The notes under the pieces: generated by a model
Seen by the model: the letters and a program-made list of their open reading frames with translations, nothing else
Told to the model about the DNA's origin: nothing
Database searches by the model: none
Shown: one piece after another, positions 1 through 64,000 of the stretch
Layout of the letters: every line of letters begins with the position of its first letter
Numbering within the stretch: the stretch's first letter is position 1
Position numbers and translations under genes: made by a program
NCBI RefSeq assembly: GCF_004138295.1
Contig: NZ_SCFM01000024.1
Coordinates: 1-64,000, forward strand
DNA length: 64,000 nt
Source of the DNA: Ectobacillus funiculus
GTDB taxonomy: Bacteria > Bacillota > Bacilli > Bacillales > Bacillaceae_G
Direction: 5' to 3'

Positions 1-96
1 ATGGGCAATTTTGCATTGTTTTTATTTGGGTTACAACCATTGCTACTTCTGCTTGTCTTAAGATTGAAAAAGAGGAAGCATGAAGTAAAGGTATAA
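1..96 (+). CDS. short hydrophobic reading frame at the window edge, possibly a gene tail
   Basis: An open frame of 31 codons runs from the first base to a TAA at 94-96. It has a hydrophobic middle (FLFGLQPLLLLLVL) followed by a Lys/Arg-rich tail, as in a membrane protein ending in the cytoplasm. It starts with ATG at the window edge, so I cannot tell whether it is a small protein or the end of a larger gene to the left. No family recognised. Confidence 0.3.
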   Translation: MGNFALFLFGLQPLLLLLVLRLKKRKHEVKV

Positions 97-379
97 CACT
101 GTACGGTTTCTTTTGGTTTCACTGTTGGTTTTTTTGCTTCCATCCCTTACTGAGTGTTGGAGCAACAACGAAATTGAAAAGAGTTCATAGATTTCTAAAT
201 ACATCGACTTCCACTTTCGTTAATTATGTAAACAAAACAGCCCTTCAGATCATTTTTTACTCAGAGAAACATTTTTTATATAGGTTCATCATTGTAGATG
301 TATGCAAAAACGTTGCTGTAGACCCACTCCACTTCCATTTGATAGTATTTTTAAATGAAAGCAAAACGGAGGATAAACA
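97..379. other. no gene recognised
   Basis: Only short open frames occur here. The longest starts at a TTG (174), has no good ribosome binding site and runs into the start of the next gene, so I do not call it. The 3' end supplies the ribosome binding site (GGAGGAT) of the CDF gene at 380. I see no clear riboswitch. Confidence 0.5.
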
Positions 380-1249
380 ATGGAACAACAAAAATATGCA
401 GATTTAAAACTGGGAGAACGTGGAGCGGTCATAAGTATTATTGCTTATATCTGTTTATCTGTTTTAAAATTATTTATTGGCTATACATTTCATTCAGAGG
501 CTTTAAAGGCAGATGGCTTAAATAATACGACAGATATAATTGCTTCATTAGCTGTTTTAATTGGCCTGAAGTTATCTCAAAAGCCAGCTGATGAGGATCA
601 TCCTTATGGTCATCGAAAAGCCGAAACTGTTGCTTCCATGGTTGCTTCATTTATCATGATCGCTGTTGGTATTCAAGTGTTATATGAAGCGATTACTTCA
701 GTTTTTAGTGAAAGAAATGCGTCTCCAGATTTAATTTCAGCTTGGACAGGTCTTTTTTCTGCTACAATCATGTATTTCATTTATCGTTATAATCGTAATT
801 TAGCCAGGAAAATAAATAGCCAGTCAGTCATGGCTGCTGCTAAAGATAATCTTTCGGATGCTTGGGTAAGTATTGGAACAGCCATTGGAATTATTGGCTC
901 CCAATTTGATCTTCCTTGGCTTGATCCATTAACTGCTGTCATAGTAGGGGGATTAATATGTAAAACGGGATGGGACATTTTTAGAGAAGCTTCCCTTCAT
1001 TTAACAGATGGATTTGATCAAAAGGAGATAGAACGGTACACAGAAACCGTAAAAAACGTCTTTGGTGTGAAGGGCGTCAAGAATATACGCGCTAGAAATT
1101 ACGGTAATCATACCGTCGTAGATGTTGTTATCCTTGTAAATTCTAATTTGGATATACGGAATGCTCATGATATTTCTACACAGGTGGAAAATGTCTTATC
1201 TCAAAAACATGATGTGTATGATGCTCATGTTCATGTAGAACCACATTAA
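380..1249 (+). CDS. mneP: CDF-family cation efflux protein, MneP-like manganese exporter
   Basis: Proton-driven divalent cation exporter of the cytoplasmic membrane (289 aa, usual length for the family). Visible CDF signs: the first metal-site helix with ALKADGLNNTTD (near residues 45-56), the DEDHPYGH loop after helix 2, a second site helix with AAKDNLSDAW, then a cytoplasmic ferredoxin-like domain from about residue 205 that ends in HVHVEPH. The DGLNN/DEDHPYGH combination is that of the Bacillus MneP (YdfM) group, which exports Mn(II) under MntR control; substrate is inferred from this. No His-rich loop, unlike the czcD product at 4937. The ATG follows GGAGGAT by 7 bases. It is transcribed alone and followed by a hairpin. 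Confidence 0.85.
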   Translation: MEQQKYADLKLGERGAVISIIAYICLSVLKLFIGYTFHSEALKADGLNNTTDIIASLAVLIGLKLSQKPADEDHPYGHRKAETVASMVASFIMIAVGIQVLYEAITSVFSERNASPDLISAWTGLFSATIMYFIYRYNRNLARKINSQSVMAAAKDNLSDAWVSIGTAIGIIGSQFDLPWLDPLTAVIVGGLICKTGWDIFREASLHLTDGFDQKEIERYTETVKNVFGVKGVKNIRARNYGNHTVVDVVILVNSNLDIRNAHDISTQVENVLSQKHDVYDAHVHVEPH

Positions 1250-1300
1250 GGATTGATATAGTTTTATCCTCTTATACATACATGAATACTGGCAAGATAA

Positions 1301-1345
1301 ATTATATGAACACCCAAGCCCTCCGAATCACTGGAGGGCTTTTGG
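1301..1345 (+). repeat. dispersed terminator-like repeat, copy A
   Basis: Leader ATTATATGAACA followed by a GC-rich stem, GCCCTCC against GGAGGGC, and a short T run. It matches the leader-plus-hairpin layout of copies at 19984, 37903, 48765, 61624, 62221 and 63178. Here it probably ends the mneP transcript. Confidence 0.6.
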
Positions 1346-1451
1346 TAGTCTCCTAAATACATTAACTCCCGAGATATGAAAAAAATCCGGAGATAAGCCT
1401 ACACTTACGCCAATGCCAAGTGTTTGAGAGATAAAAATTCGGCATGATAGA

Positions 1452-1480
1452 GAAAGACACTTGCAGTTGTAGTGTCTTTC
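1452..1480. terminator. perfect 10-bp hairpin
   Basis: GAAAGACACT and AGTGTCTTTC enclose a 9-base loop. No clean T run follows on either strand, so it may be a terminator for the small minus-strand frames to the right or simply a structured spacer. Confidence 0.4.
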
Positions 1481-1539
1481 CTCATTAAGGACAAGAAGTT
1501 TGGTATCTTTCTTTGTAAGGGCATAAATTATTTGCTTGG

Positions 1540-1641
1540 CTAAAATATTAGCTGGATAAGCCCTTTAATAACTATAAAAGATATCACACTCATCAGTGCC
1601 AGTACGATTATACCAACTATGATAATAACTACTTTTTGCAT
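1540..1641 (-). CDS. possible small membrane peptide (33 aa)
   Basis: ATG at 1641-1639 opens a 33-codon frame that is almost entirely one hydrophobic helix (VVIIIVGIIVLALMSVISF) with Lys near each end. The upstream AAGGATGG lies about 12 bases from the start, a weak site. No family recognised; a single-helix regulator or toxin-like peptide is possible. It is one of two hydrophobic micro-ORFs on this strand before cadC. Confidence 0.3.
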   Translation of the reverse strand: MQKVVIIIVGIIVLALMSVISFIVIKGLIQLIF

Positions 1642-1740
1642 TGTCTTATTTATCCATCCTTTAAATAACATTTTAAGTAAAAATTCATAGGACTTAAATG
1701 AATCACATATTCAAAATACTAATGTCCTTTCATACATAAG

Positions 1741-1830
1741 TCAACTGCATAGGGAGGTCTGTATAGCAGCTGTTAGGAGTAATGATAAACAAATAGTACT
1801 GATAATCAGAGGTGTGTGGTAGTGCTTCAT
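1741..1830 (-). CDS. possible small secreted or membrane peptide (29 aa)
   Basis: ATG at 1830-1828 is preceded by AAGGGAG with six bases between, a good ribosome binding site. The product has a short basic start (MKHYH) and one hydrophobic segment ending near a Cys. No homologue recognised. It lies divergent to cadC, so it could share its regulatory region. Confidence 0.35.
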   Translation of the reverse strand: MKHYHTPLIISTICLSLLLTAAIQTSLCS

Positions 1831-1914
1831 AAGCTTCTCCCTTTTTGGTTGCGATTTCAGCAATATTGTAACAGAAATTTCAGACAAAATTTAGAACATA
1901 ATGTGAAGATTCAT

Positions 1915-1990
1915 TGACACATATGAATACACGTGCATATAATGAGAACAAATACATGAATACTTGAATGGTTGTTCATATGTTCAAGGA
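1915..1990 (+). promoter_or_regulatory. candidate CadC operator and promoter
   Basis: Overlapping inverted repeats precede cadC: ATATG-n10-CATAT at about 1921-1940, and ATGAA...TTCAT further on, with a final TTCATATGTTCA. ArsR/SmtB repressors bind such AT-rich dyads over their own promoter. A TATAAT-like element (GCATATAATG) lies inside the first dyad. Confidence 0.5.
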
Positions 1991-2006
1991 TTGTGAGGGG
2001 AAAACT

Positions 2007-2387
2007 ATGGCAGAGGAAAAGTTAGAGATTTGTAGCGAGACATGTAGTCAACCCGTTATCCATCATGATGTTGTTGAGAAGGTGCAACAAACGCTTCGCC
2101 AAGATGAATCGCTAACAGATGTTGCAGAGCTGTTTAAGGTACTGGGAGACCGTACAAGAACGCGTATCCTTCAAGTGCTATTTGAAGCTGAGATGTGTGT
2201 ATGTGACCTGGCCTACGTACTAGGTATGACACAGTCATCTATCTCCCATCAGCTGCGGGTCTTAAAGCAAGCAAAGCTCGTCAAAAATCGTAAAGAAGGC
2301 AAAGTGGTCTATTATTCCTTGGCTGATCACCATGTCAAACATATATTTGATCAAGCATTTCAGCATGTGAATGAAGATCGGAATTAA
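2007..2387 (+). CDS. cadC: ArsR/SmtB-family metal sensor CadC
   Basis: DNA-binding repressor released by Cd(II)/Pb(II)/Zn(II). The winged-helix core spans about residues 30-115 and contains the alpha-3 motif ELCVCDL-type 'EMCVCDL' used for thiolate metal binding plus a QSSISHQLRVLKQA recognition helix. Two more cysteines near the N-terminus (CSETC) fit the CadC alpha-3N site. I place the start at 2007 (MAEEKLE) because GAGGGG lies just upstream; an in-frame start at 1968 would add 13 residues without a site. The gene is followed after 18 bases by the ATPase it should control. Length 126 aa, typical for CadC (about 120). Confidence 0.85.
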   Translation: MAEEKLEICSETCSQPVIHHDVVEKVQQTLRQDESLTDVAELFKVLGDRTRTRILQVLFEAEMCVCDLAYVLGMTQSSISHQLRVLKQAKLVKNRKEGKVVYYSLADHHVKHIFDQAFQHVNEDRN

Positions 2388-2405
2388 ATAAAGGGAGAGA
2401 GTGGT

Positions 2406-4769
2406 ATGGGGGAACCGGCAGTAAAGCGGGAGTTTGTCTTAGATGGGCTAGATTGCGCGAACTGTGCCCTAAAGATTGAGACTGGTGTCAAGGGGTTGGA
2501 GGGCGTATCTTCTTGTTCCGTGAACTTTGTGACAAAGACCTTAACGGTAGAAACGCAACAAGGCAGGGACGAGGAAGTGGCACAAGAAGCCAAACAGCTT
2601 GTGAAAAAGTTAGAGCCACATGTTCAGGTGAAAGAAAAGACTACAGGAAAGGCACCTTCTCGCAAGCAAGTGTTGGTACTGCAAGGGTTAGATTGCGCAA
2701 ATTGTGCAGCAAAAATAGAAAAACAAACAGGGGAATTATCTGGGGTTACAACCAGTACGTTAGATTTTGTATCGAAGAAGCTTATGATTGAAGTGGAAGA
2801 TGACAAACAGCTACCAAGCATTGTTGAACAAGCAACACAAATTGTAAACCGGTTAGAGCCAGATGTAGAGGTAATAAAAGAAGATAGCCTTGCAAAAGGT
2901 ACGCTACATGAGGATCACAGGAAAGCAGAAATGCGCAGCAAAATATTACGAATTTCTATCGGTGGTATATTAACAGGTATTGCGGCTTTTGCTCCATTAG
3001 CATTTCCGTTCGACTTTTCTTTATTTGTAGTAGCGTACATTCTCATTGGAGGCGAAATTGTTACTCGAGCCATTAAGAATATTGCACGAGGTCAAGTATT
3101 TGATGAGAATTTCCTCATGGCTATTGCGACACTCGGAGCATTCGCTATCGGTGAATACTCAGAAGGTGTGGCTGTTATGCTATTCTATCAAATTGGAGAA
3201 CTGTTCCAAAGTTTAGCAGTCAACAGATCTCGAAAATCCATCACTGCACTGATGGATATACGTCCAGATTATGCAAATTTACGAGTTGGAAACGAAACAA
3301 AGCAGGTTTCCCCAGAGGATGTTCGGATAGGTGACATGATTCTCGTCAAACCAGGAGAAAAGGTACCTTTAGATGGAAAGGTGCTGGAAGGTGTCTCTAT
3401 GATGGATACATCTGCTTTAACTGGTGAGTCTGTGCCGCGTGAAGTAGAAACAGGTAGTGAGGTACTAAGTGGTTTTATTAATAAGAACGGAGTTTTAACT
3501 GTAGAGGTCACAAAGGAGTTTGGAGAATCTACTGTCTCAAAAATTTTGGACCTCGTACAAAATGCAAGCAGTCGCAAAGCGCCGACAGAGAACTTCATCA
3601 CAAAGTTCGCACGGTACTATACACCATTTGTCGTCATTACTGCTGCAGCATTAGCATTTCTTCCGCCATTATTCCTAAGCGGAGCGACATTTTCGGATTG
3701 GATTTATCGTGCATTGGTATTCTTGGTTATTTCTTGTCCTTGTGCTTTAGTCGTATCCATTCCGCTCGGATTTTTCGGAGGAATTGGCGGTGCGTCTAAA
3801 CGTGGTATTTTGGTAAAAGGTAGTAACTACCTAGAGGCATTGAACAATGTGAAGTATGTTGTATTTGATAAGACAGGAACACTGACAAAAGGAGTATTTG
3901 ATGTCACTGCAGTACGTCCAGCGATAGGTATGACAGAAGAGGCATTGTTGCAGTATGCAGCATTTGCAGAAGTGCACTCTAACCATCCGATTGCTGTCTC
4001 TATCCGTAAGGCATACGGTCAAGACATTGACGAAACAGCTATTCAAAGTTACGAGGAAATCTCCGGGCACGGTACGATGGTAAGTGTAAACGGAGTAGAG
4101 GTTTTAGCAGGAAATGCTAAATTAATGAATAAATATGACATCCAGTTTACTGCACCAACGGAAGTTGGAACTATGGTTCATGTGGCTGTAAATGGGAACT
4201 ATGCAGGTTATATCGTGATTTCAGATAAAGTGAAGGAAGATGCAGCACAAGCCATCTCAGCTTTGAAAGGGCTTGGTGTGAAAAAGACGGTAATGTTGAC
4301 CGGAGATGCACAGCCTGTCGGAGAAGCAGTGGGAAAACAACTTGGTTTAGATGAAATATACGCAGAGCTATTACCACACCAAAAAGTAGAAGAGGTAGAG
4401 AAACTCGATGGTAAGAAACTCAAGAAAGAAAAGCTTGTATTCGTCGGAGATGGTATTAATGATACACCTGTATTAGCACGTGCTGATATTGGTATAGCAA
4501 TGGGTGGTCTTGGATCAGATGCGGCTATTGAAGCGGCTGATATTGTCATCATGACAGATGAACCATCTAAAATTGCAACGGCAATCGGTATTGCGAAACG
4601 TACACGGCGTATTGTGTATCAAAACATCATATTTGCACTGGGAGTCAAAAGTATTTTCTTATTGCTCGGTGCATTCGGCATTGCAACCATGTGGGAGGCG
4701 GTATTTTCTGATGTGGGAGTGACGTTACTCGCTGTTCTGAATGCCATGCGTGTACTGAAGGTAGATTGA
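2406..4769 (+). CDS. cadA: Cd/Zn/Pb-exporting P1B-type ATPase CadA
   Basis: ATP-driven exporter of Cd(II), Zn(II) and Pb(II) in the cytoplasmic membrane (787 aa). Two N-terminal HMA domains each carry GLDCANC (Cys pairs at about 17/20 and 97/100). The membrane metal site is SCPCAL (about residues 442-447), the phosphorylated Asp lies in DKTGTLT (about 488), and the nucleotide hinge GDGINDTP is near the end. Two HMA domains give a longer protein than the one-HMA cadmium ATPases (about 710-730 aa). It is preceded by GGAGAG and sits in a two-gene operon with cadC, ending at a hairpin. The second copy at 42906 has a quite different N-terminus. Confidence 0.92.
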   Translation: MGEPAVKREFVLDGLDCANCALKIETGVKGLEGVSSCSVNFVTKTLTVETQQGRDEEVAQEAKQLVKKLEPHVQVKEKTTGKAPSRKQVLVLQGLDCANCAAKIEKQTGELSGVTTSTLDFVSKKLMIEVEDDKQLPSIVEQATQIVNRLEPDVEVIKEDSLAKGTLHEDHRKAEMRSKILRISIGGILTGIAAFAPLAFPFDFSLFVVAYILIGGEIVTRAIKNIARGQVFDENFLMAIATLGAFAIGEYSEGVAVMLFYQIGELFQSLAVNRSRKSITALMDIRPDYANLRVGNETKQVSPEDVRIGDMILVKPGEKVPLDGKVLEGVSMMDTSALTGESVPREVETGSEVLSGFINKNGVLTVEVTKEFGESTVSKILDLVQNASSRKAPTENFITKFARYYTPFVVITAAALAFLPPLFLSGATFSDWIYRALVFLVISCPCALVVSIPLGFFGGIGGASKRGILVKGSNYLEALNNVKYVVFDKTGTLTKGVFDVTAVRPAIGMTEEALLQYAAFAEVHSNHPIAVSIRKAYGQDIDETAIQSYEEISGHGTMVSVNGVEVLAGNAKLMNKYDIQFTAPTEVGTMVHVAVNGNYAGYIVISDKVKEDAAQAISALKGLGVKKTVMLTGDAQPVGEAVGKQLGLDEIYAELLPHQKVEEVEKLDGKKLKKEKLVFVGDGINDTPVLARADIGIAMGGLGSDAAIEAADIVIMTDEPSKIATAIGIAKRTRRIVYQNIIFALGVKSIFLLLGAFGIATMWEAVFSDVGVTLLAVLNAMRVLKVD

Positions 4770-4782
4770 ACGTAACAATACG

Positions 4783-4827
4783 AAGGCCAACCATCTTAGT
4801 GAAGTCATACAGTATGGTTGGCTTTTT
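4783..4827 (+). terminator. intrinsic terminator after cadA
   Basis: GCCAACCAT pairs with ATGGTTGGC across a 19-base loop and is followed by TTTTTCTTT. Confidence 0.75.
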
Positions 4828-4936
4828 CTTTACCAAGGAATGATGAGGAAATGGATATGCTGCCTTCCATTGTATAAAACATAAATAATCTTCAGTGGGA
4901 AAATACTAGGAAGATATTATGTAAAGGAGAGAGGAC

Positions 4937-5857
4937 ATGGGACATTCTCATAACCACGGTCACGACCATGGCCATACACACACCCATAATGCCAATAAGA
5001 AAGCATTGCTTTTGGCATTTTTACTTACCACAGGTTTTATGTTGGCAGAAGCGGTAGGGGGATACCTGACAAACAGCTTGGCACTTCTTTCAGATGCTGG
5101 TCATATGTTAAGTGACGCTGTATCTCTTGGTTTGAGTTTACTTGCGTTTAAAATAGGAGAGAAACGCCCCACTTCAGAGAAAACATATGGATATAAAAGA
5201 ATTGAGATACTAGCAGCTTTGTTTAATGGCATTGCTTTAGTCATTATCTCTATTTACATATTAATTGAAGCCATTCGACGATTCCAAGAACCTGTGGAGG
5301 TAGCTGGAGTTGGTATGCTGAGCATCGCAATTGTAGGACTATTGATAAACATTGGAGCGGCTTTTATCTTAATGCGGGGAGATACGAGTGAAAACCTCAA
5401 TCTACGCAGTGCCTTTCTGCACGTATTAGGAGATTTGTTAGGTTCAGTCGGAGCGATTGTTGCGGCATTGCTTATTTTATTCTTTGGATGGGAGGTTGCG
5501 GACCCTATCGCTAGTATTCTCGTATCTATTCTCGTAATCGTAAGTGGTTGGAGAGTGATAAAGGACACATTACATATCTTGATGGAGGGAAAACCGCGCA
5601 ATGTCAATCTAGAAGCGATTCGAAATTCTCTAGCAACCATTCCATCGGTACGGAATGTTCACGATTTACATGTATGGGCGGTCACATCTGATTTTCCGAC
5701 TCTTACATGTCATATTACAGTAGAACCAGGAACAAATACGCAACGTGTCCTTGGAGAAGCAACAAAGCGGATTCGAGAACAGTTTCATATTGAACATGTG
5801 ACGATTCAAATAGAAGATACAGAACATTGCCATAATGAAGATCATTGCCATACGTAA
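4937..5857 (+). CDS. czcD: CDF-family zinc/cadmium exporter CzcD
   Basis: Cation-proton antiporter (306 aa) of the CzcD/ZitB type. It has a His-rich N-terminus (HSHNHGHDHGHTHTH), the site helices SLALLSDAGHMLSD (about 45-60) and HVLGDLLGS (about 162-170), six membrane segments, a cytoplasmic C-terminal domain, and a second His/Cys cluster at the very end (HCHNEDHCH). These residues fit Zn(II) with Cd(II) or Co(II) as alternatives. AAAGGAGAGAGG precedes the ATG. It stands alone between the cadA and mntH transcripts, so Zn/Cd pumping and extrusion are encoded side by side. Confidence 0.9.
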   Translation: MGHSHNHGHDHGHTHTHNANKKALLLAFLLTTGFMLAEAVGGYLTNSLALLSDAGHMLSDAVSLGLSLLAFKIGEKRPTSEKTYGYKRIEILAALFNGIALVIISIYILIEAIRRFQEPVEVAGVGMLSIAIVGLLINIGAAFILMRGDTSENLNLRSAFLHVLGDLLGSVGAIVAALLILFFGWEVADPIASILVSILVIVSGWRVIKDTLHILMEGKPRNVNLEAIRNSLATIPSVRNVHDLHVWAVTSDFPTLTCHITVEPGTNTQRVLGEATKRIREQFHIEHVTIQIEDTEHCHNEDHCHT

Positions 5858-5953
5858 GGGAGTCAGTTTTACAAAGGGGAAATACGCGACCACAAACCGT
5901 TTACGATAGAGGTAAAATAGTCAAACTCATCTTGCTTGTTCAATTATGAAGAG

Positions 5954-5991
5954 AAAAACGATTCCTTAGCATGTGTAGGGAATCGTTTTTT
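5954..5991. terminator. bidirectional terminator between czcD and mntH
   Basis: AAAACGATTCC pairs with GGGAATCGTTTT and has A runs on the left and T runs on the right, serving both convergent genes. Confidence 0.75.
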
Positions 5992-6022
5992 ATAACACTT
6001 ATAGTAATTTGCTTCAATTTTA

Positions 6023-7318
6023 TCAACCGAAGAATGTTTGAAACAGAAGAAACACATTTAAGGCTATAATTAACGTTGCCACACACCAGGCAAGAATAGT
6101 TGTAATGCGACGATTAACCAAACTGCCCATCAAACGACGATTACTAGTAAACATAATTAAAGGAATTAAGGCGAATGCAATCCCAAATGACAGTACTACT
6201 TGACTCATGACTAGTGCATGTGTCGGATTTACACCAAGAGCGATTATGGTCAGTGGAGGTAGCATCGTAATGCATCGTCTGAGATACAAAGGAATTCGTC
6301 TTTTAATAAATCCTTGCATAATAATATCACCAGACATTGTCCCTACCGATGAACTAGATAAACCAGAAGCAAGGAGACTAACCCCAAAGAGAATGGATGA
6401 AACCGGACCAACTAAGTGACCTAGCTGCTGAAAAGCAACATCCAAATCTTGAACCTGTAAGCCGTTTTTAAAGAAAAGTGCTGCCGCTACAATCAGCATA
6501 CTAGCATTAATGGCTCCCGCAATAAACATCGCAATTAAAATATCAATAAATTCAAAACGAAAAATCTTTCTCCGGTCTTCCTCCGTTGTTCCAACTACTC
6601 TTCGTTGCGTTAGGGCAGAATGAAGGTAAATAGCATGTGGCATCACCGTTGCACCGAGAATCCCAGCTGCCAATAAAACACTGTCTACACCCTTAAATTG
6701 AGGTACAAGAAACCCGTTTAATATCGGAGCGAGCTCTGGTTTGGCAAAAAAGAGTTGAGTGATAAATGCTAGTACAACAATAAAAAGGAGACCCGTAATC
6801 CCTGCTTCAAGAGAACGGAATCCTCGACGCTGAAGTTCAAGGATAGCAAAAGACCCTACTGCAGCAATCAATGCTGCCGGAAGTAAAGGAATACCGAAGA
6901 TTAAGTATAAGCCTAAGGATGCACCAATAAATTCTGCAAGATCTGTAGCCATGACGACCAACTCGGCTTGGATCCATAGACCAATCGAAACAGGTTTAGG
7001 AAACTGCTGACGGGCGACTTCAGGAAGATTTTTACCGGTTGCAATTCCTAACTTTGCTGACATGGATTGAATTAAAATAGCCATTAAATTGGAAACAAGC
7101 ACTACCCATAAAAGTAGGTATCCATATTTTGATCCTCCAGCGATATTGGTTGCAAAGTTTCCTGGATCAATATAAGCAATGGCTGCCACAAACGCCGGTC
7201 CTAGAAAAGGGAGTAGTCTTTTTATTCCTTGAGTTTTTCCTCCTAGAACCGCTTGTGCAGATTGAATTGTTGTGTTATTAATAGAAGATTGTTCTTTTGT
7301 AGCTGTATTCTCATTCAT
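6023..7318 (-). CDS. mntH: NRAMP-family manganese uptake transporter MntH
   Basis: Proton-coupled Mn(II) importer (431 aa). The NRAMP signatures are present: DPGNFATN in helix 1 (about residues 51-58) and the helix-6 MPHAIYLHSAL segment. About eleven membrane helices. The ATG at 7318 follows GGAGGATTTAT. In Bacillus the gene is repressed by MntR under high Mn; a candidate dyad is described upstream. It is the import counterpart of the exporter at 380, with other metal exporters between them. Confidence 0.92.
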   Translation of the reverse strand: MNENTATKEQSSINNTTIQSAQAVLGGKTQGIKRLLPFLGPAFVAAIAYIDPGNFATNIAGGSKYGYLLLWVVLVSNLMAILIQSMSAKLGIATGKNLPEVARQQFPKPVSIGLWIQAELVVMATDLAEFIGASLGLYLIFGIPLLPAALIAAVGSFAILELQRRGFRSLEAGITGLLFIVVLAFITQLFFAKPELAPILNGFLVPQFKGVDSVLLAAGILGATVMPHAIYLHSALTQRRVVGTTEEDRRKIFRFEFIDILIAMFIAGAINASMLIVAAALFFKNGLQVQDLDVAFQQLGHLVGPVSSILFGVSLLASGLSSSSVGTMSGDIIMQGFIKRRIPLYLRRCITMLPPLTIIALGVNPTHALVMSQVVLSFGIAFALIPLIMFTSNRRLMGSLVNRRITTILAWCVATLIIALNVFLLFQTFFG

Positions 7319-7383
7319 GAATAAATCCTCCTAGATATCAGACACCCTATGTTTTCCTACACGCATATGTTTTGTTCTAGACC

Positions 7384-7415
7384 AACTTTTAGAGAAAAAA
7401 TTCCCCCTAAAAGTT
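7384..7415. promoter_or_regulatory. inverted repeat in the mntH promoter region
   Basis: AACTTTTAG (7384-7392) and CTAAAAGTT (7407-7415) form a perfect 9-bp dyad 66-97 bases upstream of mntH. It could be a metalloregulator site (MntR-like), but I cannot match it firmly to a known consensus. Confidence 0.35.
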
Positions 7416-7579
7416 TCTTGTATACAAATAATATTCCCTAAACCATCTTTTATGCAATACCTAATTTATTCTAATAGTTGAAATAGTGTGATATTGAAGA
7501 GGAATCGCTACTACATGTAAAATTCAGTTTCAAATTTTGAGGATTATAAGTGTAATCCAGTTACAACATCATATTGTAA

Positions 7580-7740
7580 GCAAACTAGGTGCTCTTGTGA
7601 AAACAAGGGGGAACAGGGAATCGGGTGCAAGTCACGAACGGTTCCACCACTGTAATTGAGGAGTTTTCTATCATTTATGTCACTCAACCACACCGTTGAG
7701 GAAGACGATAAAGCGCGATGATTCCAACCTATGGTTGTTG
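7580..7740 (+). promoter_or_regulatory. cobalamin (B12) riboswitch
   Basis: The hallmark core is present in order: GGGAATCGGGTGCAAGTC, a short stem, then CCACCACTGTAA, then a GAGGAAGACGATAAAGC-type arm and a closing CCAACCT that can pair with the opening AGGTG (about 7588). This is the B12-box arrangement. It lies about 120 bases upstream of the His/Cys repeat protein at 7858. B12 riboswitches normally switch genes off when adenosylcobalamin is plentiful, mostly B12 synthesis, B12 uptake and cobalt transport genes. Confidence 0.85.
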
Positions 7741-7857
7741 TAAACACCAAAACAGCCTTCGCGGAAAGGAGAGGTGTGTAAGGGCAGTAAAAAGAATATT
7801 CTTAGTTGTCAGTGAGAGACTATCTGTTGTAAGAAAAATAAAAAGGAGGAATTGATT

Positions 7858-8157
7858 ATGCCTCACTTCACTGACCATCACCATACAGGAGAAACTGTGT
7901 CGGAACCTGGTACTTATATTTGTGCAACAGGAGAAAAAAAGGAGCTTAAACAAGGAGAGACTTTTCCAGATTGTCCATCCACTGGACACGCTACAACTTG
8001 GACCCATGCAAGCCATTCTCATAGAACTGGGGAAACTGTTATGGAATCAGGTCATTATGTAGATGCAGATGGTGAACATGTGGTTCTTCAGAAGGGAGAG
8101 AAATTCCCAAGCTGTCCTTCCACAGGAGAATCAGTCATTTGGACACATGAACATTGA
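7858..8157 (+). CDS. tandem-repeat His/Cys protein behind a B12 riboswitch
   Basis: A 99-aa cytoplasmic protein made of two copies of a module of about 45 residues: [12 protein letters not shown]... and [12 protein letters not shown]..., each continuing with a GE.FP.CPSTG stretch and ending in WTH. The layout resembles small YjzC-like bacillar modules, but I would not assign a function. Each module has one Cys and several His, so metal binding is plausible. ATG at 7858 follows AAGGAGG. The stop codon TGA at 8155-8157 coincides with the first bases of a transposon end, so the native gene may have been longer. With the riboswitch upstream and the ZIP transporter beyond the insertion, a role in cobalt handling is my inference. 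Confidence 0.6.
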
Positions 8158-9190
8158 ACTACCCCCACCTACTCGCTAACGCTCCTTGAGGTGGGAGATT
8201 CTGTATCCTCTTCCTAGGAAGCGAAATACAGAGCCGTTCAACAGGCTTCCCATAGGACAAATAGGGAGAACTCACACGTTCTTGTACGTGACAAAGTCAC
8301 CGAGGTGACCTTGTCTCATACAAGTAGTGATAGTTGCTTCTCTTTTTTCACCCTATACGTGTTGCGATGTTCTTGCACCAATGCACCCACCATTCTGGAG
8401 CTCAATCCTTCTGGCTTTTGCGGCAAAATGATGGTGATGCAAGAACAGATGATGCCATTCCAAACGAAGTCAGGCTTCCCTTTCTTCTAACCAAACTTTT
8501 GGCACATACTTCTGCAAACTATCACGTTCTGCTTGTGTCAGCCCATAGTTACAAATCTCCTTGTTGAATAATGGATAAGATTGGCCCGATACATGATAGA
8601 ATAGGTGCGAACGAAGTACGCTGAATGCCTTCGTCAAAACACCCCATTGCTTCCAGTGGTGCTCCCCATCCTTGCGTTCTGTATAGGCTTGCAGTCCTTT
8701 TGGCACCTGTTCCTTCAGGTTCATGCCGCGCCTGCCAATGACGTAGGACGCTGCTTGATGGATCGAAATATGCATCTGTTTCATATACTTCATCTTCCCG
8801 ATCTGGCTTGTGAAGGCAGGATTCACCTCAAATACAGCGATTCCCATTTTGGCCGCTCGGCTGTGAATACCATCCTGCATCTTTTTATAGGCAAACAGGC
8901 TCATTCTTCGATTTTGCTTCCGATTACGGTAACGGCCGGCAGACTTGGAGAGGGTTGTGTCCAATGCTTCTAACACAATCGGCTTATTCCTTTGAACGGC
9001 GATGTCCACCAAACGAATCGCTTCTGCTTCTAGAATTTTGGTGATTTGTCCGCTTCGTTTTCCTGCTAAGGAGAAATAGAGACAAGAGGAGGAAAGTAAT
9101 TGTCCTTGTCCATTCACACTTCTTTTCAGAAAATCTGTTAAAAGAACTGTCTTCTTTAGAAATACTATCACCAAGTTCATCTTGTTACCT
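8155..9190 (-). mobile_element. decayed IS605-type TnpB element
   Basis: The right end (TGAACTAC followed by a hairpin of CCCCCACCTACTCG type) lies at 8155-8202 in reverse orientation, followed by a truncated TnpB-like gene reading leftwards. No left end or tnpA is visible; the upstream half of the element is gone. It separates the B12-riboswitch gene from the ZIP transporter. The left boundary is precise, the right one approximate. Confidence 0.6.
8470..9180 (-). pseudogene. 5'-truncated TnpB-related protein
   Basis: Only the C-terminal part of a TnpB-related protein remains. Recognisable are the central acidic strand (VLEALDTTLSK) that holds the RuvC Glu and the ..VNPAFTSQIGKMKY segment typical of this group. 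The first 25 or so residues of the open frame do not resemble the family, and the first RuvC Asp region is missing, so catalysis is not expected. Full proteins of this kind are about 400-550 aa; this frame has 236. Confidence 0.6.
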
Positions 9191-9323
9191 GTATTCTCAG
9201 TTAAAATTCCAAGATTCTACTTATCCAACCAACAGAGAAATCTCTGTTATGCGAGTGACATGACTATTCTCAAAAAATTAGGCATACACATGGAAAAAGT
9301 GGAATAGGAAGGAGGGCACCTAG

Positions 9324-10061
9324 ATGGAGAGCATAATGTTACCAATTATGACAGCTGCACTTGCCTTTGGCGGGTTGTTAGTAGGAGGAACGGTGGGTAT
9401 AACAGCTCGAAGTATGGTGACCAATCAAATGTATAGTTTGTATGCCTTTTGCGGAGGAATGTTGGCAGGGCTACTTACTTTTGAACTCATCCCAGAGACA
9501 CTTTCTGAGTATGAGATGACAGGACTCTTCCTTGGGGGAAGTATAGGTATTTTGTTGATGGTATTACTCCATATGCATTTTCATCATTCGCACCATCAAG
9601 AAGGAAGAGAAGGTGAAGCGTGGCGGTCCTTTCTATTCTTATCGCTTGCAATCTATATCCACAATGTTCCAACAGGTGTAGCATTCGGTATATCCATGAA
9701 GAACTTTGACACAGCAATACCCTTTTTGTTTGCTGCTGTTATTCATCATATTCCAGAGGGGCTTGCGCTAGCGATACCTTTCTTATTTACCAGGTTTCAT
9801 ATTGTATATTTTCTTTTGACGATTACATTACTATCACTTGTATTAGGAGTTGGAACTGTACTTGGCAGTGTCTTAAGAAGTGACCATATTCATTTAAATG
9901 GTGTGCTCATGGGCCTTGCGATTGGAACATTGGGGTATGTAACTGTGAACGAGATGTTATTAAAAGCACAGAAAAAGATGAGTGTATTTAGTTTCTCTTT
10001 ATTGGCTGGTGGAGGACTTGTATTAATACTGTTATATATAGAGAATTTTATCCAGCACTAA
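9324..10061 (+). CDS. ZIP-family divalent metal transporter
   Basis: Membrane metal transporter of 245 aa with about eight helices. The ZIP helix-4 and helix-5 metal motifs are clear: HNVPTG (about 112-117) and HHIPEG (about 140-145). A His-rich cytoplasmic loop (HMHFHHSHHQEG) lies between helices 3 and 4. GGAAGGAGG precedes the start. Substrate cannot be read from sequence; Zn, Fe, Mn or Co are all possible. The B12 riboswitch 1.6 kb upstream, now separated by a transposon remnant, points to cobalt as the original cargo (inference). Confidence 0.85.
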   Translation: MESIMLPIMTAALAFGGLLVGGTVGITARSMVTNQMYSLYAFCGGMLAGLLTFELIPETLSEYEMTGLFLGGSIGILLMVLLHMHFHHSHHQEGREGEAWRSFLFLSLAIYIHNVPTGVAFGISMKNFDTAIPFLFAAVIHHIPEGLALAIPFLFTRFHIVYFLLTITLLSLVLGVGTVLGSVLRSDHIHLNGVLMGLAIGTLGYVTVNEMLLKAQKKMSVFSFSLLAGGGLVLILLYIENFIQH

Positions 10062-10072
10062 TATGAATCATC

Positions 10073-10264
10073 ATGGAAAGGGATAAAGGATGCAAGAGAT
10101 TCATAGATCATGCTATGACACAAACGGTTTGTGTAGATATTGCATTTCAAGCTGTTATGATGTATCAAAACGGCGTATCTGTTCAGGAAGTCCGAGCATC
10201 CATTGATAAACAATATGAGAAAGGTTCGGTAAAACCAACAGCCACCCCTATGCCAACCATGTAA
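10073..10264 (+). pseudogene. C-terminal fragment of a PCYCGC-type protein
   Basis: The 63-codon frame matches only the tail of the PCYCGC-motif lipoprotein family: one Cys followed by DIAFQAVMMYQNGVSVQE and a Pro/Thr-rich end (PTATPMP). The signal peptide and the PCYCGC motif are missing, and no ribosome binding site precedes the ATG. It begins 12 bases after the ZIP gene. A degraded remnant is the best reading; a small standalone protein is less likely. Confidence 0.45.
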
Positions 10265-10378
10265 TGCTCAACAATCTATTTCTTTGAAAAAGTACATGTT
10301 TGTTTATACGAGTCTTGCGGAATTACTTGGCTAGTCATTTGTACATATAACTATGTTAGACTGATTGAATCTATACAA

Positions 10379-10434
10379 AAACAGTCTATACGAAATGGAA
10401 AGACTCTTATAGCTCCATTTAGCATAGACTGTTT
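10379..10434. terminator. bidirectional hairpin between the PCYCGC remnant and cydS
   Basis: AAACAGTCTAT pairs with ATAGACTGTTT, with a second inner stem AAATGGA/TCCATTT. It lies 23 bases beyond the cydS stop and can end both convergent transcripts. Confidence 0.65.
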
Positions 10435-10456
10435 ATGATGTGTAGCAGCACCTAAA

Positions 10457-10564
10457 TTAATGATCGCTCACTATGTTATCCTTCGATGCAAGCCAGAAAG
10501 CTGCAACAATTGATAAGATGACTATTAGGATCGGTGCATAGAAAATTAGAAAGTGACTCATCAT
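10457..10564 (-). CDS. cydS: cytochrome bd oxidase small subunit CydS
   Basis: A 35-aa single-helix protein (MMSHFLIFYAPILIVILS...) that starts 11 bases after cydB, with TAGGGAGGG as ribosome binding site. The FLIFYAP start and AAFWLASKD exit from the membrane match CydS of Geobacillus-type cytochrome bd, where it sits beside CydA helices and stabilises the b-type haems. Too short for most gene callers. It completes the operon. Confidence 0.8.
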   Translation of the reverse strand: MMSHFLIFYAPILIVILSIVAAFWLASKDNIVSDH

Positions 10565-10575
10565 ATGTTCCCTCC

Positions 10576-11604
10576 CTATGCATGATTGTTCCGTTTTCCT
10601 TGGACATATTCCTTGTTAAACAAGAACAGTTTAACTAGAAGATACAAGGATGGGATTAGCAAACCAAGTCCTGCAATAAATGCAACAATTAATGCTGTTG
10701 CCATTGATTTATTCGTAAAGCTATCAAAAATTGTGAGGTATGGATATAGTAAGTATGGGTAGTGAGATATACCATAACCAAAAAACGCAAGAAAGAACTG
10801 ACCTACCAATAGCCCAAAGGCCACTCCATAGGATTGTTTTCTCCATATCAGATAGACCGTTCCCATAAACAAAATCACCGATAAGCCAAACAGCCACCAT
10901 AAATCCAATAATCGCTCATAATGTTCAGGATTATGTGCCTTCAGTTCGATAATAATACCCGAAGCCGTGATAAGGGTAGGTCCTGCCCAAATCAGTGCAT
11001 ACTTTCGTAAGAGTGCGGTTGCACGATCATCTTTCGCTTGATGTGCATACCAAGTCAGGAATACTGATGAAATATATAATACTGCTGTGAGACTGAGTAC
11101 AACAATACTCCAAGTTAAAGGGCTTTTAAACAAGATCCAGTAATTGAGTGTGGGCCCCGTAGAGCCAACTTTTACAAAGCTACCTTCTGAAATGGTTAAT
11201 ACGATAGATAAGGACGCTGGAATAAGTAATCCAGAGATCCCATAAATAAATGTATACCTTTTTCTATTTGTAAGCCCACCATAAGTTGCAAATGCATAAT
11301 AGGAACCACGGATTGCGAGCAGGATAATCGCAAGGCTTGCAGGTACAAGTAACACCGTTCCGTAGTAGTATGCTGTTTTTGGGAAAAACCCAACAATCCC
11401 TACGAAAAAGAAAACTAAGAATACGTTAGTAACCTCCCAGACAGGCGATAGATAGCGTTGAATGACCTTGGTTAAAATATGTTGTTGTCCTGTTAGCGTA
11501 CTATATGCATTAAAGAAACCAGCCCCAAAGTCAACAGAAGCTATAATCACGTAACCGAAGAGAAAAACCCACAATACTGAAATACCTATTACCTCAAGTG
11601 TCAT
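10576..11604 (-). CDS. cydB: cytochrome bd menaquinol oxidase subunit II
   Basis: Structural subunit of the bd oxidase (342 aa, about nine membrane helices). The N-terminal FLFGYVIIASVDFGAG segment is diagnostic for CydB. The ATG overlaps the cydA stop by four bases, so the two are translationally coupled. It partners cydA and the CydS peptide downstream. bd oxidases give high-affinity, cyanide- and sulfide-tolerant respiration, which suits the reactive-sulfur genes later in the window (inference). Confidence 0.92.
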   Translation of the reverse strand: MTLEVIGISVLWVFLFGYVIIASVDFGAGFFNAYSTLTGQQHILTKVIQRYLSPVWEVTNVFLVFFFVGIVGFFPKTAYYYGTVLLVPASLAIILLAIRGSYYAFATYGGLTNRKRYTFIYGISGLLIPASLSIVLTISEGSFVKVGSTGPTLNYWILFKSPLTWSIVVLSLTAVLYISSVFLTWYAHQAKDDRATALLRKYALIWAGPTLITASGIIIELKAHNPEHYERLLDLWWLFGLSVILFMGTVYLIWRKQSYGVAFGLLVGQFFLAFFGYGISHYPYLLYPYLTIFDSFTNKSMATALIVAFIAGLGLLIPSLYLLVKLFLFNKEYVQGKRNNHA

Positions 11605-12947
11605 ACTGTAGCACCTTCCTTCTCAGATGCTCTATCGACCAATTCGCGTTCCACAGGGTTTTTACGAAACATCCGAGTAAGGACGACTACACTGCCAATT
11701 GCTAAAATAATATATAATCCAGAGAACAAGAGTAACATGACATCTACTTGACCGCTTGTGGTTGCCGCTTCCTTTGTCCGCATAAGTCCTCGCAATATCC
11801 ACGGTTGACGGCCTACTTCAGCCATCCACCACCCGGCTTCAATGCCAATGATAGAAAGAGGACCTCCAAGTACAATGAGCCAACGGAATAATTTAGACGA
11901 TATCAACTTCCATTTTCGCCAGGATCCGATTAGGAAGACAAATGACAACAGAGTCATCCATACACCAATTGTAATCATGACATCAAATAAATAATGAATA
12001 TAAAGAGGAGGAGTTTCATCCTTAGCAAACTGATCAAGCCCTATAACCTTCGCGTTTGGGGTGCTATGAGCTAGGATACTAAGTGCAAATGGGATTTTAA
12101 TGGCATACTTTACTTCCCCATCATCAAGGACACCATACAGAATGAGGGGAGCTCCCTTTTCTGTTTCGAAATGCCACTCAGCGGCAGCTAGTTTCTCCGG
12201 CTGGTATTCTGCTAGGTATTTTCCTGAAAAATCTCCAATTACTGCGGCAGCAATCGAAAAGATTAAGCCCATCTTCATCGTAAGCAGTAATGCTTTTTTG
12301 TGGTAAACATGATTGGAACCCTTCAATAAACGAAACGCCCCTATAGACGCTAGTACAAATGCTGATGTCATATAAGCAGTAGCCAAAACGTGTGCAACCT
12401 TAGTAGGCATGGCAGGATTGAACATTGCCAATATCGGATTTACATTTACTAATTGCCCATTTACTATATCAAACCCTTGTGGCGCATTCATGAATGCATT
12501 AACAACGGTAATAAAGATTGCGGAGAAAGATGCTCCTATAGCTACTGGAATTAACAGTAACAGATGTTTTTTAGGATTCTTAAAACGATCCCATGTGTAG
12601 ATATAGATGCCTAAAAAGATAGCTTCAAAGAAGAATGCGAATGTTTCCATGAATAGCGGGAGGGCAATAACATTTCCTGCCAGTTCCATAAAATTAGGCC
12701 AGAGTAGAGACAATTGCAATCCAATTGCAGTACCTGTTACAACACCAACAGCCACTGTAATAACAAAACCACGTGTCCATCGTCTTGCTAATAGAATATA
12801 ATGTTCATCTTGCTTCTTAATGCCAACCCACTGAGCAATCATAATCATGAGAGGGATACCGACACCAATAGTTGCGTAAATGATATGAAAAGATAATGTA
12901 AGTTCCGTTAGTACGCGACTAAAAAAGACAGCTTCTTCATTTCCCAT
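11601..12947 (-). CDS. cydA: cytochrome bd menaquinol oxidase subunit I
   Basis: Haem-bearing catalytic subunit (448 aa). Visible features: the N-terminal haem ligand region LSFHIIYATIGVGIP, a short quinol loop of the Gram-positive type, and the GRQPW motif (about residue 390). I place the start at 12947 (MGNEEAVFF) because AAAGGTGAATTTCAA precedes it; an upstream in-frame ATG at 13031 would overlap the small ORF at 12965-13060 and add a non-family 28-residue extension. The operon is small ORF-cydA-cydB-cydS. Confidence 0.92.
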   Translation of the reverse strand: MGNEEAVFFSRVLTELTLSFHIIYATIGVGIPLMIMIAQWVGIKKQDEHYILLARRWTRGFVITVAVGVVTGTAIGLQLSLLWPNFMELAGNVIALPLFMETFAFFFEAIFLGIYIYTWDRFKNPKKHLLLLIPVAIGASFSAIFITVVNAFMNAPQGFDIVNGQLVNVNPILAMFNPAMPTKVAHVLATAYMTSAFVLASIGAFRLLKGSNHVYHKKALLLTMKMGLIFSIAAAVIGDFSGKYLAEYQPEKLAAAEWHFETEKGAPLILYGVLDDGEVKYAIKIPFALSILAHSTPNAKVIGLDQFAKDETPPLYIHYLFDVMITIGVWMTLLSFVFLIGSWRKWKLISSKLFRWLIVLGGPLSIIGIEAGWWMAEVGRQPWILRGLMRTKEAATTSGQVDVMLLLFSGLYIILAIGSVVVLTRMFRKNPVERELVDRASEKEGATV

Positions 12948-12964
12948 TTGAAATTCACCTTTCC

Positions 12965-13060
12965 TTATCCTGAAATGATTCGTCCAATAAATGATAATCC
13001 CATAATTGCAGCTACAATAAAGGCTAACCAAACCAAGGTACGTTCTTGTTTTTTATACAC
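12965..13060 (-). CDS. 31-aa single-helix ORF leading the cyd operon
   Basis: GTG at 13060 follows GGGAGG with nine bases between. The product begins with charged residues (VYKKQERT) and continues as one membrane helix (LVWLAFIVAAIMGLSFIG). It ends 17 bases before cydA. No homologue recognised by me; it may be another small oxidase subunit, a translation-coupling leader or an assembly peptide. Distinct from CydS in sequence and position. Confidence 0.5.
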   Translation of the reverse strand: MYKKQERTLVWLAFIVAAIMGLSFIGRIISG

Positions 13061-13113
13061 CCATGCACACCTCCCTTTTTGCTCAATTAATCACAAATTT
13101 TAGCATATAGACT

Positions 13114-13211
13114 TTGTTCAAAACTTCACAATAATTGGTGGAAGTTCACCTTTTTATCAATGTATCACATCCTTCTTTATGTTGAAGATTGGGGTTGTGA
13201 CAACTTTACAA
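13114..13211 (-). promoter_or_regulatory. Rex-like operator sites in the cyd promoter
   Basis: TTGTTCAAAACTTCACAA (13114-13131) is a close fit to the Rex dyad TTGTGAA-n4-TTCACAA. A second related site, TTGTGACAACTTTACAA, lies at 13195-13211, and a partial one (TTGGTGGAAGTTCACC) between. On the minus strand TTGTGA could serve as -35 with TATATG 17 bases on, so the first site would overlap the promoter. Rex is the NADH/NAD+ sensor that controls cyd genes in Gram-positive bacteria. Confidence 0.6.
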
Positions 13212-13380
13212 CATTTCGATGGTAAAAATAGAAAATATGTTTTTGTTTTTCTTCTCCAATTATTCTCTTTGCAACAGCCATCATAATCATTAAGGAAGAC
13301 TCATACCTTCCACTTTCATAATCACTTAAATTAGGGATTTGATCTAAAGATGGCAAGGTTAAGTATTATACATTAATGGT

Positions 13381-13640
13381 AAAGGAGAAGGGAGTATAGG
13401 CACATAAAATAATTCTGACAGGATCACCTGTAAGCGAAATTCGAGACTGTGACCGTTAATTTTTTTACAAGTAATCAAAGAGCTATTTACAACCTAATGC
13501 TAAATTAGCAATTAGGTTGGGTGGTACGCGTGGCTGCCAGCAGTACAAAGCATAGGTGGGGCTTGTGCTAAGGATGAGGCTGATAGAAGTCCTTTCTATC
13601 AAATGAATAAGGTTATCTTAAAAAGCTTTCCAGATTATGG
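13381..13640 (+). other. structured intergenic region with a T-box-like motif
   Basis: A strong stem (CAACCTAATGCTAA against TTAGCAATTAGGTTG, one bulge) at about 13490-13519 is followed directly by GGGTGGTACGCG, which is one base short of the T-box core GGGTGGTACCGCG. No aminoacyl-tRNA synthetase or amino acid gene follows. It may be a decayed T-box leader or an unrelated RNA. Nothing else recognisable lies between 13212 and 13769. Confidence 0.3.
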
Positions 13641-13769
13641 ATAGGGTTTTTAGGTATTTATTTCATAGTTACATTCTGGAGTCTACCAAAATTTAGGTTA
13701 TGGTGCGAAAAAATATTATTCTATTTATTCGTAGATGTTCATAAATATAAAGAATTGAAGGGGGATAAA

Positions 13770-13909
13770 ATGAAGGCAATTGTGTACACAAAGTATGGTC
13801 CCCCTGAGGTTCTTCAACTGAAAGGGGACATTATCGAGATATTACTAAGCTAACAGGTAGTGGACAATATCCGCGTTTTGCCGTTAGTATTTCATACAGA
13901 CCCTTTTAA
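13770..13909 (+). pseudogene. alcohol dehydrogenase start fused to an unknown tail
   Basis: From a well-placed ATG (GAAGGGGGATAAA upstream) the frame reads MKAIVYTKYGPPEVLQLK, the typical N-terminus of zinc-type MDR alcohol dehydrogenase/quinone reductases, and then stops at 13851. In the next frame (13826-13909) an unrelated peptide tail GHYRDITKLTGSGQYPRFAV ends at a TAA. This looks like a deletion scar joining the start of one gene to the end of another. Confidence 0.55.
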
Positions 13910-13935
13910 AATTTAGCAGAAATCTTGACGGCAAT

Positions 13936-13954
13936 TAATAAGGTACCGTACAAT
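13936..13954. promoter_or_regulatory. candidate MarR operator, marR side
   Basis: TAATAAGGTACCGTACAAT lies 33 bases before the MarR start. Closely related sequences recur twice before emrA (14556 and 14594). Confidence 0.45.
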
Positions 13955-13986
13955 AAGGTTACTTATGATATTGGAAGGTGAAATAT

Positions 13987-14496
13987 ATGAAGGAAAACAT
14001 GCAGCCAGGCATTGAATCCAATATGAAACAGATGATTATGTCGGCTCCAGATAAACCGTCTGATGTATTGATTCAGTTACTGCGGGTCACACATGAGGTA
14101 CAACATGAACTGACTTCCAAGCTATCGTACTTTGGTCTCTCAGACCGAAAGTTTAAAATCCTGGCAATTTTGTTGAAGCAGGAGCGCCCTCTGAATCCTT
14201 CAGAGTTAGCTGATTATGCAGGAGTCACTCGTTCCACCATAACAGGTTTGCTGGATGGGCTTGAAAAGGATGAATTTATTAGAAGGAGCATTTCTGAGGA
14301 TCGAAGAAAAACAGCAATTCATCTAACAGAAAAAGGTCAGCAAATCGTGGGTACATTGGCTCCTCTTTATAGTACCCATATTACAAATATTTTCTCGAAG
14401 ATGACCAAAGAGGAACAGTTGCTTTTGATGGATCTACTGGAGAAAATCCAGGGTGGCTTACAGTATGCAAAGGATCATAACGTGTTTCCTACATGA
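13987..14496 (+). CDS. MarR-family repressor of the EmrAB-type pump
   Basis: Dimeric winged-helix regulator of 169 aa. The recognition region ELADYAGVTRSTITGLLDGLEKDEF (about 75-100) and the wing EDRRKTAIHLTEKG follow MarR practice. ATG at 13987 is preceded by GGAAGGTGAAATAT; a GTG nine bases upstream is less likely. It reads toward emrA-emrB and is separated from them by 377 bases containing repeats of its presumed operator, so it probably represses both itself and the pump until a lipophilic ligand binds. Confidence 0.8.
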   Translation: MKENMQPGIESNMKQMIMSAPDKPSDVLIQLLRVTHEVQHELTSKLSYFGLSDRKFKILAILLKQERPLNPSELADYAGVTRSTITGLLDGLEKDEFIRRSISEDRRKTAIHLTEKGQQIVGTLAPLYSTHITNIFSKMTKEEQLLLMDLLEKIQGGLQYAKDHNVFPT

Positions 14497-14509
14497 TATG
14501 GTTGGGTTA

Positions 14510-14549
14510 AATACGGAACGCTATGAATGAGGTTTCATGCCTCCGTATT
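14510..14549 (+). terminator. hairpin after the MarR gene
   Basis: AATACGGA and TCCGTATT enclose an inner ATGAA/TTCAT stem, 13 bases beyond the stop. It lacks a T run, so termination strength is uncertain. Confidence 0.4.
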
Positions 14550-14555
14550 GCCATA

Positions 14556-14612
14556 TAATTCGGTTCCGTACTATACACCTCCGTATAACTGTGTAATTCG
14601 GCACCGTACTAT
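14556..14612. promoter_or_regulatory. two direct operator-like repeats before emrA
   Basis: TAATTCGGTTCCGTACTAT (14556-14574) and TAATTCGGCACCGTACTAT (14594-14612) differ at two positions, 38 bases apart. The same core GGTnCCGTAC occurs before the MarR gene, which suggests a shared MarR binding sequence. Confidence 0.5.
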
Positions 14613-14682
14613 CCAATTCATTTTTTGCTGGATGGTTTTAGCATTGTTTTTACTATGAATCTCAAAGCAAAAGGATCCGTTA

Positions 14683-14706
14683 GACCGACTTTTATACATA
14701 TCGGTC
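14683..14706. promoter_or_regulatory. dyad GACCGA-n12-TCGGTC
   Basis: Perfect 6-bp arms in the spacer before emrA. It resembles TetR-type operators, but no TetR gene is adjacent. Confidence 0.25.
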
Positions 14707-14873
14707 AATTGGAGTTGCGATGTATAACCTTATAAAAGGACTCTTGATCAGAAAGATAACGGTGTCTCAACAGTCTTTAGCTTTTAAATCTTATAGGAAC
14801 AATTGTAATGTTTCTGCGAGAGATAGACTGTTTTTACAATAGAAATCAAAGAGGGCAGAAAGGAAGAGGATGA

Positions 14874-15527
14874 ATGAATCAGTTTCGAAGACTTATCGTA
14901 GTAAACATTGTCACTTTGCTTGTATTAGTTGGAGGGGGATTCCTTGGCTACTATTACTACAATCAAGCACAAAGCTATTTAACAACAGATAATGCCAAAA
15001 TTGATGGAAAGGCAATTGCAATCGCAGCCCCAGTATCAGGAAAGCTTGTGGAATGGACCGCTTCAACGGGGAAGGCATACAGTGCGGGCGATAAGGTAGG
15101 TTCCGTTTTAACAAGCAGTGGTACAACTGCTCAGCAGGTTGATGTGACAGTGCCAGTAGGATCGACACTCGTTCAAGCAAGTGCAAGCGAAAATGCGTTT
15201 GTTAGTGCAGGTTCTCCATTGGCTTATGCCTATGACATGAACAGCCTATATGTAACAGCAAATATTAAAGAAACAGACATTGATGACGTGAAAAACGGTC
15301 AGGATGTAGATGTGTACGTAGATGCATTTCCAAACACAACACTGACGGGAACAGTTGATCAAGTTGGTTTGACAACAGCAAATACCTTCTCCCTAATTCC
15401 ATCTGGAAGTACAACAGCAAACTATACGAAGGTAACACAGGTCGTTCCAGTAAGAATTGCTTTAGATCATACAAAATCTGTGAATATCGTGCCTGGGATG
15501 AACGTGTCAGTCCGTATTCATAAGTAA
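14874..15527 (+). CDS. short EmrA/HlyD-type membrane fusion protein
   Basis: Membrane-anchored adaptor (217 aa) for the MFS pump that follows 12 bases later. One N-terminal helix (about 8-28) is followed by the YYNQAQSYLTTDNAKIDGKAI start of the lipoyl domain, and PGMNVSVRIHK closes the beta-barrel. EmrA of Gram-negatives is about 390 aa; here the long coiled-coil hairpin is absent and the two lipoyl halves are almost joined, as in other Gram-positive two-gene pumps. GGAAGAGG precedes the ATG. Confidence 0.8.
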   Translation: MNQFRRLIVVNIVTLLVLVGGGFLGYYYYNQAQSYLTTDNAKIDGKAIAIAAPVSGKLVEWTASTGKAYSAGDKVGSVLTSSGTTAQQVDVTVPVGSTLVQASASENAFVSAGSPLAYAYDMNSLYVTANIKETDIDDVKNGQDVDVYVDAFPNTTLTGTVDQVGLTTANTFSLIPSGSTTANYTKVTQVVPVRIALDHTKSVNIVPGMNVSVRIHK

Positions 15528-15539
15528 GGGGGAGGTTGT

Positions 15540-17378
15540 ATGTCCTCGACAGTAATTGCTGCATATGCTGTTGTTTGTGCCATTATATTTGCTGTTGTTA
15601 ATATGGTGTTTCGTCGTAAACGGGACATAAAGCCAGTCGGTGATGAGAGTGAACAGATAGCAGGGAATCAACCTGTTGAAGAAACAGTAGATCAACGGGC
15701 AGAAGATAGTGATTCCTCTTCCATGCAGGTACTGCAAAGCGCAGCTACAGTAGCGGGGGAAGTAGAAGAAAAAGTAGAAGTGGAAGTGGAGAAAGTCCCT
15801 CTGCCGAAGCGGGAAGGGGAGGCACGAGAAGGAGTACAGATGGAAGCCGGTAAATCTCCCGCAAATACAGGTGTGATGCTGGTCATTTTGGTCGTTGGTA
15901 TGTTCATTTCTATTTTAAACCAGACCGTTATTAACATTGTGCTGCCAGAGCTCATCAATGAGTTCAGCATATCCGCTACTACTGCTCAATGGTTGTCCAC
16001 TGGATTTATGCTTGTGAACGGAATTTTAGTTCCCATTAGCGTCTATTTAGTGAAGACATTTACGTATCGAAGGCTCTTTTTAGCTGCGATACTATTTTTC
16101 ACAGTTGGTTCCGTTGTTAGTGCTGTGGCAACCAATTTCCCGATCATGATGACAGGCCGTACCATTCAAGCAGTCGGTGCTGGTATTCTCATGCCAGTTG
16201 GATCGAATATTTTCTTGATGCTCTTTCCTCCTGAAAAACGCGGTGTGGCTATGGGCTTACTCGGTGTCGCGCTCATTCTGGCACCGGCTATCGGGCCTAC
16301 GATTGCCGGCTGGCTTGTGCAAAACTATACGTGGAATATCATGTTTTACGGGATGTTTGTTCTTGGTTTGATTATCTTTTTTGTAGCACTGCGCTTCTTT
16401 AACCTCGTACAGCCGCTGTCAAAACCGAAGTTTGACACGGTTGGCGCGGGGGCTTCCACTCTTGGTTTGGGTACTCTCTTGTACGGCTTTAGTGAGGCCG
16501 GTGCCAAAGGCTGGGGCAGTGCCGAGGTTGTAAGTATGCTGCTGCTCGGTGTAATCGGGATTATCTTCTTTATCCTGTGGGAATTGAGGGCAGAAACGAA
16601 GCTGATCGATCTGACAGTTTTCAAAGTTCCGGTATTTTCCTTTACCCTGTTGATTAATATCATCATTACGGTAAGCATGTACGGCGGCATGTTGCTGCTT
16701 CCGGTGTATTTACAAAACATCCGTGGATTTACAGCGCTGGAATCAGGCTTATTGCTGCTTCCCGGCTCCTTGCTGATGGGATTCATGGGACCAGTTGCAG
16801 GAAAGCTGTTTGACCGATATGGAATTCGTCCGTTAGCGATTTTTGGACTGCTAATTATGACATACAGTACCTATGAATATACACAGCTTTCCATGGACAC
16901 ATCCTACACGTATATTATGTGGATGTATACGTTACGTTCCTTTGGAATGGCTTTCCTGATGATGCCCATCATGACTGCCGGGATGAACGCTCTGAAGATG
17001 AGTCAAATTTCGGACGGAACAGCGGCGCAAAATACATTGCGTTCGGTAGCAGGATCCGTTGGAACAGCCCTTCTGGTTACTGTGATGACACAGCAAACCA
17101 CATTTCATGCAGCAGATTACGCCAATGAAGTAACCGCAGCGAACCCGGTGCTGTATACAAGCTTTACACAGACAGGGCAAGGTTTGGCCGCACTGGCGCA
17201 TGTTCCAGCGCAGACAGCAGGGGCTCTGGAAACATCTATGCTGTATGGGCAGGTAATGAAGCTTTCTACTGTGGCTGGGGTGAATGATGCCTTCTGGGTG
17301 GCAACGATCGCCTCTGCACTTGCCCTTGTTTTGTCACTTTTCTTGCAATCCTCTAAAAGGCAGGTTGTGAAAAAATAG
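15540..17378 (+). CDS. EmrB/QacA-type MFS drug exporter with N-terminal extension
   Basis: DHA2-family proton-drug antiporter of 612 aa. The 14-helix core begins near residue 115 (GVMLVILVVGMFISILNQT) with the DHA2 signature GRTIQAVGAGILMP further on. Ahead of it lies an unusual extension of about 110 residues: one extra helix (residues 4-23), then an acidic, Glu/Val-rich linker. Operon with the adaptor at 14874. G+C is visibly higher in the second half than in neighbouring genes, which may point to transfer. Substrates cannot be predicted. Confidence 0.85.
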   Translation: MSSTVIAAYAVVCAIIFAVVNMVFRRKRDIKPVGDESEQIAGNQPVEETVDQRAEDSDSSSMQVLQSAATVAGEVEEKVEVEVEKVPLPKREGEAREGVQMEAGKSPANTGVMLVILVVGMFISILNQTVINIVLPELINEFSISATTAQWLSTGFMLVNGILVPISVYLVKTFTYRRLFLAAILFFTVGSVVSAVATNFPIMMTGRTIQAVGAGILMPVGSNIFLMLFPPEKRGVAMGLLGVALILAPAIGPTIAGWLVQNYTWNIMFYGMFVLGLIIFFVALRFFNLVQPLSKPKFDTVGAGASTLGLGTLLYGFSEAGAKGWGSAEVVSMLLLGVIGIIFFILWELRAETKLIDLTVFKVPVFSFTLLINIIITVSMYGGMLLLPVYLQNIRGFTALESGLLLLPGSLLMGFMGPVAGKLFDRYGIRPLAIFGLLIMTYSTYEYTQLSMDTSYTYIMWMYTLRSFGMAFLMMPIMTAGMNALKMSQISDGTAAQNTLRSVAGSVGTALLVTVMTQQTTFHAADYANEVTAANPVLYTSFTQTGQGLAALAHVPAQTAGALETSMLYGQVMKLSTVAGVNDAFWVATIASALALVLSLFLQSSKRQVVKK

Positions 17379-17452
17379 AAAAATGGGAAGCATACAAGAA
17401 TTCTAGGAAAAGCTACTCTACCTGGATTAAGTACTGCATCTCTCTACTGATT

Positions 17453-17485
17453 GCCATGTTCTTTCTACAGGAACATGGCTTTTGG
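17453..17485. terminator. terminator between convergent MFS genes
   Basis: GCCATGTTC and GAACATGGC with a 9-base loop, followed by TTTTGG. Confidence 0.65.
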
Positions 17486-17512
17486 TTACATGTGAAGGAA
17501 GTAGTGGGTGGT

Positions 17513-18742
17513 TCAAAGGGTTTTCTTGATATTGTTTAGCGGAGAAGAAAACTTTGATCTGCTTGTTGCAATCATTGCTAAACGAATAGAAACCGTGATT
17601 GAAATAATAGTAAGAATGGCAATCATGGAGACAACTCCACTCCATCCAAAGTTACTATAGAGTGTGCCACTTACAGTTCCGCCAACACTTGAACCGGCAT
17701 AGTAGAAAAATAGGTATAGTGAGGCAGCTTGTGCTTTATCGTGAGTAGCCACTTTTCCAACCCAGCTGCTTGCAATGGAATGGCCTGCAAAAAAGCCATA
17801 GGTAAAAATCGCAATCCCCAAAATTTTCAACCATATATTTGTGTCTAATGTAATGCATCCCCCGATCAATAAGATAAACAGCGAAAACTGCAAGATTTTT
17901 CTTTTCCCATGCTTATCAGCTAGCATTTCCATCCACGTAGAACTAAATGTACCAACCATATATACGATAAAAATAAATCCCACTAATGTTTGACTTAAGT
18001 TATAGGGTGGTTCAATAAGTTGAAATCCAATATAGTTGTATAAAGATACAAAGCTACTACTTAGCAAAAAACCAATGATAAGTAGATAAATAAGCCCAGG
18101 CTCCTTGAATTGGCTAAACAACGAGCTTACTAGTTGTTTCATCTCAAATTTTTGTGATTCAAAATGGGAGGATGGAGGAAGTAATAACCAAAAAATAAAG
18201 CTTGAAAGCAAACTAATCAGTCCAATCCCTATTAGTGCTGCATGCCAATTCATATAATCAGTTAAAACTCCGCTAATGATACGTCCGGACATACCGCCAA
18301 TCGAATTCCCGCTAATGTATAATCCCATTGCCATTCCTAAGCTCTGGGGCTCAATCTCCTCACCTAAATAAGCCATTGCAACAGCTGGAAGTCCAGCCAG
18401 TGCGATTCCCTCTAATATTCTGCCTGCTAGTAGTAAATGAAAATTTGGCGTAAATGACGTTAAAATGGAAAGAATCGACGATAAAGCCAAAGATAGAGTC
18501 ATGACCGGTTTACGTCCAAATACCTCTGATAAAGAACCGGAAATTAACATACTAATCGCTAGAGCAATGGTGGTGGATGACACGGTTAAGCTTGAAACAG
18601 CCGGCGAAACTTGAAATTCCCTCGAAATCTCAGGAAGCAAAGGCTGCGTTCCCCATAGGATGGCAAAAGTACTAAACCCGCCTGCAAATAAAGCTAAATT
18701 GACTTTCTTAAATGTACTTGTTCTACGCTGAATATAATTCAT
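17513..18742 (-). CDS. MFS exporter, YnfM-like
   Basis: Twelve-helix major facilitator (409 aa). The first loop motif, SLSEVFGRKPVMTLSLALSS, is the DHA1 motif A, and the opening FAILWGTQPLLPEISREFQVS matches the YnfM branch. It is divergent from the LysR gene at 19062, a common pairing in which the regulator controls the exporter. Convergent with the emrB-type gene. Substrate unknown. Confidence 0.8.
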   Translation of the reverse strand: MNYIQRRTSTFKKVNLALFAGGFSTFAILWGTQPLLPEISREFQVSPAVSSLTVSSTTIALAISMLISGSLSEVFGRKPVMTLSLALSSILSILTSFTPNFHLLLAGRILEGIALAGLPAVAMAYLGEEIEPQSLGMAMGLYISGNSIGGMSGRIISGVLTDYMNWHAALIGIGLISLLSSFIFWLLLPPSSHFESQKFEMKQLVSSLFSQFKEPGLIYLLIIGFLLSSSFVSLYNYIGFQLIEPPYNLSQTLVGFIFIVYMVGTFSSTWMEMLADKHGKRKILQFSLFILLIGGCITLDTNIWLKILGIAIFTYGFFAGHSIASSWVGKVATHDKAQAASLYLFFYYAGSSVGGTVSGTLYSNFGWSGVVSMIAILTIISITVSIRLAMIATSRSKFSSPLNNIKKTL

Positions 18743-19061
18743 TGCTCATACTCCTTATTTACTAATGAAATTCCGCCAAAAAAGATTTTGGTTAATTGCG
18801 CAAAAAATTTTCGTTAACTTAGTAACGCATTTGATATGTCCCACCCCAATTTGTGTTACTCAATGAAAATGAAAATGGTAAAAAATAGGTATTTGAGTCC
18901 AGTATCATTCTTCCAAAGCATCGCCCTGATAAAAGATTTGATAATAAATAAAACTCAACATGTTCTAATATCAGTTTAGCAAGGTATCATATATACTAAA
19001 AATATATATTTCGTATAACATTTATATTATAAAAGTATAAATCGATCAGGGGTGTTTGATT
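18743..19061. promoter_or_regulatory. divergent MFS/LysR control region
   Basis: About 320 bases without a gene. The part next to the LysR gene is very AT-rich with several T-n11-A arrangements (around 18985-19040), as expected for a LysR site, but I cannot single out one. Confidence 0.35.
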
Positions 19062-19925
19062 TTGGATATAAAACAACTCGCATATTTTTTGGCAATTGCT
19101 GAAGAGGGCAATATTACAAAAGCAGCAGAAAGACTCCATATAGCTCAGCCGCCGTTGAGTCAGCAGCTTAAACTGTTGGAGGAAGAGCTCGGAGTAGTGC
19201 TAATGGAAAGGAGTACACGTAAAATACAGATTACTGATGCAGGACGGCTTCTCCAGAATCGGGCGAAACAGATTATAGAGCTTATGGAAAAAACAACAAA
19301 GGAATTCAAAGATTTGAAAGAGGGACTTCAAGGGACACTTTCCATAGGCACAATCTCTTCAGCGGGAGCAGCATTACTGCCAGCTGAAATACAGATCTTT
19401 CATGAAAAATATCCTGGCGTTGATTTCCGGATAAGGGAGAATACTACATTTGAAATTGTTGAGCTACTTAAGGGTGGGGTCGTAGAAATTGGGATTATCC
19501 GTACACCATTCAATCAAGATACATTCTCATCCATTAATTTATCAGATGAACCGATGGTAGCTGGCGCATTGGACTTATTCTGGAATGATGATACGGGATA
19601 CTTAGACTTGACAGCGCTTGAAGGCAAGCCATTGCTTATGCATAATAGATATGCGAATAACATTGAAGAAGCTTGCAGAAAGGCTGGTTTTGAACCGAGG
19701 GTTATATGCAGGGCAGATAATACGAGATCCATGCTAAAATGGGCAAGTATCGGAATGGGAATAGTAATCATACCGAGAGACATGATCTCATTAGAACAAG
19801 ATGTGAAGCTTCATTTCAGAGAGATAAAGGAAGAGTCGCTTATAACAAGAACAGTAATCATTTGGATGAAGAACGGACATCTATCAACCCCAGCTAGGCA
19901 TTTTTTGGAGCTTTTTCATACTTAA
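19062..19925 (+). CDS. LysR-family regulator
   Basis: Full-length LysR protein (287 aa): N-terminal helix-turn-helix (LAYFLAIAEEGNITKAAERL with AQPPLSQQLKLLEEELG, residues 5-45) and a C-terminal substrate-binding fold. Translation probably starts at the TTG at 19062, seven bases after GGGGTG; a TTG two codons earlier is too close to the site. The likely target is the divergent MFS exporter. Ligand unknown. Confidence 0.85.
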   Translation: MDIKQLAYFLAIAEEGNITKAAERLHIAQPPLSQQLKLLEEELGVVLMERSTRKIQITDAGRLLQNRAKQIIELMEKTTKEFKDLKEGLQGTLSIGTISSAGAALLPAEIQIFHEKYPGVDFRIRENTTFEIVELLKGGVVEIGIIRTPFNQDTFSSINLSDEPMVAGALDLFWNDDTGYLDLTALEGKPLLMHNRYANNIEEACRKAGFEPRVICRADNTRSMLKWASIGMGIVIIPRDMISLEQDVKLHFREIKEESLITRTVIIWMKNGHLSTPARHFLELFHT

Positions 19926-19983
19926 TAAGCTTTGGTCCTCATTGTCAGTTGTGCAGCAATAAATAGCCTTTTTCTGCTTTCGA

Positions 19984-20036
19984 GAATTATGTGAACAAGC
20001 AGTATCCTCCAGCTAATTTGGAGGGCATTTTTATAG
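19984..20036 (+). repeat. dispersed terminator-like repeat, copy B
   Basis: GAATTATGTGAACAAGCA leader, then CCTCCA...TGGAGGGC stem, then ATTTTTATAG. Lies after the LysR gene. Confidence 0.65.
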
Positions 20037-20054
20037 GCTTATGTAAAAAATTGC

Positions 20055-20099
20055 AAGAGAAAGACCTGTCTTTCCTATAAAAGACGGGTCTTTCTCTTA
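20055..20099 (-). terminator. strong hairpin at the end of the LysE-like frame
   Basis: AAGAGAAAGACC...TCTTT pairs with AAAGAC...GGTCTTTCTCTT over about 19 bp; it overlaps the last codons of the minus-strand frame and may act in both directions. Confidence 0.55.
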
Positions 20100-20552
20100 T
20101 AAAATTGCAATGGCAGAATAAACAAGTAACAAACACATTATCGTATTTACTAACTTATCGTATTTTAAAAATATCTTCTTAAAAGTCGCACCGAATATAG
20201 ACCACAATAATAATGCTGCACAACCTATTAGGATTGTTGCAGACATCAAAGAGAGCGCAGCTACATTTGAATTATGATAAGGAAGTATGAAAGTTGACAT
20301 TGCCGTTAAGAAATACAAGATACTTTTTATATTGAGAACTTGGAAAAGCAGTCCTGATAAAAAGGAAGACTGGCCGTGAGCAGCATCATTATTACTTTTC
20401 GTAGAGAAAGCTATTTGCCATGCCAGATACAGTAAATATGCTGCGCCAACTATTTTAAAGTAAGGTTCTATCATGGGAATCCAGTGATAAAGGCTTGTTG
20501 TTAACAATGAGGTTACTACACCAAGGATATTCGGGTATTGAATTAGGACCAT
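20097..20552 (-). pseudogene. 5'-truncated LysE/RhtB-type exporter
   Basis: The frame carries the central and C-terminal part of a LysE-type amino acid exporter: FKIVGAAYLLYLAWQIAFS is the conserved helix after the cytoplasmic loop, and the later helices are present. The family is about 200 aa and starts with a PGP-containing helix; here roughly the first 55-60 residues are missing and the first 10 codons of the frame are unrelated. At about 20505-20525 it meets the truncated start of the oppositely oriented TIM-barrel gene. Confidence 0.6.
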
Positions 20553-21301
20553 GGGGATATTTTCCTAAGGAATATACTAGATTAAAAGACGAACTACAAC
20601 AAAGAAATTTGGAGCTTGTTGCTACCACCTTAATGGATGATCTTACTTCTGATAGTACCACTAATGCAATGATTTCATTGCTTGATCAACTGGCATCCGT
20701 ACAAGTTCAATTCGAAAGTGCGAAGTATATTGTATTAATTGATGCTTGCTACACAGATTTAGTAACCGGCAAATTAATAAGACCACAAGATTTAAATGAT
20801 GCTGAATGGGAAAGTTTCGTTAAAAATATTATCAGGATAAGGGACTATGCAAAAGTAAACTATGATTTAGAAGTTGTTTTTCATCCTCATGCTCAAACTC
20901 ATGTTGAAACAGAGACTCAAATGGAGCGCCTTCTAGAAGATACCGATATTAATCTTTGTTTTGATATAGGCCATCATGCTTATGTGGGTGGTAACCCAGT
21001 TGCATTTATGCGAAAACATTACAAGCGTATCTCGTATCTGCATCTTAAAAACTGTGATATGAAGGTTCGGGAAAAGATGCTTCAGGAAAACTGGTCATTT
21101 GCAAAAGCCGTTAGTGAAGATATTATGGTGGAGCCTGAATTAGGAGTTATTGACATGATCCAATTTTCAGAAGTACTAAAGGAAGTGGATTTTAAAGGTT
21201 GGGTCATTGTGGAACAAGATATGTATCCAGCACCGATTGATAAACCTTTTCCGATATTAAAAAGAACGCGAAGATACTTAGAGAAAATTGGTTTAGGTTA
21301 G
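20495..21301 (+). pseudogene. 5'-truncated IolE-like sugar epimerase/dehydratase
   Basis: TIM-barrel protein of the inosose dehydratase/xylose isomerase-like group. Family features: GYSGIELGPWGYFP at the start of the frame, the metal-site segments VVFHPHAQTHVET, CFDIGHHAYVGGNP, YLHLKNCD and the terminal GWVIVEQDMYP. IolE relatives have about 30-40 further residues before the ELGPWGYFP strand (first beta strand and helix); they are absent here and no ribosome binding site precedes the ATG. The remaining 268 codons are otherwise intact. Confidence 0.6.
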
Positions 21302-21316
21302 AATAGGGGGAGTTTC

Positions 21317-21355
21317 AAGGGTCGTAAGTTCATATGGTGACTTACGACCCTTTTT
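21317..21355 (+). terminator. terminator after the IolE-like frame
   Basis: AAGGGTCGTAAGT pairs with ACTTACGACCCTT, followed by TTTTT. Confidence 0.75.
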
Positions 21356-21578
21356 CTAAGAAGAGGCCGTCTCAGAAATGACTCCTGAAGAATGGATGTA
21401 ACATACATAACAGTAAATATAAAAATATTACAATGAATATTTTTTAAACTAAGCATCAGCTTTTTTGAGTAAGTATATAATTTGTAATTTTTTCTAAATA
21501 CCGTTATCCTATGTAACGTAGCTATTACTTAAAGTTAGCTGATGAAAATTAATAAGAAACAATCAGGAGGAGATCATA

Positions 21579-22640
21579 ATGGCACATACGACGATCCATA
21601 AGCTTTTTGAACCTGTAACCATAGGTGCGTGGAAGTTGCGTACAAGAACAGCCATGGCACCAATGACACGCTGCTTTGCTGATGTTCAAACAGGAGTTGT
21701 TGGTGAAGATGTCGTGGAATATTACCGTCGACGTGCAGCGGATGGAATTGGTCTAATTATTACTGAAGGTATTGTCATTAGTCCTCGCGCAAAAGGTAAC
21801 CCTGGTGTTCCGGGGCTGTATACTCAAAATCAAATTAATGCCTGGAAGAAGGTAACTGAAGCGGTGCACCGAGAAGGTGGAACGATCATCGCACAAATTT
21901 GGCATGTTGGAAGAGCAAGTCATCATGAGATTGCTGACAATCTACCACCACAGGCACCATCAGCTATACGAGCGGAAGGAAAAGTATCACGATTTGGAAA
22001 ACCTTTTGATATACCTGAAGAAATGAGTATCGACGATATTAAAGAAGTCATCGGCCAATATGCACAAGCTGCAAGAAATGCAATTGAAGCAGGTTTTGAC
22101 GGAGTTGAAGTGCATGGTGCCCACGGATATTTAATTGATCAATTCAATTCAGATGTTTCCAATCACCGTACAGATAGATACGGAGGAGATCTTGCAGGCA
22201 GACTAACATTTATGAAAGAAGTCTTAAAGGAAGTTATTGATGCAGTGGGAGCTAATCGTACACTCATTCGATTTTCAGCATTAAAAATCGACCGACCGGA
22301 TTACATGTGGGAAGATCCGGAGGAAGCGATTCAAACTTTTATTGAAGCCTTCAAAGAGGTTGGTATAACAATGATTCATCCGTCAACCATGGAATTTACC
22401 AAAACAATTGCCGATGGAAAAACAATGCATCAGCTCGTCCGTAAATATTGGGATGGAGTTATTGTCGGAGTCGGAGATTTAGATGCTGAAACAGCCGAAC
22501 AAGCAATAACAGAAGGAACGATTGATATTGCCGCTTTTGGACGTCCATTAATTTCCAATCCAAACTTTCTTCATCGAGTGGAAAAAGAAGAAGAAATTAT
22601 TCTGTATGATGCGAAAACTCATCTGCAGGAATTAATTTAG
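21579..22640 (+). CDS. old yellow enzyme family NADH:flavin oxidoreductase
   Basis: FMN-dependent ene-reductase (353 aa) that reduces activated C=C bonds or nitro compounds with NAD(P)H. Family signs: AMAPMTRC for FMN binding near residue 25, HVGRASH around 108, and the substrate-site HGAHGYLIDQF (about 185) with the His-x-x-His pair and catalytic Tyr, then FGRPLISNPN near the end for phosphate binding. GGAGGAG precedes the ATG. It is single-gene, in a stretch of redox/detoxification genes. Confidence 0.88.
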   Translation: MAHTTIHKLFEPVTIGAWKLRTRTAMAPMTRCFADVQTGVVGEDVVEYYRRRAADGIGLIITEGIVISPRAKGNPGVPGLYTQNQINAWKKVTEAVHREGGTIIAQIWHVGRASHHEIADNLPPQAPSAIRAEGKVSRFGKPFDIPEEMSIDDIKEVIGQYAQAARNAIEAGFDGVEVHGAHGYLIDQFNSDVSNHRTDRYGGDLAGRLTFMKEVLKEVIDAVGANRTLIRFSALKIDRPDYMWEDPEEAIQTFIEAFKEVGITMIHPSTMEFTKTIADGKTMHQLVRKYWDGVIVGVGDLDAETAEQAITEGTIDIAAFGRPLISNPNFLHRVEKEEEIILYDAKTHLQELI

Positions 22641-22777
22641 TCCTGTTGGTTTCTTAAAAGCGGTTGTTTCATAAATCGTATAACAGGTGCCATTCCTAAA
22701 TAAGAAGTGCGTCTTATGATAAGACAACGCTTGTTTTTTATTTAAGAATAGAGCGCTTTTCTGAAGTAATGAAAAAA

Positions 22778-22812
22778 GCCTAATTTCTCAGCATTAAATT
22801 GAGAAATTGGGC
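22778..22812. terminator. bidirectional terminator
   Basis: GCCTAATTTCTCA pairs with TGAGAAATTGGGC, with AAAAAA before and TTTTAA after. It separates the ene-reductase from the convergent O-methyltransferase. A weaker hairpin lies at about 22708-22740. Confidence 0.65.
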
Positions 22813-22883
22813 CTTTTAATATATTTTTTCCACAAACGTGCTCGATTATAGAAGAACCCTTGAGCTTTTATTAGTTGGTTCAG

Positions 22884-23546
22884 CTATTTTACAACCCCCA
22901 GAGCAAACCCATCATATCCTTTTACACCTACAGTTTGAATGGCTGTTGAATCAATGCGTGACTCCTCTGATAACAAGTTAATAAATTGACGAATCCCTTG
23001 CACATTTGATTCTTCAGGGTCATCTTCAATTACTTTTCCATTACGTACTACGTTATCTGTAATGATAACTGTTCCAGGTTTTGATAGTTCTAGCGCCCAT
23101 TTCAAATATTCTGGGTTGTTTGGTTTATCTGCATCAATAAAAATGAGATCGAAGCTTAAGAGTCTCTTTTTTAGGATTGGAAGAGTTCCAAGCGCTGGAC
23201 CTACCATGATTTCAATTTGATTCTCTAATCCTGCGTTTTTTATATTCTCATTTGCCACTTTTGCATGTTTTTCACTAAATTCAAGTGTTACGAGATGTCC
23301 ATCCTCTGGTAATGCACGTGCGAGCCAAACACTGCTATAGCCGCCAAGAGTACCAATTTCAAGGATATTCTTTGCTCCTTTAAGCTTGGCAAGCAAGTAA
23401 AGTAACTTTCCCTGATTAGGTGACACATCAATAGCTGGTAACCCTGCTTCTGCATTTGCTTTCAGAATTGAATTCATAATTGGATCTGACTTTTGAAGTT
23501 TACTGCTAAAATAAATATCTACATCATTCCATAAAGAAATATTCAT
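22884..23546 (-). CDS. SAM-dependent O-methyltransferase (caffeoyl-CoA OMT type)
   Basis: Class I methyltransferase of 220 aa. SAM-binding motif I is LEIGTLGGYSSVWLA (about 60-74), the metal/catalytic strand is DLIFIDADKPNN (about 130-141), and ITDNVVRNGKV provides the third acidic position typical of cation-dependent COMT-like enzymes. I choose the ATG at 23546 because GGGGGGAACGCT precedes it. Bacterial relatives methylate catechol-like substrates; the true substrate is unknown. Confidence 0.82.
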   Translation of the reverse strand: MNISLWNDVDIYFSSKLQKSDPIMNSILKANAEAGLPAIDVSPNQGKLLYLLAKLKGAKNILEIGTLGGYSSVWLARALPEDGHLVTLEFSEKHAKVANENIKNAGLENQIEIMVGPALGTLPILKKRLLSFDLIFIDADKPNNPEYLKWALELSKPGTVIITDNVVRNGKVIEDDPEESNVQGIRQFINLLSEESRIDSTAIQTVGVKGYDGFALGVVK

Positions 23547-23845
23547 AGCGTTCCCCCCCTTTTTGGTAATAGCATCTATCTCCAATTGTAATTATTCTAT
23601 TATTCCAGTTATTAGTTCAGTACTCTTTATCTTTTCAAAAAAGGACGTGTTCTTAAAGAGCAGCGTCCTTTAATGGAAGATCGTTCAACATTATTAAGAG
23701 CCTCCTAGCTACCTACGTAAGATATTGCAGAAAAGTACTCAGATACTTTAAACGAAATTATCCTCTCACACCGTCTTTTGGATTCCATGAACCATGTAAA
23801 CTTCCTTATATTCCTGATAATATATCAATTCAGAATTTCAAATTA

Positions 23846-24592
23846 TTAAACGATTGATCTAGCAATTCTAAAGCTGATATCATCGATATAAAAATCAGGC
23901 ATACTCTTTCGACGACAAGTAGCTCCACATCCACGTTCTTCTTCTGCCCAACTTCCTCCGCGAATTATTCTGTAGTTACCAAATGTCGCTTCATCGTATA
24001 AGTCCCAGCACCATTCCCAAACATTTCCGATCATGCCATAAAAGCCCCAATCATTAGGCTTTTTCTCACCAACTTCGTGTACTCGTTCGTTAGAATTATC
24101 TTTATACCAAGCGATTTCATCAATTTCACCATACCGATATCCTGTTGATTTTGCCTTACATGCGTATTGCCATTCAGCATCTGTCGGTAAACGAAAACCA
24201 TTAGTAGTATAATTGCAAATAACTAATTTACTTTCATTATCAAAATCATAAAACTTGTCATAACCGAGCGCATCAGATAGTAAATTACAAAAATTCACTG
24301 CATCTATCCATGAAACATTAACAACTGGTTTTCGAGCCTCAGTTGTTGTTAAAAATTTCTTCTCTATAATAATGGCATAAAGTTCTTCTGTCACCGTATA
24401 TTTGGCAAGATAAAATGGCTTAATCTCAACATTCCAACTAACTGCCTTTAAATTTTTTCTCATACCCGGCATTCCAAATTTATAGTTTGAACTCATCCAT
24501 TTTTGCTCGTTTCGAAAATCCCGTAGGCGGATTTCTCCTTCAGGAATATACACCATTAAATCTTTTAAGTAGTCATTTAAGTTAGCTAACAT
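23846..24592 (-). CDS. SUMF1/FGE-sulfatase-modifying-fold protein
   Basis: A 248-aa protein with the formylglycine-generating enzyme fold: PFYLAKYTVTEELY (about 58), VNVSWIDAVNFCNLLS (about 92), GFRLPTDAEWQYACKA (about 132), GNVWEWCWDLY (about 188) and RIIRGGSWAEEERGC (about 205). The copper-binding Cys pair of true FGE is not in its usual place after GGSW; Cys residues follow later (GCGATCRR). No sulfatase gene is near. It is probably a binding or non-FGE enzyme. Single gene. Confidence 0.75.
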   Translation of the reverse strand: MLANLNDYLKDLMVYIPEGEIRLRDFRNEQKWMSSNYKFGMPGMRKNLKAVSWNVEIKPFYLAKYTVTEELYAIIIEKKFLTTTEARKPVVNVSWIDAVNFCNLLSDALGYDKFYDFDNESKLVICNYTTNGFRLPTDAEWQYACKAKSTGYRYGEIDEIAWYKDNSNERVHEVGEKKPNDWGFYGMIGNVWEWCWDLYDEATFGNYRIIRGGSWAEEERGCGATCRRKSMPDFYIDDISFRIARSIV

Positions 24593-25159
24593 TGTCCTCT
24601 CCTAGTCTTGAATTAATGATATTAGACACGACCTTTATATTAAGGTAGCTTTTAAGGAGTATTGTTTAAGTATTTCTTCACAATCTCATACCAATATTAA
24701 TATAAATATCCAGTTGTGTTTGGAGGTCTATTCAGGAATATGGCTCGTTTGTTGGATAACGAATAAGACATGATCTTCTCTCCTTAAACTCTCCGTTCAA
24801 GGATTATTACCGACATATGTGTTCAGAAAGTCATTATTTTCTGAACACATGAATTTCATTCTTAGTTTCGTATGTGACTTTAAGAGATAAATTGCATTCA
24901 AATGGATGTTAAGTGACAATAAAGTTGGCTAAAAAATAATACATTCCTTTAAAAATGCCAATCATATCATTCCATTAAAGGAGGCAGGTTGTGGAAGATT
25001 AACTTGAAGATGATGAAAATATTTTATTTGAATGTAAAGTATTACACTTAAACTAATGGATCAGATTAGTGAAAGGGAGATAAAAAGAGAAGGGTGCAGT
25101 TTGTACACCCTCTAGTTCTCCCACGATATTAATAGAACAAGGAACTCAGTTTGTTAGTC
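24593..25159. other. 567-base gap with hairpins only
   Basis: No gene recognised. A perfect 13-bp hairpin ATGTGTTCAGAAA/TTTCTGAACACAT lies at 24817-24850, another (TCCTTTAA/TTAAAGGA) at about 24944-24981, and AGGGTG/CACCCT at 25091-25111, which could end the minus-strand reductase fragment. Confidence 0.5.
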
Positions 25160-25825
25160 CTACGACCATTTACCAGTTAATACTTCTCCTCGGTCAGTTG
25201 CTGGAGTTGGTGTTCTTGACAAACGTGAAATTTCACTATACATTTCAGGTGTCAATTTAAAATCGGCAGCTGCTAACGAATCTTCCAACTGGTTTAAATT
25301 ACGTGCACCAATGATAGGGGCAGTAACAGCGGGATTAGCCATTACCCAAGCAACTGCTAAAGTTGCAGGTTTTACATCATGTTTTTGTGCATATTTGGTG
25401 AACTGTTCAGCCGTAACAAAATCTTCATCGGCACCGTAACGGTCACCATAGCGGGCCTCATCTACAATCCTGCCATGTTCAGGACGTTTGTTGACTCCAT
25501 ATTTACCTGTAAGAAGTCCAGCTCCTAGAGGACTGTAAGTAATTACCCCAATTTGTTCGGAAGCAGCCATCGGCAAAATTTTCACCTCGGCTTGACGTTT
25601 AACTAGATTATACATCGGTTGGATTAATTCAAAGCGGGCAAGTTGTTCTTTTGCAGAAATGCCTAATGCTTTAGTTATTTGCCATGCCGCCCAGTTACTC
25701 ACAGCAGGGTAGAGAATCTTTCCTTGCCGTTGCAAGTCGTCAAGTGCACGAAGGGTTTCTTCCATTGGCGTATTATGATCAAAGTCATGAACAAAATAAA
25801 AATCAATATAATCCGTTTTTAAACG
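25160..25825 (-). pseudogene. 5'-truncated aldo/keto reductase
   Basis: The frame carries the C-terminal two thirds of an aldo/keto reductase: TDYIDFYFVHDFD is readable from 25825 on, then LYPAVSNWAAWQI, ITYSPLGAGLLTGKY and APIIGARNLNQLED. The first 100 or so residues with the catalytic Asp, Tyr and Lys are missing. The break falls exactly where the upstream MFS frame ends (about 25822). The start codon available at 25765 is internal to the fold. Confidence 0.65.
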
Positions 25826-26991
25826 ACATTCTTATACTTTGCCACTTTTTTATTAATGCTAAATGAAATCGCAGCAATAATGGCAGCAATTGCGACTGAT
25901 GTAGCCCCGATCCAGCTGATTGCAAGAATTGATGTACTTTTTACTGCAATACCTCCAATTCCAGCAGCTGCAGCTATGCCCAACTGTATGAAGGAGCCAT
26001 ATAGGCTAAGCATGATTCCTGAAGCTTCTGGAGCAAGCCAGATCAGGTTATATTGGAGACCTGGGCCAGACGACCATGCCGAGAAAGACCATAGCATAAG
26101 CAGCGGAATGACGACAAAGGTTGAATTAGCGATAGTAGATAGCAACACTAAAGCTATAACGTGGACAACCAAACCGCCGACAAGGGTTCTGGGGTTACCA
26201 ATCCGATCCGTCATGAATCCACCAAACTTGGAACCTATTAAGGTAGCGATACCGAAGGCAAACAAAGCGCCGCTCACTTCTCGTCCGCTCATTGCTGTTA
26301 CGCTTAACAGGAAGGGGGCAATATAGGAATACATTACTCCATATCCTAACTGCCAAAAGAACGTTACACCAAGCCCCATTAAAATTTTTGGGTTCTTTAA
26401 AAAAGAGAGTTGCTTGCTTAGAGGAACTACCTCCTTGTTATTTGTGGCAGGAATCGTCCGCATGATAACAAAGATTGCTAGTAGACTAAGAACACCGATG
26501 CCCACGAAGATTATCTTCCAATCGTAAGCGGTAGCTATAACACGGCCAAGTGGTACACCGATGATGATGGCAGCACTAAACCCAAGTATAACTGTGCCGA
26601 TAGCCCCTGCCTGTTTTTCTGGGGGAGCTAATTTGGCTGCTGCAGTTTTGGCAGCAATGGCAAAAACGCCACTTCCTAAAGCAAGTACAATGCGTGAGAC
26701 GATTAGAAAACCGAAGCCAGGAAGAGTGATTGTCATAAGGCTACCGAGCACCATTAAAACAAGCGAAAGCATTAATAACTTTCGCTGATTCATTTTTGTC
26801 GTCGCCATCACGACAAGTGGCGATCCGAACGCATTGGCAAGAGCAAATACGGTGATTAATTGCCCTGCCACCGATACCGAAACATTATTGGAGGCAGCAA
26901 CTTTATCCAAAATACCTGCAATAACGTACTCCGATGTACTCACCATGAAGGTAATCAAGGCCAGCATGTATATTTTCCAGGTGTTTTTCAT
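25819..26991 (-). CDS. DHA1-family MFS exporter (AraJ/YdhP-like)
   Basis: Twelve-helix exporter of 390 aa; the opening ITFMVSTSEYVIAGILDKVA and the helix-2 to -3 loop with TTKMNQRKLLMLSLVLM fit the arabinose-efflux/drug-resistance branch. The last codons (KYKNVV) abut a truncated reductase in the same direction, so the native C-terminus may have been altered by the deletion that created that fragment. It lies 177 bases downstream of the CMD gene. Substrate unknown. Confidence 0.78.
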   Translation of the reverse strand: MKNTWKIYMLALITFMVSTSEYVIAGILDKVAASNNVSVSVAGQLITVFALANAFGSPLVVMATTKMNQRKLLMLSLVLMVLGSLMTITLPGFGFLIVSRIVLALGSGVFAIAAKTAAAKLAPPEKQAGAIGTVILGFSAAIIIGVPLGRVIATAYDWKIIFVGIGVLSLLAIFVIMRTIPATNNKEVVPLSKQLSFLKNPKILMGLGVTFFWQLGYGVMYSYIAPFLLSVTAMSGREVSGALFAFGIATLIGSKFGGFMTDRIGNPRTLVGGLVVHVIALVLLSTIANSTFVVIPLLMLWSFSAWSSGPGLQYNLIWLAPEASGIMLSLYGSFIQLGIAAAAGIGGIAVKSTSILAISWIGATSVAIAAIIAAISFSINKKVAKYKNVV

Positions 26992-27050
26992 ATTTATTTC
27001 TTTTCACCCCTCTATAAATTTCCAGAAACAACTCCTTTATTATGAGGAAA

Positions 27051-27078
27051 AGCCCTCATGTAGCATTACATCAGGGCT
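27051..27078 (-). terminator. terminator after the CMD gene
   Basis: AGCCCTCATGT pairs with ACATCAGGGCT (one symmetric mismatch); on the minus strand it is followed by TTTTCC. Confidence 0.6.
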
Positions 27079-27168
27079 ACTGTTGGGCGAAAAATCACTT
27101 CATTTAAAGCTATTTCTATTAGATAACTTGTTTATCTTGAATATTTGGCATAGTTAATACCACCTTTC

Positions 27169-27924
27169 CTAATTTTCAGGAATAGCTTCGTTTACGCAAT
27201 TTAATGCGTTTAGTGTTCTTGGAAAGCCCATATAGGGAAGACAATGAGTGATCACGGTAATCAATGTTTCCTTGTCATTGCCCACATTTAAGTTTCCTTG
27301 TACATGTGCCTTTACTTGGCCTTCAGCACCGCCCAACGCACTTATGATGCAGAGTGTCAACAACTCCCGTGTTTTTAAATCAAGTCCACCACGGGTATAG
27401 AAGTCTCCAAAACAAAAAGAGGAAAGGTAATCCTGTATGTGTTTTAGGTTTGCTGGAGCACTTTCGCGCATTTTTGCAATGACATCACCAAATATCTCTA
27501 CCTGCACTGCAAGTCCCTTATCAAAACGATTTTCTTCTTCAACCTGTTTTTGGCTTTCAACCGGTAAAGCAATATTCTTGGATTTGAAAACCTCATTTAT
27601 CTCTGCGATGGCATTCAGCGTTTTGGGGAATCCAATGTACGGAGCACACTGGTAAACTGCCTCTTTAATTTCTACAGGTGTCAGTCCAACATTCAGGGCA
27701 GCACTAACATGTGCCTTGAGCTGGGGCAACGTCTGGTTTGTGGCAAGCACTACCAAAGTGATAAGCTCACGTTGTTTGTCATCCAGATTACCTTGATAAA
27801 AAACTTCCCCAAAAATGAAGCGGCTCAGTATGTCCTGAAAATCAGGGTCGGTAGCGTATGCGGCTGATACTCCATCGCCAAATAGCTGTTTGTATTTTTC
27901 CTTGCTCTTTTCAACGCGATCCAT
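27169..27924 (-). CDS. tandem carboxymuconolactone-decarboxylase-domain protein
   Basis: 251 aa with two CMD/AhpD-like helical domains (about 20-110 and 145-245). Each has the family pattern of a hydrophobic RELITLVVLATNQTLPQLKAH-type helix followed by APYIGFPKTLNAI or LPYMGFPRTLNAL. Cys and His of the second copy (LCIISALGG..QVKAH) lie where peroxiredoxin-like AhpD proteins hold their redox pair, only partly conserved. Often encoded beside TetR regulators and nitroreductases, as here; a thiol- or quinone-related detoxification role is inferred. Confidence 0.78.
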   Translation of the reverse strand: MDRVEKSKEKYKQLFGDGVSAAYATDPDFQDILSRFIFGEVFYQGNLDDKQRELITLVVLATNQTLPQLKAHVSAALNVGLTPVEIKEAVYQCAPYIGFPKTLNAIAEINEVFKSKNIALPVESQKQVEEENRFDKGLAVQVEIFGDVIAKMRESAPANLKHIQDYLSSFCFGDFYTRGGLDLKTRELLTLCIISALGGAEGQVKAHVQGNLNVGNDKETLITVITHCLPYMGFPRTLNALNCVNEAIPEN

Positions 27925-28008
27925 AAATAAGCCCCCTGTTTGAATTCAATTTACTCTTCTATTATGGTGAAGGCAGTTAAATTGATGTCCGTAGAAAATT
28001 TACATATT

Positions 28009-28100
28009 GATGCGATATCGCGCATCTGTGTATAATTTAAAACAGAAATAGAATGTCTACAATGACCAAATAACCACGATTTGTGCCTTAAGGCACAAAT
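28009..28100. promoter_or_regulatory. palindromic operators between CMD and TetR genes
   Basis: A perfect 22-bp palindrome, ATTTGTGCCTT mirrored by AAGGCACAAAT, lies at 28079-28100 about 50 bases before the TetR start; a half site AATTTGTG follows at about 28108. A smaller dyad GATGCG-n6-CGCATC lies at 28009-28026. A TetR dimer pair on the large palindrome could control both divergent genes. Confidence 0.6.
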
Positions 28101-28148
28101 TAATGAAATTTGTGTCATTATTTTTTAGAAAGCTTGGTGATGTTCACA

Positions 28149-28694
28149 ATGGCTACAGTGGATAGAAGAGTACTCAAATCGCAAGAAGCGATAAAAAATG
28201 CTCTTATTGAGCTAATGCTTGAAAAAAACTTTGATCAAATTACACTACAGGATATTTCCGACAGAGCAAATGTTGGCCGAAGAACTATTTATCATCACTA
28301 CATGGATAAATATGACCTGCTGGATAAGCTGATGGAAGAACATATAAACAAGCTTAGGGAAACAAGTGAATGGGCATGTGAAAAGGAATGGGTAGATGCA
28401 ACCCAGATTTTTTTCGAATACTTTGAGAGTAATTATTTATTCTTTTCAACCATGTTAGCGAGTAAAGGAGCTCCTTCTTTTCGTAGTAAGTTCCTTGAGT
28501 TTCTTATCGAAGCGTTCAAGGATGAGACGGACATAACAAAAGGAAAAAATTACGGTCTAAATGAAGATGTTATTGTTAAATTCGCCGCAAATGCTTACGT
28601 AGGGGTATTGGAATCGTGGTTAAAGGATGGAATGCCTTCTCCGACTCATGTTATGGCAAAAGAATTGGGCATTTTGTTAGAGAGGATTGTATAG
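28149..28694 (+). CDS. TetR-family regulator
   Basis: 181-aa one-component regulator. The helix-turn-helix (ITLQDISDRANVGRRTIYHH, about 30-50) is clear; the C-terminal ligand domain is diverged. ATG at 28149 (MATVDRR) fits the family start; in-frame ATG at 28140 and GTG at 28110 are alternatives with poorer spacing. Divergent from the CMD gene with a perfect palindrome between them, so autoregulation and control of CMD (and perhaps the MFS behind it) is likely. Confidence 0.8.
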   Translation: MATVDRRVLKSQEAIKNALIELMLEKNFDQITLQDISDRANVGRRTIYHHYMDKYDLLDKLMEEHINKLRETSEWACEKEWVDATQIFFEYFESNYLFFSTMLASKGAPSFRSKFLEFLIEAFKDETDITKGKNYGLNEDVIVKFAANAYVGVLESWLKDGMPSPTHVMAKELGILLERIV

Positions 28695-28979
28695 ATTTCT
28701 CCTATGAAAAATCTCTTTTATTTTATTGAGGAAGGAGGTTCATTCAATAAGATGTAATAAAAGACAAGGATATTATCAGGTTAATGATTAAGAAACCTTT
28801 GTATTGGACAATTCGTTTCAATTTGTGTAAGTTAACTTTGTAAGCCACGAACATGAGTGGTAAAACGATCTTTTATCACATTTTTCATGCTAATGTAACG
28901 AACCCTTTCTACGTAAGAAATTTCCTAAAAATGTTCGTAGTAGGGGTGAAGTAACCGATCATTACTAGGGGGAATTATT

Positions 28980-29636
28980 ATGACAAATTCACAAAATATT
29001 CATACGCTCGAGCAACAATTGTTCTTGGATGTTATTAAGGAACGTCGTTCTGTTCGTACATATGATCCAGCCGTGCATATTTCACGTGAAGAAATGACCG
29101 AAATATTAAAGCTAGCAACATTGGCTCCTTCATCTTCAAACCTGCAACCATGGCGTTTTCTAGTCATCGATAAGCCGGAGTTAAAGCAAAAGCTTCTACC
29201 AATTGCATATAATCAACAACAGGTAGTTGAGGCTTCTGCTGTTATTGCTGTGCTTGGCGACGTGGAAAGCTACAAGAAGGCTGAAAAAATTTATGGGCAG
29301 GCAGTTGAAGCAGGCTTTATGCCCGCGGATACCGCTAAATCATTCATCGATCGTACGGTCGGAATGTACTCTAGCTTGCCAGCTGAAAAGGCTCGCCAAA
29401 TCGTATATACGGATGGAGGTCTGATCTCGATGCAGCTCATGCTTGTTGCCCGATCCAAAGGTTACGACACCGTTCCAATGGGAGGGTACGATCAAGCAAA
29501 GTTCATTGAAGCTTTCGGAATCTCTGAACAGTATGTGCCGGTTATGCTTATTGCTATCGGAAAAGCAACGAAACCAGGACATCCGACTACACGTCTTCCT
29601 ATTGAGGATGTAGTGTTCTTTAACGAAATGTCTTAA
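28980..29636 (+). CDS. nitroreductase-family flavoprotein
   Basis: FMN-dependent NAD(P)H oxidoreductase (218 aa). Signs: ERRSVRTYDP (about 20-29) and LAPSSSNLQPWRFLVI (about 48-63) for FMN binding, and the C-terminal GKATKPGHPTTRLPIEDVV. Relatives reduce nitroaromatics, quinones or flavins. AGGGGGAATT precedes the ATG. A hairpin 150 bases downstream separates it from the FMN reductase gene. Confidence 0.85.
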   Translation: MTNSQNIHTLEQQLFLDVIKERRSVRTYDPAVHISREEMTEILKLATLAPSSSNLQPWRFLVIDKPELKQKLLPIAYNQQQVVEASAVIAVLGDVESYKKAEKIYGQAVEAGFMPADTAKSFIDRTVGMYSSLPAEKARQIVYTDGGLISMQLMLVARSKGYDTVPMGGYDQAKFIEAFGISEQYVPVMLIAIGKATKPGHPTTRLPIEDVVFFNEMS

Positions 29637-29788
29637 GACATCATGCAAAAGAAACGACATTTATACCTGAATTACTCCAACGCTTGAAAGTCTTTAGCAG
29701 GCTTTGATATTGAAGTAAATGGTGCTATTAGTTCAACAAGAAAAAGTAGTTAAGATCTTCAACAATTGGGTGCAGGAATTGAACAAAG

Positions 29789-29815
29789 ATGGACTGTTTG
29801 AGCAGTCCATTTTTC
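29789..29815 (+). terminator. terminator downstream of the nitroreductase
   Basis: ATGGACTG and CAGTCCAT with a 6-base loop, then TTTTTC. Confidence 0.65.
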
Positions 29816-29897
29816 TTGCACTGTAAGAAAGTATAAATTCCCAGCTGCAAGTTCATTCGACGTAGTGGAGAATTTTAGGAATACAGTATAAGTGCAA
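29816..29897. repeat. 82-base structured repeat, copy 1
   Basis: Ends TTGCACT/AGTGCAA are inverted repeats; inside are AAGAAAGTATAAATT near the left, TTCGACGTAGTG in the middle and GAATTTTAGGAA near the right. A second copy at 41703-41780 keeps these conserved parts while both arms change in step. Confidence 0.65.
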
Positions 29898-29998
29898 CTA
29901 CGCCTCTGTCTTCAACCAAGGGCAGGGATCGCCAGTCGGCTAGTGTTCTTTAGCTCTTAATCGGTTAAATAGCAGTTTAGTTCAATGGAGGGGTATAT

Positions 29999-30547
29999 AT
30001 GGAAAACTTAAAATCAGAATTACATATCGTGGGAATATGCGGCAGTTTACGTAAAGAGTCGTTTAACCGAGGTCTATTACGAGCATTTGAACAGCAGCTG
30101 CCAGATAAAATTAAATTTACAGAAGCTGATATTTCAGAACTCCCGTTTTTTAGTGAAGAGAGAGAACAGAACTTGCCAGAAACAGTATTAAAGCTTAAAG
30201 AATTAGTGGAGTCTGCTGATGCTTTAATAGTTAGTACACCCGAATACAATTTGTCCTATACAGCTGTACTGAAAAATGCTCTAGAATGGTTATCACGTAG
30301 TTCTTTACAAAGACCATTAACAGGCAAACCAGTTGCTGTTATAGGTGCTGCTTCCGTTCAGGTTGGAGTGTCTCTAAGTCATTTACGGGATGTTATGTAT
30401 GCTTTAAATATGAAGCTGATCAATAGACCTATTATCCAGGTGGGAAATGCCCGTGAAAAGTTTGATGAGAAGGGAAATCTCATTGATAGTGGTGTAAAAG
30501 AGCTTTTAGGAAATTTAAAAGATGAATTAATAAACGCTTTAAAATAA
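29999..30547 (+). CDS. NADPH-dependent FMN reductase family
   Basis: Flavodoxin-like reductase (182 aa): GICGSLRKESFNRGLLRAF at residues 13-31 binds the FMN phosphate, and STPEYNLSYTAVLKNALEW (about 78-96) is the second signature. Relatives reduce FMN, quinones, azo dyes or chromate. GGAGGGG lies before the ATG. A single gene among other redox functions. Confidence 0.85.
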   Translation: MENLKSELHIVGICGSLRKESFNRGLLRAFEQQLPDKIKFTEADISELPFFSEEREQNLPETVLKLKELVESADALIVSTPEYNLSYTAVLKNALEWLSRSSLQRPLTGKPVAVIGAASVQVGVSLSHLRDVMYALNMKLINRPIIQVGNAREKFDEKGNLIDSGVKELLGNLKDELINALK

Positions 30548-30645
30548 TACGCTGCAATCATTTTAGAATAAATCAATAGCTACACGAGCAATTGCCTCAT
30601 TTAATTGAAAGTGGGCTGCAAATATACAGTCCACACAAAACCATA

Positions 30646-30918
30646 TTAATCTAAACCAAGCACTGGATGCGGTACATACGGCTCTTCCATATATGCAATT
30701 TCTTCAGGCGATAACCGAATTGAAAGGGAAGCTGCTGCATCTTCAAGGTGAGATGCTTTCGTAGACCCAATGATAGGAGAAGTAATAGGGTCTTTTTGAA
30801 ACACCCAAGCAAGTGCAATTTGAGCTCTTGGTACACCTCGTTTTTCCGCCACTTCTGCCACTCTTTCAACCACTTGTCGGTCCGACTCGGATGCCTGAGG
30901 GAATCCACTTCCGATAAT
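30646..30918 (-). pseudogene. C-terminal fragment of an aldo/keto reductase
   Basis: The frame shows only the last 90 or so residues of an aldo/keto reductase: QIALAWVFQKDPITSPIIGS and the following ASHLEDAA helix. Upstream of about 30918 the homology breaks off. It is a second, unrelated reductase remnant besides that at 25160. Confidence 0.6.
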
Positions 30919-31025
30919 AGTTTATGATGTAAACCTGACATGTATAGAATATACATAATGTTTTTGTATATCTTCTCTGATACTATGGAATGACAAGAAA
31001 GAAATTGAAATGAGGGACAAGTGAT

Positions 31026-31454
31026 TTGAACCAAGATAAACCGATGAAAACAGAGAAAAATCTGTCCACCATACAAAAATTGAAAACATGGGCTAAAAAC
31101 TTAAAAAAACAACTTCTTGTGCTCTATTTGGCATATCGAGATGAAAGGGTTCCTTGGTATGCCAAATTATTTACCATGCTTGTTGTTGCGTATGCTTTTA
31201 GTCCTATTGATTTAATTCCAGATTTCATTCCAATTTTGGGATACCTGGACGATGTAATTCTTGTCCCGTTGGGTGTTTCCTTGGCATTAAAACTCATTCC
31301 TAAAGAAGTCTTGGAGGATTGTAAAAAGAAAGTAGAGGAAAGACAGACAACAAGCAAACCTAAAAATTGGGTGACGGGTGTGATTATCATTGCCATCTGG
31401 ATTCTTGTTTTTATATGGGTTGGAAAACTTGTCCTATCATATATGAACCATTGA
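31026..31454 (+). CDS. YkvA-like DUF1232 membrane protein
   Basis: 142 aa. The DUF1232 core is clear (about 38-75): YAKLFTMLVVAYAFSPIDLI followed by PDFIPILGYLDD. A basic N-terminal region precedes it and one hydrophobic helix closes the protein (about 115-138). Function unknown in the family. I take the TTG at 31026 as start because GAGGG lies nine bases upstream; an ATG six codons on is the alternative. Confidence 0.75.
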   Translation: MNQDKPMKTEKNLSTIQKLKTWAKNLKKQLLVLYLAYRDERVPWYAKLFTMLVVAYAFSPIDLIPDFIPILGYLDDVILVPLGVSLALKLIPKEVLEDCKKKVEERQTTSKPKNWVTGVIIIAIWILVFIWVGKLVLSYMNH

Positions 31455-31567
31455 CAACTTTCTCTAACGAATCTTATGTCAACAGACAGCCTTTAAAGCT
31501 AGTGATCATAAGAGAGCTTCGGTTAAAAGTGTGTTAAAACCTTGATATGGCTGGGTTTATTGGGGTT

Positions 31568-31599
31568 TTTGAGGTGTCAGGATTTCCTGACACCTCAAA
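31568..31599. terminator. strong bidirectional terminator
   Basis: TTTGAGGTGTCAGG and CCTGACACCTCAAA form a near-perfect stem between the convergent DUF1232 and CBO0543-like genes. Confidence 0.75.
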
Positions 31600-31628
31600 T
31601 TTTCCAAAAAACATAGTTTGTCCTCTTT

Positions 31629-32135
31629 TTAGGGCAAGGAGGTTTTTAAACCTGCAAACTCATTTCTAATAACTCTAATATGAATTGGTAATAAAAGACC
31701 GAAAACGATAAGAAAAACAATAATTGATATTAACGAATTCCATCCTTTATAGTTCATATAACCAACATAAACCATTCCAAGTTCTATTAGAAGTGATACT
31801 ACAGTGAAGATGATTGTCAATGTCCATTTGTTATTTTTTGATAAGTAATTTAAATATAATATTGCAAGTGAGGATGGTACGAAGGTATAACAAAGAGTAT
31901 CTCCAAGTCCAGCTTTATTAGGGTCTCCTAAGTCCACAAGGTCAAATTCCCTAGCAACTAGACCATCACAAAACCAGGTAACAAACCCCACAACACTAAA
32001 TGTAATATAGATTTCCCGCCAAGAAATATTTTTTTTGGGGATTATAATGACTGTTATAGCAAATATAATACTCACAGTAACTGGAAACCACAATCCCTTG
32101 GCTCCTAAGTCTAAATTCGAAATAAAATCCTGCAT
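31629..32135 (-). CDS. CBO0543-like multi-helix membrane protein
   Basis: 168 aa with about five membrane helices and the pattern of the clostridial/bacillar CBO0543 family: PKKNISWREIYITF after the first helix, and a middle helix with a TFVPSSLAILYLNYL segment. Function unknown. Preceded by AAAGGGG on the minus strand. No operon partner. Confidence 0.6.
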   Translation of the reverse strand: MQDFISNLDLGAKGLWFPVTVSIIFAITVIIIPKKNISWREIYITFSVVGFVTWFCDGLVAREFDLVDLGDPNKAGLGDTLCYTFVPSSLAILYLNYLSKNNKWTLTIIFTVVSLLIELGMVYVGYMNYKGWNSLISIIVFLIVFGLLLPIHIRVIRNEFAGLKTSLP

Positions 32136-32259
32136 GCATTTTTACCCCTTTAGTTTTGTATTGTATTCTTTATTATTTATATTTGTATTGTATTTTTTGT
32201 TATTTATAAGGGATATATACTATATATGGAAATTAAATATTTAACAGATTTTCTGAAAA

Positions 32260-32321
32260 GAAGTCCCCTTCCTCAAGGAATGGGAAGGGCGTAGCCCAAA
32301 TGAGTAGGTGGGGGATGAATT
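32260..32321 (+). repeat. TnpB-type right-end-like sequence upstream of tnpB
   Basis: GAAGTCCCCTTCCTCAAG and, after 24 bases, GAGTAGGTGGGGG(AT)GAATT match the layout of the right ends at 33874, 60608 and 8155, with the terminal TAGTTCA degenerated. Either the element's own left-side structure or the leftover end of a second copy. Confidence 0.45.
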
Positions 32322-32429
32322 TTCAGTAGGCGTAAGCCTATTTTTTTCTTTTCTTTCTATTTGATGATTGAAAACTGAACGTATGTTCGTTTCAATAGAG
32401 TTAGCAAGATATGGAAGGAGGTGTTAAAA

Positions 32430-33758
32430 GTGGCAACTAGAGAAGATGGAACTCATATAAAAGGAACAAAAAAATCTTTACCAGATGGTTGGACCACTTC
32501 TGGTTTTCGTTTTTCTATTGTTCCTACTGAAGAACAAGCAACACGTCTGGAACAAGCATTTGGTTGTGAAAGAAAGGTTTACAATGAATATATAGCTGGT
32601 TTGTATGAGTATTTGGAAGGGATTGGATTTGCAGGTGGTTTTATTCGTTATCAGGTTCCTTCCTACACAACGATTACTGCTCAGTACGATTATTTAGATA
32701 AAAGCAATGATTCTTTTGTCTACAATGATGCGAAAATGAGGTTTCAAGCAGCGACTCAGAAATACAATGAGGAATATGCAAAAAAGCCTATGCAATATAA
32801 AAAGTCTGTACGTAAAAAAATGAAAACCATTGGATATATTCCCACTTTCCGAGATATCAAAGGTGTTCCTAAATTCCATAGTAAGAAGCAAGGGAAGTTT
32901 AGTTATACGACAAACCAAACAAACGGAAATATAAAAATAAGACAAGAAAACGGAGAATGTTTCTTATGTATTCCAAAATTTAAAGAAGGAATTTCTATGA
33001 TTCTACATCGAGATGTTCCAGCTGATGGTGTCATTAAAAAGGCGACGGTAAAACGTGAGGGAACTCGATATATGGTCTCCTTGTCCATCGATTATCCGTT
33101 CCAGGTACCTCAACCTCAAGAGGATCTATCTCCTGATGATGTAATAGGTTTAGATTATAGTCAGGAACAACTGTATGTAGATAGCAATGGTCACATTGCC
33201 GGTTATACAAGATACCATAAGATCATGGAAAACCGTCAACGGCGTATGAATAAATCTCTTGCCCGTAAGAAGAACCATGCGAAAACAGATGAAAACGGTA
33301 ATATCCTATATAGTAAGAATTATCAAAAACAAGTACGTAAATACCAAAAGGTCATGGCAAAGGTAAAAAATAAAAGAAGAGATACTCTCCACAAGATGAC
33401 GAATCAGATAACCAATGATTATCAGGCTGTTGTGGTAGAAGATATCGATTTACGAAACCTGGCACAATGTTTACGTTTAGGGAAAAAGTTACATGACAAC
33501 GGATTTGGGCTGTTCCGTACGATGCTAAAATACAAATGTGAAAGAAAAGGAAAATATTATATTGTTGCTGATACATATTTCGCATCTAGTAAAATCTGTA
33601 ATTGTTGTGGGCATAAGAAAGATCAACTTTCATTATCCGAAAGGATATACAGATGTACCGAATGCGGTACAAAAACGGATAGAGATTATAATGCAGCACT
33701 GAACCTCAAACAGTACGGTACTCGCGTTTTGAAGGAAATGAGAGTGTTGTCTGCATAA
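32430..33758 (+). CDS. tnpB: TnpB RNA-guided nuclease
   Basis: A 442-aa TnpB, ancestor-type of Cas12. All three RuvC acidic residues are visible: Asp in GLDYSQEQ (about 242), Glu in VVVEDIDL (about 337) and Asp in TDRDYNAALN (about 419). The zinc ribbon has CNCCG and, 19 residues on, CTECG. A basic N-terminal bridge region precedes. GTG at 32430 is the likely start, nine bases after AAGGAGG. It is guided by an RNA from its own right end and helps the element persist after excision (known for ISDra2 TnpB). The gene looks functional, in contrast to the relic at 8470. Confidence 0.88.
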   Translation: MATREDGTHIKGTKKSLPDGWTTSGFRFSIVPTEEQATRLEQAFGCERKVYNEYIAGLYEYLEGIGFAGGFIRYQVPSYTTITAQYDYLDKSNDSFVYNDAKMRFQAATQKYNEEYAKKPMQYKKSVRKKMKTIGYIPTFRDIKGVPKFHSKKQGKFSYTTNQTNGNIKIRQENGECFLCIPKFKEGISMILHRDVPADGVIKKATVKREGTRYMVSLSIDYPFQVPQPQEDLSPDDVIGLDYSQEQLYVDSNGHIAGYTRYHKIMENRQRRMNKSLARKKNHAKTDENGNILYSKNYQKQVRKYQKVMAKVKNKRRDTLHKMTNQITNDYQAVVVEDIDLRNLAQCLRLGKKLHDNGFGLFRTMLKYKCERKGKYYIVADTYFASSKICNCCGHKKDQLSLSERIYRCTECGTKTDRDYNAALNLKQYGTRVLKEMRVLSA

Positions 33759-33920
33759 TTTGTATCAGTTTTCCAAATAGCGGTAGGGACGCCGCGAATT
33801 CAAGACTATGGACATGAACCGTTAGGTTTGTGAGTGAAGTAGTAATAAAAGAGAAAGATGTTATTTATCTTTCGAAGCCCCCACTTCAAGACGCGCAGCG
33901 GATAAGTGGTGGGTAGTTCA
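33759..33920 (+). ncRNA. presumed omega RNA (reRNA) scaffold and right end
   Basis: In TnpB elements the guide RNA scaffold is encoded from the 3' end of tnpB into the right end. Here 160 bases separate the stop from the terminal GTAGTTCA, ending in a hairpin of CCCCCACTT with AAGTGG(T)GGG (33874-33920). The guide would start at 33921. Inferred from position and family. Confidence 0.6.
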
Positions 33921-33998
33921 CTGAGCTACTGTATGGTTGTAATTACATAATGGTTGTAGGTCTTTTTACAAAGATTAAGAAATAGTTTAAATAACAAA

Positions 33999-34028
33999 AA
34001 GAGCTTTTCTACATAAGAATAAGCTCTT
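33999..34028 (-). terminator. terminator of the YdhK-like gene
   Basis: AAGAGCTT pairs with AAGCTCTT; T run on the minus strand (TTTTTGTTATT). Confidence 0.65.
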
Positions 34029-34042
34029 GAAGTTAAAAAGGT

Positions 34043-34666
34043 TTAATGGTTTTGATGTTCAGATGATGATTCTTCGTTTGACTGTTGAGCTGGTGATAGC
34101 TCGTTTTCTGTTACCCATTTATGATTGGTTACTTTTACTCCACCAGTAGTTGGAGTAAAATCAATCATGTATACAGTTGTCTTTTCAGCAAAATCAATTG
34201 TTGCCTTTGCATCCTTCATTCCTGTCATATGATCTGCATTAACTGTTACTTCTGTTCCAGGCTTCAATTCATTTTGACCAGCCTCTGGGATTTCTTCTTG
34301 AATAACCCACTTATGATTGGTTACTTTTTTCCCCCCATTTGTAGGAGTATAAGATATAGCATAAGCTATGGTATCATAAGCGCCCACGATTGTTGCTTCT
34401 GCACCTTTCATGCCTTCCATATGACCTTCTTTGATAATTGCTTTACTTCCAACTTTATAAGTTGGGTTTTCTGCAACTTTCAAACCTTCAGGTATTTCAC
34501 CTGAACTAGAATGCTCCATATCCATATTTGAGTGGTCCATTGTTTTCTCTTCAGTTTGAGTTGTTCCTCCTTTGGGAGACGTGCTTTCATTACCACTTGC
34601 ACATCCAGCTAATGTAAGTGCTGAGATCACTGAGATCATTCCCAAGGCTATTTTTTTATTTTTCAT
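34043..34666 (-). CDS. YdhK-like lipoprotein with two DUF1541 repeats
   Basis: Secreted lipoprotein of 207 aa. Signal peptide with lipobox LAGC (Cys about 22), a Met/His-rich linker (MDHSNMDMEHS), then two DUF1541 repeats, each with KVGSKAIIKEGHMEGMKGA- or ..VTVNADHMTGMKDA-like strands and a conserved TNHKWV. Met/His content suggests copper or silver binding outside the membrane (inference; ydhK relatives lie near copper genes). ATG at 34666 fits AGAGGTG; the GTG at 34675 is too close. Divergent from the two-component system at 35032, a likely regulator. Confidence 0.75.
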   Translation of the reverse strand: MKNKKIALGMISVISALTLAGCASGNESTSPKGGTTQTEEKTMDHSNMDMEHSSSGEIPEGLKVAENPTYKVGSKAIIKEGHMEGMKGAEATIVGAYDTIAYAISYTPTNGGKKVTNHKWVIQEEIPEAGQNELKPGTEVTVNADHMTGMKDAKATIDFAEKTTVYMIDFTPTTGGVKVTNHKWVTENELSPAQQSNEESSSEHQNH

Positions 34667-34886
34667 ATTTTTCACCTCTTAAGAGTTTTTTATCAACCAA
34701 CTTTAATGCACTTTCAACAAAGTCTTTCAAAACAATGTTCTATTTCAATAGGGTATTTTATATCAACGAACTAGTACCATTAAACAATTCAACAATATTC
34801 TTTAAATAGGTCCTTCTTATAAAATATAATTCTGGTATTTTTATTTAGACGAGCCTTTTTACACATACAACCCAAAATATGGATAG

Positions 34887-34901
34887 GGGTAACTTTTACC
34901 C
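34887..34901. promoter_or_regulatory. dyad GGGTAA-n3-TTACCC
   Basis: Lies in the divergent space between the YdhK-like gene and the response regulator. CsoR-type operators are G/C tracts flanked by TA, so a copper-related site is possible. Confidence 0.3.
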
Positions 34902-35031
34902 TTCACATGTTATCACATAAATGTCGAGAAATTATGGAGATAAAAATGTTTAGAAAAAAATAGAACTGCATAATTTCTGCACGTTCTTACAGTACACTAC
35001 TCTTTAGAACATATTAACGGGGAGGATTTGT

Positions 35032-35706
35032 ATGATTGAAATATTACTTGTCGATGATGAGCCGCGCATGCTGGACTTATTGTCGTTATATCTGATACCA
35101 AGAGGTTATCAATGTATAAAAGCAACGTCTGGACAGCAAGCGATTTCCTTGCTTGAGCAAAAATCGTTTCGGTTAGTGCTGTTAGATGTGATGATGCCGA
35201 AAATGGATGGTTGGGAAACATGCAGGAGAATCCGTGAATTTAGCAGCGTTCCCATTATCATGGTTACAGCACGTAATCAAATGCCAGATATCGTTCAGGG
35301 ATTGAAACAAGGTGCGGATGATTACATCACGAAGCCATTTCATGAAGAGGAGTTATTAGCAAGAATTGAAGCCATTCTGCGCCGAATGCATAATCACTTA
35401 AAATTGGAGTTTAAGGGTCTCTTCTGGGATGAGCTCAGGCACCTTGCATCTTTTCATGGAAAGGAATTAATCCTTACTCCCATTGAATTCTCACTGCTAG
35501 GACTATTTTTAAACAACAATTCATATGTATTCAGCCGTGAGCAACTGATAGAGCGCATTTGGGGAACCGAATCAGATACAGAAGATCGTACTGTCGATTC
35601 TCATATACGAAACTTACGTGATAAATTAAGAAAAGTTGGCTTCCCAATTGAACAACATTTAAAAACCGTATATGGGATTGGTTATCGTTGGATGAATGAA
35701 GAATAA
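35032..35706 (+). CDS. OmpR-family response regulator
   Basis: 224 aa: receiver domain with acidic pocket VDDE (8-10), phospho-acceptor Asp in LLDVMMPKMDG (about 52) and Lys in YITKPF; then a winged-helix domain ending in HLKTVYGIGYRW. GGGGAGG precedes the ATG. It forms an operon with the histidine kinase 29 bases downstream and is divergent from a Met/His-rich lipoprotein gene, so extracytoplasmic metal or envelope stress is a plausible signal. Confidence 0.9.
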   Translation: MIEILLVDDEPRMLDLLSLYLIPRGYQCIKATSGQQAISLLEQKSFRLVLLDVMMPKMDGWETCRRIREFSSVPIIMVTARNQMPDIVQGLKQGADDYITKPFHEEELLARIEAILRRMHNHLKLEFKGLFWDELRHLASFHGKELILTPIEFSLLGLFLNNNSYVFSREQLIERIWGTESDTEDRTVDSHIRNLRDKLRKVGFPIEQHLKTVYGIGYRWMNEE

Positions 35707-35735
35707 TAGTATTTAACCACAAGGATTGTGAAAAT

Positions 35736-37106
35736 ATGAAGCATATCTCCATTAAATTAGGATTTTATTTTTTAGTTTGTGTGACATTCATCGAAATCGT
35801 ATTATTTACTTTATTGTACTTCAGCCTAGTTAATACCAGAGTGGATGAAGAAGTCTCTTCCCTTCTTGCCCGAGGTAACAGTCACCGTGATGTGTTAGAA
35901 AAGTATTTCGATCCTCAAACGATTATGCACGTAGCATTAATGGAGTCGGAAGCTGAAACGAAAGTGGTCATTACAGCAAAGGATGGGAAAATACTTGCGA
36001 AATCAAATAATGTAGACAGAGCAATGGAAGAACATCTATCTAAGAAAATGGGGCTTATGCCTAAAAAAGGAACTGTCATAGAAAATCATTGGAAAACATC
36101 AAATTATATTTGTACGGTCAGCCCTATCCAAATTCAAGGAGAGATCAAGGGTTATGTCTACATGTTTTTAGGAACAGATTCCATTAAAGAAATGATTCAA
36201 CGGTTAACAAATCAGTTTTTAGTTATTGCCGCTATTACGTTTTTATTAACGGTTGTGACCATGTTCCTCCTATCTCGTAGTCTTACGCAGCCATTAATAC
36301 GCATGAAGAAAGCGACAGAAAAGATGAGTAAAGGGGATTTGTCCGTCTCCTTAAATATCAAAAGCAATGATGAAGTGGGAGAACTGGCACATTCCATTCA
36401 GACGCTAGCAAACGATTTAGATTACATAAAAAAAGAGAGAAGTGAATTCCTAGCAAGCGTGGCTCATGAACTCCGTACACCGTTAACCTATGTCAGAGGA
36501 TACGCGGATATCGCAATGCGGGATACACTCTCCTTAGAAGAACGAAATACGTATTTGACTATCATCAAGGATGAGGCTGACCATGTCACAGGCTTAGTTC
36601 AAGATTTATTGGAACTGGCACAAATGGAGAAGCATAATTTCATTATTGAAAAACAAGAAACTAACTTCTATGACTTTTGGGAGAAAATCGTAACAAAGGT
36701 ACAACTTGCCTACGAAGATAAACAGATTCGCATTCTTTTATCTTGTCCGAAGGATATTATGGTCTCTATCGATCAAAAGCGATTTGAACAAGTTATAATA
36801 AACTTACTGAATAATGCATATTTCCATTCTCAGTCAAATTCCATCATATCTGTTACAGTGAAAAGCGATCAATCAAGCGTACAAATTGTCATTCAAGATC
36901 AGGGAGAAGGCATTCCTCCCGAAGATCTCTCTCATATCTTTGAACGGTTTTACCGGGTTGATAAATCACGTACACGAGCAACCGGCGGTAGCGGTTTAGG
37001 ACTTGCAATTGTAAAAGAAATTGTTGAATTTCATGGCGGAACAATAGATGCAACAAGCCAAGTTGGAAAAGGCTCTGTATTCACTGTTACGTTAAGAGAA
37101 CAATAA
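35736..37106 (+). CDS. sensor histidine kinase
   Basis: 456 aa. Two membrane helices (about 8-30 and 160-180) enclose an extracellular sensor region of about 130 residues that I cannot classify. A HAMP domain (about 180-232) leads to the HisKA box SVAHELRTPLTYVRG with His about 244, and the ATPase domain has NLLNNAYFHS, DQGEGIPPEDL, and GSGLGLAIV. Cognate of the response regulator just upstream. Terminator follows. Confidence 0.9.
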   Translation: MKHISIKLGFYFLVCVTFIEIVLFTLLYFSLVNTRVDEEVSSLLARGNSHRDVLEKYFDPQTIMHVALMESEAETKVVITAKDGKILAKSNNVDRAMEEHLSKKMGLMPKKGTVIENHWKTSNYICTVSPIQIQGEIKGYVYMFLGTDSIKEMIQRLTNQFLVIAAITFLLTVVTMFLLSRSLTQPLIRMKKATEKMSKGDLSVSLNIKSNDEVGELAHSIQTLANDLDYIKKERSEFLASVAHELRTPLTYVRGYADIAMRDTLSLEERNTYLTIIKDEADHVTGLVQDLLELAQMEKHNFIIEKQETNFYDFWEKIVTKVQLAYEDKQIRILLSCPKDIMVSIDQKRFEQVIINLLNNAYFHSQSNSIISVTVKSDQSSVQIVIQDQGEGIPPEDLSHIFERFYRVDKSRTRATGGSGLGLAIVKEIVEFHGGTIDATSQVGKGSVFTVTLREQ

Positions 37107-37139
37107 GGTCCGTTTTATGAACCGATACAAACAGTTCCA

Positions 37140-37269
37140 AAGCCTCTAAAGGATAAGCTTATCCTTTAGAGGCTTTTTCTAGTAATGTTAACTAGTTTAA
37201 TTGACTACCGCCTTCGAATAATTATAAAAACAAAAGGACAAGAGAGCTTCTCTCTCCCTTGTCCCTTTT
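37140..37269. terminator. two terminators between convergent genes
   Basis: Plus-strand: AAGCCTCTAAAGGATAAG mirrored by CTTATCCTTTAGAGGCTT with TTTTTC (37140-37177). Minus-strand: AAAAGGACAAG paired with CTTGTCCCTTTTT (37232-37269). Confidence 0.75.
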
Positions 37270-37273
37270 TGCA

Positions 37274-37828
37274 TTATTGGATTGTATTTGCAATCCCTAA
37301 TAGAATGTCTGACGAGGCTTGATTTAATCCCCCATCATCAAGCATGAGGCGGTATTGCCAACCATCCTTCTCAAGGATAAGGATATAAAGGGGCACGTCG
37401 TCCCGAATACGATACAGGATGGCCTTTGCCTGATTTTGTAAAGTATAGACATGTTTAATTCGCTTTTGAATGAGCTTCATTCCAAACTTGGCAGGACGGA
37501 CTGTGATGCTATAACGCACGCCACTCCTCTTCTCGTGCACATATTCTGCACTAAATTCGTTATTAGCACCATTTTCATCAGTGTCATGATAGCAACGACC
37601 GAATTGGTGAGTAAATACCATAGGAGGAACCCTTGTTGGCAAGACAATATCTCGCTGAAAGAGTCTCTCACACGCTGTTAGAGCCTTCTCAATGGAGGTA
37701 TACCCTAAATCGTACCAAGATTTTTCAAAAGGCTTTTGAGCTTGAGCCAAACCAGTTGTTATACCCATTATCAGGGTAAATGAAAGCAGAAAAGACTGTA
37801 GAGATCTAAGCGATTCACTCATAGACAT
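37274..37828 (-). CDS. secreted protein of unknown function (184 aa)
   Basis: A signal peptide is likely (SFLLSFTLIMGITTGLAQAQ, cleavage near residue 30). The mature part is soluble, with IVLPTRVPPMVFTHQFGRCY and a beta-rich C-terminal half; such 'LPTxxP' starts occur in extracytoplasmic beta-domain proteins of Bacilli, but I do not recognise the family. TTAGGAGGATAGC precedes the ATG. Transcribed alone. Confidence 0.6.
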   Translation of the reverse strand: MSMSESLRSLQSFLLSFTLIMGITTGLAQAQKPFEKSWYDLGYTSIEKALTACERLFQRDIVLPTRVPPMVFTHQFGRCYHDTDENGANNEFSAEYVHEKRSGVRYSITVRPAKFGMKLIQKRIKHVYTLQNQAKAILYRIRDDVPLYILILEKDGWQYRLMLDDGGLNQASSDILLGIANTIQ

Positions 37829-37902
37829 GCTATCCTCCTAATGTATATAAACGGGAATAGTATGCCTTTGTGTCACAATAGTATTCACACTGCCGATAAG
37901 CT

Positions 37903-37958
37903 TGATTATGTGAACACGAATACCCTCCAGATTGCTTAGCTGGAGGGCATTTTTATAG
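37903..37958. repeat. dispersed terminator-like repeat, copy C
   Basis: ATTATGTGAACACGAATA leader, CCCTCCAG...CTGGAGGGC stem, then ATTTTTATAG. The best-preserved copy of the family. It lies 44 bases from the end of the ClC gene, which reads toward it. Confidence 0.65.
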
Positions 37959-38002
37959 ACACATTCTGTCATAGAAGCATTATGAGTTGAAGGTGGAGTC
38001 CA

Positions 38003-39808
38003 TTAAATGTCAGCCTTCACGGGATTTTTGAGGTACTCTTTATTCACATTGTCTTTGTTAAAAAGCCGAATATGTTTTTCTTGCATATTTTCTTCTTCAA
38101 GATACTTTCGTTTAGCTTTTAACAAATCACCATATGTTACAATTCCAACTGGTTTGAAAGTCTTATCTAGTACAACAACGCGATCAACACCATGATAAAT
38201 CATTTGTTCAACGGTGTCTTTTCCAGTATTATTTTGTGAAATTGTGATCACATTTTTCGAGAACTGATCACCAACTTCAATTTCACTTACTCTTGGATTA
38301 GTAATCCAAGGTAATAACTCAGAACGGGTAAGCATTCCCACAAGATGTTTATCCATTGTCACAATTGGATAGGTTTCATACTTGTATACGTGGTTTTGCT
38401 GAAGTATGTTTTCAATTACCTCCGCGATTGTGCTATCTTTCGGAACCGTAAGTAGGGATTTTGACATAATTTCGGAAACCTGGCAGAGTTCTAATGGATC
38501 TACCATATAGTCACGACTAATATGAATGTTTCGTCGGGCAATCTTTTCAGTGAGTATGGAGCGAGGTAAAATCAGTGCTGAGATCCCAGCACTAATTGCG
38601 CAAGTAATTAAAGTTGGAAGCAACATATCAATATCATGGGTCAGTTCTAGTAGAAAGATCACTGTAGTGAAGGGTGAACGAGTAACTCCGCAAAATGTGG
38701 CAGCCATACCTAAGAATGCCCAGAAAGCTACATTTTGGGCATGAAATAAGACCGCTAGTACGTTGCCAAGTGAACCGCCTATAATCAAAAGGGGAGCTAA
38801 GATTCCACCTGATGTACCGGAGCCAAGGGCAATTATCCAAATGATTGTTTTTACAATTAACATTTTGATAGCTAGCGAGTAATCGAATTGTCCCTGAACA
38901 AGGCTGTGAATTGAATCGTATCCTACACCTAAGACTTGTGGTACAAAAACCCCACCTATACCAATAGCTATTGCTCCTAATGCAGGCCACCACATCCAAT
39001 GTAAAGGCAACTTACGAAATAAATCCTCTGTACCATAGATACATTTTGTTAGGATATATGCAAGTACAGCACTAATTATCCCAAACATTACGGGAATCAA
39101 TAGCGCCTCAATAGTGGTGGAGGGAATCGCCTTACTTGGAAACATGGTTTTGTTACCTAGTAAATAGAAGTGTACAAATGCTGCAGCACCACTTGCAAGG
39201 GCAATCGGTACTACACTACGAGGACGCATTTCAAAGGCAAGTAGTTCGACAACGAACAAAACTGACGCAATGGGTGCATTAAAAGTAGCACACATACCCG
39301 CAGCGGCGCCTGAAAGGAGAAGTACCTTTCTTTCTGCTGCTGTTATATGTAATAGTTGCCCAATGACAGAACCAATCGAGCCCCCAGTCATGATAATGGG
39401 TCCTTCTGCACCAAATGGACCACCACTACCAATCGATATAGCTGCTGAGATGGGTTTCAGAATCGCAACTTTTGGAGCGATGATACTCTTTCCCAGTAAA
39501 ATAGCTTCCATAGCTTCAGGGATACCGTGCCCCCGAATTTTTTCTGACCCAAATCGGGCCATTAAACCAATGATGATTCCTCCGATTATTGGAACAACAA
39601 TGACCCAAGCCCCTAATGAATTAGGATAATCTAAAACAAATGCCAGAGAAAATCGTTGATAAAAAAATAGGTTTGTAAAAAAATTGATCATTTTCATTAG
39701 AATGACAGCGATTAAAGCCCCAATTACTCCTACAATTAGCGCTAAGGTTGAAAGATAAAAAATTCTTTTGGTGAGTATAAAATCAGATAAAGTTCTAGCA
39801 TGTTTCAT
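38003..39808 (-). CDS. ClC-family chloride channel/transporter with CBS pair
   Basis: 601 aa. The ClC pore motifs are present: GHGIPEAMEAI, GSGGPFGAEGPI (with the gating Glu in GxEGP) and GTSGGILAPLL. Two CBS domains follow (about 455-585), which bind adenine nucleotides and gate many ClC proteins. Start placed at 39808, after GGGGGATGAAA; the open frame extends 50 codons further but without family sequence. Divergent from a MarR-type gene with a large palindrome between. Role probably Cl-/H+ exchange in pH or osmotic stress. Confidence 0.85.
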   Translation of the reverse strand: MKHARTLSDFILTKRIFYLSTLALIVGVIGALIAVILMKMINFFTNLFFYQRFSLAFVLDYPNSLGAWVIVVPIIGGIIIGLMARFGSEKIRGHGIPEAMEAILLGKSIIAPKVAILKPISAAISIGSGGPFGAEGPIIMTGGSIGSVIGQLLHITAAERKVLLLSGAAAGMCATFNAPIASVLFVVELLAFEMRPRSVVPIALASGAAAFVHFYLLGNKTMFPSKAIPSTTIEALLIPVMFGIISAVLAYILTKCIYGTEDLFRKLPLHWMWWPALGAIAIGIGGVFVPQVLGVGYDSIHSLVQGQFDYSLAIKMLIVKTIIWIIALGSGTSGGILAPLLIIGGSLGNVLAVLFHAQNVAFWAFLGMAATFCGVTRSPFTTVIFLLELTHDIDMLLPTLITCAISAGISALILPRSILTEKIARRNIHISRDYMVDPLELCQVSEIMSKSLLTVPKDSTIAEVIENILQQNHVYKYETYPIVTMDKHLVGMLTRSELLPWITNPRVSEIEVGDQFSKNVITISQNNTGKDTVEQMIYHGVDRVVVLDKTFKPVGIVTYGDLLKAKRKYLEEENMQEKHIRLFNKDNVNKEYLKNPVKADI

Positions 39809-39850
39809 TTTCATCCCCCTTTTGGATAATATGGAAAAATAAAAGTGAAT

Positions 39851-39893
39851 CTTAATGAGATATATTTTCGCTTTCAAAATATATCTCATTAAG
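39851..39893. promoter_or_regulatory. perfect 18-bp-arm inverted repeat
   Basis: CTTAATGAGATATATTTT and AAAATATATCTCATTAAG enclose CGCTTTC. It sits between the divergent ClC and MarR-type genes. ATCTCATTAAGATA repeats the half-site pattern known for MarR proteins, so this is the likely operator for both. Confidence 0.65.
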
Positions 39894-39927
39894 ATATACT
39901 TATTAGTATTATTAAGGGGGATTAAAC

Positions 39928-40323
39928 ATGACAAAATCCAGGATATCAAAATCCACATATGAACGTTTAGCTAATTTTAGATATGAGTTGAGAAAATTCA
40001 TCCACTTTAGTGAAGCTGCAGCTAGACAAATAGGAATTACACCTCAACAACACCAATTGTTATTAGCTATCAAAGGGTTTCCCGAACGCGACGTTGCTAC
40101 CCCGCGGGAATTAGCTGAACGGTTGCGACTTAGTCATAATGCCTGTGTAGGTTTGATTGATCGATGCGAACAGTTAGGGCTAGTTTGTCGTATGCCAAAT
40201 CCTAAAGATAAACGAAGCGTTTATGTAGGAATAACTGAGCATGGAACGGGGATTTTGGAACAATTATCGGAGATACATCTTGAAGAAATCAAACGCATAG
40301 GTTTATTTAAATATCTTGAGTAG
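39928..40323 (+). CDS. MarR-family regulator
   Basis: 131-aa winged-helix protein: ITPQQHQLLLAIKG (about 45-58), RELAERLRLSHNACVGLIDR (about 70-90) and the wing NPKDKRSVYVGITEHG. AAGGGGGATTAAAC precedes the ATG. Divergent from the ClC gene and separated from it by the palindrome at 39851; control of the channel is inferred. Confidence 0.82.
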   Translation: MTKSRISKSTYERLANFRYELRKFIHFSEAAARQIGITPQQHQLLLAIKGFPERDVATPRELAERLRLSHNACVGLIDRCEQLGLVCRMPNPKDKRSVYVGITEHGTGILEQLSEIHLEEIKRIGLFKYLE

Positions 40324-40565
40324 GGCATTTTTAAATGGATTGGGAATCAATTAAATCAAAAATGGCATATGTAATAGCTTCCTTCCTTTGTAACAATCAT
40401 CTAATGAATTATCGATATATACCCGGTCTCTATACTCTGAAAAGCTATTTGGAATGAGCAATGATCAGAAAAATCTCCTTAGATGAACGTAATGAAGAAG
40501 ATGTGATGGATTCAACAAAGTCATGGGCATTGCCTTATAATGTGATGTATTAAGGGGGAGTCTAA
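40324..40565. other. no gene recognised
   Basis: A 30-codon frame from the ATG at 40460 has only a weak ribosome binding site and no recognisable sequence. The end provides GGGGG for the XRE gene. Confidence 0.4.
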
Positions 40566-40787
40566 ATGGAGAAGGAATTATTAATAAAAATAGGAAAAAC
40601 GATTAAAACAACAAGGGTGAGTAATGGGCTTTCTCAGGCTGATCTTGCCGAAAAATCTCACCTGCATAAAAATTTTATTGGAATGGTTGAGCGAGGCGAG
40701 CGTGGTGCAACAATATTATCCCTGCAGAAGATTTGTCTAGCATTAGGATTTTCCCTAACAGAATTCTTTCAATCTTTAAACCTATAG
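40566..40787 (+). CDS. XRE-family small DNA-binding protein
   Basis: 73 aa, a single Cro/C1-type helix-turn-helix: SQADLAEKSHLHKNFIGMVERGER. This size and the GATILSLQKICLALG end resemble restriction-modification controller proteins and small phage regulators, but no methylase or nuclease is nearby. AAGGGGG precedes the ATG. Orphan. Confidence 0.75.
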   Translation: MEKELLIKIGKTIKTTRVSNGLSQADLAEKSHLHKNFIGMVERGERGATILSLQKICLALGFSLTEFFQSLNL

Positions 40788-41096
40788 GTTATTTTCAGTC
40801 TCTTTATAGAAATACTCTTGACCAGAAGTCCTCATACTTACAGTAAAAGGGGATCTTCGCTACAACCTCAGTGTTCGACCTTATGGAAATGATGGGGGAG
40901 TGGGGATGATCTATCGCTTTTTCACCGCACTTCGGGTTTATCTAGATGGTTCTGAGTTTGATAGGACAAGCTTCTGAGGATAGAGGCAATGAAAAGGGGG
41001 GAAGTACGAAGTACAGTCATCATTGAGAATGCAATTTGGAGTCGACCTAATGATAAACAAAGCCTGATATAATCATTGGTAAGGGAGTGATGTTAA
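40788..41096. other. no gene recognised
   Basis: About 310 bases with no supported frame, repeat or terminator. AAGGGAGTGATGTTAA at the end is the translation signal of the DinB gene. Confidence 0.4.
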
Positions 41097-41552
41097 ATGG
41101 AACAACTAGTTGAGCAATACAAACAAGGATACTCTAAGATTCTTAAAGAGCTTGAAGGGCTTACAGAAGAGCAATTATTGTTTAAACCATCTGAAAAAAG
41201 CTGGAGCATCAGGGAAATTATCATCCACGTTTCAGATGCGGAACTCGTACATATTCACCGGATGAAAGCTGTTTTATCGGAAGATAATCCTATCCTAACT
41301 GCCTTTGATCAGGATTTATGGACAACCCGTTTAAATTCTCAGTATGTCGATCATCAATTATATCTTCAACTGTTTAAATCTATGCGTGAAAGTTTTCTAC
41401 CTATCCTTCATCATTTAACTGAACAGGATTATCTACGAATTGGGACACATAATCAAGCTGGTCAACTCACCTTTAAAGAGATCCTTGAACACTCCATTGA
41501 ACATGTTGATACTCATATTAGACAAATAAGACGAATAAAAAATCTTTTTTGA
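41097..41552 (+). CDS. DinB/YfiT-type metalloprotein
   Basis: 151-aa four-helix bundle of the DinB superfamily: SEKSWSIREIIIHVSDAE (about 32-49, with the first metal His) and EILEHSIEHVDTHIRQIRRI (about 126-145, with the later His residues). Members bind Ni/Zn/Mn; some are thiol (bacillithiol) transferases. Substrate unknown. GGGAGTG lies upstream of the ATG. Confidence 0.75.
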   Translation: MEQLVEQYKQGYSKILKELEGLTEEQLLFKPSEKSWSIREIIIHVSDAELVHIHRMKAVLSEDNPILTAFDQDLWTTRLNSQYVDHQLYLQLFKSMRESFLPILHHLTEQDYLRIGTHNQAGQLTFKEILEHSIEHVDTHIRQIRRIKNLF

Positions 41553-41702
41553 TAACGTTAACTGAATGTAAAGTGAAAATGTGCTAGCTAGTGAACATGA
41601 ATTGAAATAGTAGCCGGAGGTAGGGAAAGTTCGTTTCGACCTTCCTGGGTTTAGACAGGCTGGGTTTTATCCTATTACTTCATCAAAAGGCGCGCTTTTT
41701 TT

Positions 41703-41780
41703 CCACTTTAAGAAAGTATAAATTTCTAGCTGGAAGACAATTCGACGTAGTGAGAAATTTTAGGAACAAAGTATAAGTGG
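41703..41780. repeat. 78-base structured repeat, copy 2
   Basis: Arms CCACTT/AAGTGG with inner AAATTTCT/AGAAATTT, and the same conserved AAGAAAGTATAAATT and TTCGACGTAGTG as copy 1 (29816). It ends 20 bases before the next gene and could be its leader. Confidence 0.65.
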
Positions 41781-41800
41781 GCTATGGAGGGGAATATGCA

Positions 41801-42103
41801 ATGATAGATGCAAAGCTAATTAATTATATCTATAAAGGGCTTAGAGCTGATTATAATGCCCTCTATAAGCGTATAGAAGAAGATACAATATTCACGAAAA
41901 AGGAATTCAAAAAGCGTTTTGATGAGTTACAAGAAGGTTTATCTGCTTATCGTAGTCTTATAAGTGAGATAGAATATGAACATCCTTCTATTTTCCGTGA
42001 GATTATGTTCCGTCATTCCGTAGTTAGATATCTTCAAAATGAGATTAGCTCTTTAGAAGAGCGAGGAGAAAGGAGATTTGACGGAGGAATTGATATGTTG
42101 TGA
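41801..42103 (+). CDS. small coiled-coil-like protein of unknown function
   Basis: 100 aa starting MIDAKLINYIYKG; GGAGGGG lies eight bases before this ATG. An upstream in-frame ATG at 41777 would overlap the structured repeat. The sequence is charged and helical (long E/K/R-rich segments), without membrane helix or Cys. No family recognised. A terminator follows. Confidence 0.5.
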   Translation: MIDAKLINYIYKGLRADYNALYKRIEEDTIFTKKEFKKRFDELQEGLSAYRSLISEIEYEHPSIFREIMFRHSVVRYLQNEISSLEERGERRFDGGIDML

Positions 42104-42119
42104 TGTTACATGAAGTACT

Positions 42120-42147
42120 AAAGATGGCTCACAGCGTCATCTTTTTT
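42120..42147 (+). terminator. terminator
   Basis: AAAGATG and CATCTTT with an 11-base loop, then TTTT. Confidence 0.6.
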
Positions 42148-42268
42148 GATATACATACATGAGAAGCATAAGTGTCCTTTGTCTAGCAATGAAGTTGCTT
42201 TTCTTTTTTGATCATATTTGTATTTTGTTCATAGAACCCCAAAGATGAAATGAATGTTATTCTATCAT

Positions 42269-42433
42269 TTACTTTCTCTCACCTTTTAGTTTTTTAGCAT
42301 CCCAGTTTTTCACCTTCCGCTTTTTACATTTCGTTCCGTTGTTACAACAATCATCTTTAGCCGTTTTCCCAATCCATATAAACATCAAAAGAGGAAATAA
42401 AAACAAAGCCAGTATACCGATCAACCAATCCAT
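42269..42433 (-). CDS. 54-aa membrane-anchored Cys protein beside the cad operon
   Basis: ATG at 42433 follows a perfect GAGGAGG. The product has one N-terminal helix (WLIGILALFLFPLLMFIW) and a short basic tail with the Cys cluster DDCCNNGTKC and many Lys. Such a soft-ligand cluster suggests thiophilic metal binding on the cytoplasmic face. It is divergent from the ArsR gene at 42560, whose operator could control it too. No family recognised. Confidence 0.6.
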   Translation of the reverse strand: MDWLIGILALFLFPLLMFIWIGKTAKDDCCNNGTKCKKRKVKNWDAKKLKGERK

Positions 42434-42518
42434 TGCTTTACCTCCTCTCCGATTCGTATTAATTTATTAAAAAGTTTTGCCTCACGAATTAGTCATTGCT
42501 AATATGAATATAACATAA

Positions 42519-42542
42519 ATATATTAGTAGTAACTAATATAT
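42519..42542. promoter_or_regulatory. ArsR/CadC-type operator
   Basis: ATATATTAGT and ACTAATATAT with four bases between, 18 bases before the ArsR start. This is the classic AT-rich dyad for ArsR/SmtB repressors, placed to control both divergent genes. Confidence 0.6.
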
Positions 42543-42559
42543 GATGGAGGCGTATAAAG

Positions 42560-42916
42560 ATGTTACCATCTACTCTTGATGTGAAAACAAAATTTATTCA
42601 AGGATTTGCTGATAAAACCCGATTGCGAATTCTTTCTTGCCTGATGGATGGAGAAAAAAACGTATCCGAGATTGTGGAACGTATCCAAGGTAACCAATCG
42701 AATGTATCTCAACATCTAAGCTGCTTAAAAGGGTGCGGCATTATTAAGGGGAGACAGGAGGGGAAGTACGTGCACTATTCTTTGCGCAACGATCAAATTA
42801 AAGAACTTCTTACAATGTTTGATACGGTGTTCGAAGAAGTACAAAATGAGGTAGCTGCCTGTGACAAAAACGATGGCTGCCTGTCTCCAAAAGGGGAGGA
42901 GACCATTGTCGAATAA
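42560..42916 (+). CDS. ArsR/SmtB-family metal sensor, CadC/CmtR-like
   Basis: 118-aa repressor with recognition helix NQSNVSQHLSCLKGC (about 50-64). The CVCDL metal box of the first CadC is absent; instead Cys residues lie at SCLMDG, SCLKGC and in a C-terminal AACDKNDGC tail, as in CmtR-like or arsenical sensors. It overlaps the ATPase start by 11 bases, so the pair is translationally coupled. GGAGG precedes the ATG. Confidence 0.8.
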   Translation: MLPSTLDVKTKFIQGFADKTRLRILSCLMDGEKNVSEIVERIQGNQSNVSQHLSCLKGCGIIKGRQEGKYVHYSLRNDQIKELLTMFDTVFEEVQNEVAACDKNDGCLSPKGEETIVE

Positions 42917-45509
42917 GAAGGAGAAGCAAGGAAGTTGCTGTCAAACTTCTTCTTGTGGGGATGCTGTTAAAACAATAGCCAAAGAAGAACGAGAAATACC
43001 TTCTTCATTGGAACCAAAGAAAACATCTTGTTGCTCATCTAAGGAACCTGTTTTGATTCCTATTGTGGAAGTGAATCAGGAAGCTTCATGTTGCAGCAGC
43101 AAGACACACCATACAGAACAGAAATTAGATTCCTCTGATTCCTGTTGTGATCCGATTCCTTCGAAGACCAGCTCTTGTTGCTCTTCTTCAACGACTGTAA
43201 CCGTGCAGAAAGAAAGGGATGCAATGGATAGTTCATGTTGTGGTAGCAAAACAAATGAAAAAAAACAGGAATTGGTCTTTTCTGACTCCTGTTGTAGCCC
43301 TGATTCCCCACAGGTAAGTTCTTGCTGTTCTTCATCGACTACACTTGCACAAGGAGAGGCTGCTGCAAAGGTAAGCTCGTGTTGCAGTAGTGAGAAACCA
43401 GCAGAGCAGCCACCAGTTACAGGTGACGGAGTGCAGACATATCTGATTGAAGGAATGGATTGCGGGGCTTGTGCAGTAACGATTGAAAAGCATTTGCAAC
43501 ACGTTCCCGGTGTGGAAGAGGTTCGTGTAAACTTTTCCACTGGAAAAATGCAAATTCGTCATACTCGTGATGTAGAGGATATTGCGAAAGAAGTGTCCAA
43601 AGCTGGATTTCATGCTACTTTGGCAGGGAAGAGATCTAAAGACGTTCCTTCTAGGAAATCAATGGACACCCCGCTGTTTTTGTCAGGAATATTGTTAGCG
43701 TTTGGATTCTTTGGTTCATTTACAGACACGTCACCACTTCTGATTACGTTATGTTACGGGGCTAGTATTGTTATTGGAGGATATAAACCAGCGAAAAGTG
43801 CCTTTTACGCCATTCGAAGTAAATCATTGGATATGAATGTCCTCATGACAACTGCTGCTGTTGGCGCAGCCCTCATTGGAGAGTGGCTAGAGGGAGCAAC
43901 GGTTGTATGGTTATTCGCACTTGGAGCAGCCTTGCAAAATAGATCGATTGAGCGTACACGTGAATCCATTCGTGGGTTGATGGATTTGGCACCTTCTGAA
44001 GCATGGGTCAAAGCTGGAACAGAACTCGTAAAAACATCCGTAGACGATATTACCGTAGGAACGGTGATTGTGGTAAAACCAGGTGAAAAAATTCCGCTGG
44101 ATGGTACCATTGTGGCAGGATACTCTACCGTCAATCAAGCCCCGATTACAGGTGAATCCATTCCAGCCGACAAGCAAACCGGAGACGCGGTATATGCCGG
44201 TACTATCAACGAAGAGGGTTCACTGGAGATTCACGTAACAAAACTGGTAAAGGACACAACCATTGCACGAATCATTTATTTAGTTGAAGAAGCACAGGAA
44301 AAAAAGGCTCCTACGCAAGCCTTCGTAGATCGGTTCGCACGCATCTATACACCGATTGTTTTTGCATTAGCATGGGCTGTCATCGTGATTCCGCCTCTTG
44401 CAGGAATGGGAGAATGGATAGAGTGGGTCTATAAGGGATTGGAACTGCTTGTTGTCGCATGTCCATGCGCCTTAGTTATTTCTACACCGGTTGCGATTGT
44501 GTCCGCTATCGGAAACGCGGCAAAAAATGGTGTGTTAATCAAAGGGGGTACTGCTTTAGAAGTGGCGGGAGCCTTACGTGTGATTGCGTTTGACAAAACC
44601 GGTACATTGACAGAGGGAAAGCCAAAGGTTGTACAGGTGACTGCTCTGGAGGGCTCTGAAGGAGAACTATTGTCTTTTGCCCGAACCATTGAAGAATATT
44701 CCAATCATCCGATTGCAAAGGCCATCGCAGCATATTCACAAGAACGTAACATTCCTTTACAAGAAGGAGCAGATTTCCGAGCTATTGTAGGAAAAGGTGC
44801 ACAGGTGACTATTCAAGGAGAAGTCTACTACGCTGGGAATGCTGCCTTGTTTGAAGAACAGGGTGTATCTACGGAAACTTGGCAAGAGATGATGCAAAGC
44901 ATGCAACGACTGGGGCAGACGGTTGTCATTGTTGGTACCAAGCAGACCATTTTGGGTATTATTGCAGTAGCTGATTCTATCCGTTTCACGACTTTAGAGA
45001 CAGTGCAAGAATTGAAACGGGCAGGAATTCAAGAAACGGTGATGCTCACAGGAGATAATGAAGGAACAGCGCAACATATTGCTCAGCAAGCAAAGATTGA
45101 TCGATCCTTTGCTCATTTGCTTCCAGAAGATAAAGTGCGTGCCGTAGAGCAGCTGCAAGCAGGAGGAAAAACAGTGGCCATGATTGGAGATGGTATCAAT
45201 GATGCACCTGCACTTGCCACGGCGAACTTAGGGATTGCTATGAGTGGGGCCGGAACAGCTACTGCAATGGAGACGGCGGATATTGTTCTGATGGCAGATA
45301 ACCTAGAGAAATTGCCATACACGATGCGCCTCAGTCGAAAGGCATTAAGCATCATCAAACAGAATATTTGGTTCTCTCTTATTATAAAACTTATTGCGCT
45401 TGTCTTAATTTTCCCAGGGTGGTTGACGCTTTGGATTGCTGTACTCAGTGATACAGGCGCTGCGCTTCTCGTCATTCTCAACAGTATGCGTTTGTTGCGG
45501 AACAAATAA
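42906..45509 (+). CDS. cadA: P1B-type heavy metal ATPase with Cys-Cys-rich N-terminus
   Basis: 867 aa from the TTG at 42906, five bases after GGGGAGGAG. The first 165 residues hold nine CysCys pairs in SCCSS, SCCGS or SCCDP settings, mostly spaced 14-20 residues, before a single HMA domain (GMDCGAC, about 183-189). The rest is standard: ACPCAL (about 518-523), DKTGTLTEG (Asp about 563), GDGINDAP, and six to eight membrane helices. CadA proteins are normally about 730 aa; the extra part is the Cys-rich block. Expected cargo is Cd/Zn/Pb. Function of the block, perhaps thiolate metal capture, is inferred. Confidence 0.9.
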   Translation: MSNKKEKQGSCCQTSSCGDAVKTIAKEEREIPSSLEPKKTSCCSSKEPVLIPIVEVNQEASCCSSKTHHTEQKLDSSDSCCDPIPSKTSSCCSSSTTVTVQKERDAMDSSCCGSKTNEKKQELVFSDSCCSPDSPQVSSCCSSSTTLAQGEAAAKVSSCCSSEKPAEQPPVTGDGVQTYLIEGMDCGACAVTIEKHLQHVPGVEEVRVNFSTGKMQIRHTRDVEDIAKEVSKAGFHATLAGKRSKDVPSRKSMDTPLFLSGILLAFGFFGSFTDTSPLLITLCYGASIVIGGYKPAKSAFYAIRSKSLDMNVLMTTAAVGAALIGEWLEGATVVWLFALGAALQNRSIERTRESIRGLMDLAPSEAWVKAGTELVKTSVDDITVGTVIVVKPGEKIPLDGTIVAGYSTVNQAPITGESIPADKQTGDAVYAGTINEEGSLEIHVTKLVKDTTIARIIYLVEEAQEKKAPTQAFVDRFARIYTPIVFALAWAVIVIPPLAGMGEWIEWVYKGLELLVVACPCALVISTPVAIVSAIGNAAKNGVLIKGGTALEVAGALRVIAFDKTGTLTEGKPKVVQVTALEGSEGELLSFARTIEEYSNHPIAKAIAAYSQERNIPLQEGADFRAIVGKGAQVTIQGEVYYAGNAALFEEQGVSTETWQEMMQSMQRLGQTVVIVGTKQTILGIIAVADSIRFTTLETVQELKRAGIQETVMLTGDNEGTAQHIAQQAKIDRSFAHLLPEDKVRAVEQLQAGGKTVAMIGDGINDAPALATANLGIAMSGAGTATAMETADIVLMADNLEKLPYTMRLSRKALSIIKQNIWFSLIIKLIALVLIFPGWLTLWIAVLSDTGAALLVILNSMRLLRNK

Positions 45510-45513
45510 GTTT

Positions 45514-45541
45514 GTATGGGGCTACTTCGTAGCTCCATACT
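45514..45541 (+). terminator. terminator after cadA-2
   Basis: GTATGGGGCTAC and GTAGCTCCATAC with loop TTC, then TTT. Confidence 0.65.
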
Positions 45542-45585
45542 TTACATAAAAAACAGAAAAAACAACGGGGAGAAAGGGGATATAT

Positions 45586-46170
45586 ATGGAACGCTATCGC
45601 ATAATCAGGATGCTAATGGCAGTCAGTGTCATCCTGCTGTTAGCAGCATGTGGAGAGAGTAAACTGAAGGACCCGCTCAATTGGGAAGTGGAACAGTTCT
45701 CCTATACGGATCAGAACGGGAAAACGTTTGGTTCTTCTGACTTGCAAAAAAAGGTATGGATAGCTGATTTTATTTTTACAAGCTGCGAAACGGTTTGTCC
45801 GCCTATGACGGCCAATATGACAAAGCTTCAAAAGATGTTGAAAGAAAAAGGGATTAAGGATGTTGAGTTTGTTTCGTTCAGTGTGGATCCAACTGTGGAT
45901 ACACCGGAGAAATTGCAAGAGTTCATGAAGAAATATGAGATGGATGCCTCCAAATGGCACTTTCTGACTGGCTATTCGCAAGAAGAGATTAGTCAATTTG
46001 CAGAGAAGAATTTTAAGGCACTGGTTGATAAACCAGCGAGCACAACACAAGTTATTCATGGGACAAGTTTGTATCTGGTAGATACGACCGGAACAGTGGT
46101 TAAGAAGTACTCCGCTCTTCAGAATACACCGTACGAAGATATTATCAAAGATATACAAACAATTCGTTAA
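45586..46170 (+). CDS. Sco1/SenC-family lipoprotein (copper chaperone/thiol oxidoreductase)
   Basis: 194 aa. N-terminal lipobox LLAAC (Cys about 22), then a thioredoxin fold with the Sco CxxxC motif CETVC (about 67-71) and the distal His in VIHGTSLYLVD (about 158), i.e. all three copper ligands. Sco proteins deliver copper to the CuA site of cytochrome c oxidase or reduce its thiols. Here it stands alone after the metal ATPase; no oxidase gene with CuA is in the window. GGGGAGAAAGGGG precedes the ATG. Confidence 0.85.
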   Translation: MERYRIIRMLMAVSVILLLAACGESKLKDPLNWEVEQFSYTDQNGKTFGSSDLQKKVWIADFIFTSCETVCPPMTANMTKLQKMLKEKGIKDVEFVSFSVDPTVDTPEKLQEFMKKYEMDASKWHFLTGYSQEEISQFAEKNFKALVDKPASTTQVIHGTSLYLVDTTGTVVKKYSALQNTPYEDIIKDIQTIR

Positions 46171-46445
46171 CTCAATCATACCAAAGGAGCAGATCAACTC
46201 CCGTCCTTTCTGGCATCTAAGTTCGAACAAATTCAAAAAATTTACGCAATGGCTGGATAAAACTATGAATTGTTGAGTTGGATTCCGTGTTACTGCGGGT
46301 GTGGCGAGAGTGTCGAATAAAAAATTCCCCTTCCTTTGGAGGGCACTGAAAAACTAAAATGAAGAAGCTTTTTGATTAATATGAGAAGTTTTAAGACGGC
46401 CTCTGGATTATTAGACGTTCCTGCATTATAATGATTGTATAACGA
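46171..46445. other. gap with a possible IS-end remnant
   Basis: No gene. AGACGGCCTCT at 46394-46404 repeats, in reverse, the AGAGGCCGTCT at 21363-21373; both could be tips of a lost insertion sequence. The preceding GGAGGGCACTGAAAAACT also looks like IS-end sequence, but I cannot assign a family. Confidence 0.3.
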
Positions 46446-46529
46446 ATAGGCGATGGAGTTCGCCTTAATTGCCTTAGAGCTGATGACTCCTACCAGTATT
46501 TATTTTACTGGTAGGAGTCTATTTTTTTT
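46446..46529 (+). promoter_or_regulatory. fluoride (crcB) riboswitch with its terminator
   Basis: GGCGATGGAGTTCGCC, then a short linker, then GCTGATGACTCCTAC are the conserved parts of the fluoride riboswitch. ACTCCTACCAGTA pairs with TACTGGTAGGAGT (46486-46518) followed by eight T: the expression platform overlaps the aptamer's GACTCCTAC. Fluoride should prevent the terminator and switch crcB on. Confidence 0.9.
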
Positions 46530-46555
46530 GAGAAAATTACAAAAGAGGTGAAAAA

Positions 46556-46978
46556 ATGGTTTATATCTTTGTCGGCATAGCTGGGATTTTAGGTGCCTTA
46601 TCACGTTATTATTTAGGATTATCTATTAGTACAGGGTGGCAGCATGATTTTCCGTTTGCAACATTAGCAATTAATCTTATCGGTTGCTTTGTTCTTAGTT
46701 GGCTCACGATGTACATATCCCGATTAAATATTCTTCATCCATACCTTGTCACTGGGATAGGTACAGGATTTATTGGATCCTTTACAACCTTTTCTACATT
46801 TAGCGTGGAAACCGTTAAATTAATTCACGCCTCACATTGGGGAGTGGCTCTGTTATATGTATTAAGTAGCTTATGGGGTGGTCTTTTCATGTCTTGGTTA
46901 GGTTTTAAAGTTGGTGACTCTTTCTTCAAGAAACAAACACAGCGTACATTGCGATCAAAGGGAGGACAAAACTCATGA
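46556..46978 (+). CDS. crcB: fluoride channel Fluc, first subunit
   Basis: 140 aa with four membrane helices. The Fluc features GALSRYYLG (about 12-20), the polar-track helix [15 protein letters not shown] and the phenylalanine-box segment [17 protein letters not shown] (about 70-86) are all present. Behind a fluoride riboswitch. It pairs with the gene starting four bases before its stop; such split genes form heterodimeric Fluc channels in many Bacilli. Confidence 0.9.
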
Positions 46979-47340
46979 TAGGAAATCCAGCTTTGTTAGT
47001 AGCAATTGGTGGTTTCTTTGGGGCAATATCCCGTTTTGGCATCAGCAATTGGTTTAAAACAAGATATCCTTCATCTTTTCCTATTGGGACCCTTCTTATA
47101 AATTTACTCGGTTCATTTTTACTGGGGTATATCATCGGAAAAGGAATCGATGAAAGCTGGCAGCTTTTATTCGGTACAGGTTTCATGGGGGCTTTCACAA
47201 CTTTCTCTACGTTTAAATTGGAAAACATCCAGCTATACGCCAATAAGAAGTGGAAAGCACTTGCCTTGTATTTAGGCATAAGTTATACATTCGGTGTTCT
47301 GTTAGCTTTTTTAGGTATGAAATTGGGAAATATCTTATAA
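46975..47340 (+). CDS. crcB: fluoride channel Fluc, second subunit
   Basis: 121 aa; [32 protein letters not shown] and [17 protein letters not shown] mirror the first subunit. The ATG overlaps the upstream stop (ATGA), with GGGAGGAC before it. An IS element begins 31 bases after the stop, so no terminator of its own is visible. Confidence 0.9.
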
Positions 47341-47407
47341 GGTCAGTCTTATCAAAAATCTTCAGCAAACTGAAGTGAACCCATAAAATGGGCCACACAT
47401 AAAACAC

Positions 47408-48240
47408 CTAGGCTACCTGTTCCCCGTATTCTACGGGGGACAGGTAGTTTAATTTCTCTTGAATTCGCACACAATTATAATAATGAATGTATTCTAGCAC
47501 AATCTCTCGCACAGTTGTGTTGGATACTTTTGTTATCTGTTGTGAATAGAAAGCTTCGCACTTTAATACGGCGAAGAAGCTTTCCATGACGGCATTATCA
47601 TGGCAGTTTCCTTTACGGGACATGCTTGTGGTAATGCCGTTTTCTTTGGCATACATCTGAAATTCCTTAGAAGTGTAGATGCTTCCTTGATCAGAGTGAA
47701 GAATAACACTCTTCGCATTACGCTTACGTATCGCCTGTTTGAGTGTATCTAGAGCGAGTCGTACATTAGGAGATTCACTGATAACAGAGCTGATAATCTC
47801 ACGGTTGTAGGCATCCATGATGGTAGAAAGATATAAGGTACGCTCTCCAAACATGAGATACGTTACATCTGTAAACCACTTTTGATTTGGTGCGGTCGCT
47901 TCAAATTCTCTTTGGAGAAGGTTAGGAGATACAACTGGCTCCGCTCCTCCTATATATACTTTTCTCTTCCGCCGAACCCTAGATAATAAGCTATACATTC
48001 TCATAATTCGTAATACTTTCTTATGATTTACATGGAATCCCAATCGTCTGAGAATAGCTGTTACTTTTCGGTATCCGTATCGCTGCTTATATTGCCGGCA
48101 CACACACTGAACTTGTTTTTCTGTGTCATCTGATATGCGTTATGGTTTGTGAATCCAACGATAAAAGGTAGAGCGGGGAATATTGAGAATCTTACAGAAC
48201 TCTTTTATCGTAATGGATCCTTTCAGCTCTTTCCATGTCG
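47408..48240 (-). pseudogene. IS3-family OrfB transposase with an internal stop
   Basis: The DDE triad is present: FTDVTYL, HSDQGSIYTSKEF and NAVMESFFAVLK, with the usual spacing, and the frame ends in LNYLSPVEYGEQVA. Upstream, in the same frame, the conserved STFYRWIHKP leads into a TAA at 48140-48142 and continues with RISDDTEKQVQ. One nonsense mutation thus splits an otherwise complete gene; the catalytic part (from a GTG at 48103) could still be translated. Confidence 0.8.
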
Positions 48241-48243
48241 TAA

Positions 48244-48564
48244 TTACAAGGTCTGGTTTCCACTCCTTTCGATCTCTCGGTACTTTCCCAATACAAGAAG
48301 CTGTGCCTTCAACTGTTTGTTTTCTAACCGTAACTGTTCCACTTCATCCAGTTCTTTTGGATCTTTCCCTTGGTCATACCGTTTTCCCACAGGTTGTTCA
48401 AATCGATGGGTCTGTCCCATGCGATACCATCTCATCCATGTCTTCAACTGTGATTTATTCTTAATCCCTAACGTCTCCATAATCGTGTGGTTTGTGTAGC
48501 CTGCTTCTTTCATTTCAATTGCTTTCCATTTGATCTCCGCTGGGTAATGTACTCTTGTGACCAA
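48244..48564 (-). CDS. IS3-family OrfA
   Basis: About 106 aa from a TTG at 48564 (GGAGG upstream): a helix-turn-helix (EIKWKAIEMKEAGYTNHTIM...) and a C-terminal leucine zipper (LDEVEQLRLENKQLKAQLLV), the normal OrfA layout for DNA-end recognition and dimerisation. In-frame codons extend upstream to 48636 but run into the terminal repeat. Confidence 0.78.
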   Translation of the reverse strand: MVTRVHYPAEIKWKAIEMKEAGYTNHTIMETLGIKNKSQLKTWMRWYRMGQTHRFEQPVGKRYDQGKDPKELDEVEQLRLENKQLKAQLLVLGKYREIERSGNQTL

Positions 48565-48764
48565 AACAAAAACACCTCCGCTTGATTCGTCTTTTTTAGT
48601 ATGCGAATCAAGGGGGTGTTTTTTTTCATGTCCCACTATTAGGGTTCACTCCAAAACAATATGAAGGTTTTTGATAAACTTCTAGATAGATTGGCTTCTG
48701 TATTCTTGGATTGCGTAAAGAGGATAGATTCTAGTAAAGCTGTCCTTTTCTCTGATTGATCGGA

Positions 48765-48816
48765 GTAAACAAACAAGCAATGCTCTCCAGTCAAGGGACT
48801 GGAGGGCGTTTTTTTG
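48765..48816. repeat. dispersed terminator-like repeat, copy D
   Basis: AAACAAGCAATGC leader, CTCCAG...CTGGAGGGC stem, then GTTTTTTTG. The TGTGAA part of the leader is degenerate here. Confidence 0.5.
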
Positions 48817-48885
48817 TTTTTAGGTACATTGACTCCGAATAATATGAGATTATATTAATATCTGTATGTAAAAACAATTCAAAAC

Positions 48886-48923
48886 GACCTGATTATATAC
48901 CCTATTAGGTATATAATCAGGTC
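48886..48923. promoter_or_regulatory. long palindrome with CstR-like operator
   Basis: GACCTGATTATATACC and GGTATATAATCAGGTC are perfect 16-bp arms around CTATTA. Its centre, ATACCCTATTAGGTAT, has the ATACCC-n4-GGTAT form of CsoR/CstR operators. It lies about 95 bases before the cstR remnant. Confidence 0.6.
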
Positions 48924-49016
48924 ATCACATACATTATCGGGTACCTAAAGGAAGAGATAATAGGAGTCACAACAAGTTTCTTATTAGAAAATTTTATGCA
49001 AAAGGAGGAACTTTAC

Positions 49017-49277
49017 CTGGAATATAATCAGCAAGTAAAAAACCGCTTAAAGAGAATTGAGGGGTAAGTCAAGGGTGTCCTGAACATGATGGAACAAAGG
49101 AAAGATTGCAGAGAGATTGTGACACAATGATAAGCTGTACGTAATGCAAGTGATCGCGCAGTAGGTGTAATTGTCAGTACCAATCTTGAACATTGTGTAA
49201 GGGGGATTATTGAAGGAGGTGAAAAAACGGAGCATCTTGTAAAAGAAGCGGTTGAATTATTAACTAAAGGTAGGTAA
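49017..49277 (+). pseudogene. cstR: persulfide sensor CstR (CsoR family), inactivated
   Basis: Read from CTG at 49017 the frame gives EYNQQVKNRLKRIEG-stop-VKGVLNMMEQRKDCREIV and ends TEHLVKEAVELL near a TAA at 49275. Three stops interrupt it, all in one frame with no shift: TAA for the expected Gln after RIEG, and TGA TAA where the family has Leu-Ser. The initiator is CTG where relatives have ATG, although an in-frame ATG exists at 48996. Both functional Cys positions (KDC and EHC) are still encoded. This is a recent loss by point mutation. Confidence 0.8.
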
Positions 49278-49284
49278 GAAACAT

Positions 49285-49471
49285 TTATCAGTCTCAATCC
49301 AGTTAAAGGTTGACGAGTTTAGCTTTGTATATTAACATACCCTCATAGGTATAAAAATAAGGGGAGTAACTGAGTTATTTATTAAAAGTAAGTTAAAATG
49401 CTCATCAATCTCAATATAATTAGGGATTGACGAAGCTAGTTTTATACAACGACATACCCGTGTAGGTATAT
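49285..49471 (+). promoter_or_regulatory. duplicated promoter with CstR-like operators
   Basis: Two imperfect copies about 120 bases apart (49285-49352 and 49404-49471) share ATCA-TCTCAAT, TTGACGA (a good -35), a TATA-rich -10 zone and the operators ATACCCTCATAGGTAT (49337-49352) and ATACCCGTGTAGGTAT (49454-49469). They precede the broken tusA. Confidence 0.6.
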
Positions 49472-49492
49472 GTGAAAAGTTAGAGGTAAACA

Positions 49493-49724
49493 ATGAAGGT
49501 TACTCAAGCATTAGATGCAAAAGGTTTAGCATGTCCAATGCCGATCGTGAAAACTAAAAAAGCAATAAGCGGTTTAGAAACAGGGCAAGTGCTAGAGGTA
49601 CACACAACAGATAAAGGTGTAAAAGTGATTTAACTGCTTGGGCAAAGTCTACAGGTCATATAATAGTGAATTTTAAATTAAAGAACAAAAGGATGTGTTT
49701 ATTTTTCAAATTCAAAAAGGATAA
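49493..49724 (+). pseudogene. frameshifted tusA copy
   Basis: Starts as a good TusA (LDAKGLACPMPIVKTKKAI, with the CPxP Cys) but a one-base deletion near 49622 ends the frame at 49631. Continuing in the next frame restores DLTAWAKSTGH; a second shift is needed to reach the FQIQKG end at 49719-49724. An intact paralogue lies at 52971. Confidence 0.75.
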
Positions 49725-49742
49725 ATGCTTTTATACTTCAAT

Positions 49743-49758
49743 ATACCCCTTTGGGTAA
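49743..49758 (+). promoter_or_regulatory. CstR-like operator before dsrE2
   Basis: ATACCCCTTTGGGTAA, 25 bases before the dsrE2 start. Confidence 0.5.
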
Positions 49759-49782
49759 GTTGGATAACGAGGAGGATACAAC

Positions 49783-50265
49783 ATGAGTGAACAAAAGAAA
49801 AAAACAACTATTGTTTTATTGAGTGGTGATTATGATAAAGTAATGGCCGCTTATATCATTGCAAATGGAGCTGCAGCCTATGACCATGAGGTAACGATTT
49901 TTCATACATTTTGGGGATTAAATGCCTTACGTAAAGAGGGACAGGTACCTATGAAAAAAGGGGTTCTTGAGAAAATGTTTGCAAAAATGATGCCACGCGG
50001 TGCTGACAAGATGGGGCTTTCCAAGATGAACTTTGCAGGGATTGGTCCGAAAATGATTAAATATGTGATGAAAAAGCATAATGCGATGCCGCTACCACAA
50101 TTGATTGAAATGGCACAGGAACAAGATGTGAAGTTGATTGCTTGTACAATGACAATGGATTTACTGGGACTGCAAAAGGAAGAATTACTAGATAACATCG
50201 AGTATGCAGGGGTAGCTGCTTATTTGGCAGAGGCTGAAGATGGAAATGTTAACCTATTCATCTAA
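49783..50265 (+). CDS. DsrE2-type sulfur carrier protein
   Basis: 160 aa of the DsrE/F-like fold (TIVLLSGDYDKVMAAYIIANGAA at the N-terminus). The sulfane-carrying Cys is in LIACTMTMDLLGL (about 121). No clear N-terminal membrane anchor. DsrE2 accepts sulfane sulfur from rhodanese or TusA in sulfur-oxidation and persulfide pathways. GAGGAGG precedes the ATG. It heads a run of sulfur-transfer genes with an operator directly upstream. Confidence 0.82.
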   Translation: MSEQKKKTTIVLLSGDYDKVMAAYIIANGAAAYDHEVTIFHTFWGLNALRKEGQVPMKKGVLEKMFAKMMPRGADKMGLSKMNFAGIGPKMIKYVMKKHNAMPLPQLIEMAQEQDVKLIACTMTMDLLGLQKEELLDNIEYAGVAAYLAEAEDGNVNLFI

Positions 50266-50312
50266 TTCTGCAGGATAAGGGATAAGATCTCATACTCACA
50301 TGGAGGAGCAAT

Positions 50313-50672
50313 ATGGAAATTTTAAATGTGGTAATCATTTCATTAGTTATTCTCTTTTTGATGCAACGTTTACTTCCAACAAAAGGTGTAAGACAGATTA
50401 GTGTTGCTGAATTAAAGAAAGAATTACAGGATAAAAACAAGCAGTTTGTTGATGTTCGAGCACCTGGAGAATATAAGGGAAATCATATTCGTACCTTTAA
50501 AAACATTCCGCTTCACGAGCTTACTCAAAAAGCAAATGGATTATCAAAAGAGGAAGAAGTGGTTGTAATTTGCCAAAGCGGGATGAGAAGTAAAAAGGCA
50601 AGTAAAGTATTGAAAAAATTAGGTTTTCAAAAGGTAACAAACGTAAAGGGCGGTATGAGTGCTTGGAATTAG
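50313..50672 (+). CDS. membrane-anchored single-domain rhodanese
   Basis: 119 aa: one N-terminal helix (VVIISLVILFLMQRL, 6-20) then a rhodanese domain with active-site Cys in VVICQSGMRS (about 87) and VDVRAPGEYKGNHI (about 46-59). It should move sulfane sulfur at the inner membrane face. GGAGGAGC precedes the ATG. Second gene of the unit. Confidence 0.85.
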   Translation: MEILNVVIISLVILFLMQRLLPTKGVRQISVAELKKELQDKNKQFVDVRAPGEYKGNHIRTFKNIPLHELTQKANGLSKEEEVVVICQSGMRSKKASKVLKKLGFQKVTNVKGGMSAWN

Positions 50673-50688
50673 TAAAAAGGAGGTAGTC

Positions 50689-50988
50689 ATGATGAAACAT
50701 ATTACGCCAAAAGAAGTGGAGAGCTTTTTGAAGCAAAACCAATCCTTAAATATCATCGATGTACGTGAAGTGGAAGAAGTAGCGACTGGGAAGATTCCAG
50801 GAGCCTGGAACATTCCATTAGGCTTATTAGAGTTTCGTATGCATGAGTTAGATAAAACAAAAGAGTATATATTAATTTGCCGTTCAGGTACCAGAAGTGC
50901 CCGCGCAACAGAGCTTTTAGAAGGTCATGGTTTTTCTGTCACGAACATGATGGGTGGGATGCTTGTCTGGGAAGGTATCATTAAGTAA
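50689..50988 (+). CDS. soluble single-domain rhodanese
   Basis: 99 aa with the active-site loop LICRSGTRSA (Cys about 64), IIDVREVEEVATGKIPGAW near the start and GGMLVWEG at the end. AAGGAGG lies before the ATG at 50689. It follows the anchored rhodanese by 16 bases. The CRSGTRS loop is that of thiosulfate/persulfide sulfurtransferases. Confidence 0.85.
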   Translation: MMKHITPKEVESFLKQNQSLNIIDVREVEEVATGKIPGAWNIPLGLLEFRMHELDKTKEYILICRSGTRSARATELLEGHGFSVTNMMGGMLVWEGIIK

Positions 50989-51002
50989 TTTTTTCAGGGG
51001 AC

Positions 51003-51018
51003 ATACCCTTGGGGGTAA
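51003..51018 (+). promoter_or_regulatory. CstR-like operator before the TusA-rhodanese gene
   Basis: ATACCCTTGGGGGTAA, 26 bases before the start at 51045, suggesting an internal promoter. Confidence 0.5.
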
Positions 51019-51044
51019 CAAGTGGGATGAGGAGGATATGCGAG

Positions 51045-51620
51045 ATGGAGAACATAAAAACAGATCTTTTAGTTGACGCAAAAGGATTTGCTTGTCCAAT
51101 GCCGATTGTACGTACAAAGAAGGCGATGAACGAACTACAGCCTGGGAAGGTAATGGAAGTACAAGCGACTGATAAGGGATCAACAGCTGATATTCAGGCT
51201 TGGGCAAAAAGTACAGGACATCAGTACTTAGGAACTGTAGAAGAAGGAAATGTATTAAAACATTACCTTCGTAAAGCGAGTGAAAAGGCTGGAGAAGAAA
51301 AGAAACATCCGCATGTAGTAAGCAATGAAGAGTTGCAAGCAAAATTAAAAGAAAGCAAAAATATAGTGGTTCTGGATGTTCGTGAAGTGGCTGAGTTTGC
51401 ATTCAATCACATCCCAGGTGCAAAGTCCATTCCATTAGGAGAACTTGAAGAACGTCTATACGAATTAAATCCAGAAACTGAGGTGTATGTAGTATGCCGA
51501 ACAGGAACCCGCAGTGATTTAGCAGCACAAAAGTTGGTTGAAAGGGGCTTTAAGCAAGTGTTGAATGTAGTTCCTGGTATGAGTGAATGGCCTGAAAAAA
51601 CAGCTAAAGCAAATAACTAA
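51045..51620 (+). CDS. TusA-rhodanese fusion sulfurtransferase
   Basis: 191 aa: an N-terminal TusA domain (DAKGFACPMPIVRTKKAM, Cys about 17) joined to a rhodanese domain (LDVREVAEFAFNHIPGAKSI and VVCRTGTRS, Cys about 151). The layout puts a persulfide donor and acceptor in one chain, like the first two domains of staphylococcal CstA. ATG at 51045 is preceded by GAGGAGG; the in-frame starts at 51009 and 51027 fit less well. Own operator upstream. Confidence 0.85.
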   Translation: MENIKTDLLVDAKGFACPMPIVRTKKAMNELQPGKVMEVQATDKGSTADIQAWAKSTGHQYLGTVEEGNVLKHYLRKASEKAGEEKKHPHVVSNEELQAKLKESKNIVVLDVREVAEFAFNHIPGAKSIPLGELEERLYELNPETEVYVVCRTGTRSDLAAQKLVERGFKQVLNVVPGMSEWPEKTAKANN

Positions 51621-51639
51621 GGGAGATTTTGGCTGTTAA

Positions 51640-51756
51640 ATGACAATGGATATGATGGGGTTAGAAAAAGAGGATTTTGTTGAAAGAATGGAAGTAGGCG
51701 GAGCTGTGATGTTTTTAGAATTTGCGAAGGATGCGAATGTAATGTTAACATTTTAA
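51640..51756 (+). pseudogene. C-terminal dsrE2 fragment
   Basis: 38 codons beginning MTMDMMGLEKEDFVERMEVG match the last third of the DsrE2 gene at 49783 (TMTMDLLGLQKEELL). No ribosome binding site and no N-terminal part: remains of a second dsrE copy between the fusion and the dioxygenase genes. Confidence 0.65.
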
Positions 51757-51783
51757 TCTCTATAAAAAATTTTAAATAAAAAT

Positions 51784-51799
51784 ATACTATAGGGGGTAA
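51784..51799 (+). promoter_or_regulatory. CstR-like operator before the persulfide dioxygenase
   Basis: ATACTATAGGGGGTAA; the right half fits the operator, the left half is weaker. It overlaps the ribosome binding region of the next gene. Confidence 0.4.
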
Positions 51800-51804
51800 T
51801 TGGA

Positions 51805-52932
51805 ATGCCAGTAAATCAAATGACATCGAAAGAGGTAACGAGAAAAGTCATTAACAAAGAACCATTGTTTATTCTAGATGTTCGTAATGAAAATGATTTT
51901 CAAAATTGGAAAATTGAAGGAGAAAGCTTTAAATACCTAAACGTACCTTATTTTGAATTATTGGATGGGGTAGAGGGGATCGTGGATCAAATTCCTGCAG
52001 ATATAGACGTATTGGTTGTATGTGCAAAAGAAGGCTCATCTATCATGGTTGCCGATATGTTATCAGAAGAAGGACTGACGGTTTCTTACCTAAAAGGTGG
52101 AATGAAGGCTTGGAGTGAGCATTTAGAGCCAATCAAAGTTAGTGATTTAAAAGATGGTGGAGAACTTTACCAATTTGTTCGAATCGGTAAAGGCTGCCTA
52201 TCTTACATGGTTGTTTCAAATGGAGAAGCAGCATTGGTTGATGCAGCACGTATGACCGATGTGTACCTGGACCTTGCTCAAGAAATCGGTGCAAACATTA
52301 CACAAGTATTGGATACACATCTTCACGCTGACCATATCTCAGGTGGAAGAAAGATTGCAGAAGCAACAGCTGCTACGTACTGGTTGCCTCCAAAAGATGC
52401 AACAGAAGTAACATTCCAGTACCAACCACTAGAGGATGGTAACGAAGTAACGATTGGTAATACAACAATCAATATTCACGCCTTATATTCTCCAGGTCAC
52501 ACAATTGGATCTACTTCCTTTGTAGTTGACGAAACATTCTTACTGTCAGGGGACATTTTGTTCATTGACTCCATTGGACGTCCTGATTTAGCAGGTATGG
52601 CGGAGGACTGGGTTGGAGACTTACGAGAAACGCTTTATAAAAGATACAAAGATTTATCTGAAGAACTCATTGTATTACCAGCACACTTTATGATTATCGA
52701 CGAATTAAATGATGACGGCAGTGTATCTGAAAAATTAGGCATATTGTTCGCACAAAATCATGGTCTAAACATTGAAGATGAGAATGAGTTTAGAAAATTA
52801 GTGACAGAAAACTTACCGCTGCAGCCAAATGCATACCAAGAAATTCGCGAAACGAATATGGGGAAAATCAACCCGGATGAAGAAAAGCAACGTGAGATGG
52901 AAATTGGTCCAAACCGCTGTGCAGTTCGCTAA
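51805..52932 (+). CDS. rhodanese-metallo-beta-lactamase persulfide dioxygenase
   Basis: 375 aa. N-terminal rhodanese domain ([11 protein letters not shown], then VVCAKEGSS with Cys about 73) followed by an ETHE1-like metallo-beta-lactamase domain with [11 protein letters not shown] (His 172/174, Asp 176, His 177), [10 protein letters not shown] (about 231) and LSGDILF. The iron dioxygenase oxidises protein or low-molecular-weight persulfides to sulfite. Domain order is opposite to staphylococcal CstB (lactamase first). AGGGGG precedes the ATG. Confidence 0.88.
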
Positions 52933-52970
52933 TGATTAAGAAAAATCAATAGATAGAATAGGGGAAATGA

Positions 52971-53201
52971 ATGATGAAAGTAGATAAAGTGTTAGATGCA
53001 AAAGGTTTAGCATGTCCGATGCCAATCGTAAAAACCAAAAAAGCTATAAATGAATTGGAATCTGGACAAGTATTAGAAATTCATGCGACAGACAAAGGTG
53101 CGAAAAATGACCTTACAGCCTGGGCAAAATCAGGAGGACATGAGTTTTTGGAGTACATGGAAGACGGTGACGTACTCAAATTCCGAATTAAAAAGGGGTA
53201 A
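52971..53201 (+). CDS. TusA-family sulfur carrier
   Basis: 76 aa, intact TusA: LDAKGLACPMPIVKTKKAIN with the persulfide Cys about 15 in CPMP, and the terminal VLKFRIKKG strand. It ends the sulfur block and is the functional counterpart of the broken copy at 49493. GGGG lies before tandem ATG codons at 52971 and 52974. Confidence 0.88.
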   Translation: MMKVDKVLDAKGLACPMPIVKTKKAINELESGQVLEIHATDKGAKNDLTAWAKSGGHEFLEYMEDGDVLKFRIKKG

Positions 53202-53744
53202 TAGAAATAGGCGAGAAGAGAAAGGGGATCCATTTAAAAGATACCCCTCCTCCCTTACAAGGGGGAACATCATAGAACTATATAAGTTGAGTTTAATTCT
53301 TGCACCCTTGTATTCAATGACTAAATCATCATTCAAATGGCCTTTATAGGGCATTGTATTCTACATGTCATTGTGCCGCGATGAGGTTGTGAGAAAATAT
53401 TTAGTTCAACTTATATAGGTTTTATTGTAACGATTTTTTAATGGGATTTAAGAATTAGGGGCTGGTTTTTCGTTTCTTAACGTAGGAACAACAAGGTTTA
53501 CTTTTCAGAAACTATATTAGCGTATAATATCTACGTTTTGCTATCAGGGCCCTAATGAAAACTTTGTAAATTAATAATATAAAAGTTCACGGACGAGTAT
53601 TAATATTTATGAAGTAATTAAGATTAGAGGAGAGCAAATTCAGCAACTAATTAACCATTTAATTCAAATTGAACACGTGTCAGCAATATTGTATTTAGCC
53701 ATGTCAAACTACATGAACCAATTGAATCTAAGAGGAGTGAGGAC
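53202..53744. other. 540-base gap without a supported gene
   Basis: A frame open from 53578 to 53802 lacks a convincing start and overlaps the next gene. I see no clear terminator after tusA; a weak TCCCTTACAAGGGGGA hairpin lies near 53251. Confidence 0.4.
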
Positions 53745-53798
53745 ATGGTTCAGGTTACAGCACCTTATTATAGTGAGGAAGGAGCAGCAGATTTATGA
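53745..53798 (+). CDS. 17-codon leader-like ORF before the DUF1259 gene
   Basis: ATG at 53745 follows AAGAGGAGTGAGGAC; the frame MVQVTAPYYSEEGAADL ends in TGA that overlaps the DUF1259 start (ATGA). Probably a translational coupling leader or a truncated gene. Confidence 0.35.
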   Translation: MVQVTAPYYSEEGAADL

Positions 53799-54211
53799 AT
53801 AACCTTAGCTTCCTTTGTGAACAATTTGCTAAAATTCTTAATGGGAAAAGCAGCATAAATCAGGGTGTTTGTTCTGTATCTCTGCGTCGTAATATCAAAG
53901 TGTTTGTTCAAGGACGACCAAGCACCTCCGTGATACCGGTTGGGATATCTTTTGAATCGTTAGATCAAAATGGCAACGCGTTGAACTTTGGAGAAATCGC
54001 TATTTTACAAGAAGAAATTCCTTTATTTATGCAATCAATTGTTCAACAAGGGATTATTGTTAGCGCCTTACATAATCATTGGTTATATATGAAACCATTG
54101 ATTATGTATATTCATATCCAATCTGTTGAGCCACCATTAAGTTTTGCAAAAAAATTGGCAAATTCTTTTTCAGCTTTAAGTAGTTATCCAGTTACTGATA
54201 ACGGGAGCTAA
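53795..54211 (+). CDS. DUF1259 (LppY/LpqO) family protein
   Basis: 138 aa, one copy of the DUF1259 domain, visible in NALNFGEIAILQEEIPLFMQ followed by HNHWLYMKPLIMYIH. Proteins of this family often have two such domains and a signal peptide; this one has neither. Function unknown. The start overlaps the leader's stop. Its downstream region is interrupted by the group II intron 45 bases beyond the stop. Confidence 0.75.
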   Translation: MNNLSFLCEQFAKILNGKSSINQGVCSVSLRRNIKVFVQGRPSTSVIPVGISFESLDQNGNALNFGEIAILQEEIPLFMQSIVQQGIIVSALHNHWLYMKPLIMYIHIQSVEPPLSFAKKLANSFSALSSYPVTDNGS

Positions 54212-54861
54212 TGTTAAATAAATCATATTTATTCACTTCCTATATCATGAATTATGGTGCGACAAGAAGTTGCATTCTCACAGTGTAGCTTACGCTACCC
54301 ATCTAGACGCAAGGATGGTCTCCAGCCGAAACTGCATATTTGGTAACGAATACGTAGGTTGCATGAGGAAATGCGGAAACAGAGGACCAATGCATGGTCC
54401 AGAATACTGCTAGGAGAAGACAGGTATGGTAAACGAAAGTGAAGGTTTGCAAGCTTCGTAAACGATAGCTCAAGATAATGCATAGCTCTGCTTGGGTATT
54501 GGTAAGAGGAAAAGTAGAATCATAATGCTACTGTGCAGCGTCCCATATCTTACCCGGAGTAAAGAACCTACCTAACCCTGCTGTATCTGTAGAATGTGGA
54601 ACTTGGTAAGCCCTATGTTATCTGCCTAAGCAGTAGGGAGACCGTAAGGTCAAACGATGTGACAGAGGGTACAGGATATGAGAGAAAGCAAATGCCGTCA
54701 CCCGAAAGGGAACAGGAAAAACAGATAACTGTATAACTGGACGGATACTGTCGTCCTTATGGGCAAATCCATGACAGACTCGAAAGAGGGCCCACTTCTC
54801 ATAGGTCTTCAACACGAAAATAAATTTGTGGCTAACTTCTGACGAAAAGGAGCGTGCAGTT

Positions 54862-56511
54862 ATGAATACCTCAGACCGAGCGTCGGCGCACGCCTCGTAT
54901 ACAAACTGGAATTCAGTAAACTGGAATGAAATTCAAAAGTATGTGACGAAGCTACGACAAAGAATTTATCGTGCCGAACAACTCAAACAACAAAGGAAAG
55001 TACGAAAACTTCAACGACTACTCCTACGGAGTGAAGCGAACCTACTGTTGTCCACTCGAAAAGTGACACAACAGAATAAAGGAAAACGCACCTCTGGTGT
55101 AGATGGTTACACAGCACTGCACGCCGGCAGACGTAATGAACTATATCGACAACTAAAGCGACAGAATATATTTCAACATCGTCCGAGACCGGCAAAACGA
55201 ACCTATATTGCGAAGAAAAATGGAAAACTGAGACCACTTGGTATTCCGACTATTAAAGATAGAGTCTATCAGAACATGGCGAAAAACGCGTTGGAACCTC
55301 AATGGGAAGCAAGATTGGAACCATCTTCATATGGGTTCCGTCCAAAGCGAAGCACCCATGATGCGATTAGCAACATCTTTATCAAGATTAACACCAATAG
55401 TAAGAAAAAATGGATATTCGAAGGAGACTTTAAGAACTGCTTTGATCGTTTGAGTCATGATTGGATACGGAAACAAACCTCTCGGTTTCCAGGAAAAGCA
55501 CTCATTAAAAGATGGCTGAAGATGGGATATGTAGATCAATACGTGTTCACTGAAACACAGGAAGGCACTCCCCAAGGAAGTATTGCATCTCCTCTGTTAG
55601 CAAATATCGCACTCCACGGAATGGAAGAAGAACTTGGTATTATATATCGTAAGACATATAAATCCAATGGAAGTTACGCTATCCATCCCAAGTGCAAGAT
55701 AACTCTTGTTAAATATGCAGATGACTTCGTTGTGCTAACAGAAACTAAGGAACAAGCACAGTCTATCTACGAAAGACTACAACCGTACCTTAGGAAAAGA
55801 GGACTCGAACTAAGCAAGGAGAAAACCAAGATCACTCATATCGAAGATGGTTTTAATTTTCTCGGGTTTTCAGTTCGACAGTACAAAACATGGCAAGGAA
55901 ACAAGCTGCTAATTAAACCGAGTAAAGAGAGCATTAAGAAAGCTAAAGAGAAGATACGGGATACATTCCGTTTAATGAGGGGGAAACCTGTCCGTGAACT
56001 TATCAAAGCACTAAATCCTATTATAAGAGGCTACGGACAATACTGGAAACATGTAGTATCAAAGAAGACATTTGATAAGATGGCAAACTACGTATTCCAT
56101 AAAACGTGTAAACATCTAAGGCAACTCCATCCTAAGAAAGCGTGGAAATGGATAAGGAAAAGATATTTCAGGAAACCGCATCATGGCGGAGATAACTCTT
56201 GGATCTTAACTTGTCCTATAACAAATATTCAACTCTTACACATGCCCTGGATTAAAATAAAACGACATGTGATGGTGTTATATAAAAACAGTCCAGATGA
56301 TCCTGCCCTCAAAGAGTACTGGGAAAAACGAGACCGCAAGGTTTTCGATATAGAAAATACTCTGGACAGAATAAAACTCGCAAGAAAGCAAGGATATCGT
56401 TGTGCATTATGCAGGCAACCTCTACAAAACGGTGAAAAGGTTACTGTCCGGAATTTAGAAATTCCTACAGGTGAAGTTACTAAGCTAGTACATATACCTT
56501 GCGTTAGATAA
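54862..56511 (+). CDS. ltrA: group II intron reverse transcriptase/maturase
   Basis: 549 aa. RT motifs in order: GKLRPLGIPTIKDRVYQ, YGFRPKRSTHDAI, FEGDFKNCFD, QGSIASPLLANI and the catalytic YADDFVVL (about 285-292); domain X follows (PIIRGYGQYWKHV). At the C-terminus an HNH-like Cys region remains (RCALCRQPLQNGEKV, then VHIPC), but the His-His and Asn of a standard HNH centre are not evident. I take ATG 54862 after AAAAGGAGC. The protein splices the intron and drives retrohoming. Confidence 0.9.
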   Translation: MNTSDRASAHASYTNWNSVNWNEIQKYVTKLRQRIYRAEQLKQQRKVRKLQRLLLRSEANLLLSTRKVTQQNKGKRTSGVDGYTALHAGRRNELYRQLKRQNIFQHRPRPAKRTYIAKKNGKLRPLGIPTIKDRVYQNMAKNALEPQWEARLEPSSYGFRPKRSTHDAISNIFIKINTNSKKKWIFEGDFKNCFDRLSHDWIRKQTSRFPGKALIKRWLKMGYVDQYVFTETQEGTPQGSIASPLLANIALHGMEEELGIIYRKTYKSNGSYAIHPKCKITLVKYADDFVVLTETKEQAQSIYERLQPYLRKRGLELSKEKTKITHIEDGFNFLGFSVRQYKTWQGNKLLIKPSKESIKKAKEKIRDTFRLMRGKPVRELIKALNPIIRGYGQYWKHVVSKKTFDKMANYVFHKTCKHLRQLHPKKAWKWIRKRYFRKPHHGGDNSWILTCPITNIQLLHMPWIKIKRHVMVLYKNSPDDPALKEYWEKRDRKVFDIENTLDRIKLARKQGYRCALCRQPLQNGEKVTVRNLEIPTGEVTKLVHIPCVR

Positions 56512-56539
56512 AAGAGTTATTTGGATAAAAAGAAGGCTT

Positions 56540-56573
56540 GAGCCGTATGACGAAAAATTGTCACGTACGGTTC
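56540..56573 (+). ncRNA. group II intron domain V
   Basis: A 34-base hairpin opening GAGCCGTATGACG and closing CACGTACGGTTC, with the catalytic AGC triad in the lower stem. Confidence 0.9.
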
Positions 56574-56794
56574 TCAGGGGGGAGGGCGCCCGTGAGGGCG
56601 CCCTTCTACCCGACTGAACAAGCCATATATTACTTTGAAATGTCATATATTGATTAAAAGTGTACTTTGCGACAAGGATTGAGCATATCCTACATGAAGA
56701 AATATTAGACATTGGCTTAGCAATATTATTAAATCCGTTATTTTTATGAGGCTTGAGCACTTGAAAAGTCTTAGATGATAAGGATGTGGTGGGA

Positions 56795-58165
56795 ATGAGT
56801 AGAGACAAGAAATCCATCCGATGGAAAAAAGAACCTGAACTGACTGGACGTATCGTGGTACCAAGTGACCTTGAATATAATGAGGCTCGAAAGGAATTCA
56901 ACTCCTTTTTCAATAAGTTTCCCCTGGTCATCGTATTTGCCCAAAATACTCAAGACGTGGCCAATGCCGTGCTCTGGGCACGTTATCGGGACGTACCGAT
57001 CCGTATACGCTCCGGTCGTCATAGCTATGAGGGTTTGTCGGTCGTTAACGCCGGTATTGTGATTGATGTTAGCGAGATGAATCAGGTAGAGATTGACCAC
57101 AAGCTAGGTACTGTCACTGTACAGACTGGATTACGTGACCTTGCTTTATATGAGACACTCGGATCTGAGGGGGTAATGGTACCAGGGGGGCTATGTCCCA
57201 CCACAGGCATCGCTGGGCTAACTTTAGGTGGTGGTCAGAGCATTGTAGCAAGGTCTCTGGGTCTGACTTGTGACAACCTACTTGGGCTGGAGATGGTCAA
57301 CGCCAATGGGCGAGTGCTTAGAGCTGATGCCGACCACAATGCTGATCTATTCTGGGCCTCACGCGGGGGTGGAGGCGGGAATTTTGGCATTTGTACTACC
57401 TTTCGCTTCCGTACACACCGCATTGACACGGTTGCCTACGCCAATATCTCCTGGGACTTGAGCGACTTGGAGCCAGTTCTGCGTACCTGGCAGGATTATA
57501 CAGCCCCCGACGCTGATAAAAGACTCACCCCCCTTCTCACGATAGTTTCAGGACAGGAGTCGTTGCTGGTAATGCAAGGGGTGTTTCTGGGCTCGGCTGC
57601 GAAGCTACGCCAGTTGCTACAGCCACTACTTCGAGCTGGCTCACCACAGCAAGTGTTCATAGAAGAGATTCCTTGGCTCGAGGCGGTAGAACGGATAGCG
57701 GACACACAGCCAGATTCAGAGCCATTCAAGAGCGTAGGCCCTTTCGTCAATCAACTGTTGCCAGACAAGGGTATCGACATAATCCGAAACTTCATCAATA
57801 AGCCGCCCGCCTCCTCAGTCAGTGTCAGTGTTTTGTTACACGGACTGGGAGGGGCAGTTGCCAAGGTGCCGAGCAATGCTACAGCTTACTTCTATCGCAA
57901 GGCGTTGTATAACCTATCAATCTGGTCCACATGGAGTTCTTCGGAAGGGGCAGCTCCTGGCATCCGATGGGTAGAGGAATTCCGTAAAGCCATGCTCCCA
58001 TTTACCCAGGGGATATACGTCAATACACCGGACCTCTCAATCAAGAACTGGCCCAAGGCTTACTACGGCAGCAACTTCAGCCGATTGACTCAAGTGAAGG
58101 CGAAATACGATCCAGAGAATATTTTCAAATTTCCTCAGAGTATTCCTCCAGCTCGGTACTGGTGA
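56795..58165 (+). CDS. berberine-bridge-type FAD-linked oxidoreductase
   Basis: 456 aa of the PCMH/BBE flavoenzyme family. FAD domain at 45-225 with IRIRSGRHSYEGLS and GGLCPTTGIAGLTLGGG: the His and Cys that bind FAD covalently twice are both present. The C-terminal BBE segment (AYYGSNFSRLTQVKAKYDPENIF) closes it. Start at ATG 56795. Substrates of relatives are sugars, alkaloids or antibiotic intermediates. G+C is clearly above its neighbours, and it lies just after the intron, so acquisition by transfer is plausible. Confidence 0.85.
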   Translation: MSRDKKSIRWKKEPELTGRIVVPSDLEYNEARKEFNSFFNKFPLVIVFAQNTQDVANAVLWARYRDVPIRIRSGRHSYEGLSVVNAGIVIDVSEMNQVEIDHKLGTVTVQTGLRDLALYETLGSEGVMVPGGLCPTTGIAGLTLGGGQSIVARSLGLTCDNLLGLEMVNANGRVLRADADHNADLFWASRGGGGGNFGICTTFRFRTHRIDTVAYANISWDLSDLEPVLRTWQDYTAPDADKRLTPLLTIVSGQESLLVMQGVFLGSAAKLRQLLQPLLRAGSPQQVFIEEIPWLEAVERIADTQPDSEPFKSVGPFVNQLLPDKGIDIIRNFINKPPASSVSVSVLLHGLGGAVAKVPSNATAYFYRKALYNLSIWSTWSSSEGAAPGIRWVEEFRKAMLPFTQGIYVNTPDLSIKNWPKAYYGSNFSRLTQVKAKYDPENIFKFPQSIPPARYW

Positions 58166-58283
58166 AGAGCATTTAAACCACTGAGAAGGGAGATGGGATC
58201 TAGCACAATTGCAAATAGAAAACCAAATGATATCTTACATGATATAAACAGCAAAGCCATCTATTAGGGGCTGTTGACAAAAG

Positions 58284-58313
58284 GGGGGAGCGCAAAGCGC
58301 TCTCCTCTTTTTT
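58284..58313 (+). terminator. terminator-like hairpin
   Basis: GGGGAGCGC and GCGCTCTCC with loop AAA, then TCTTTTTT. Confidence 0.7.
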
Positions 58314-58317
58314 ACAA

Positions 58318-58474
58318 GATAAGAAAGTATAACTTTTTGGGGTGATGTCTAGCTCCCAAGACCCAAAATGACAGACTCCGGGCTGAACCTCCACAAAAGG
58401 CAAAAAGCGCCTTTTACTCCGGCCCACCCTTACGCTACCATAAAAGGTGAGCCTTGTCCGCTTTTCTTATTATC
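58318..58474. repeat. 157-base dispersed Bacillaceae-type repeat
   Basis: Begins GATAAGAAAGTATAACTTT, has GATGTCTAGCTCC and ends GTCCGCTTTTCTTATTATC; the two ends are inverted repeats. Repeats of this layout (AAGAAAGTATAA ... CTAGCTCC ... GCTTTTCTTA) are scattered through Bacillaceae genomes. The AAGAAAGTATAA start is shared with the shorter elements at 29816 and 41703. Confidence 0.55.
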
Positions 58475-58527
58475 CGTGGCAAAGAGTACATTTTCAAAAA
58501 AAGAAGAGCCTATTACATACACTGACT

Positions 58528-59448
58528 TTATATGCTCTTCGGCATAGATTTTTCTAAAGCTACTTTCAAAAAGTCAATATACACCAAAATTTCTTCTGAC
58601 AAAAATACATCGTTTCGTTTCACCAACCCCACTTGAATCAGACTGTTGCCTTCCAAAGGAATAGAAATAATATTGGGGTTCATGTAATTGTTCACAATAC
58701 AGCCTGTTCCCAGATTGTAGCCATCTGTATTTGATAGAAGATTATTCATGGTGCCTCTATCCTTCAGATAGACTAGTTTTCTGATATTGTCCACATTGAT
58801 GGCTTCTTCCGCAAAATGGAGCAGTACATCATCCTGCTGGTAGGTCAGATAAGGATAGTCTCTTAACTGTTCCAAAGTAATGCATGTAAGATGAGCCAAA
58901 GGATGCTCTCTTCGGAGAAAGACGTGTTGCCTCAACGAAGCTAGGGGAGTAAACATTAATGATTTTGAAATAAAATAACGCTCAAAAAAACTTTTATTTA
59001 GATTGGTCAGAGATAAAATTCCAAGAACACTTCTGCTCGCATACACATCATCAATCACATCGGTTGTCTTTCCTTCCCGAATCGTCAGCTCATATTTCCG
59101 CTCGGCAAAATAATTCATTAAATTCGCAACAGCCTCTATAACAAAGCCGTAATGTTGAGAAGAAATAGAAACCTTTGTTAAGTCCATTGTCTTCTCCTTA
59201 TTAAAATGATAAACGACGGACTCCATTTGTTCCAAAAGCATTCTAGCATAGAATAATAATTCCGTGCCTTCCTTTGTAAAGAGAACCCCTTTGTTCGTTC
59301 TGTCTAAAATGGTAATCCCTAAATCAGCTTCCAGTTCACGCACTGCTTTACTGATACTAGGTTGTGTCACGTAAAGTGCAGAGGCTGCTTTACTGATAGA
59401 ATTATGCTTGGCAATCTCCACTATATACCGAATTTGTTGAAACGTCAT
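58528..59448 (-). CDS. LysR-family regulator
   Basis: 306 aa from ATG 59448 (GGATGGTGAGAAC upstream). The helix-turn-helix is FQQIRYIVEIAKHNSISKAA and TQPSISKAVRELEADLG (3-45), followed by a ligand domain. The opening resembles the CysB-like or CbbR-like LysR groups (MTFQQIRYI), but the target is not clear. Divergent from the acetyltransferase, whose gene it may control. Confidence 0.82.
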   Translation of the reverse strand: MTFQQIRYIVEIAKHNSISKAASALYVTQPSISKAVRELEADLGITILDRTNKGVLFTKEGTELLFYARMLLEQMESVVYHFNKEKTMDLTKVSISSQHYGFVIEAVANLMNYFAERKYELTIREGKTTDVIDDVYASRSVLGILSLTNLNKSFFERYFISKSLMFTPLASLRQHVFLRREHPLAHLTCITLEQLRDYPYLTYQQDDVLLHFAEEAINVDNIRKLVYLKDRGTMNNLLSNTDGYNLGTGCIVNNYMNPNIISIPLEGNSLIQVGLVKRNDVFLSEEILVYIDFLKVALEKSMPKSI

Positions 59449-59596
59449 GTTCTCACCATCCATTTTTCGATTCTGCCAAATGTTTTGCTATAACCGCATT
59501 CTATGGCAAATGATGAAAAAGTTCAATTTTACGTTATGTATGGAGAGTTCTAAAATAAATATAGAAAATCAAATTTATTGTGAAAGGAAGAAAAAA

Positions 59597-60109
59597 ATGA
59601 TAAGAGAGGCAACTAAAAAGGATTTAATAGATATGTTAGAGATATATAATGATGCAATTCTGAATACCACCGCTGTATACACTTATAAACCCCAGACTCT
59701 TGAAAGCAGACAAGTTTGGTATAACCAAAAGTTAGAAGAAGGTTGTCCAATATTAGTATGTGAACAAGATGACAAAGTAGTTGGATTTGCTACATTTGGT
59801 CCTTTTAGACCTTGGCCAGCTTATAAATATACAATAGAACATTCTGTATATGTTCATAAGGATTATAGGAATCAGCGTATTGCAACAAAATTAATGCAAG
59901 AGCTAATAAAAATCGCAAATGAAAGAGAATATGCAACACTTGTTGCTGGAATTGATGCAGCAAATGAAGGTAGTATAAAAATGCATGAGAGAATGGGATT
60001 TGAATGTTCTGGTGTAATTAAAAAAGCTGGATTTAAATTTGATAAATGGCTGGATCTTGTATTTTATCAATTGGATTTAAAGGGACCTAAAATACCCTCA
60101 GAAGAATAA
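59597..60109 (+). CDS. GNAT acetyltransferase, phosphinothricin-acetyltransferase-like
   Basis: 170 aa. The opening MIREATKKDLIDMLEIYNDA and TYKPQTLESRQVWY belong to the PAT/MnaT branch of GNATs; the acetyl-CoA loop is VHKDYRNQRIATKLMQEL (about 95-112) and NEGSIKMHERMGFECSG closes the site. Relatives acetylate methionine sulfone/sulfoximine or phosphinothricin. ATG 59597 follows GAAAGGAAG; the frame extends upstream without family sequence. Confidence 0.8.
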   Translation: MIREATKKDLIDMLEIYNDAILNTTAVYTYKPQTLESRQVWYNQKLEEGCPILVCEQDDKVVGFATFGPFRPWPAYKYTIEHSVYVHKDYRNQRIATKLMQELIKIANEREYATLVAGIDAANEGSIKMHERMGFECSGVIKKAGFKFDKWLDLVFYQLDLKGPKIPSEE

Positions 60110-60155
60110 AAATCAGTAACAATCAGTGACTAGAAAGAAGGGATTGGATTTTCAG

Positions 60156-60491
60156 TTGAATTTACTTATAAAATGTATTGTGGCTGTTATTATTATGGTC
60201 ATTGTTCATTATATCTCAAAGACAAATAATTATTATATTGCTGGATTAATATTAAGCTTCCCTGGTTTAAGCATTATTGCGTATTATTTCATGTATTTAG
60301 AACAAGGCGCTTCAAAAGTCCGAGTAACAACATATTTTGCTATGTTATCGGCCATAACCTTTGTAATTTTTCTTTTAGTATTAAATTTTACCTTAAAAAA
60401 ATACAATATATATAATTCGCTTTTAATAGCAAGTCTAGTTTGGATAACTACCTCATCAGTATTAATTGTAATATGGAAAAGTTACAATTAA
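60156..60491 (+). CDS. GlpM/DUF3147-like membrane protein
   Basis: 111 aa with four membrane helices; NYYIAGLILSFPGLSIIAYY (about 30-49) matches the GlpM/DUF3147 core. Start uncertain: TTG 60156 (LNLLIKC, family-like) is chosen; GTG 60126 would add ten charged residues. Function of the family is poorly known. It follows the acetyltransferase by 46 bases and may share its transcript. Confidence 0.65.
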   Translation: MNLLIKCIVAVIIMVIVHYISKTNNYYIAGLILSFPGLSIIAYYFMYLEQGASKVRVTTYFAMLSAITFVIFLLVLNFTLKKYNIYNSLLIASLVWITTSSVLIVIWKSYN

Positions 60492-60607
60492 TTGAATAAA
60501 ACAGACATTCTTGATAATAGCAGTGTTTTAAACGTTTTTGGTACTCCTCTTGCTTTTGGGCAGAGTGTTGGATAGCTTCTTCTGCGTATTTTTCTAATAG
60601 TAAGAAT

Positions 60608-60665
60608 TGAACTACCCCCACCTACTCGCTAACGCACCCATCACGTGCTTGAAGTGGGGGTCTTC
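60608..60665 (-). repeat. orphan TnpB-type right end
   Basis: TGAACTACCCCCACC and, after a variable loop, CTTGAAGTGGGGGTCTTC: the same right end as at 33874-33920, reversed, with no tnpB beside it. A solo end left after loss of an element, or a fragment able to yield a guide-RNA scaffold. Confidence 0.6.
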
Positions 60666-60689
60666 TGTCGGAAAATGATAAAAAACAAT

Positions 60690-60812
60690 TGACAATGATT
60701 ATCACTATCGTATATTATTATCTTGTTGATAATTGTTCTCATGACAGTTGTCCGTCTTCTCAATATACATTCCGAAGGGACCAATTATTGTTCCCTTTGG
60801 AGTCCCTTTTCA
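60690..60812 (+). promoter_or_regulatory. Fur-type operator/promoter with a short hairpin transcript
   Basis: GACAATGATTATCACTATC (60691-60709) matches 17 of 19 positions of the Fur box. It overlaps TTGACA (-35) with TATATT 16 bases on (-10). No protein gene follows; AAGGGAC and GTCCCTT (about 60776-60809), followed by TT, could end a transcript of about 95 bases. Confidence 0.55.
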
Positions 60813-60891
60813 TAAATAAGTTCGTAACACTTGAAACATTCTGGATGATTCGCTTCATTACGATCATCAGTTTAAATGAAAACATAGAGTT

Positions 60892-61000
60892 GAATAGTAT
60901 AACCTCGTTAATATAGGGTATGAGGGTGTCTACCAGGAGCCGTAAAATCCTGATTACAAAAATGTGTGTTTTTTGCATTGCTTTGTAATTAGGATTTTTT
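60892..61000 (+). promoter_or_regulatory. adenine riboswitch with intrinsic terminator
   Basis: AACCTCGTTAATATAGGG, TGAGGGTGTCTACC, CCGTAAAATCCTGATTAC are the conserved parts of the purine aptamer, nearly identical to the B. subtilis pbuE (ydhL) adenine riboswitch. The discriminating base is U (GATTAC, not GACTAC), so adenine is the expected ligand. ATCCTGATTACAAA (60947-60960) can pair with TTTGTAATTAGGAT (60982-60995) plus T run: ligand binding would prevent the terminator, an ON switch. Confidence 0.88.
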
Positions 61001-61030
61001 AATTTTTAGTTTTTGAAAAAGGAGAAAGAA

Positions 61031-61612
61031 ATGAGAGTAGGAAAGTGTATCACAACTTATACAGGAATTGAATTTTATCCATTAGACCCACGAGTACAAG
61101 AGGTCTCAACAAGAGATATCGCACACGCCTTGTCATTGTTGTGCAGAGCAAATGGACACTATCGTCATTTTTATAGTGTGGCACAACATTCTCTCAATTG
61201 TGCCAAGGAAGCTAGATTTAGAGGCTATTCGGAACGGTTACAGTTAGCATGTTTATTGCACGATGCTTCTGAAGCATACATTTCCGATATTACCAGACCC
61301 GTTAAACAAGAATTAAGCCAATATCTAAAAATGGAACAACGCCTCCAACAGTTCATCTACACTGTTTATGGATTATCTGACTTAACGCAGCATGAACGTA
61401 GTCTTATCAAGGAAATTGATGATGATATGCTTGCATATGAAATGAGACTATTGCTACATTCTCATGAAGTATGCAAGGGGGAACTAATTGGACAACATAA
61501 CTTTCAGTTTGTGATGATGAAAGAGGTAGAGGATGAATTTGTAAGGCTTGTGAAGGAGTTACAAAACAAATTATCTCTTACATCAACAATGGAATCCCTA
61601 AGTACACCATAG
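61031..61612 (+). CDS. HD-domain phosphohydrolase under adenine riboswitch control
   Basis: 193 aa, all-helical HD domain: SVAQHSLNCAKE (His about 53), LLHDASEAYISDITRPVK (HD about 77-78) and IDDDMLAYEM for the distal Asp. This is the YfbR/5'-nucleotidase-like HD group, which removes phosphate from nucleotides; specificity is not readable. GGAGAAAGAA precedes the ATG. Its adenine-ON riboswitch suggests a task in adenine nucleotide or salvage balance (inference). Confidence 0.8.
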   Translation: MRVGKCITTYTGIEFYPLDPRVQEVSTRDIAHALSLLCRANGHYRHFYSVAQHSLNCAKEARFRGYSERLQLACLLHDASEAYISDITRPVKQELSQYLKMEQRLQQFIYTVYGLSDLTQHERSLIKEIDDDMLAYEMRLLLHSHEVCKGELIGQHNFQFVMMKEVEDEFVRLVKELQNKLSLTSTMESLSTP

Positions 61613-61623
61613 TACTGTTAATA

Positions 61624-61682
61624 ACGAGAATGATGTGAACAAGGAATTCCCTCCGGCTAAGTGATCAGGGGGATTTTTATAG
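61624..61682. repeat. dispersed terminator-like repeat, copy E
   Basis: GAGAATGATGTGAACAAGGA leader, CCCTCCGG with CCAGG-like remnant TCAGGGGG, then ATTTTTATAG. Follows the HD hydrolase gene. Confidence 0.6.
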
Positions 61683-61849
61683 GATTCTTATTTTAATTTT
61701 CTTTCTACAACGGGAATTATGGAAATACCATGGGAAATTTTTTTTGTTAAAGTTAAGGGAATAAAAAATATTTTTCTTTTTACAACTGTAAAACGCTTTC
61801 TATTTGCTATAATCTTACCAAAAGTTATTTCGGAATGATGGAGGCAGAA

Positions 61850-62083
61850 ATGGATTGTGGAGATACTATCCTTTACAGAGGAAAACAATATGTAGTTGTT
61901 CATATCTTTAATGATGGACTTATAGAGATTGGGATTCCCCAATTTGATAATTGGTTGTCTGTTGAGACCATTCCAATCACAAAGATTGAACATATTATTG
62001 CAAGAAGTAAGAAACAAAAACCCCTCTTAAATAAAGTAAGTAAAGCGACTTTCGCTTTCGAGGACTATGTAAATAATGCATAA
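61850..62083 (+). CDS. small protein of unknown function (77 aa)
   Basis: ATG 61850 is preceded by GATGGAGGCAGAA; upstream ATGs at 61835 and 61838 lack a site. The sequence reads as a small beta domain (DTILYRGKQYVVVHIFNDGL, then IPITKIEHIIA) and a basic tail. No family recognised. Confidence 0.5.
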   Translation: MDCGDTILYRGKQYVVVHIFNDGLIEIGIPQFDNWLSVETIPITKIEHIIARSKKQKPLLNKVSKATFAFEDYVNNA

Positions 62084-62220
62084 GACTAAGATATTTTGTA
62101 CATCTTAAAAACGTAGAATACCCCTAATATTCTACACCTTGATACCTAAGGGCTTTTATAAGTCAAACCAAAAGACTTCATCTTGAATGGGGTCTTTTTG
62201 TCATGTATTTCTGATAAAGA
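62084..62220 (+). terminator. two hairpins after the small gene
   Basis: GTAGAATA/TATTCTAC at about 62113-62135 and AAAGAC...GTCTTTTT at about 62171-62199; the second is a fair terminator. Confidence 0.45.
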
Positions 62221-62275
62221 AAATTATGTGAATAAGCAACACCCTTCAGTTAAATGACCTGAAGTGTGTTTTTCT
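62221..62275. repeat. dispersed terminator-like repeat, copy F
   Basis: AAATTATGTGAATAAGCA leader, CTTCAG...CTGAAG stem, then TGTGTTTTTC. Confidence 0.55.
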
Positions 62276-62416
62276 TACGAATGTTATTTGTCTGTGTTAG
62301 CTAGCAAATATCAAGGGTTTTGCTACTTTGTAACTTTCGATAATGCCCGATTATATCAATTGGAAATATATACGGTAATACAAAAAGGGTACATCTCTTA
62401 ATAAAGACATATCCTT

Positions 62417-62590
62417 TTACAGATTTTCCTGTAATTTCATTGCTGTACTTTGCTCTTTTAGGGAGAAATTTATCAGTACATCTAATTGTTGACTGCATTC
62501 AATGGTTTTAGGATGGGTTAATCCATATAGCCTACCTAAATAAAATAGTTGCTCTCTTTTTGTTTCGATTAAATTTGTAAGACTAAACAT
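62417..62590 (-). CDS. Spo0E-family aspartyl-phosphate phosphatase
   Basis: 57 aa: LIETKREQLFYLGRLYGLTH followed by PKTIECSQQLDVLINFS. The SQxLD signature that removes phosphate from Spo0A~P is intact. AGAAGGG lies before ATG 62590. Members delay entry into sporulation. Short and on the minus strand, so easily overlooked; it also places the host among endospore formers. Confidence 0.85.
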   Translation of the reverse strand: MFSLTNLIETKREQLFYLGRLYGLTHPKTIECSQQLDVLINFSLKEQSTAMKLQENL

Positions 62591-62771
62591 AGTAGCGACC
62601 CTTCTGTTTAAAATGGAATATTAAATAAGTTAAATAATACCTAAAAGTAAGTCTATATAAAACAGTCCAAATTATGGTATGTCAGTCTATAATAAATTCC
62701 CATTAAGTAACTTCAAGGAGATACAAGAACAGAGAAAGGAAACTCTAATAAAACAAGGAGTTTAAATTAAC

Positions 62772-62966
62772 ATGTCTTTGAGAAATCAGTGGTTAATCAA
62801 TATTGCAACGATTGTACTTTCTTGTTCATCCTTACCTTTTTTAGGAAGACACAATATAAAAAGATTTCTTCCTGCATCGGCACTTGTTGTATTTTTAGAA
62901 TCATTAAATGTTCAAGTTGGAGGGAAACGAAAATGGTGGATTTTTTATAATAAGCCAAACTCAGAT
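62772..62966 (+). pseudogene. N-terminal fragment of a bacillar membrane protein
   Basis: MSLRNQWLINIATIVLSCSS and PFLGRHNIKRFLPASALVVF give the start of a multi-helix protein that breaks off around FYNKPNS. The frame runs on to 63002 with DWTRRTDVRIKH, an unrelated basic tail that may be the end of a gerAA-type gene, as a gerAB-type start follows 20 bases later. AAGGAG precedes the ATG. Full-length relatives and function not known to me. Confidence 0.5.
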
Positions 62967-63021
62967 TGGACTAGAAGGACTGACGTGCGAATCAAGCATT
63001 AAGAAGGGAAGAACCCTGAAG

Positions 63022-63126
63022 ATGGAGAAAGCTAAAATTAGTGCCATTCAGCTATTTGCCCTGATGTTTATGTTTGAGATGGGAACTGCATTGGTCATAC
63101 CATATGGAATAGCTGCTAAAAATATT
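63022..63126 (+). pseudogene. N-terminal remnant of a spore germination permease (GerAB/GerKB type)
   Basis: MEKAKISAIQLFALMFMFEM and GTALVIPYGIAAKN are the conserved first helix of GerAB-type germinant receptor permeases (about 365 aa). After AAKN the sequence turns AT-rich and unrelated, and a dispersed repeat follows. Over 90 percent of the gene is lost. Confidence 0.75.
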
Positions 63127-63177
63127 TTTCTAATTACGAACTGTATTTTTTGTATTACAGCAATAAATGAAAATGAT

Positions 63178-63236
63178 TTATTTATGTGAACACGAATACT
63201 CTCCGGATCGCTTAGCTGGAGAGTATTTTTTGTATA
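63178..63236. repeat. dispersed terminator-like repeat, copy G
   Basis: TTTATGTGAACACGAATA leader, CTCTCCGG with CTGGAGAG stem, then TATTTTTTG. Leader identical to copy C over 13 bases. Confidence 0.6.
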
Positions 63237-63280
63237 ATCCTAGATAGATCAAATTCTGATAATGAGCGATTATGTTAAAC

Positions 63281-63294
63281 TACTATATATAGTA
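63281..63294. promoter_or_regulatory. palindrome TACTATATATAGTA
   Basis: Perfect 14-bp palindrome about 70 bases before the 63364 gene. GntR proteins of the YtrA type use ACTATATATAGT-like operators; no GntR gene is in view. Confidence 0.35.
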
Positions 63295-63363
63295 TATAGA
63301 GGAAATATCTTCTCAAAAGCCCATTACTAAGATGGTAAAATAAAGGGAAGAGGTGAATAAGTT

Positions 63364-63621
63364 ATGAGTTTTTTGATAGATATATTGACATACGAAACTT
63401 GTATCATAGCCGTCGTAAGCGTTGTGCTTGCTGTTCGATATAGAAATTACATAGATTGGTTTTACTTAATTTTTCTCTTCTGTATGGCTGGGGGAGGCGT
63501 TTCTTCGGCAAAAAATCATTTTCCTTTAGGGATGATGATTTGTAACATATTCGCTGTTATATCCCTTTTCTGTGCAGTTCGGCAGGCGAAGGAGCGTATT
63601 GGTAGTAAAACTGCCTCCTAA
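63364..63621 (+). CDS. small membrane protein of unknown function (85 aa)
   Basis: Two or three hydrophobic segments (CIIAVVSVVLAV; FYLIFLFCMAGGG; MMICNIFAVISLFCAV) and a basic tail. GAGGTGAATAAGTT precedes the ATG. It is followed by another membrane protein gene, with a YtrA-type palindrome upstream. Family not recognised. Confidence 0.5.
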   Translation: MSFLIDILTYETCIIAVVSVVLAVRYRNYIDWFYLIFLFCMAGGGVSSAKNHFPLGMMICNIFAVISLFCAVRQAKERIGSKTAS

Positions 63622-63719
63622 AGAACGGGAGGGGGTTGCTGTATGGATTTAAGTTTATAATTGTTCCAAATCCGTAGAGCCACAATAATAGGACACTGTG
63701 TTCATGAAAGGAAAAGAGT

Positions 63720-64000
63720 ATGACTATTTTTTGGGTTATAAGCATGGTTGCGATGGTGATTTTTGGTTTGTTCGGAAGTATCGTAATTATTACGACAGGG
63801 TATAAGCTTAAAAAGTTAGATCTGATTTTATTAGGTTTGTTTACCCTTCTTATGGTGTTTATTCCAATAGTAGGTGGATTCATTGGAATAGATACACAGC
63901 AGTACACAAAGTTATCTAATCAATCGTACTGGTTCATTTTTGCTCTTTTAGCAGTTTGTATAACTCTTAATGGCATGATACGAAAAGCAAAGGTTATATC
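63720..64000 (+). CDS. membrane protein, cut by the window end
   Basis: From ATG 63720 (GAAAGGA upstream) an open frame runs to the last base. Three hydrophobic helices are visible (FWVISMVAMVIFGLFGSIVI; LILLGLFTLLMVFIPIVGG; WFIFALLAVCITL). No family assigned; the 3' part is outside. Confidence 0.5.
   Translation, partial: MTIFWVISMVAMVIFGLFGSIVIITTGYKLKKLDLILLGLFTLLMVFIPIVGGFIGIDTQQYTKLSNQSYWFIFALLAVCITLNGMIRKAKVI

Follow-up and report, generated by a model that had tools for sequence, protein, structure and literature searches.

A persulfide-detoxification locus in Ectobacillus funiculus with a broken local cstR and a probable CstR repressor on another contig

Gene content of the locus and state of its cstR

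We analysed a window of 64,000 nucleotides (contig NZ_SCFM01000024.1) from Ectobacillus funiculus, in which a short segment carries six enzyme genes and several gene relics (Table 1). Each of the six enzymes passed its Pfam cut-off, in agreement with the set described in an earlier note on this DNA, and no NCBIfam model exceeded its cut-off for any of them. By Pfam, DsrE2, rhodanese, TusA and rhodanese-MBL genes lie together as in cst/yrk persulfide loci, and the sequence points to a mostly intact system of the yrk/cst kind for detoxification of persulfide and sulfane sulfur, with a pseudogene where a working cstR/yrkD would stand at its head. Reading the list of open reading frames from 46000 to 57000 revealed no recognisable sqr or tauE-like gene; a TauE-like gene, also identified by reading, closes the loci of the genus mates G001, G002, G003 and G006. 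The frameshifted tusA relic, the dsrE2 3' fragment and the second promoter-operator had been missed by the earlier note.

Table 1. Features of the persulfide locus, in window coordinates
Feature	Position	Strand	Basis or remark
16-bp perfect inverted repeat, arms 6 bases apart, around operator 48897-48912	48886-48923	.	upstream of cstR pseudogene
cstR-type pseudogene with three stops in frame and CTG at aligned start	49017-49277	+	PF02583, frame reading
Promoter-like TTGACG-17-TAACAT, then operator 49337-49352	49310-49352	+	pattern search
Second copy: sequence reading like another cstR 3' tail, then promoter and operator (49454-49469)	49371-49470	+	70% identity to 49253-49353
tusA pseudogene (frameshift), end approximate	49493-49690	+	relic with intact counterpart
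Operator, one mismatch to 16-bp palindrome, before dsrE2	49743-49758	.	pattern search
DsrE2	49783-50265	+	ORF, Pfam
Rhodanese, N-terminal hydrophobic stretch (by reading)	50313-50672	+	ORF, Pfam
Rhodanese (second)	50689-50988	+	ORF, Pfam
Operator, one mismatch, before TusA-rhodanese gene	51003-51018	.	pattern search
TusA-rhodanese fusion	51045-51620	+	ORF, Pfam
3' fragment of second dsrE2	51640-51756	+	relic with intact counterpart
Rhodanese-MBL, persulfide-dioxygenase-like	51805-52932	+	ORF, Pfam
TusA (last gene)	52971-53201	+	ORF, Pfam

The local cstR is a single CsoR-family protein frame interrupted by TAA, TGA and TAA, which leaves no open reading frame for a functional CstR, and PF02583 still scores the frame at 72 bits, over its cut-off. 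Frame reading and profile thus bear out the claim that the locus's own repressor gene was destroyed by substitutions without shifts. An in-frame ATG lies seven codons upstream of the aligned start, before the apparent ribosome site. A frameshift in cstR was ruled out by the continuous frame. A working C-terminal fragment was rejected too, as reading showed no codon beyond the stops at which translation could plausibly restart, and the transposase and reverse-transcriptase genes nearby were rejected as the cause of the damage because they do not overlap cstR.

Substitutions in the pseudogene show the same codon-position pattern as those between intact genes, from which we infer that the inactivation was recent. 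Eight of its residues were unseen in rows less than 80% identical, a number that intact genes also reach (4 of 71 have eight or more such residues). Among the 150 cstR matches listed (249 genomes examined, 228 with a match), internal stops were found in one, that of the window. In a phylogenetic tree the pseudogene grouped with Bacillus, Priestia, Peribacillus and Anoxybacillus genes and apart from the local cstR of G001, G002 and G006, a placement that is not firmly supported.

Operators and an intact CstR gene elsewhere in the genome

The pattern ATACCYNNNNRGGTA has eight strand-matches at five places in the window, all within the locus (shuffles: mean 0.12, largest 3). The full 16-bp palindrome stands at three of these places, the other two having one mismatch. 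To describe operators as intact before nearly every unit, as had been done, is too generous: the closest match ahead of the MBL gene has three mismatches to the palindrome, and neither the second rhodanese nor the final tusA is preceded by any of the five places. In 5.45 Mb of genome, the palindrome ATACCY-N4-RGGTAT (ATACCYNNNNRGGTAT) occurs only at 48897, 49337 and 49454 in the locus and at C75:36312, directly before a remote cstR gene on contig C75, with no match for the reversed pattern. When one half is fixed and the last base freed, C86:40223 also matches, between two convergent ORF ends (three matches for the reversed control). The promoter layout at 49310 recurs at the C75 gene; promoter-like matches in the region of the locus are no commoner than chance would give (9 against an expected 14.3).

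Three other CsoR-family genes were found in the genome, on C75, C60 (the copper CsoR) and C86; no NCBIfam model exceeded its cut-off for the CsoR-family proteins. The C75 gene (C75:36032-36292) is an open frame without stops, scores 87.8 bits with PF02583 and encodes a protein 56-57% identical to the pseudogene product. A genome-wide search for a second CsoR/CstR gene with the two cysteines, which the earlier note had recommended, thereby succeeded, since Cys31 and Cys60 are both present when counted in the sequence. No recognised sulfur gene lies beside it. Its start is preceded by ATACCTATAAAGGTAT, a spacer-4 site of the same type as at cst/yrk loci. In copper CsoR proteins, a His that binds copper stands four positions ahead of the second Cys; by reading, the C75 protein has Asn56 where the C60 CsoR has His, and so lacks this ligand. 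Positions 31 and 60 are the sensing cysteines of CstR according to PMC9774590. The best PDB match is 7mq1 (E 3.8e-15), identical in sequence to 7mq2, which the same paper names CstR. Derepression of the C75 CstR by persulfide or polysulfide is predicted.

The locus lies on C65, a different contig from C75, in a draft assembly with 4.75% contamination. The two agree in composition (r 0.966), which is not discriminating, as a genus mate gives 0.972. Genes of the C75 type occur in G001, G002, G003 and G006 at 76-84% identity and form one clade (support 100/97), the only clade on which we relied in a tree with few columns and many open forks, for which 89 of 94 rows were used (remote CstRs L189, L191, L194, L201 and L203 left out; L202 15% filled). 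Since a local cstR persists beside the C75-type gene in the genomes of G001, G002 and G006, the latter gene may have other duties there. A palindrome site alone is no proof, because 5 of the 17 places in the four genus mates are at genes not recognisable, by reading, as sulfur genes. Spacer-4 sites also precede genes read as CoA-disulfide-reductase-like or rhodanese in G001 and G006.

Loci of relatives and spacing of the operator

For comparison, we took the best 80 named loci by DsrE2 similarity of at least 557 confirmed, with one genome per species; these relatives are mostly Bacillaceae. Among these 80, the local cstR was intact in 69, wrecked in one, cut off in one and absent from nine, absence meaning no tblastn match in the flanks, which extend some 5 kb to either side as far as the contig reaches. 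A broken or absent local cstR is therefore less singular than the title of the earlier note suggests. An intact CstR was encoded elsewhere in all nine genomes without a local cstR and in the one with the wrecked gene. In the genus mate G003, the locus has neither a local cstR nor a detectable remnant, and the sole CstR is the C75 ortholog, whose promoter carries a perfect site.

Spacing of the half-sites was nearly uniform in the same best 80 of at least 557 loci: 160 sites with spacer 4 in 71 loci, and spacers 3, 5 and 10 once each. The strict palindrome was absent from nine of the 80, and four lacked a shorter core within 800 bases upstream of dsrE2. The copA gene of the E. funiculus genome has a spacer-5 site; the spacer-5 pattern has a second place at C140:3018, and its reversed control also has one. 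Nine CsoR-type loci were fetched of 40 listed among 519 records: four had sites, with spacer 5, and five had none. One of the site-less five, from Deinococcus, has rhodanese and MBL genes rather than copper genes as neighbours. With a looser pattern, further matches appeared: spacer 8 within the ATPase gene of L228, spacer 7 within tauE of L229 and spacer 6 in L226. The difference in spacing, 4 at CstR loci and 5 at the sites found for copper CsoR, may insulate one repressor from the other.

Control of the locus after the loss of the local repressor

Several known systems come close to this locus. The yrkEFHIJ genes of Bacillus subtilis are linked to yrkD. These genes, which include DsrE2-like, TusA-like and related ones, are strongly induced by allicin and polysulfane (PMC6943732), and linkage of yrkD is supported in B. 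licheniformis (PMC9918477). In the latter, the CstR-like repressor gene likewise comes first, and YrkD, which elemental sulfur releases, binds ahead of yrkD and in the intergenic region that follows; in that cluster the first gene is functional and NreBC acts in addition, whereas here the first gene is dead and the likely repressor lies on another contig. The Staphylococcus aureus system shares the Cys31/Cys60 sensor, sulfurtransferases and an MBL persulfide dioxygenase, but its cstR is linked to the cst operon (PMC5480029, PMC9774590), to which direct control by CstR is suggested to be limited (PMC5480029). CstR of Enterococcus faecalis controls the CoA-persulfide reductase CoaP, in a system with a different enzyme set (PMC9405070). 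A dead local cstR with a likely remote CstR is a variant of the known cst/yrk system. Searches of mainly open-access literature brought up neither takeover by a remote CstR, nor cstR pseudogenes, nor a spacer rule.

We consider it probable that the C75 CstR came to bind the operators of the locus once the local cstR was lost: this CstR is intact, its promoter has the operator of the locus, and the locus of G003 stands without a local cstR. At low persulfide, it would repress its own gene and the locus; as work on CstR of S. aureus and YrkD of B. licheniformis suggests, a sulfur link between Cys31 and Cys60 would lift repression from the two. The local cstR could have been lost because an equivalent repressor was present, and the tusA and dsrE2 relics likewise have intact counterparts.

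The earlier note had offered constitutive expression beside takeover by a CstR encoded elsewhere; on sequence grounds the latter is better supported. Constitutive expression, in which nothing represses the locus and its operators are leftovers that have yet to decay, appears unlikely: the apparent recency of the break does mean that intact operators alone are no proof of use, and loss of yrkD in B. licheniformis raised one transcript 87-fold (PMC9918477), but C75 carries an intact CstR gene preceded by the same operator, G003 retains three perfect operators, and operator cores lie within 800 bp before dsrE2 in all nine loci without cstR among the best 80 of at least 557. We regard as improbable that another regulator acts here, be it the copper CsoR or the C86 regulator by way of half-sites in common, or an unrelated sulfur sensor such as an ArsR-type repressor or two-component system. 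Copper CsoR belongs to the same family and uses ATACCC/GGGTAT half-sites (PMC3902906), the copA site of this genome has ATACCC/AGGTAT, NreBC additionally controls sqr and pdo in B. licheniformis (PMC9918477), and two ArsR-like genes (by reading) lie elsewhere in the window, at about 1968-2384 and 42560-42913. Against this, the copA site, like the Streptomyces consensus (PMC3902906) and those CsoR-type plasmid loci in which sites were found (four of nine), has a 5-base spacer, whereas the locus and both annotated staphylococcal cst loci (2/2) have 4, and S. aureus CsoR is unresponsive to sulfide (PMC5480029). The one-base-longer spacer of its own operator, which correlates with repressor type, would keep the copper CsoR off the locus. 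Very improbable, finally, is an error of the draft assembly hiding an intact cstR, for although missense changes beside the stops are few (a simple neutral simulation reached the third stop after a median of 35-44, 5% point 9-13), three stops and a CTG start in 261 bases next to the frameshifted tusA and the dsrE2 fragment look like a decaying front end, and locus L016 has a cstR wrecked in a different way.

Takeover by the C75 CstR would make this a regulatory hand-over with its parts visible: a recently dead repressor, operators kept, and a likely successor with the same operator. A broader reading, which we advance tentatively and hold somewhat short of an even chance, is that a one-base spacer code (N4 for CstR, N5 for CsoR, same half-sites) insulates the sister repressors. 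Any CstR could then read any N4 operator, so that a local cstR would be disposable, and persulfide loci would therefore repeatedly shed or break it and pass to a self-regulated CstR elsewhere; if so, a local switch becomes a small unlinked regulon. DNA recognition by the CsoR family is an area where knowledge was called rather limited in a review (PMC9774590), and spacer 4 versus 5 offers a simple, testable rule separating persulfide from copper targets in this family.

The sulfur locus and its relics

The source genome (G000, Ectobacillus funiculus) is a 5.45-Mb draft assembly of 146 contigs, and the named relatives sharing the locus, taken as best matches by DsrE2 similarity, are mostly Bacillaceae. 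The earlier note had described a set of persulfide enzymes headed by a repressor gene broken by three stops and no frameshift, and both descriptions hold: the CsoR-family frame is continuous, with CTG at its aligned start, and Pfam gives behind it the order DsrE2, rhodanese, rhodanese, TusA-rhodanese, rhodanese-MBL and TusA. None of the six enzymes exceeded the cut-off of any NCBIfam model, and a search of the genome with the MBL protein returned a single further match, a weak one (38% over residues 145-266). All relics are paired with an intact counterpart; the tusA and dsrE2 relics and the tandem repeat in the table do not appear in the earlier note.

Relics, repeats and CsoR-family genes (window positions unless a contig is named)
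Feature	Position	Description	Intact counterpart
cstR pseudogene, CsoR family (PF02583)	49017-49277	single unbroken frame with internal TAA, TGA, TAA	CstR on contig C75
tusA relic	about 49493-49690	frameshifted	tusA at 52971
dsrE2 3' fragment	51640-51756		dsrE2 at 49783
Tandem repeat of cstR tail, promoter and operator	49253-49353 and 49371-49470	copies 70% identical	
Inverted repeat	48886-48923	perfect, 16 bp, enclosing the first operator	
CstR	C75:36032-36292	87 aa, open frame, Cys31 and Cys60	
CsoR	contig C60	adjoins a copper-ATPase-like gene	
CsoR-family regulator, His-rich start	contig C86	near a NicO/UreH-like transporter (labels by reading)	

The tandem copies have diverged too far for a fresh duplication and possibly mark a junction; because the second copy begins with what read like the final codons of another cstR, the locus front may have been assembled from two loci. 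An arm of the inverted repeat was found in 7 of the 225 fetched loci, all seven being copies of that same place. By reading, the locus is flanked by an IS3-like transposase pair (47408-48636) and a reverse transcriptase resembling those of group II introns (54826-56511).

At codon positions 1, 2 and 3 the pseudogene differs from 12 intact members of its clade by 19-23, 8-13 and 39-49 sites over 82 codons, and six pairings among intact members differ by 17-24, 5-9 and 42-52 sites over 85 codons. It carries 8 residues unseen in rows less than 80% identical. For 71 intact genes the median is 2, and four of them, all from the pseudogene's own clade, reach 8 or more. This codon-position pattern and the few unseen residues suggest that purifying selection acted until recently. 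A simple neutral simulation accumulated a median of 35-44 missense changes before the third stop (5% point 9-13), and three stops with little excess missense are unlike such decay. Two stops occupy neighbouring codons and perhaps arose in a single event.

An intact CstR gene sharing the operator

The genome holds four CsoR-family genes (PF02583), including the pseudogene. The earlier note had proposed looking elsewhere for a second CsoR/CstR gene with both cysteines, and contig C75 carries one. Its best PDB match is 7mq1, identical in sequence to 7mq2, which is named CstR in the available text of PMC9774590. No sulfur genes were recognised by reading among the ORFs of the surrounding 14 kb. 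C75-type genes occur in all three genus mates (G001, G002, G003) and a further genome, G006 (76-84%), forming a single clade (100/97, tree of 89 rows). ArsR-like and thioredoxin-like genes, again by reading, adjoin them in the genus mates (L156, L157, L158) and are absent there in G000.

The palindrome ATACCY-N4-RGGTAT occurs at four places genome-wide, namely window 48897, 49337 and 49454 and C75:36312, directly before the C75 gene, and its reversed control at none. A looser pattern (first half ATACCC, last base free) occurs at six places in all, five in the locus plus C86:40223, between two convergent ORF ends (reversed control 3). Within the window, operator matches number 8 vs 0.12 in shuffles. 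The promoters at 49310 and C75 have in common the layout TTGAC(G/A), 17 bases, TAACAT, operator, from which they are inferred because promoter-like matches over the region do not exceed chance (9 vs 14.3 expected); the -10 of the second tandem copy in the window looks degraded.

Half-site spacing favours reading the window operators as CstR sites. Across the 80 named loci (808,503 bases; the best by DsrE2 similarity of at least 557), 71 contain a total of 160 palindromes with spacer 4; spacers 3, 5 and 10 occur once each and the remaining spacers within 0-9 never. Spacer 4 is also found at both of the staphylococcal cst loci annotated as such, whereas the copA site of G000 (C60:34517 = L226:1501-1517) combines the half-sites of CstR loci with spacer 5, the S. 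lividans CsoR consensus is N5 in the text available of PMC3902906, and of nine CsoR-type plasmid loci four have sites, all with spacer 5, and five have none, looser matches aside. Like L226, the loci L229 and L230 show this contrast of copper CsoR and CstR spacing at equal half-sites.

Relatives lacking a local cstR

In G003 the locus lies on contig C23 (MBL 83%), and operators precede its tusA, dsrE2 and tusA-rhodanese genes; neither a local cstR nor a remnant of one was detected there (best tblastn E 4.8), and the sole CstR of this genome, orthologous to C75, has a promoter containing a perfect operator. In G001, G002 and G006 the C75 type coexists with an intact local cstR. The C75-type promoter site is imperfect in these three and perfect in G000 and G003, five genomes being too few for a trend. 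In the four relatives together the palindrome occurs at 17 places (reversed controls sum to 4): 9 in the sulfur locus, 1 in a C75-type promoter, 2 upstream of genes resembling CoA-disulfide reductase or rhodanese on reading and 5 elsewhere. The CstR regulon may be wider in G001 and G006, since spacer-4 sites precede CoA-disulfide-reductase- or rhodanese-like genes there (L222:4442, L224:5656; labels by reading).

Among the best 80 of at least 557 DsrE2 loci, 69 have an intact local cstR and none has stops like those of the window gene. L076 is cut by a contig end, and in Neobacillus cucumis V32-6 (L016:158-306) a frameshifted cstR lacking its 5' half lies between two operators; this genome also encodes an intact CstR at another place. 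The fetched flanks of nine others lack cstR (L012, L014, L030, L034, L048, L057, L058, L075, L078); these loci carry 1-4 operator-core matches each within 800 bases before dsrE2, both strands counted, and all nine genomes encode an intact CstR elsewhere (53-65% to C75). In four of them (G149, G150, G153, G158) five window proteins had no match within 1.5 kb of the single CstR, which has an operator-like site 54-100 bases upstream (one base off in G149). A missing local cstR with CstR elsewhere is an uncommon but recurrent arrangement.

Implications for control of the locus

The genome combines a dead local gene, kept operators and an intact CstR with the same operator. Of the note's two alternatives, take-over by a CstR encoded elsewhere gains from this gene and its shared operator; that the remote CstR binds and represses the locus operators is what we infer. 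Sulfur linkage of Cys31 and Cys60 would release it, by analogy with S. aureus CstR (PMC9774590, available text) and B. licheniformis YrkD, which elemental-sulfur treatment stops from binding its DNA (PMC9918477, available text).

The enzymes, sensor and operator type are already known. Neither a take-over by an unlinked CstR once the local gene is lost nor a spacer difference of one base was found in the literature searched, subscription papers lying mostly beyond it; both may be new, and either has perhaps already been published. Were the remote CstR inactive, the locus would be expected to be strongly on, as in the B. licheniformis yrkD mutant, where one transcript rose 87-fold according to the accessible part of PMC9918477.
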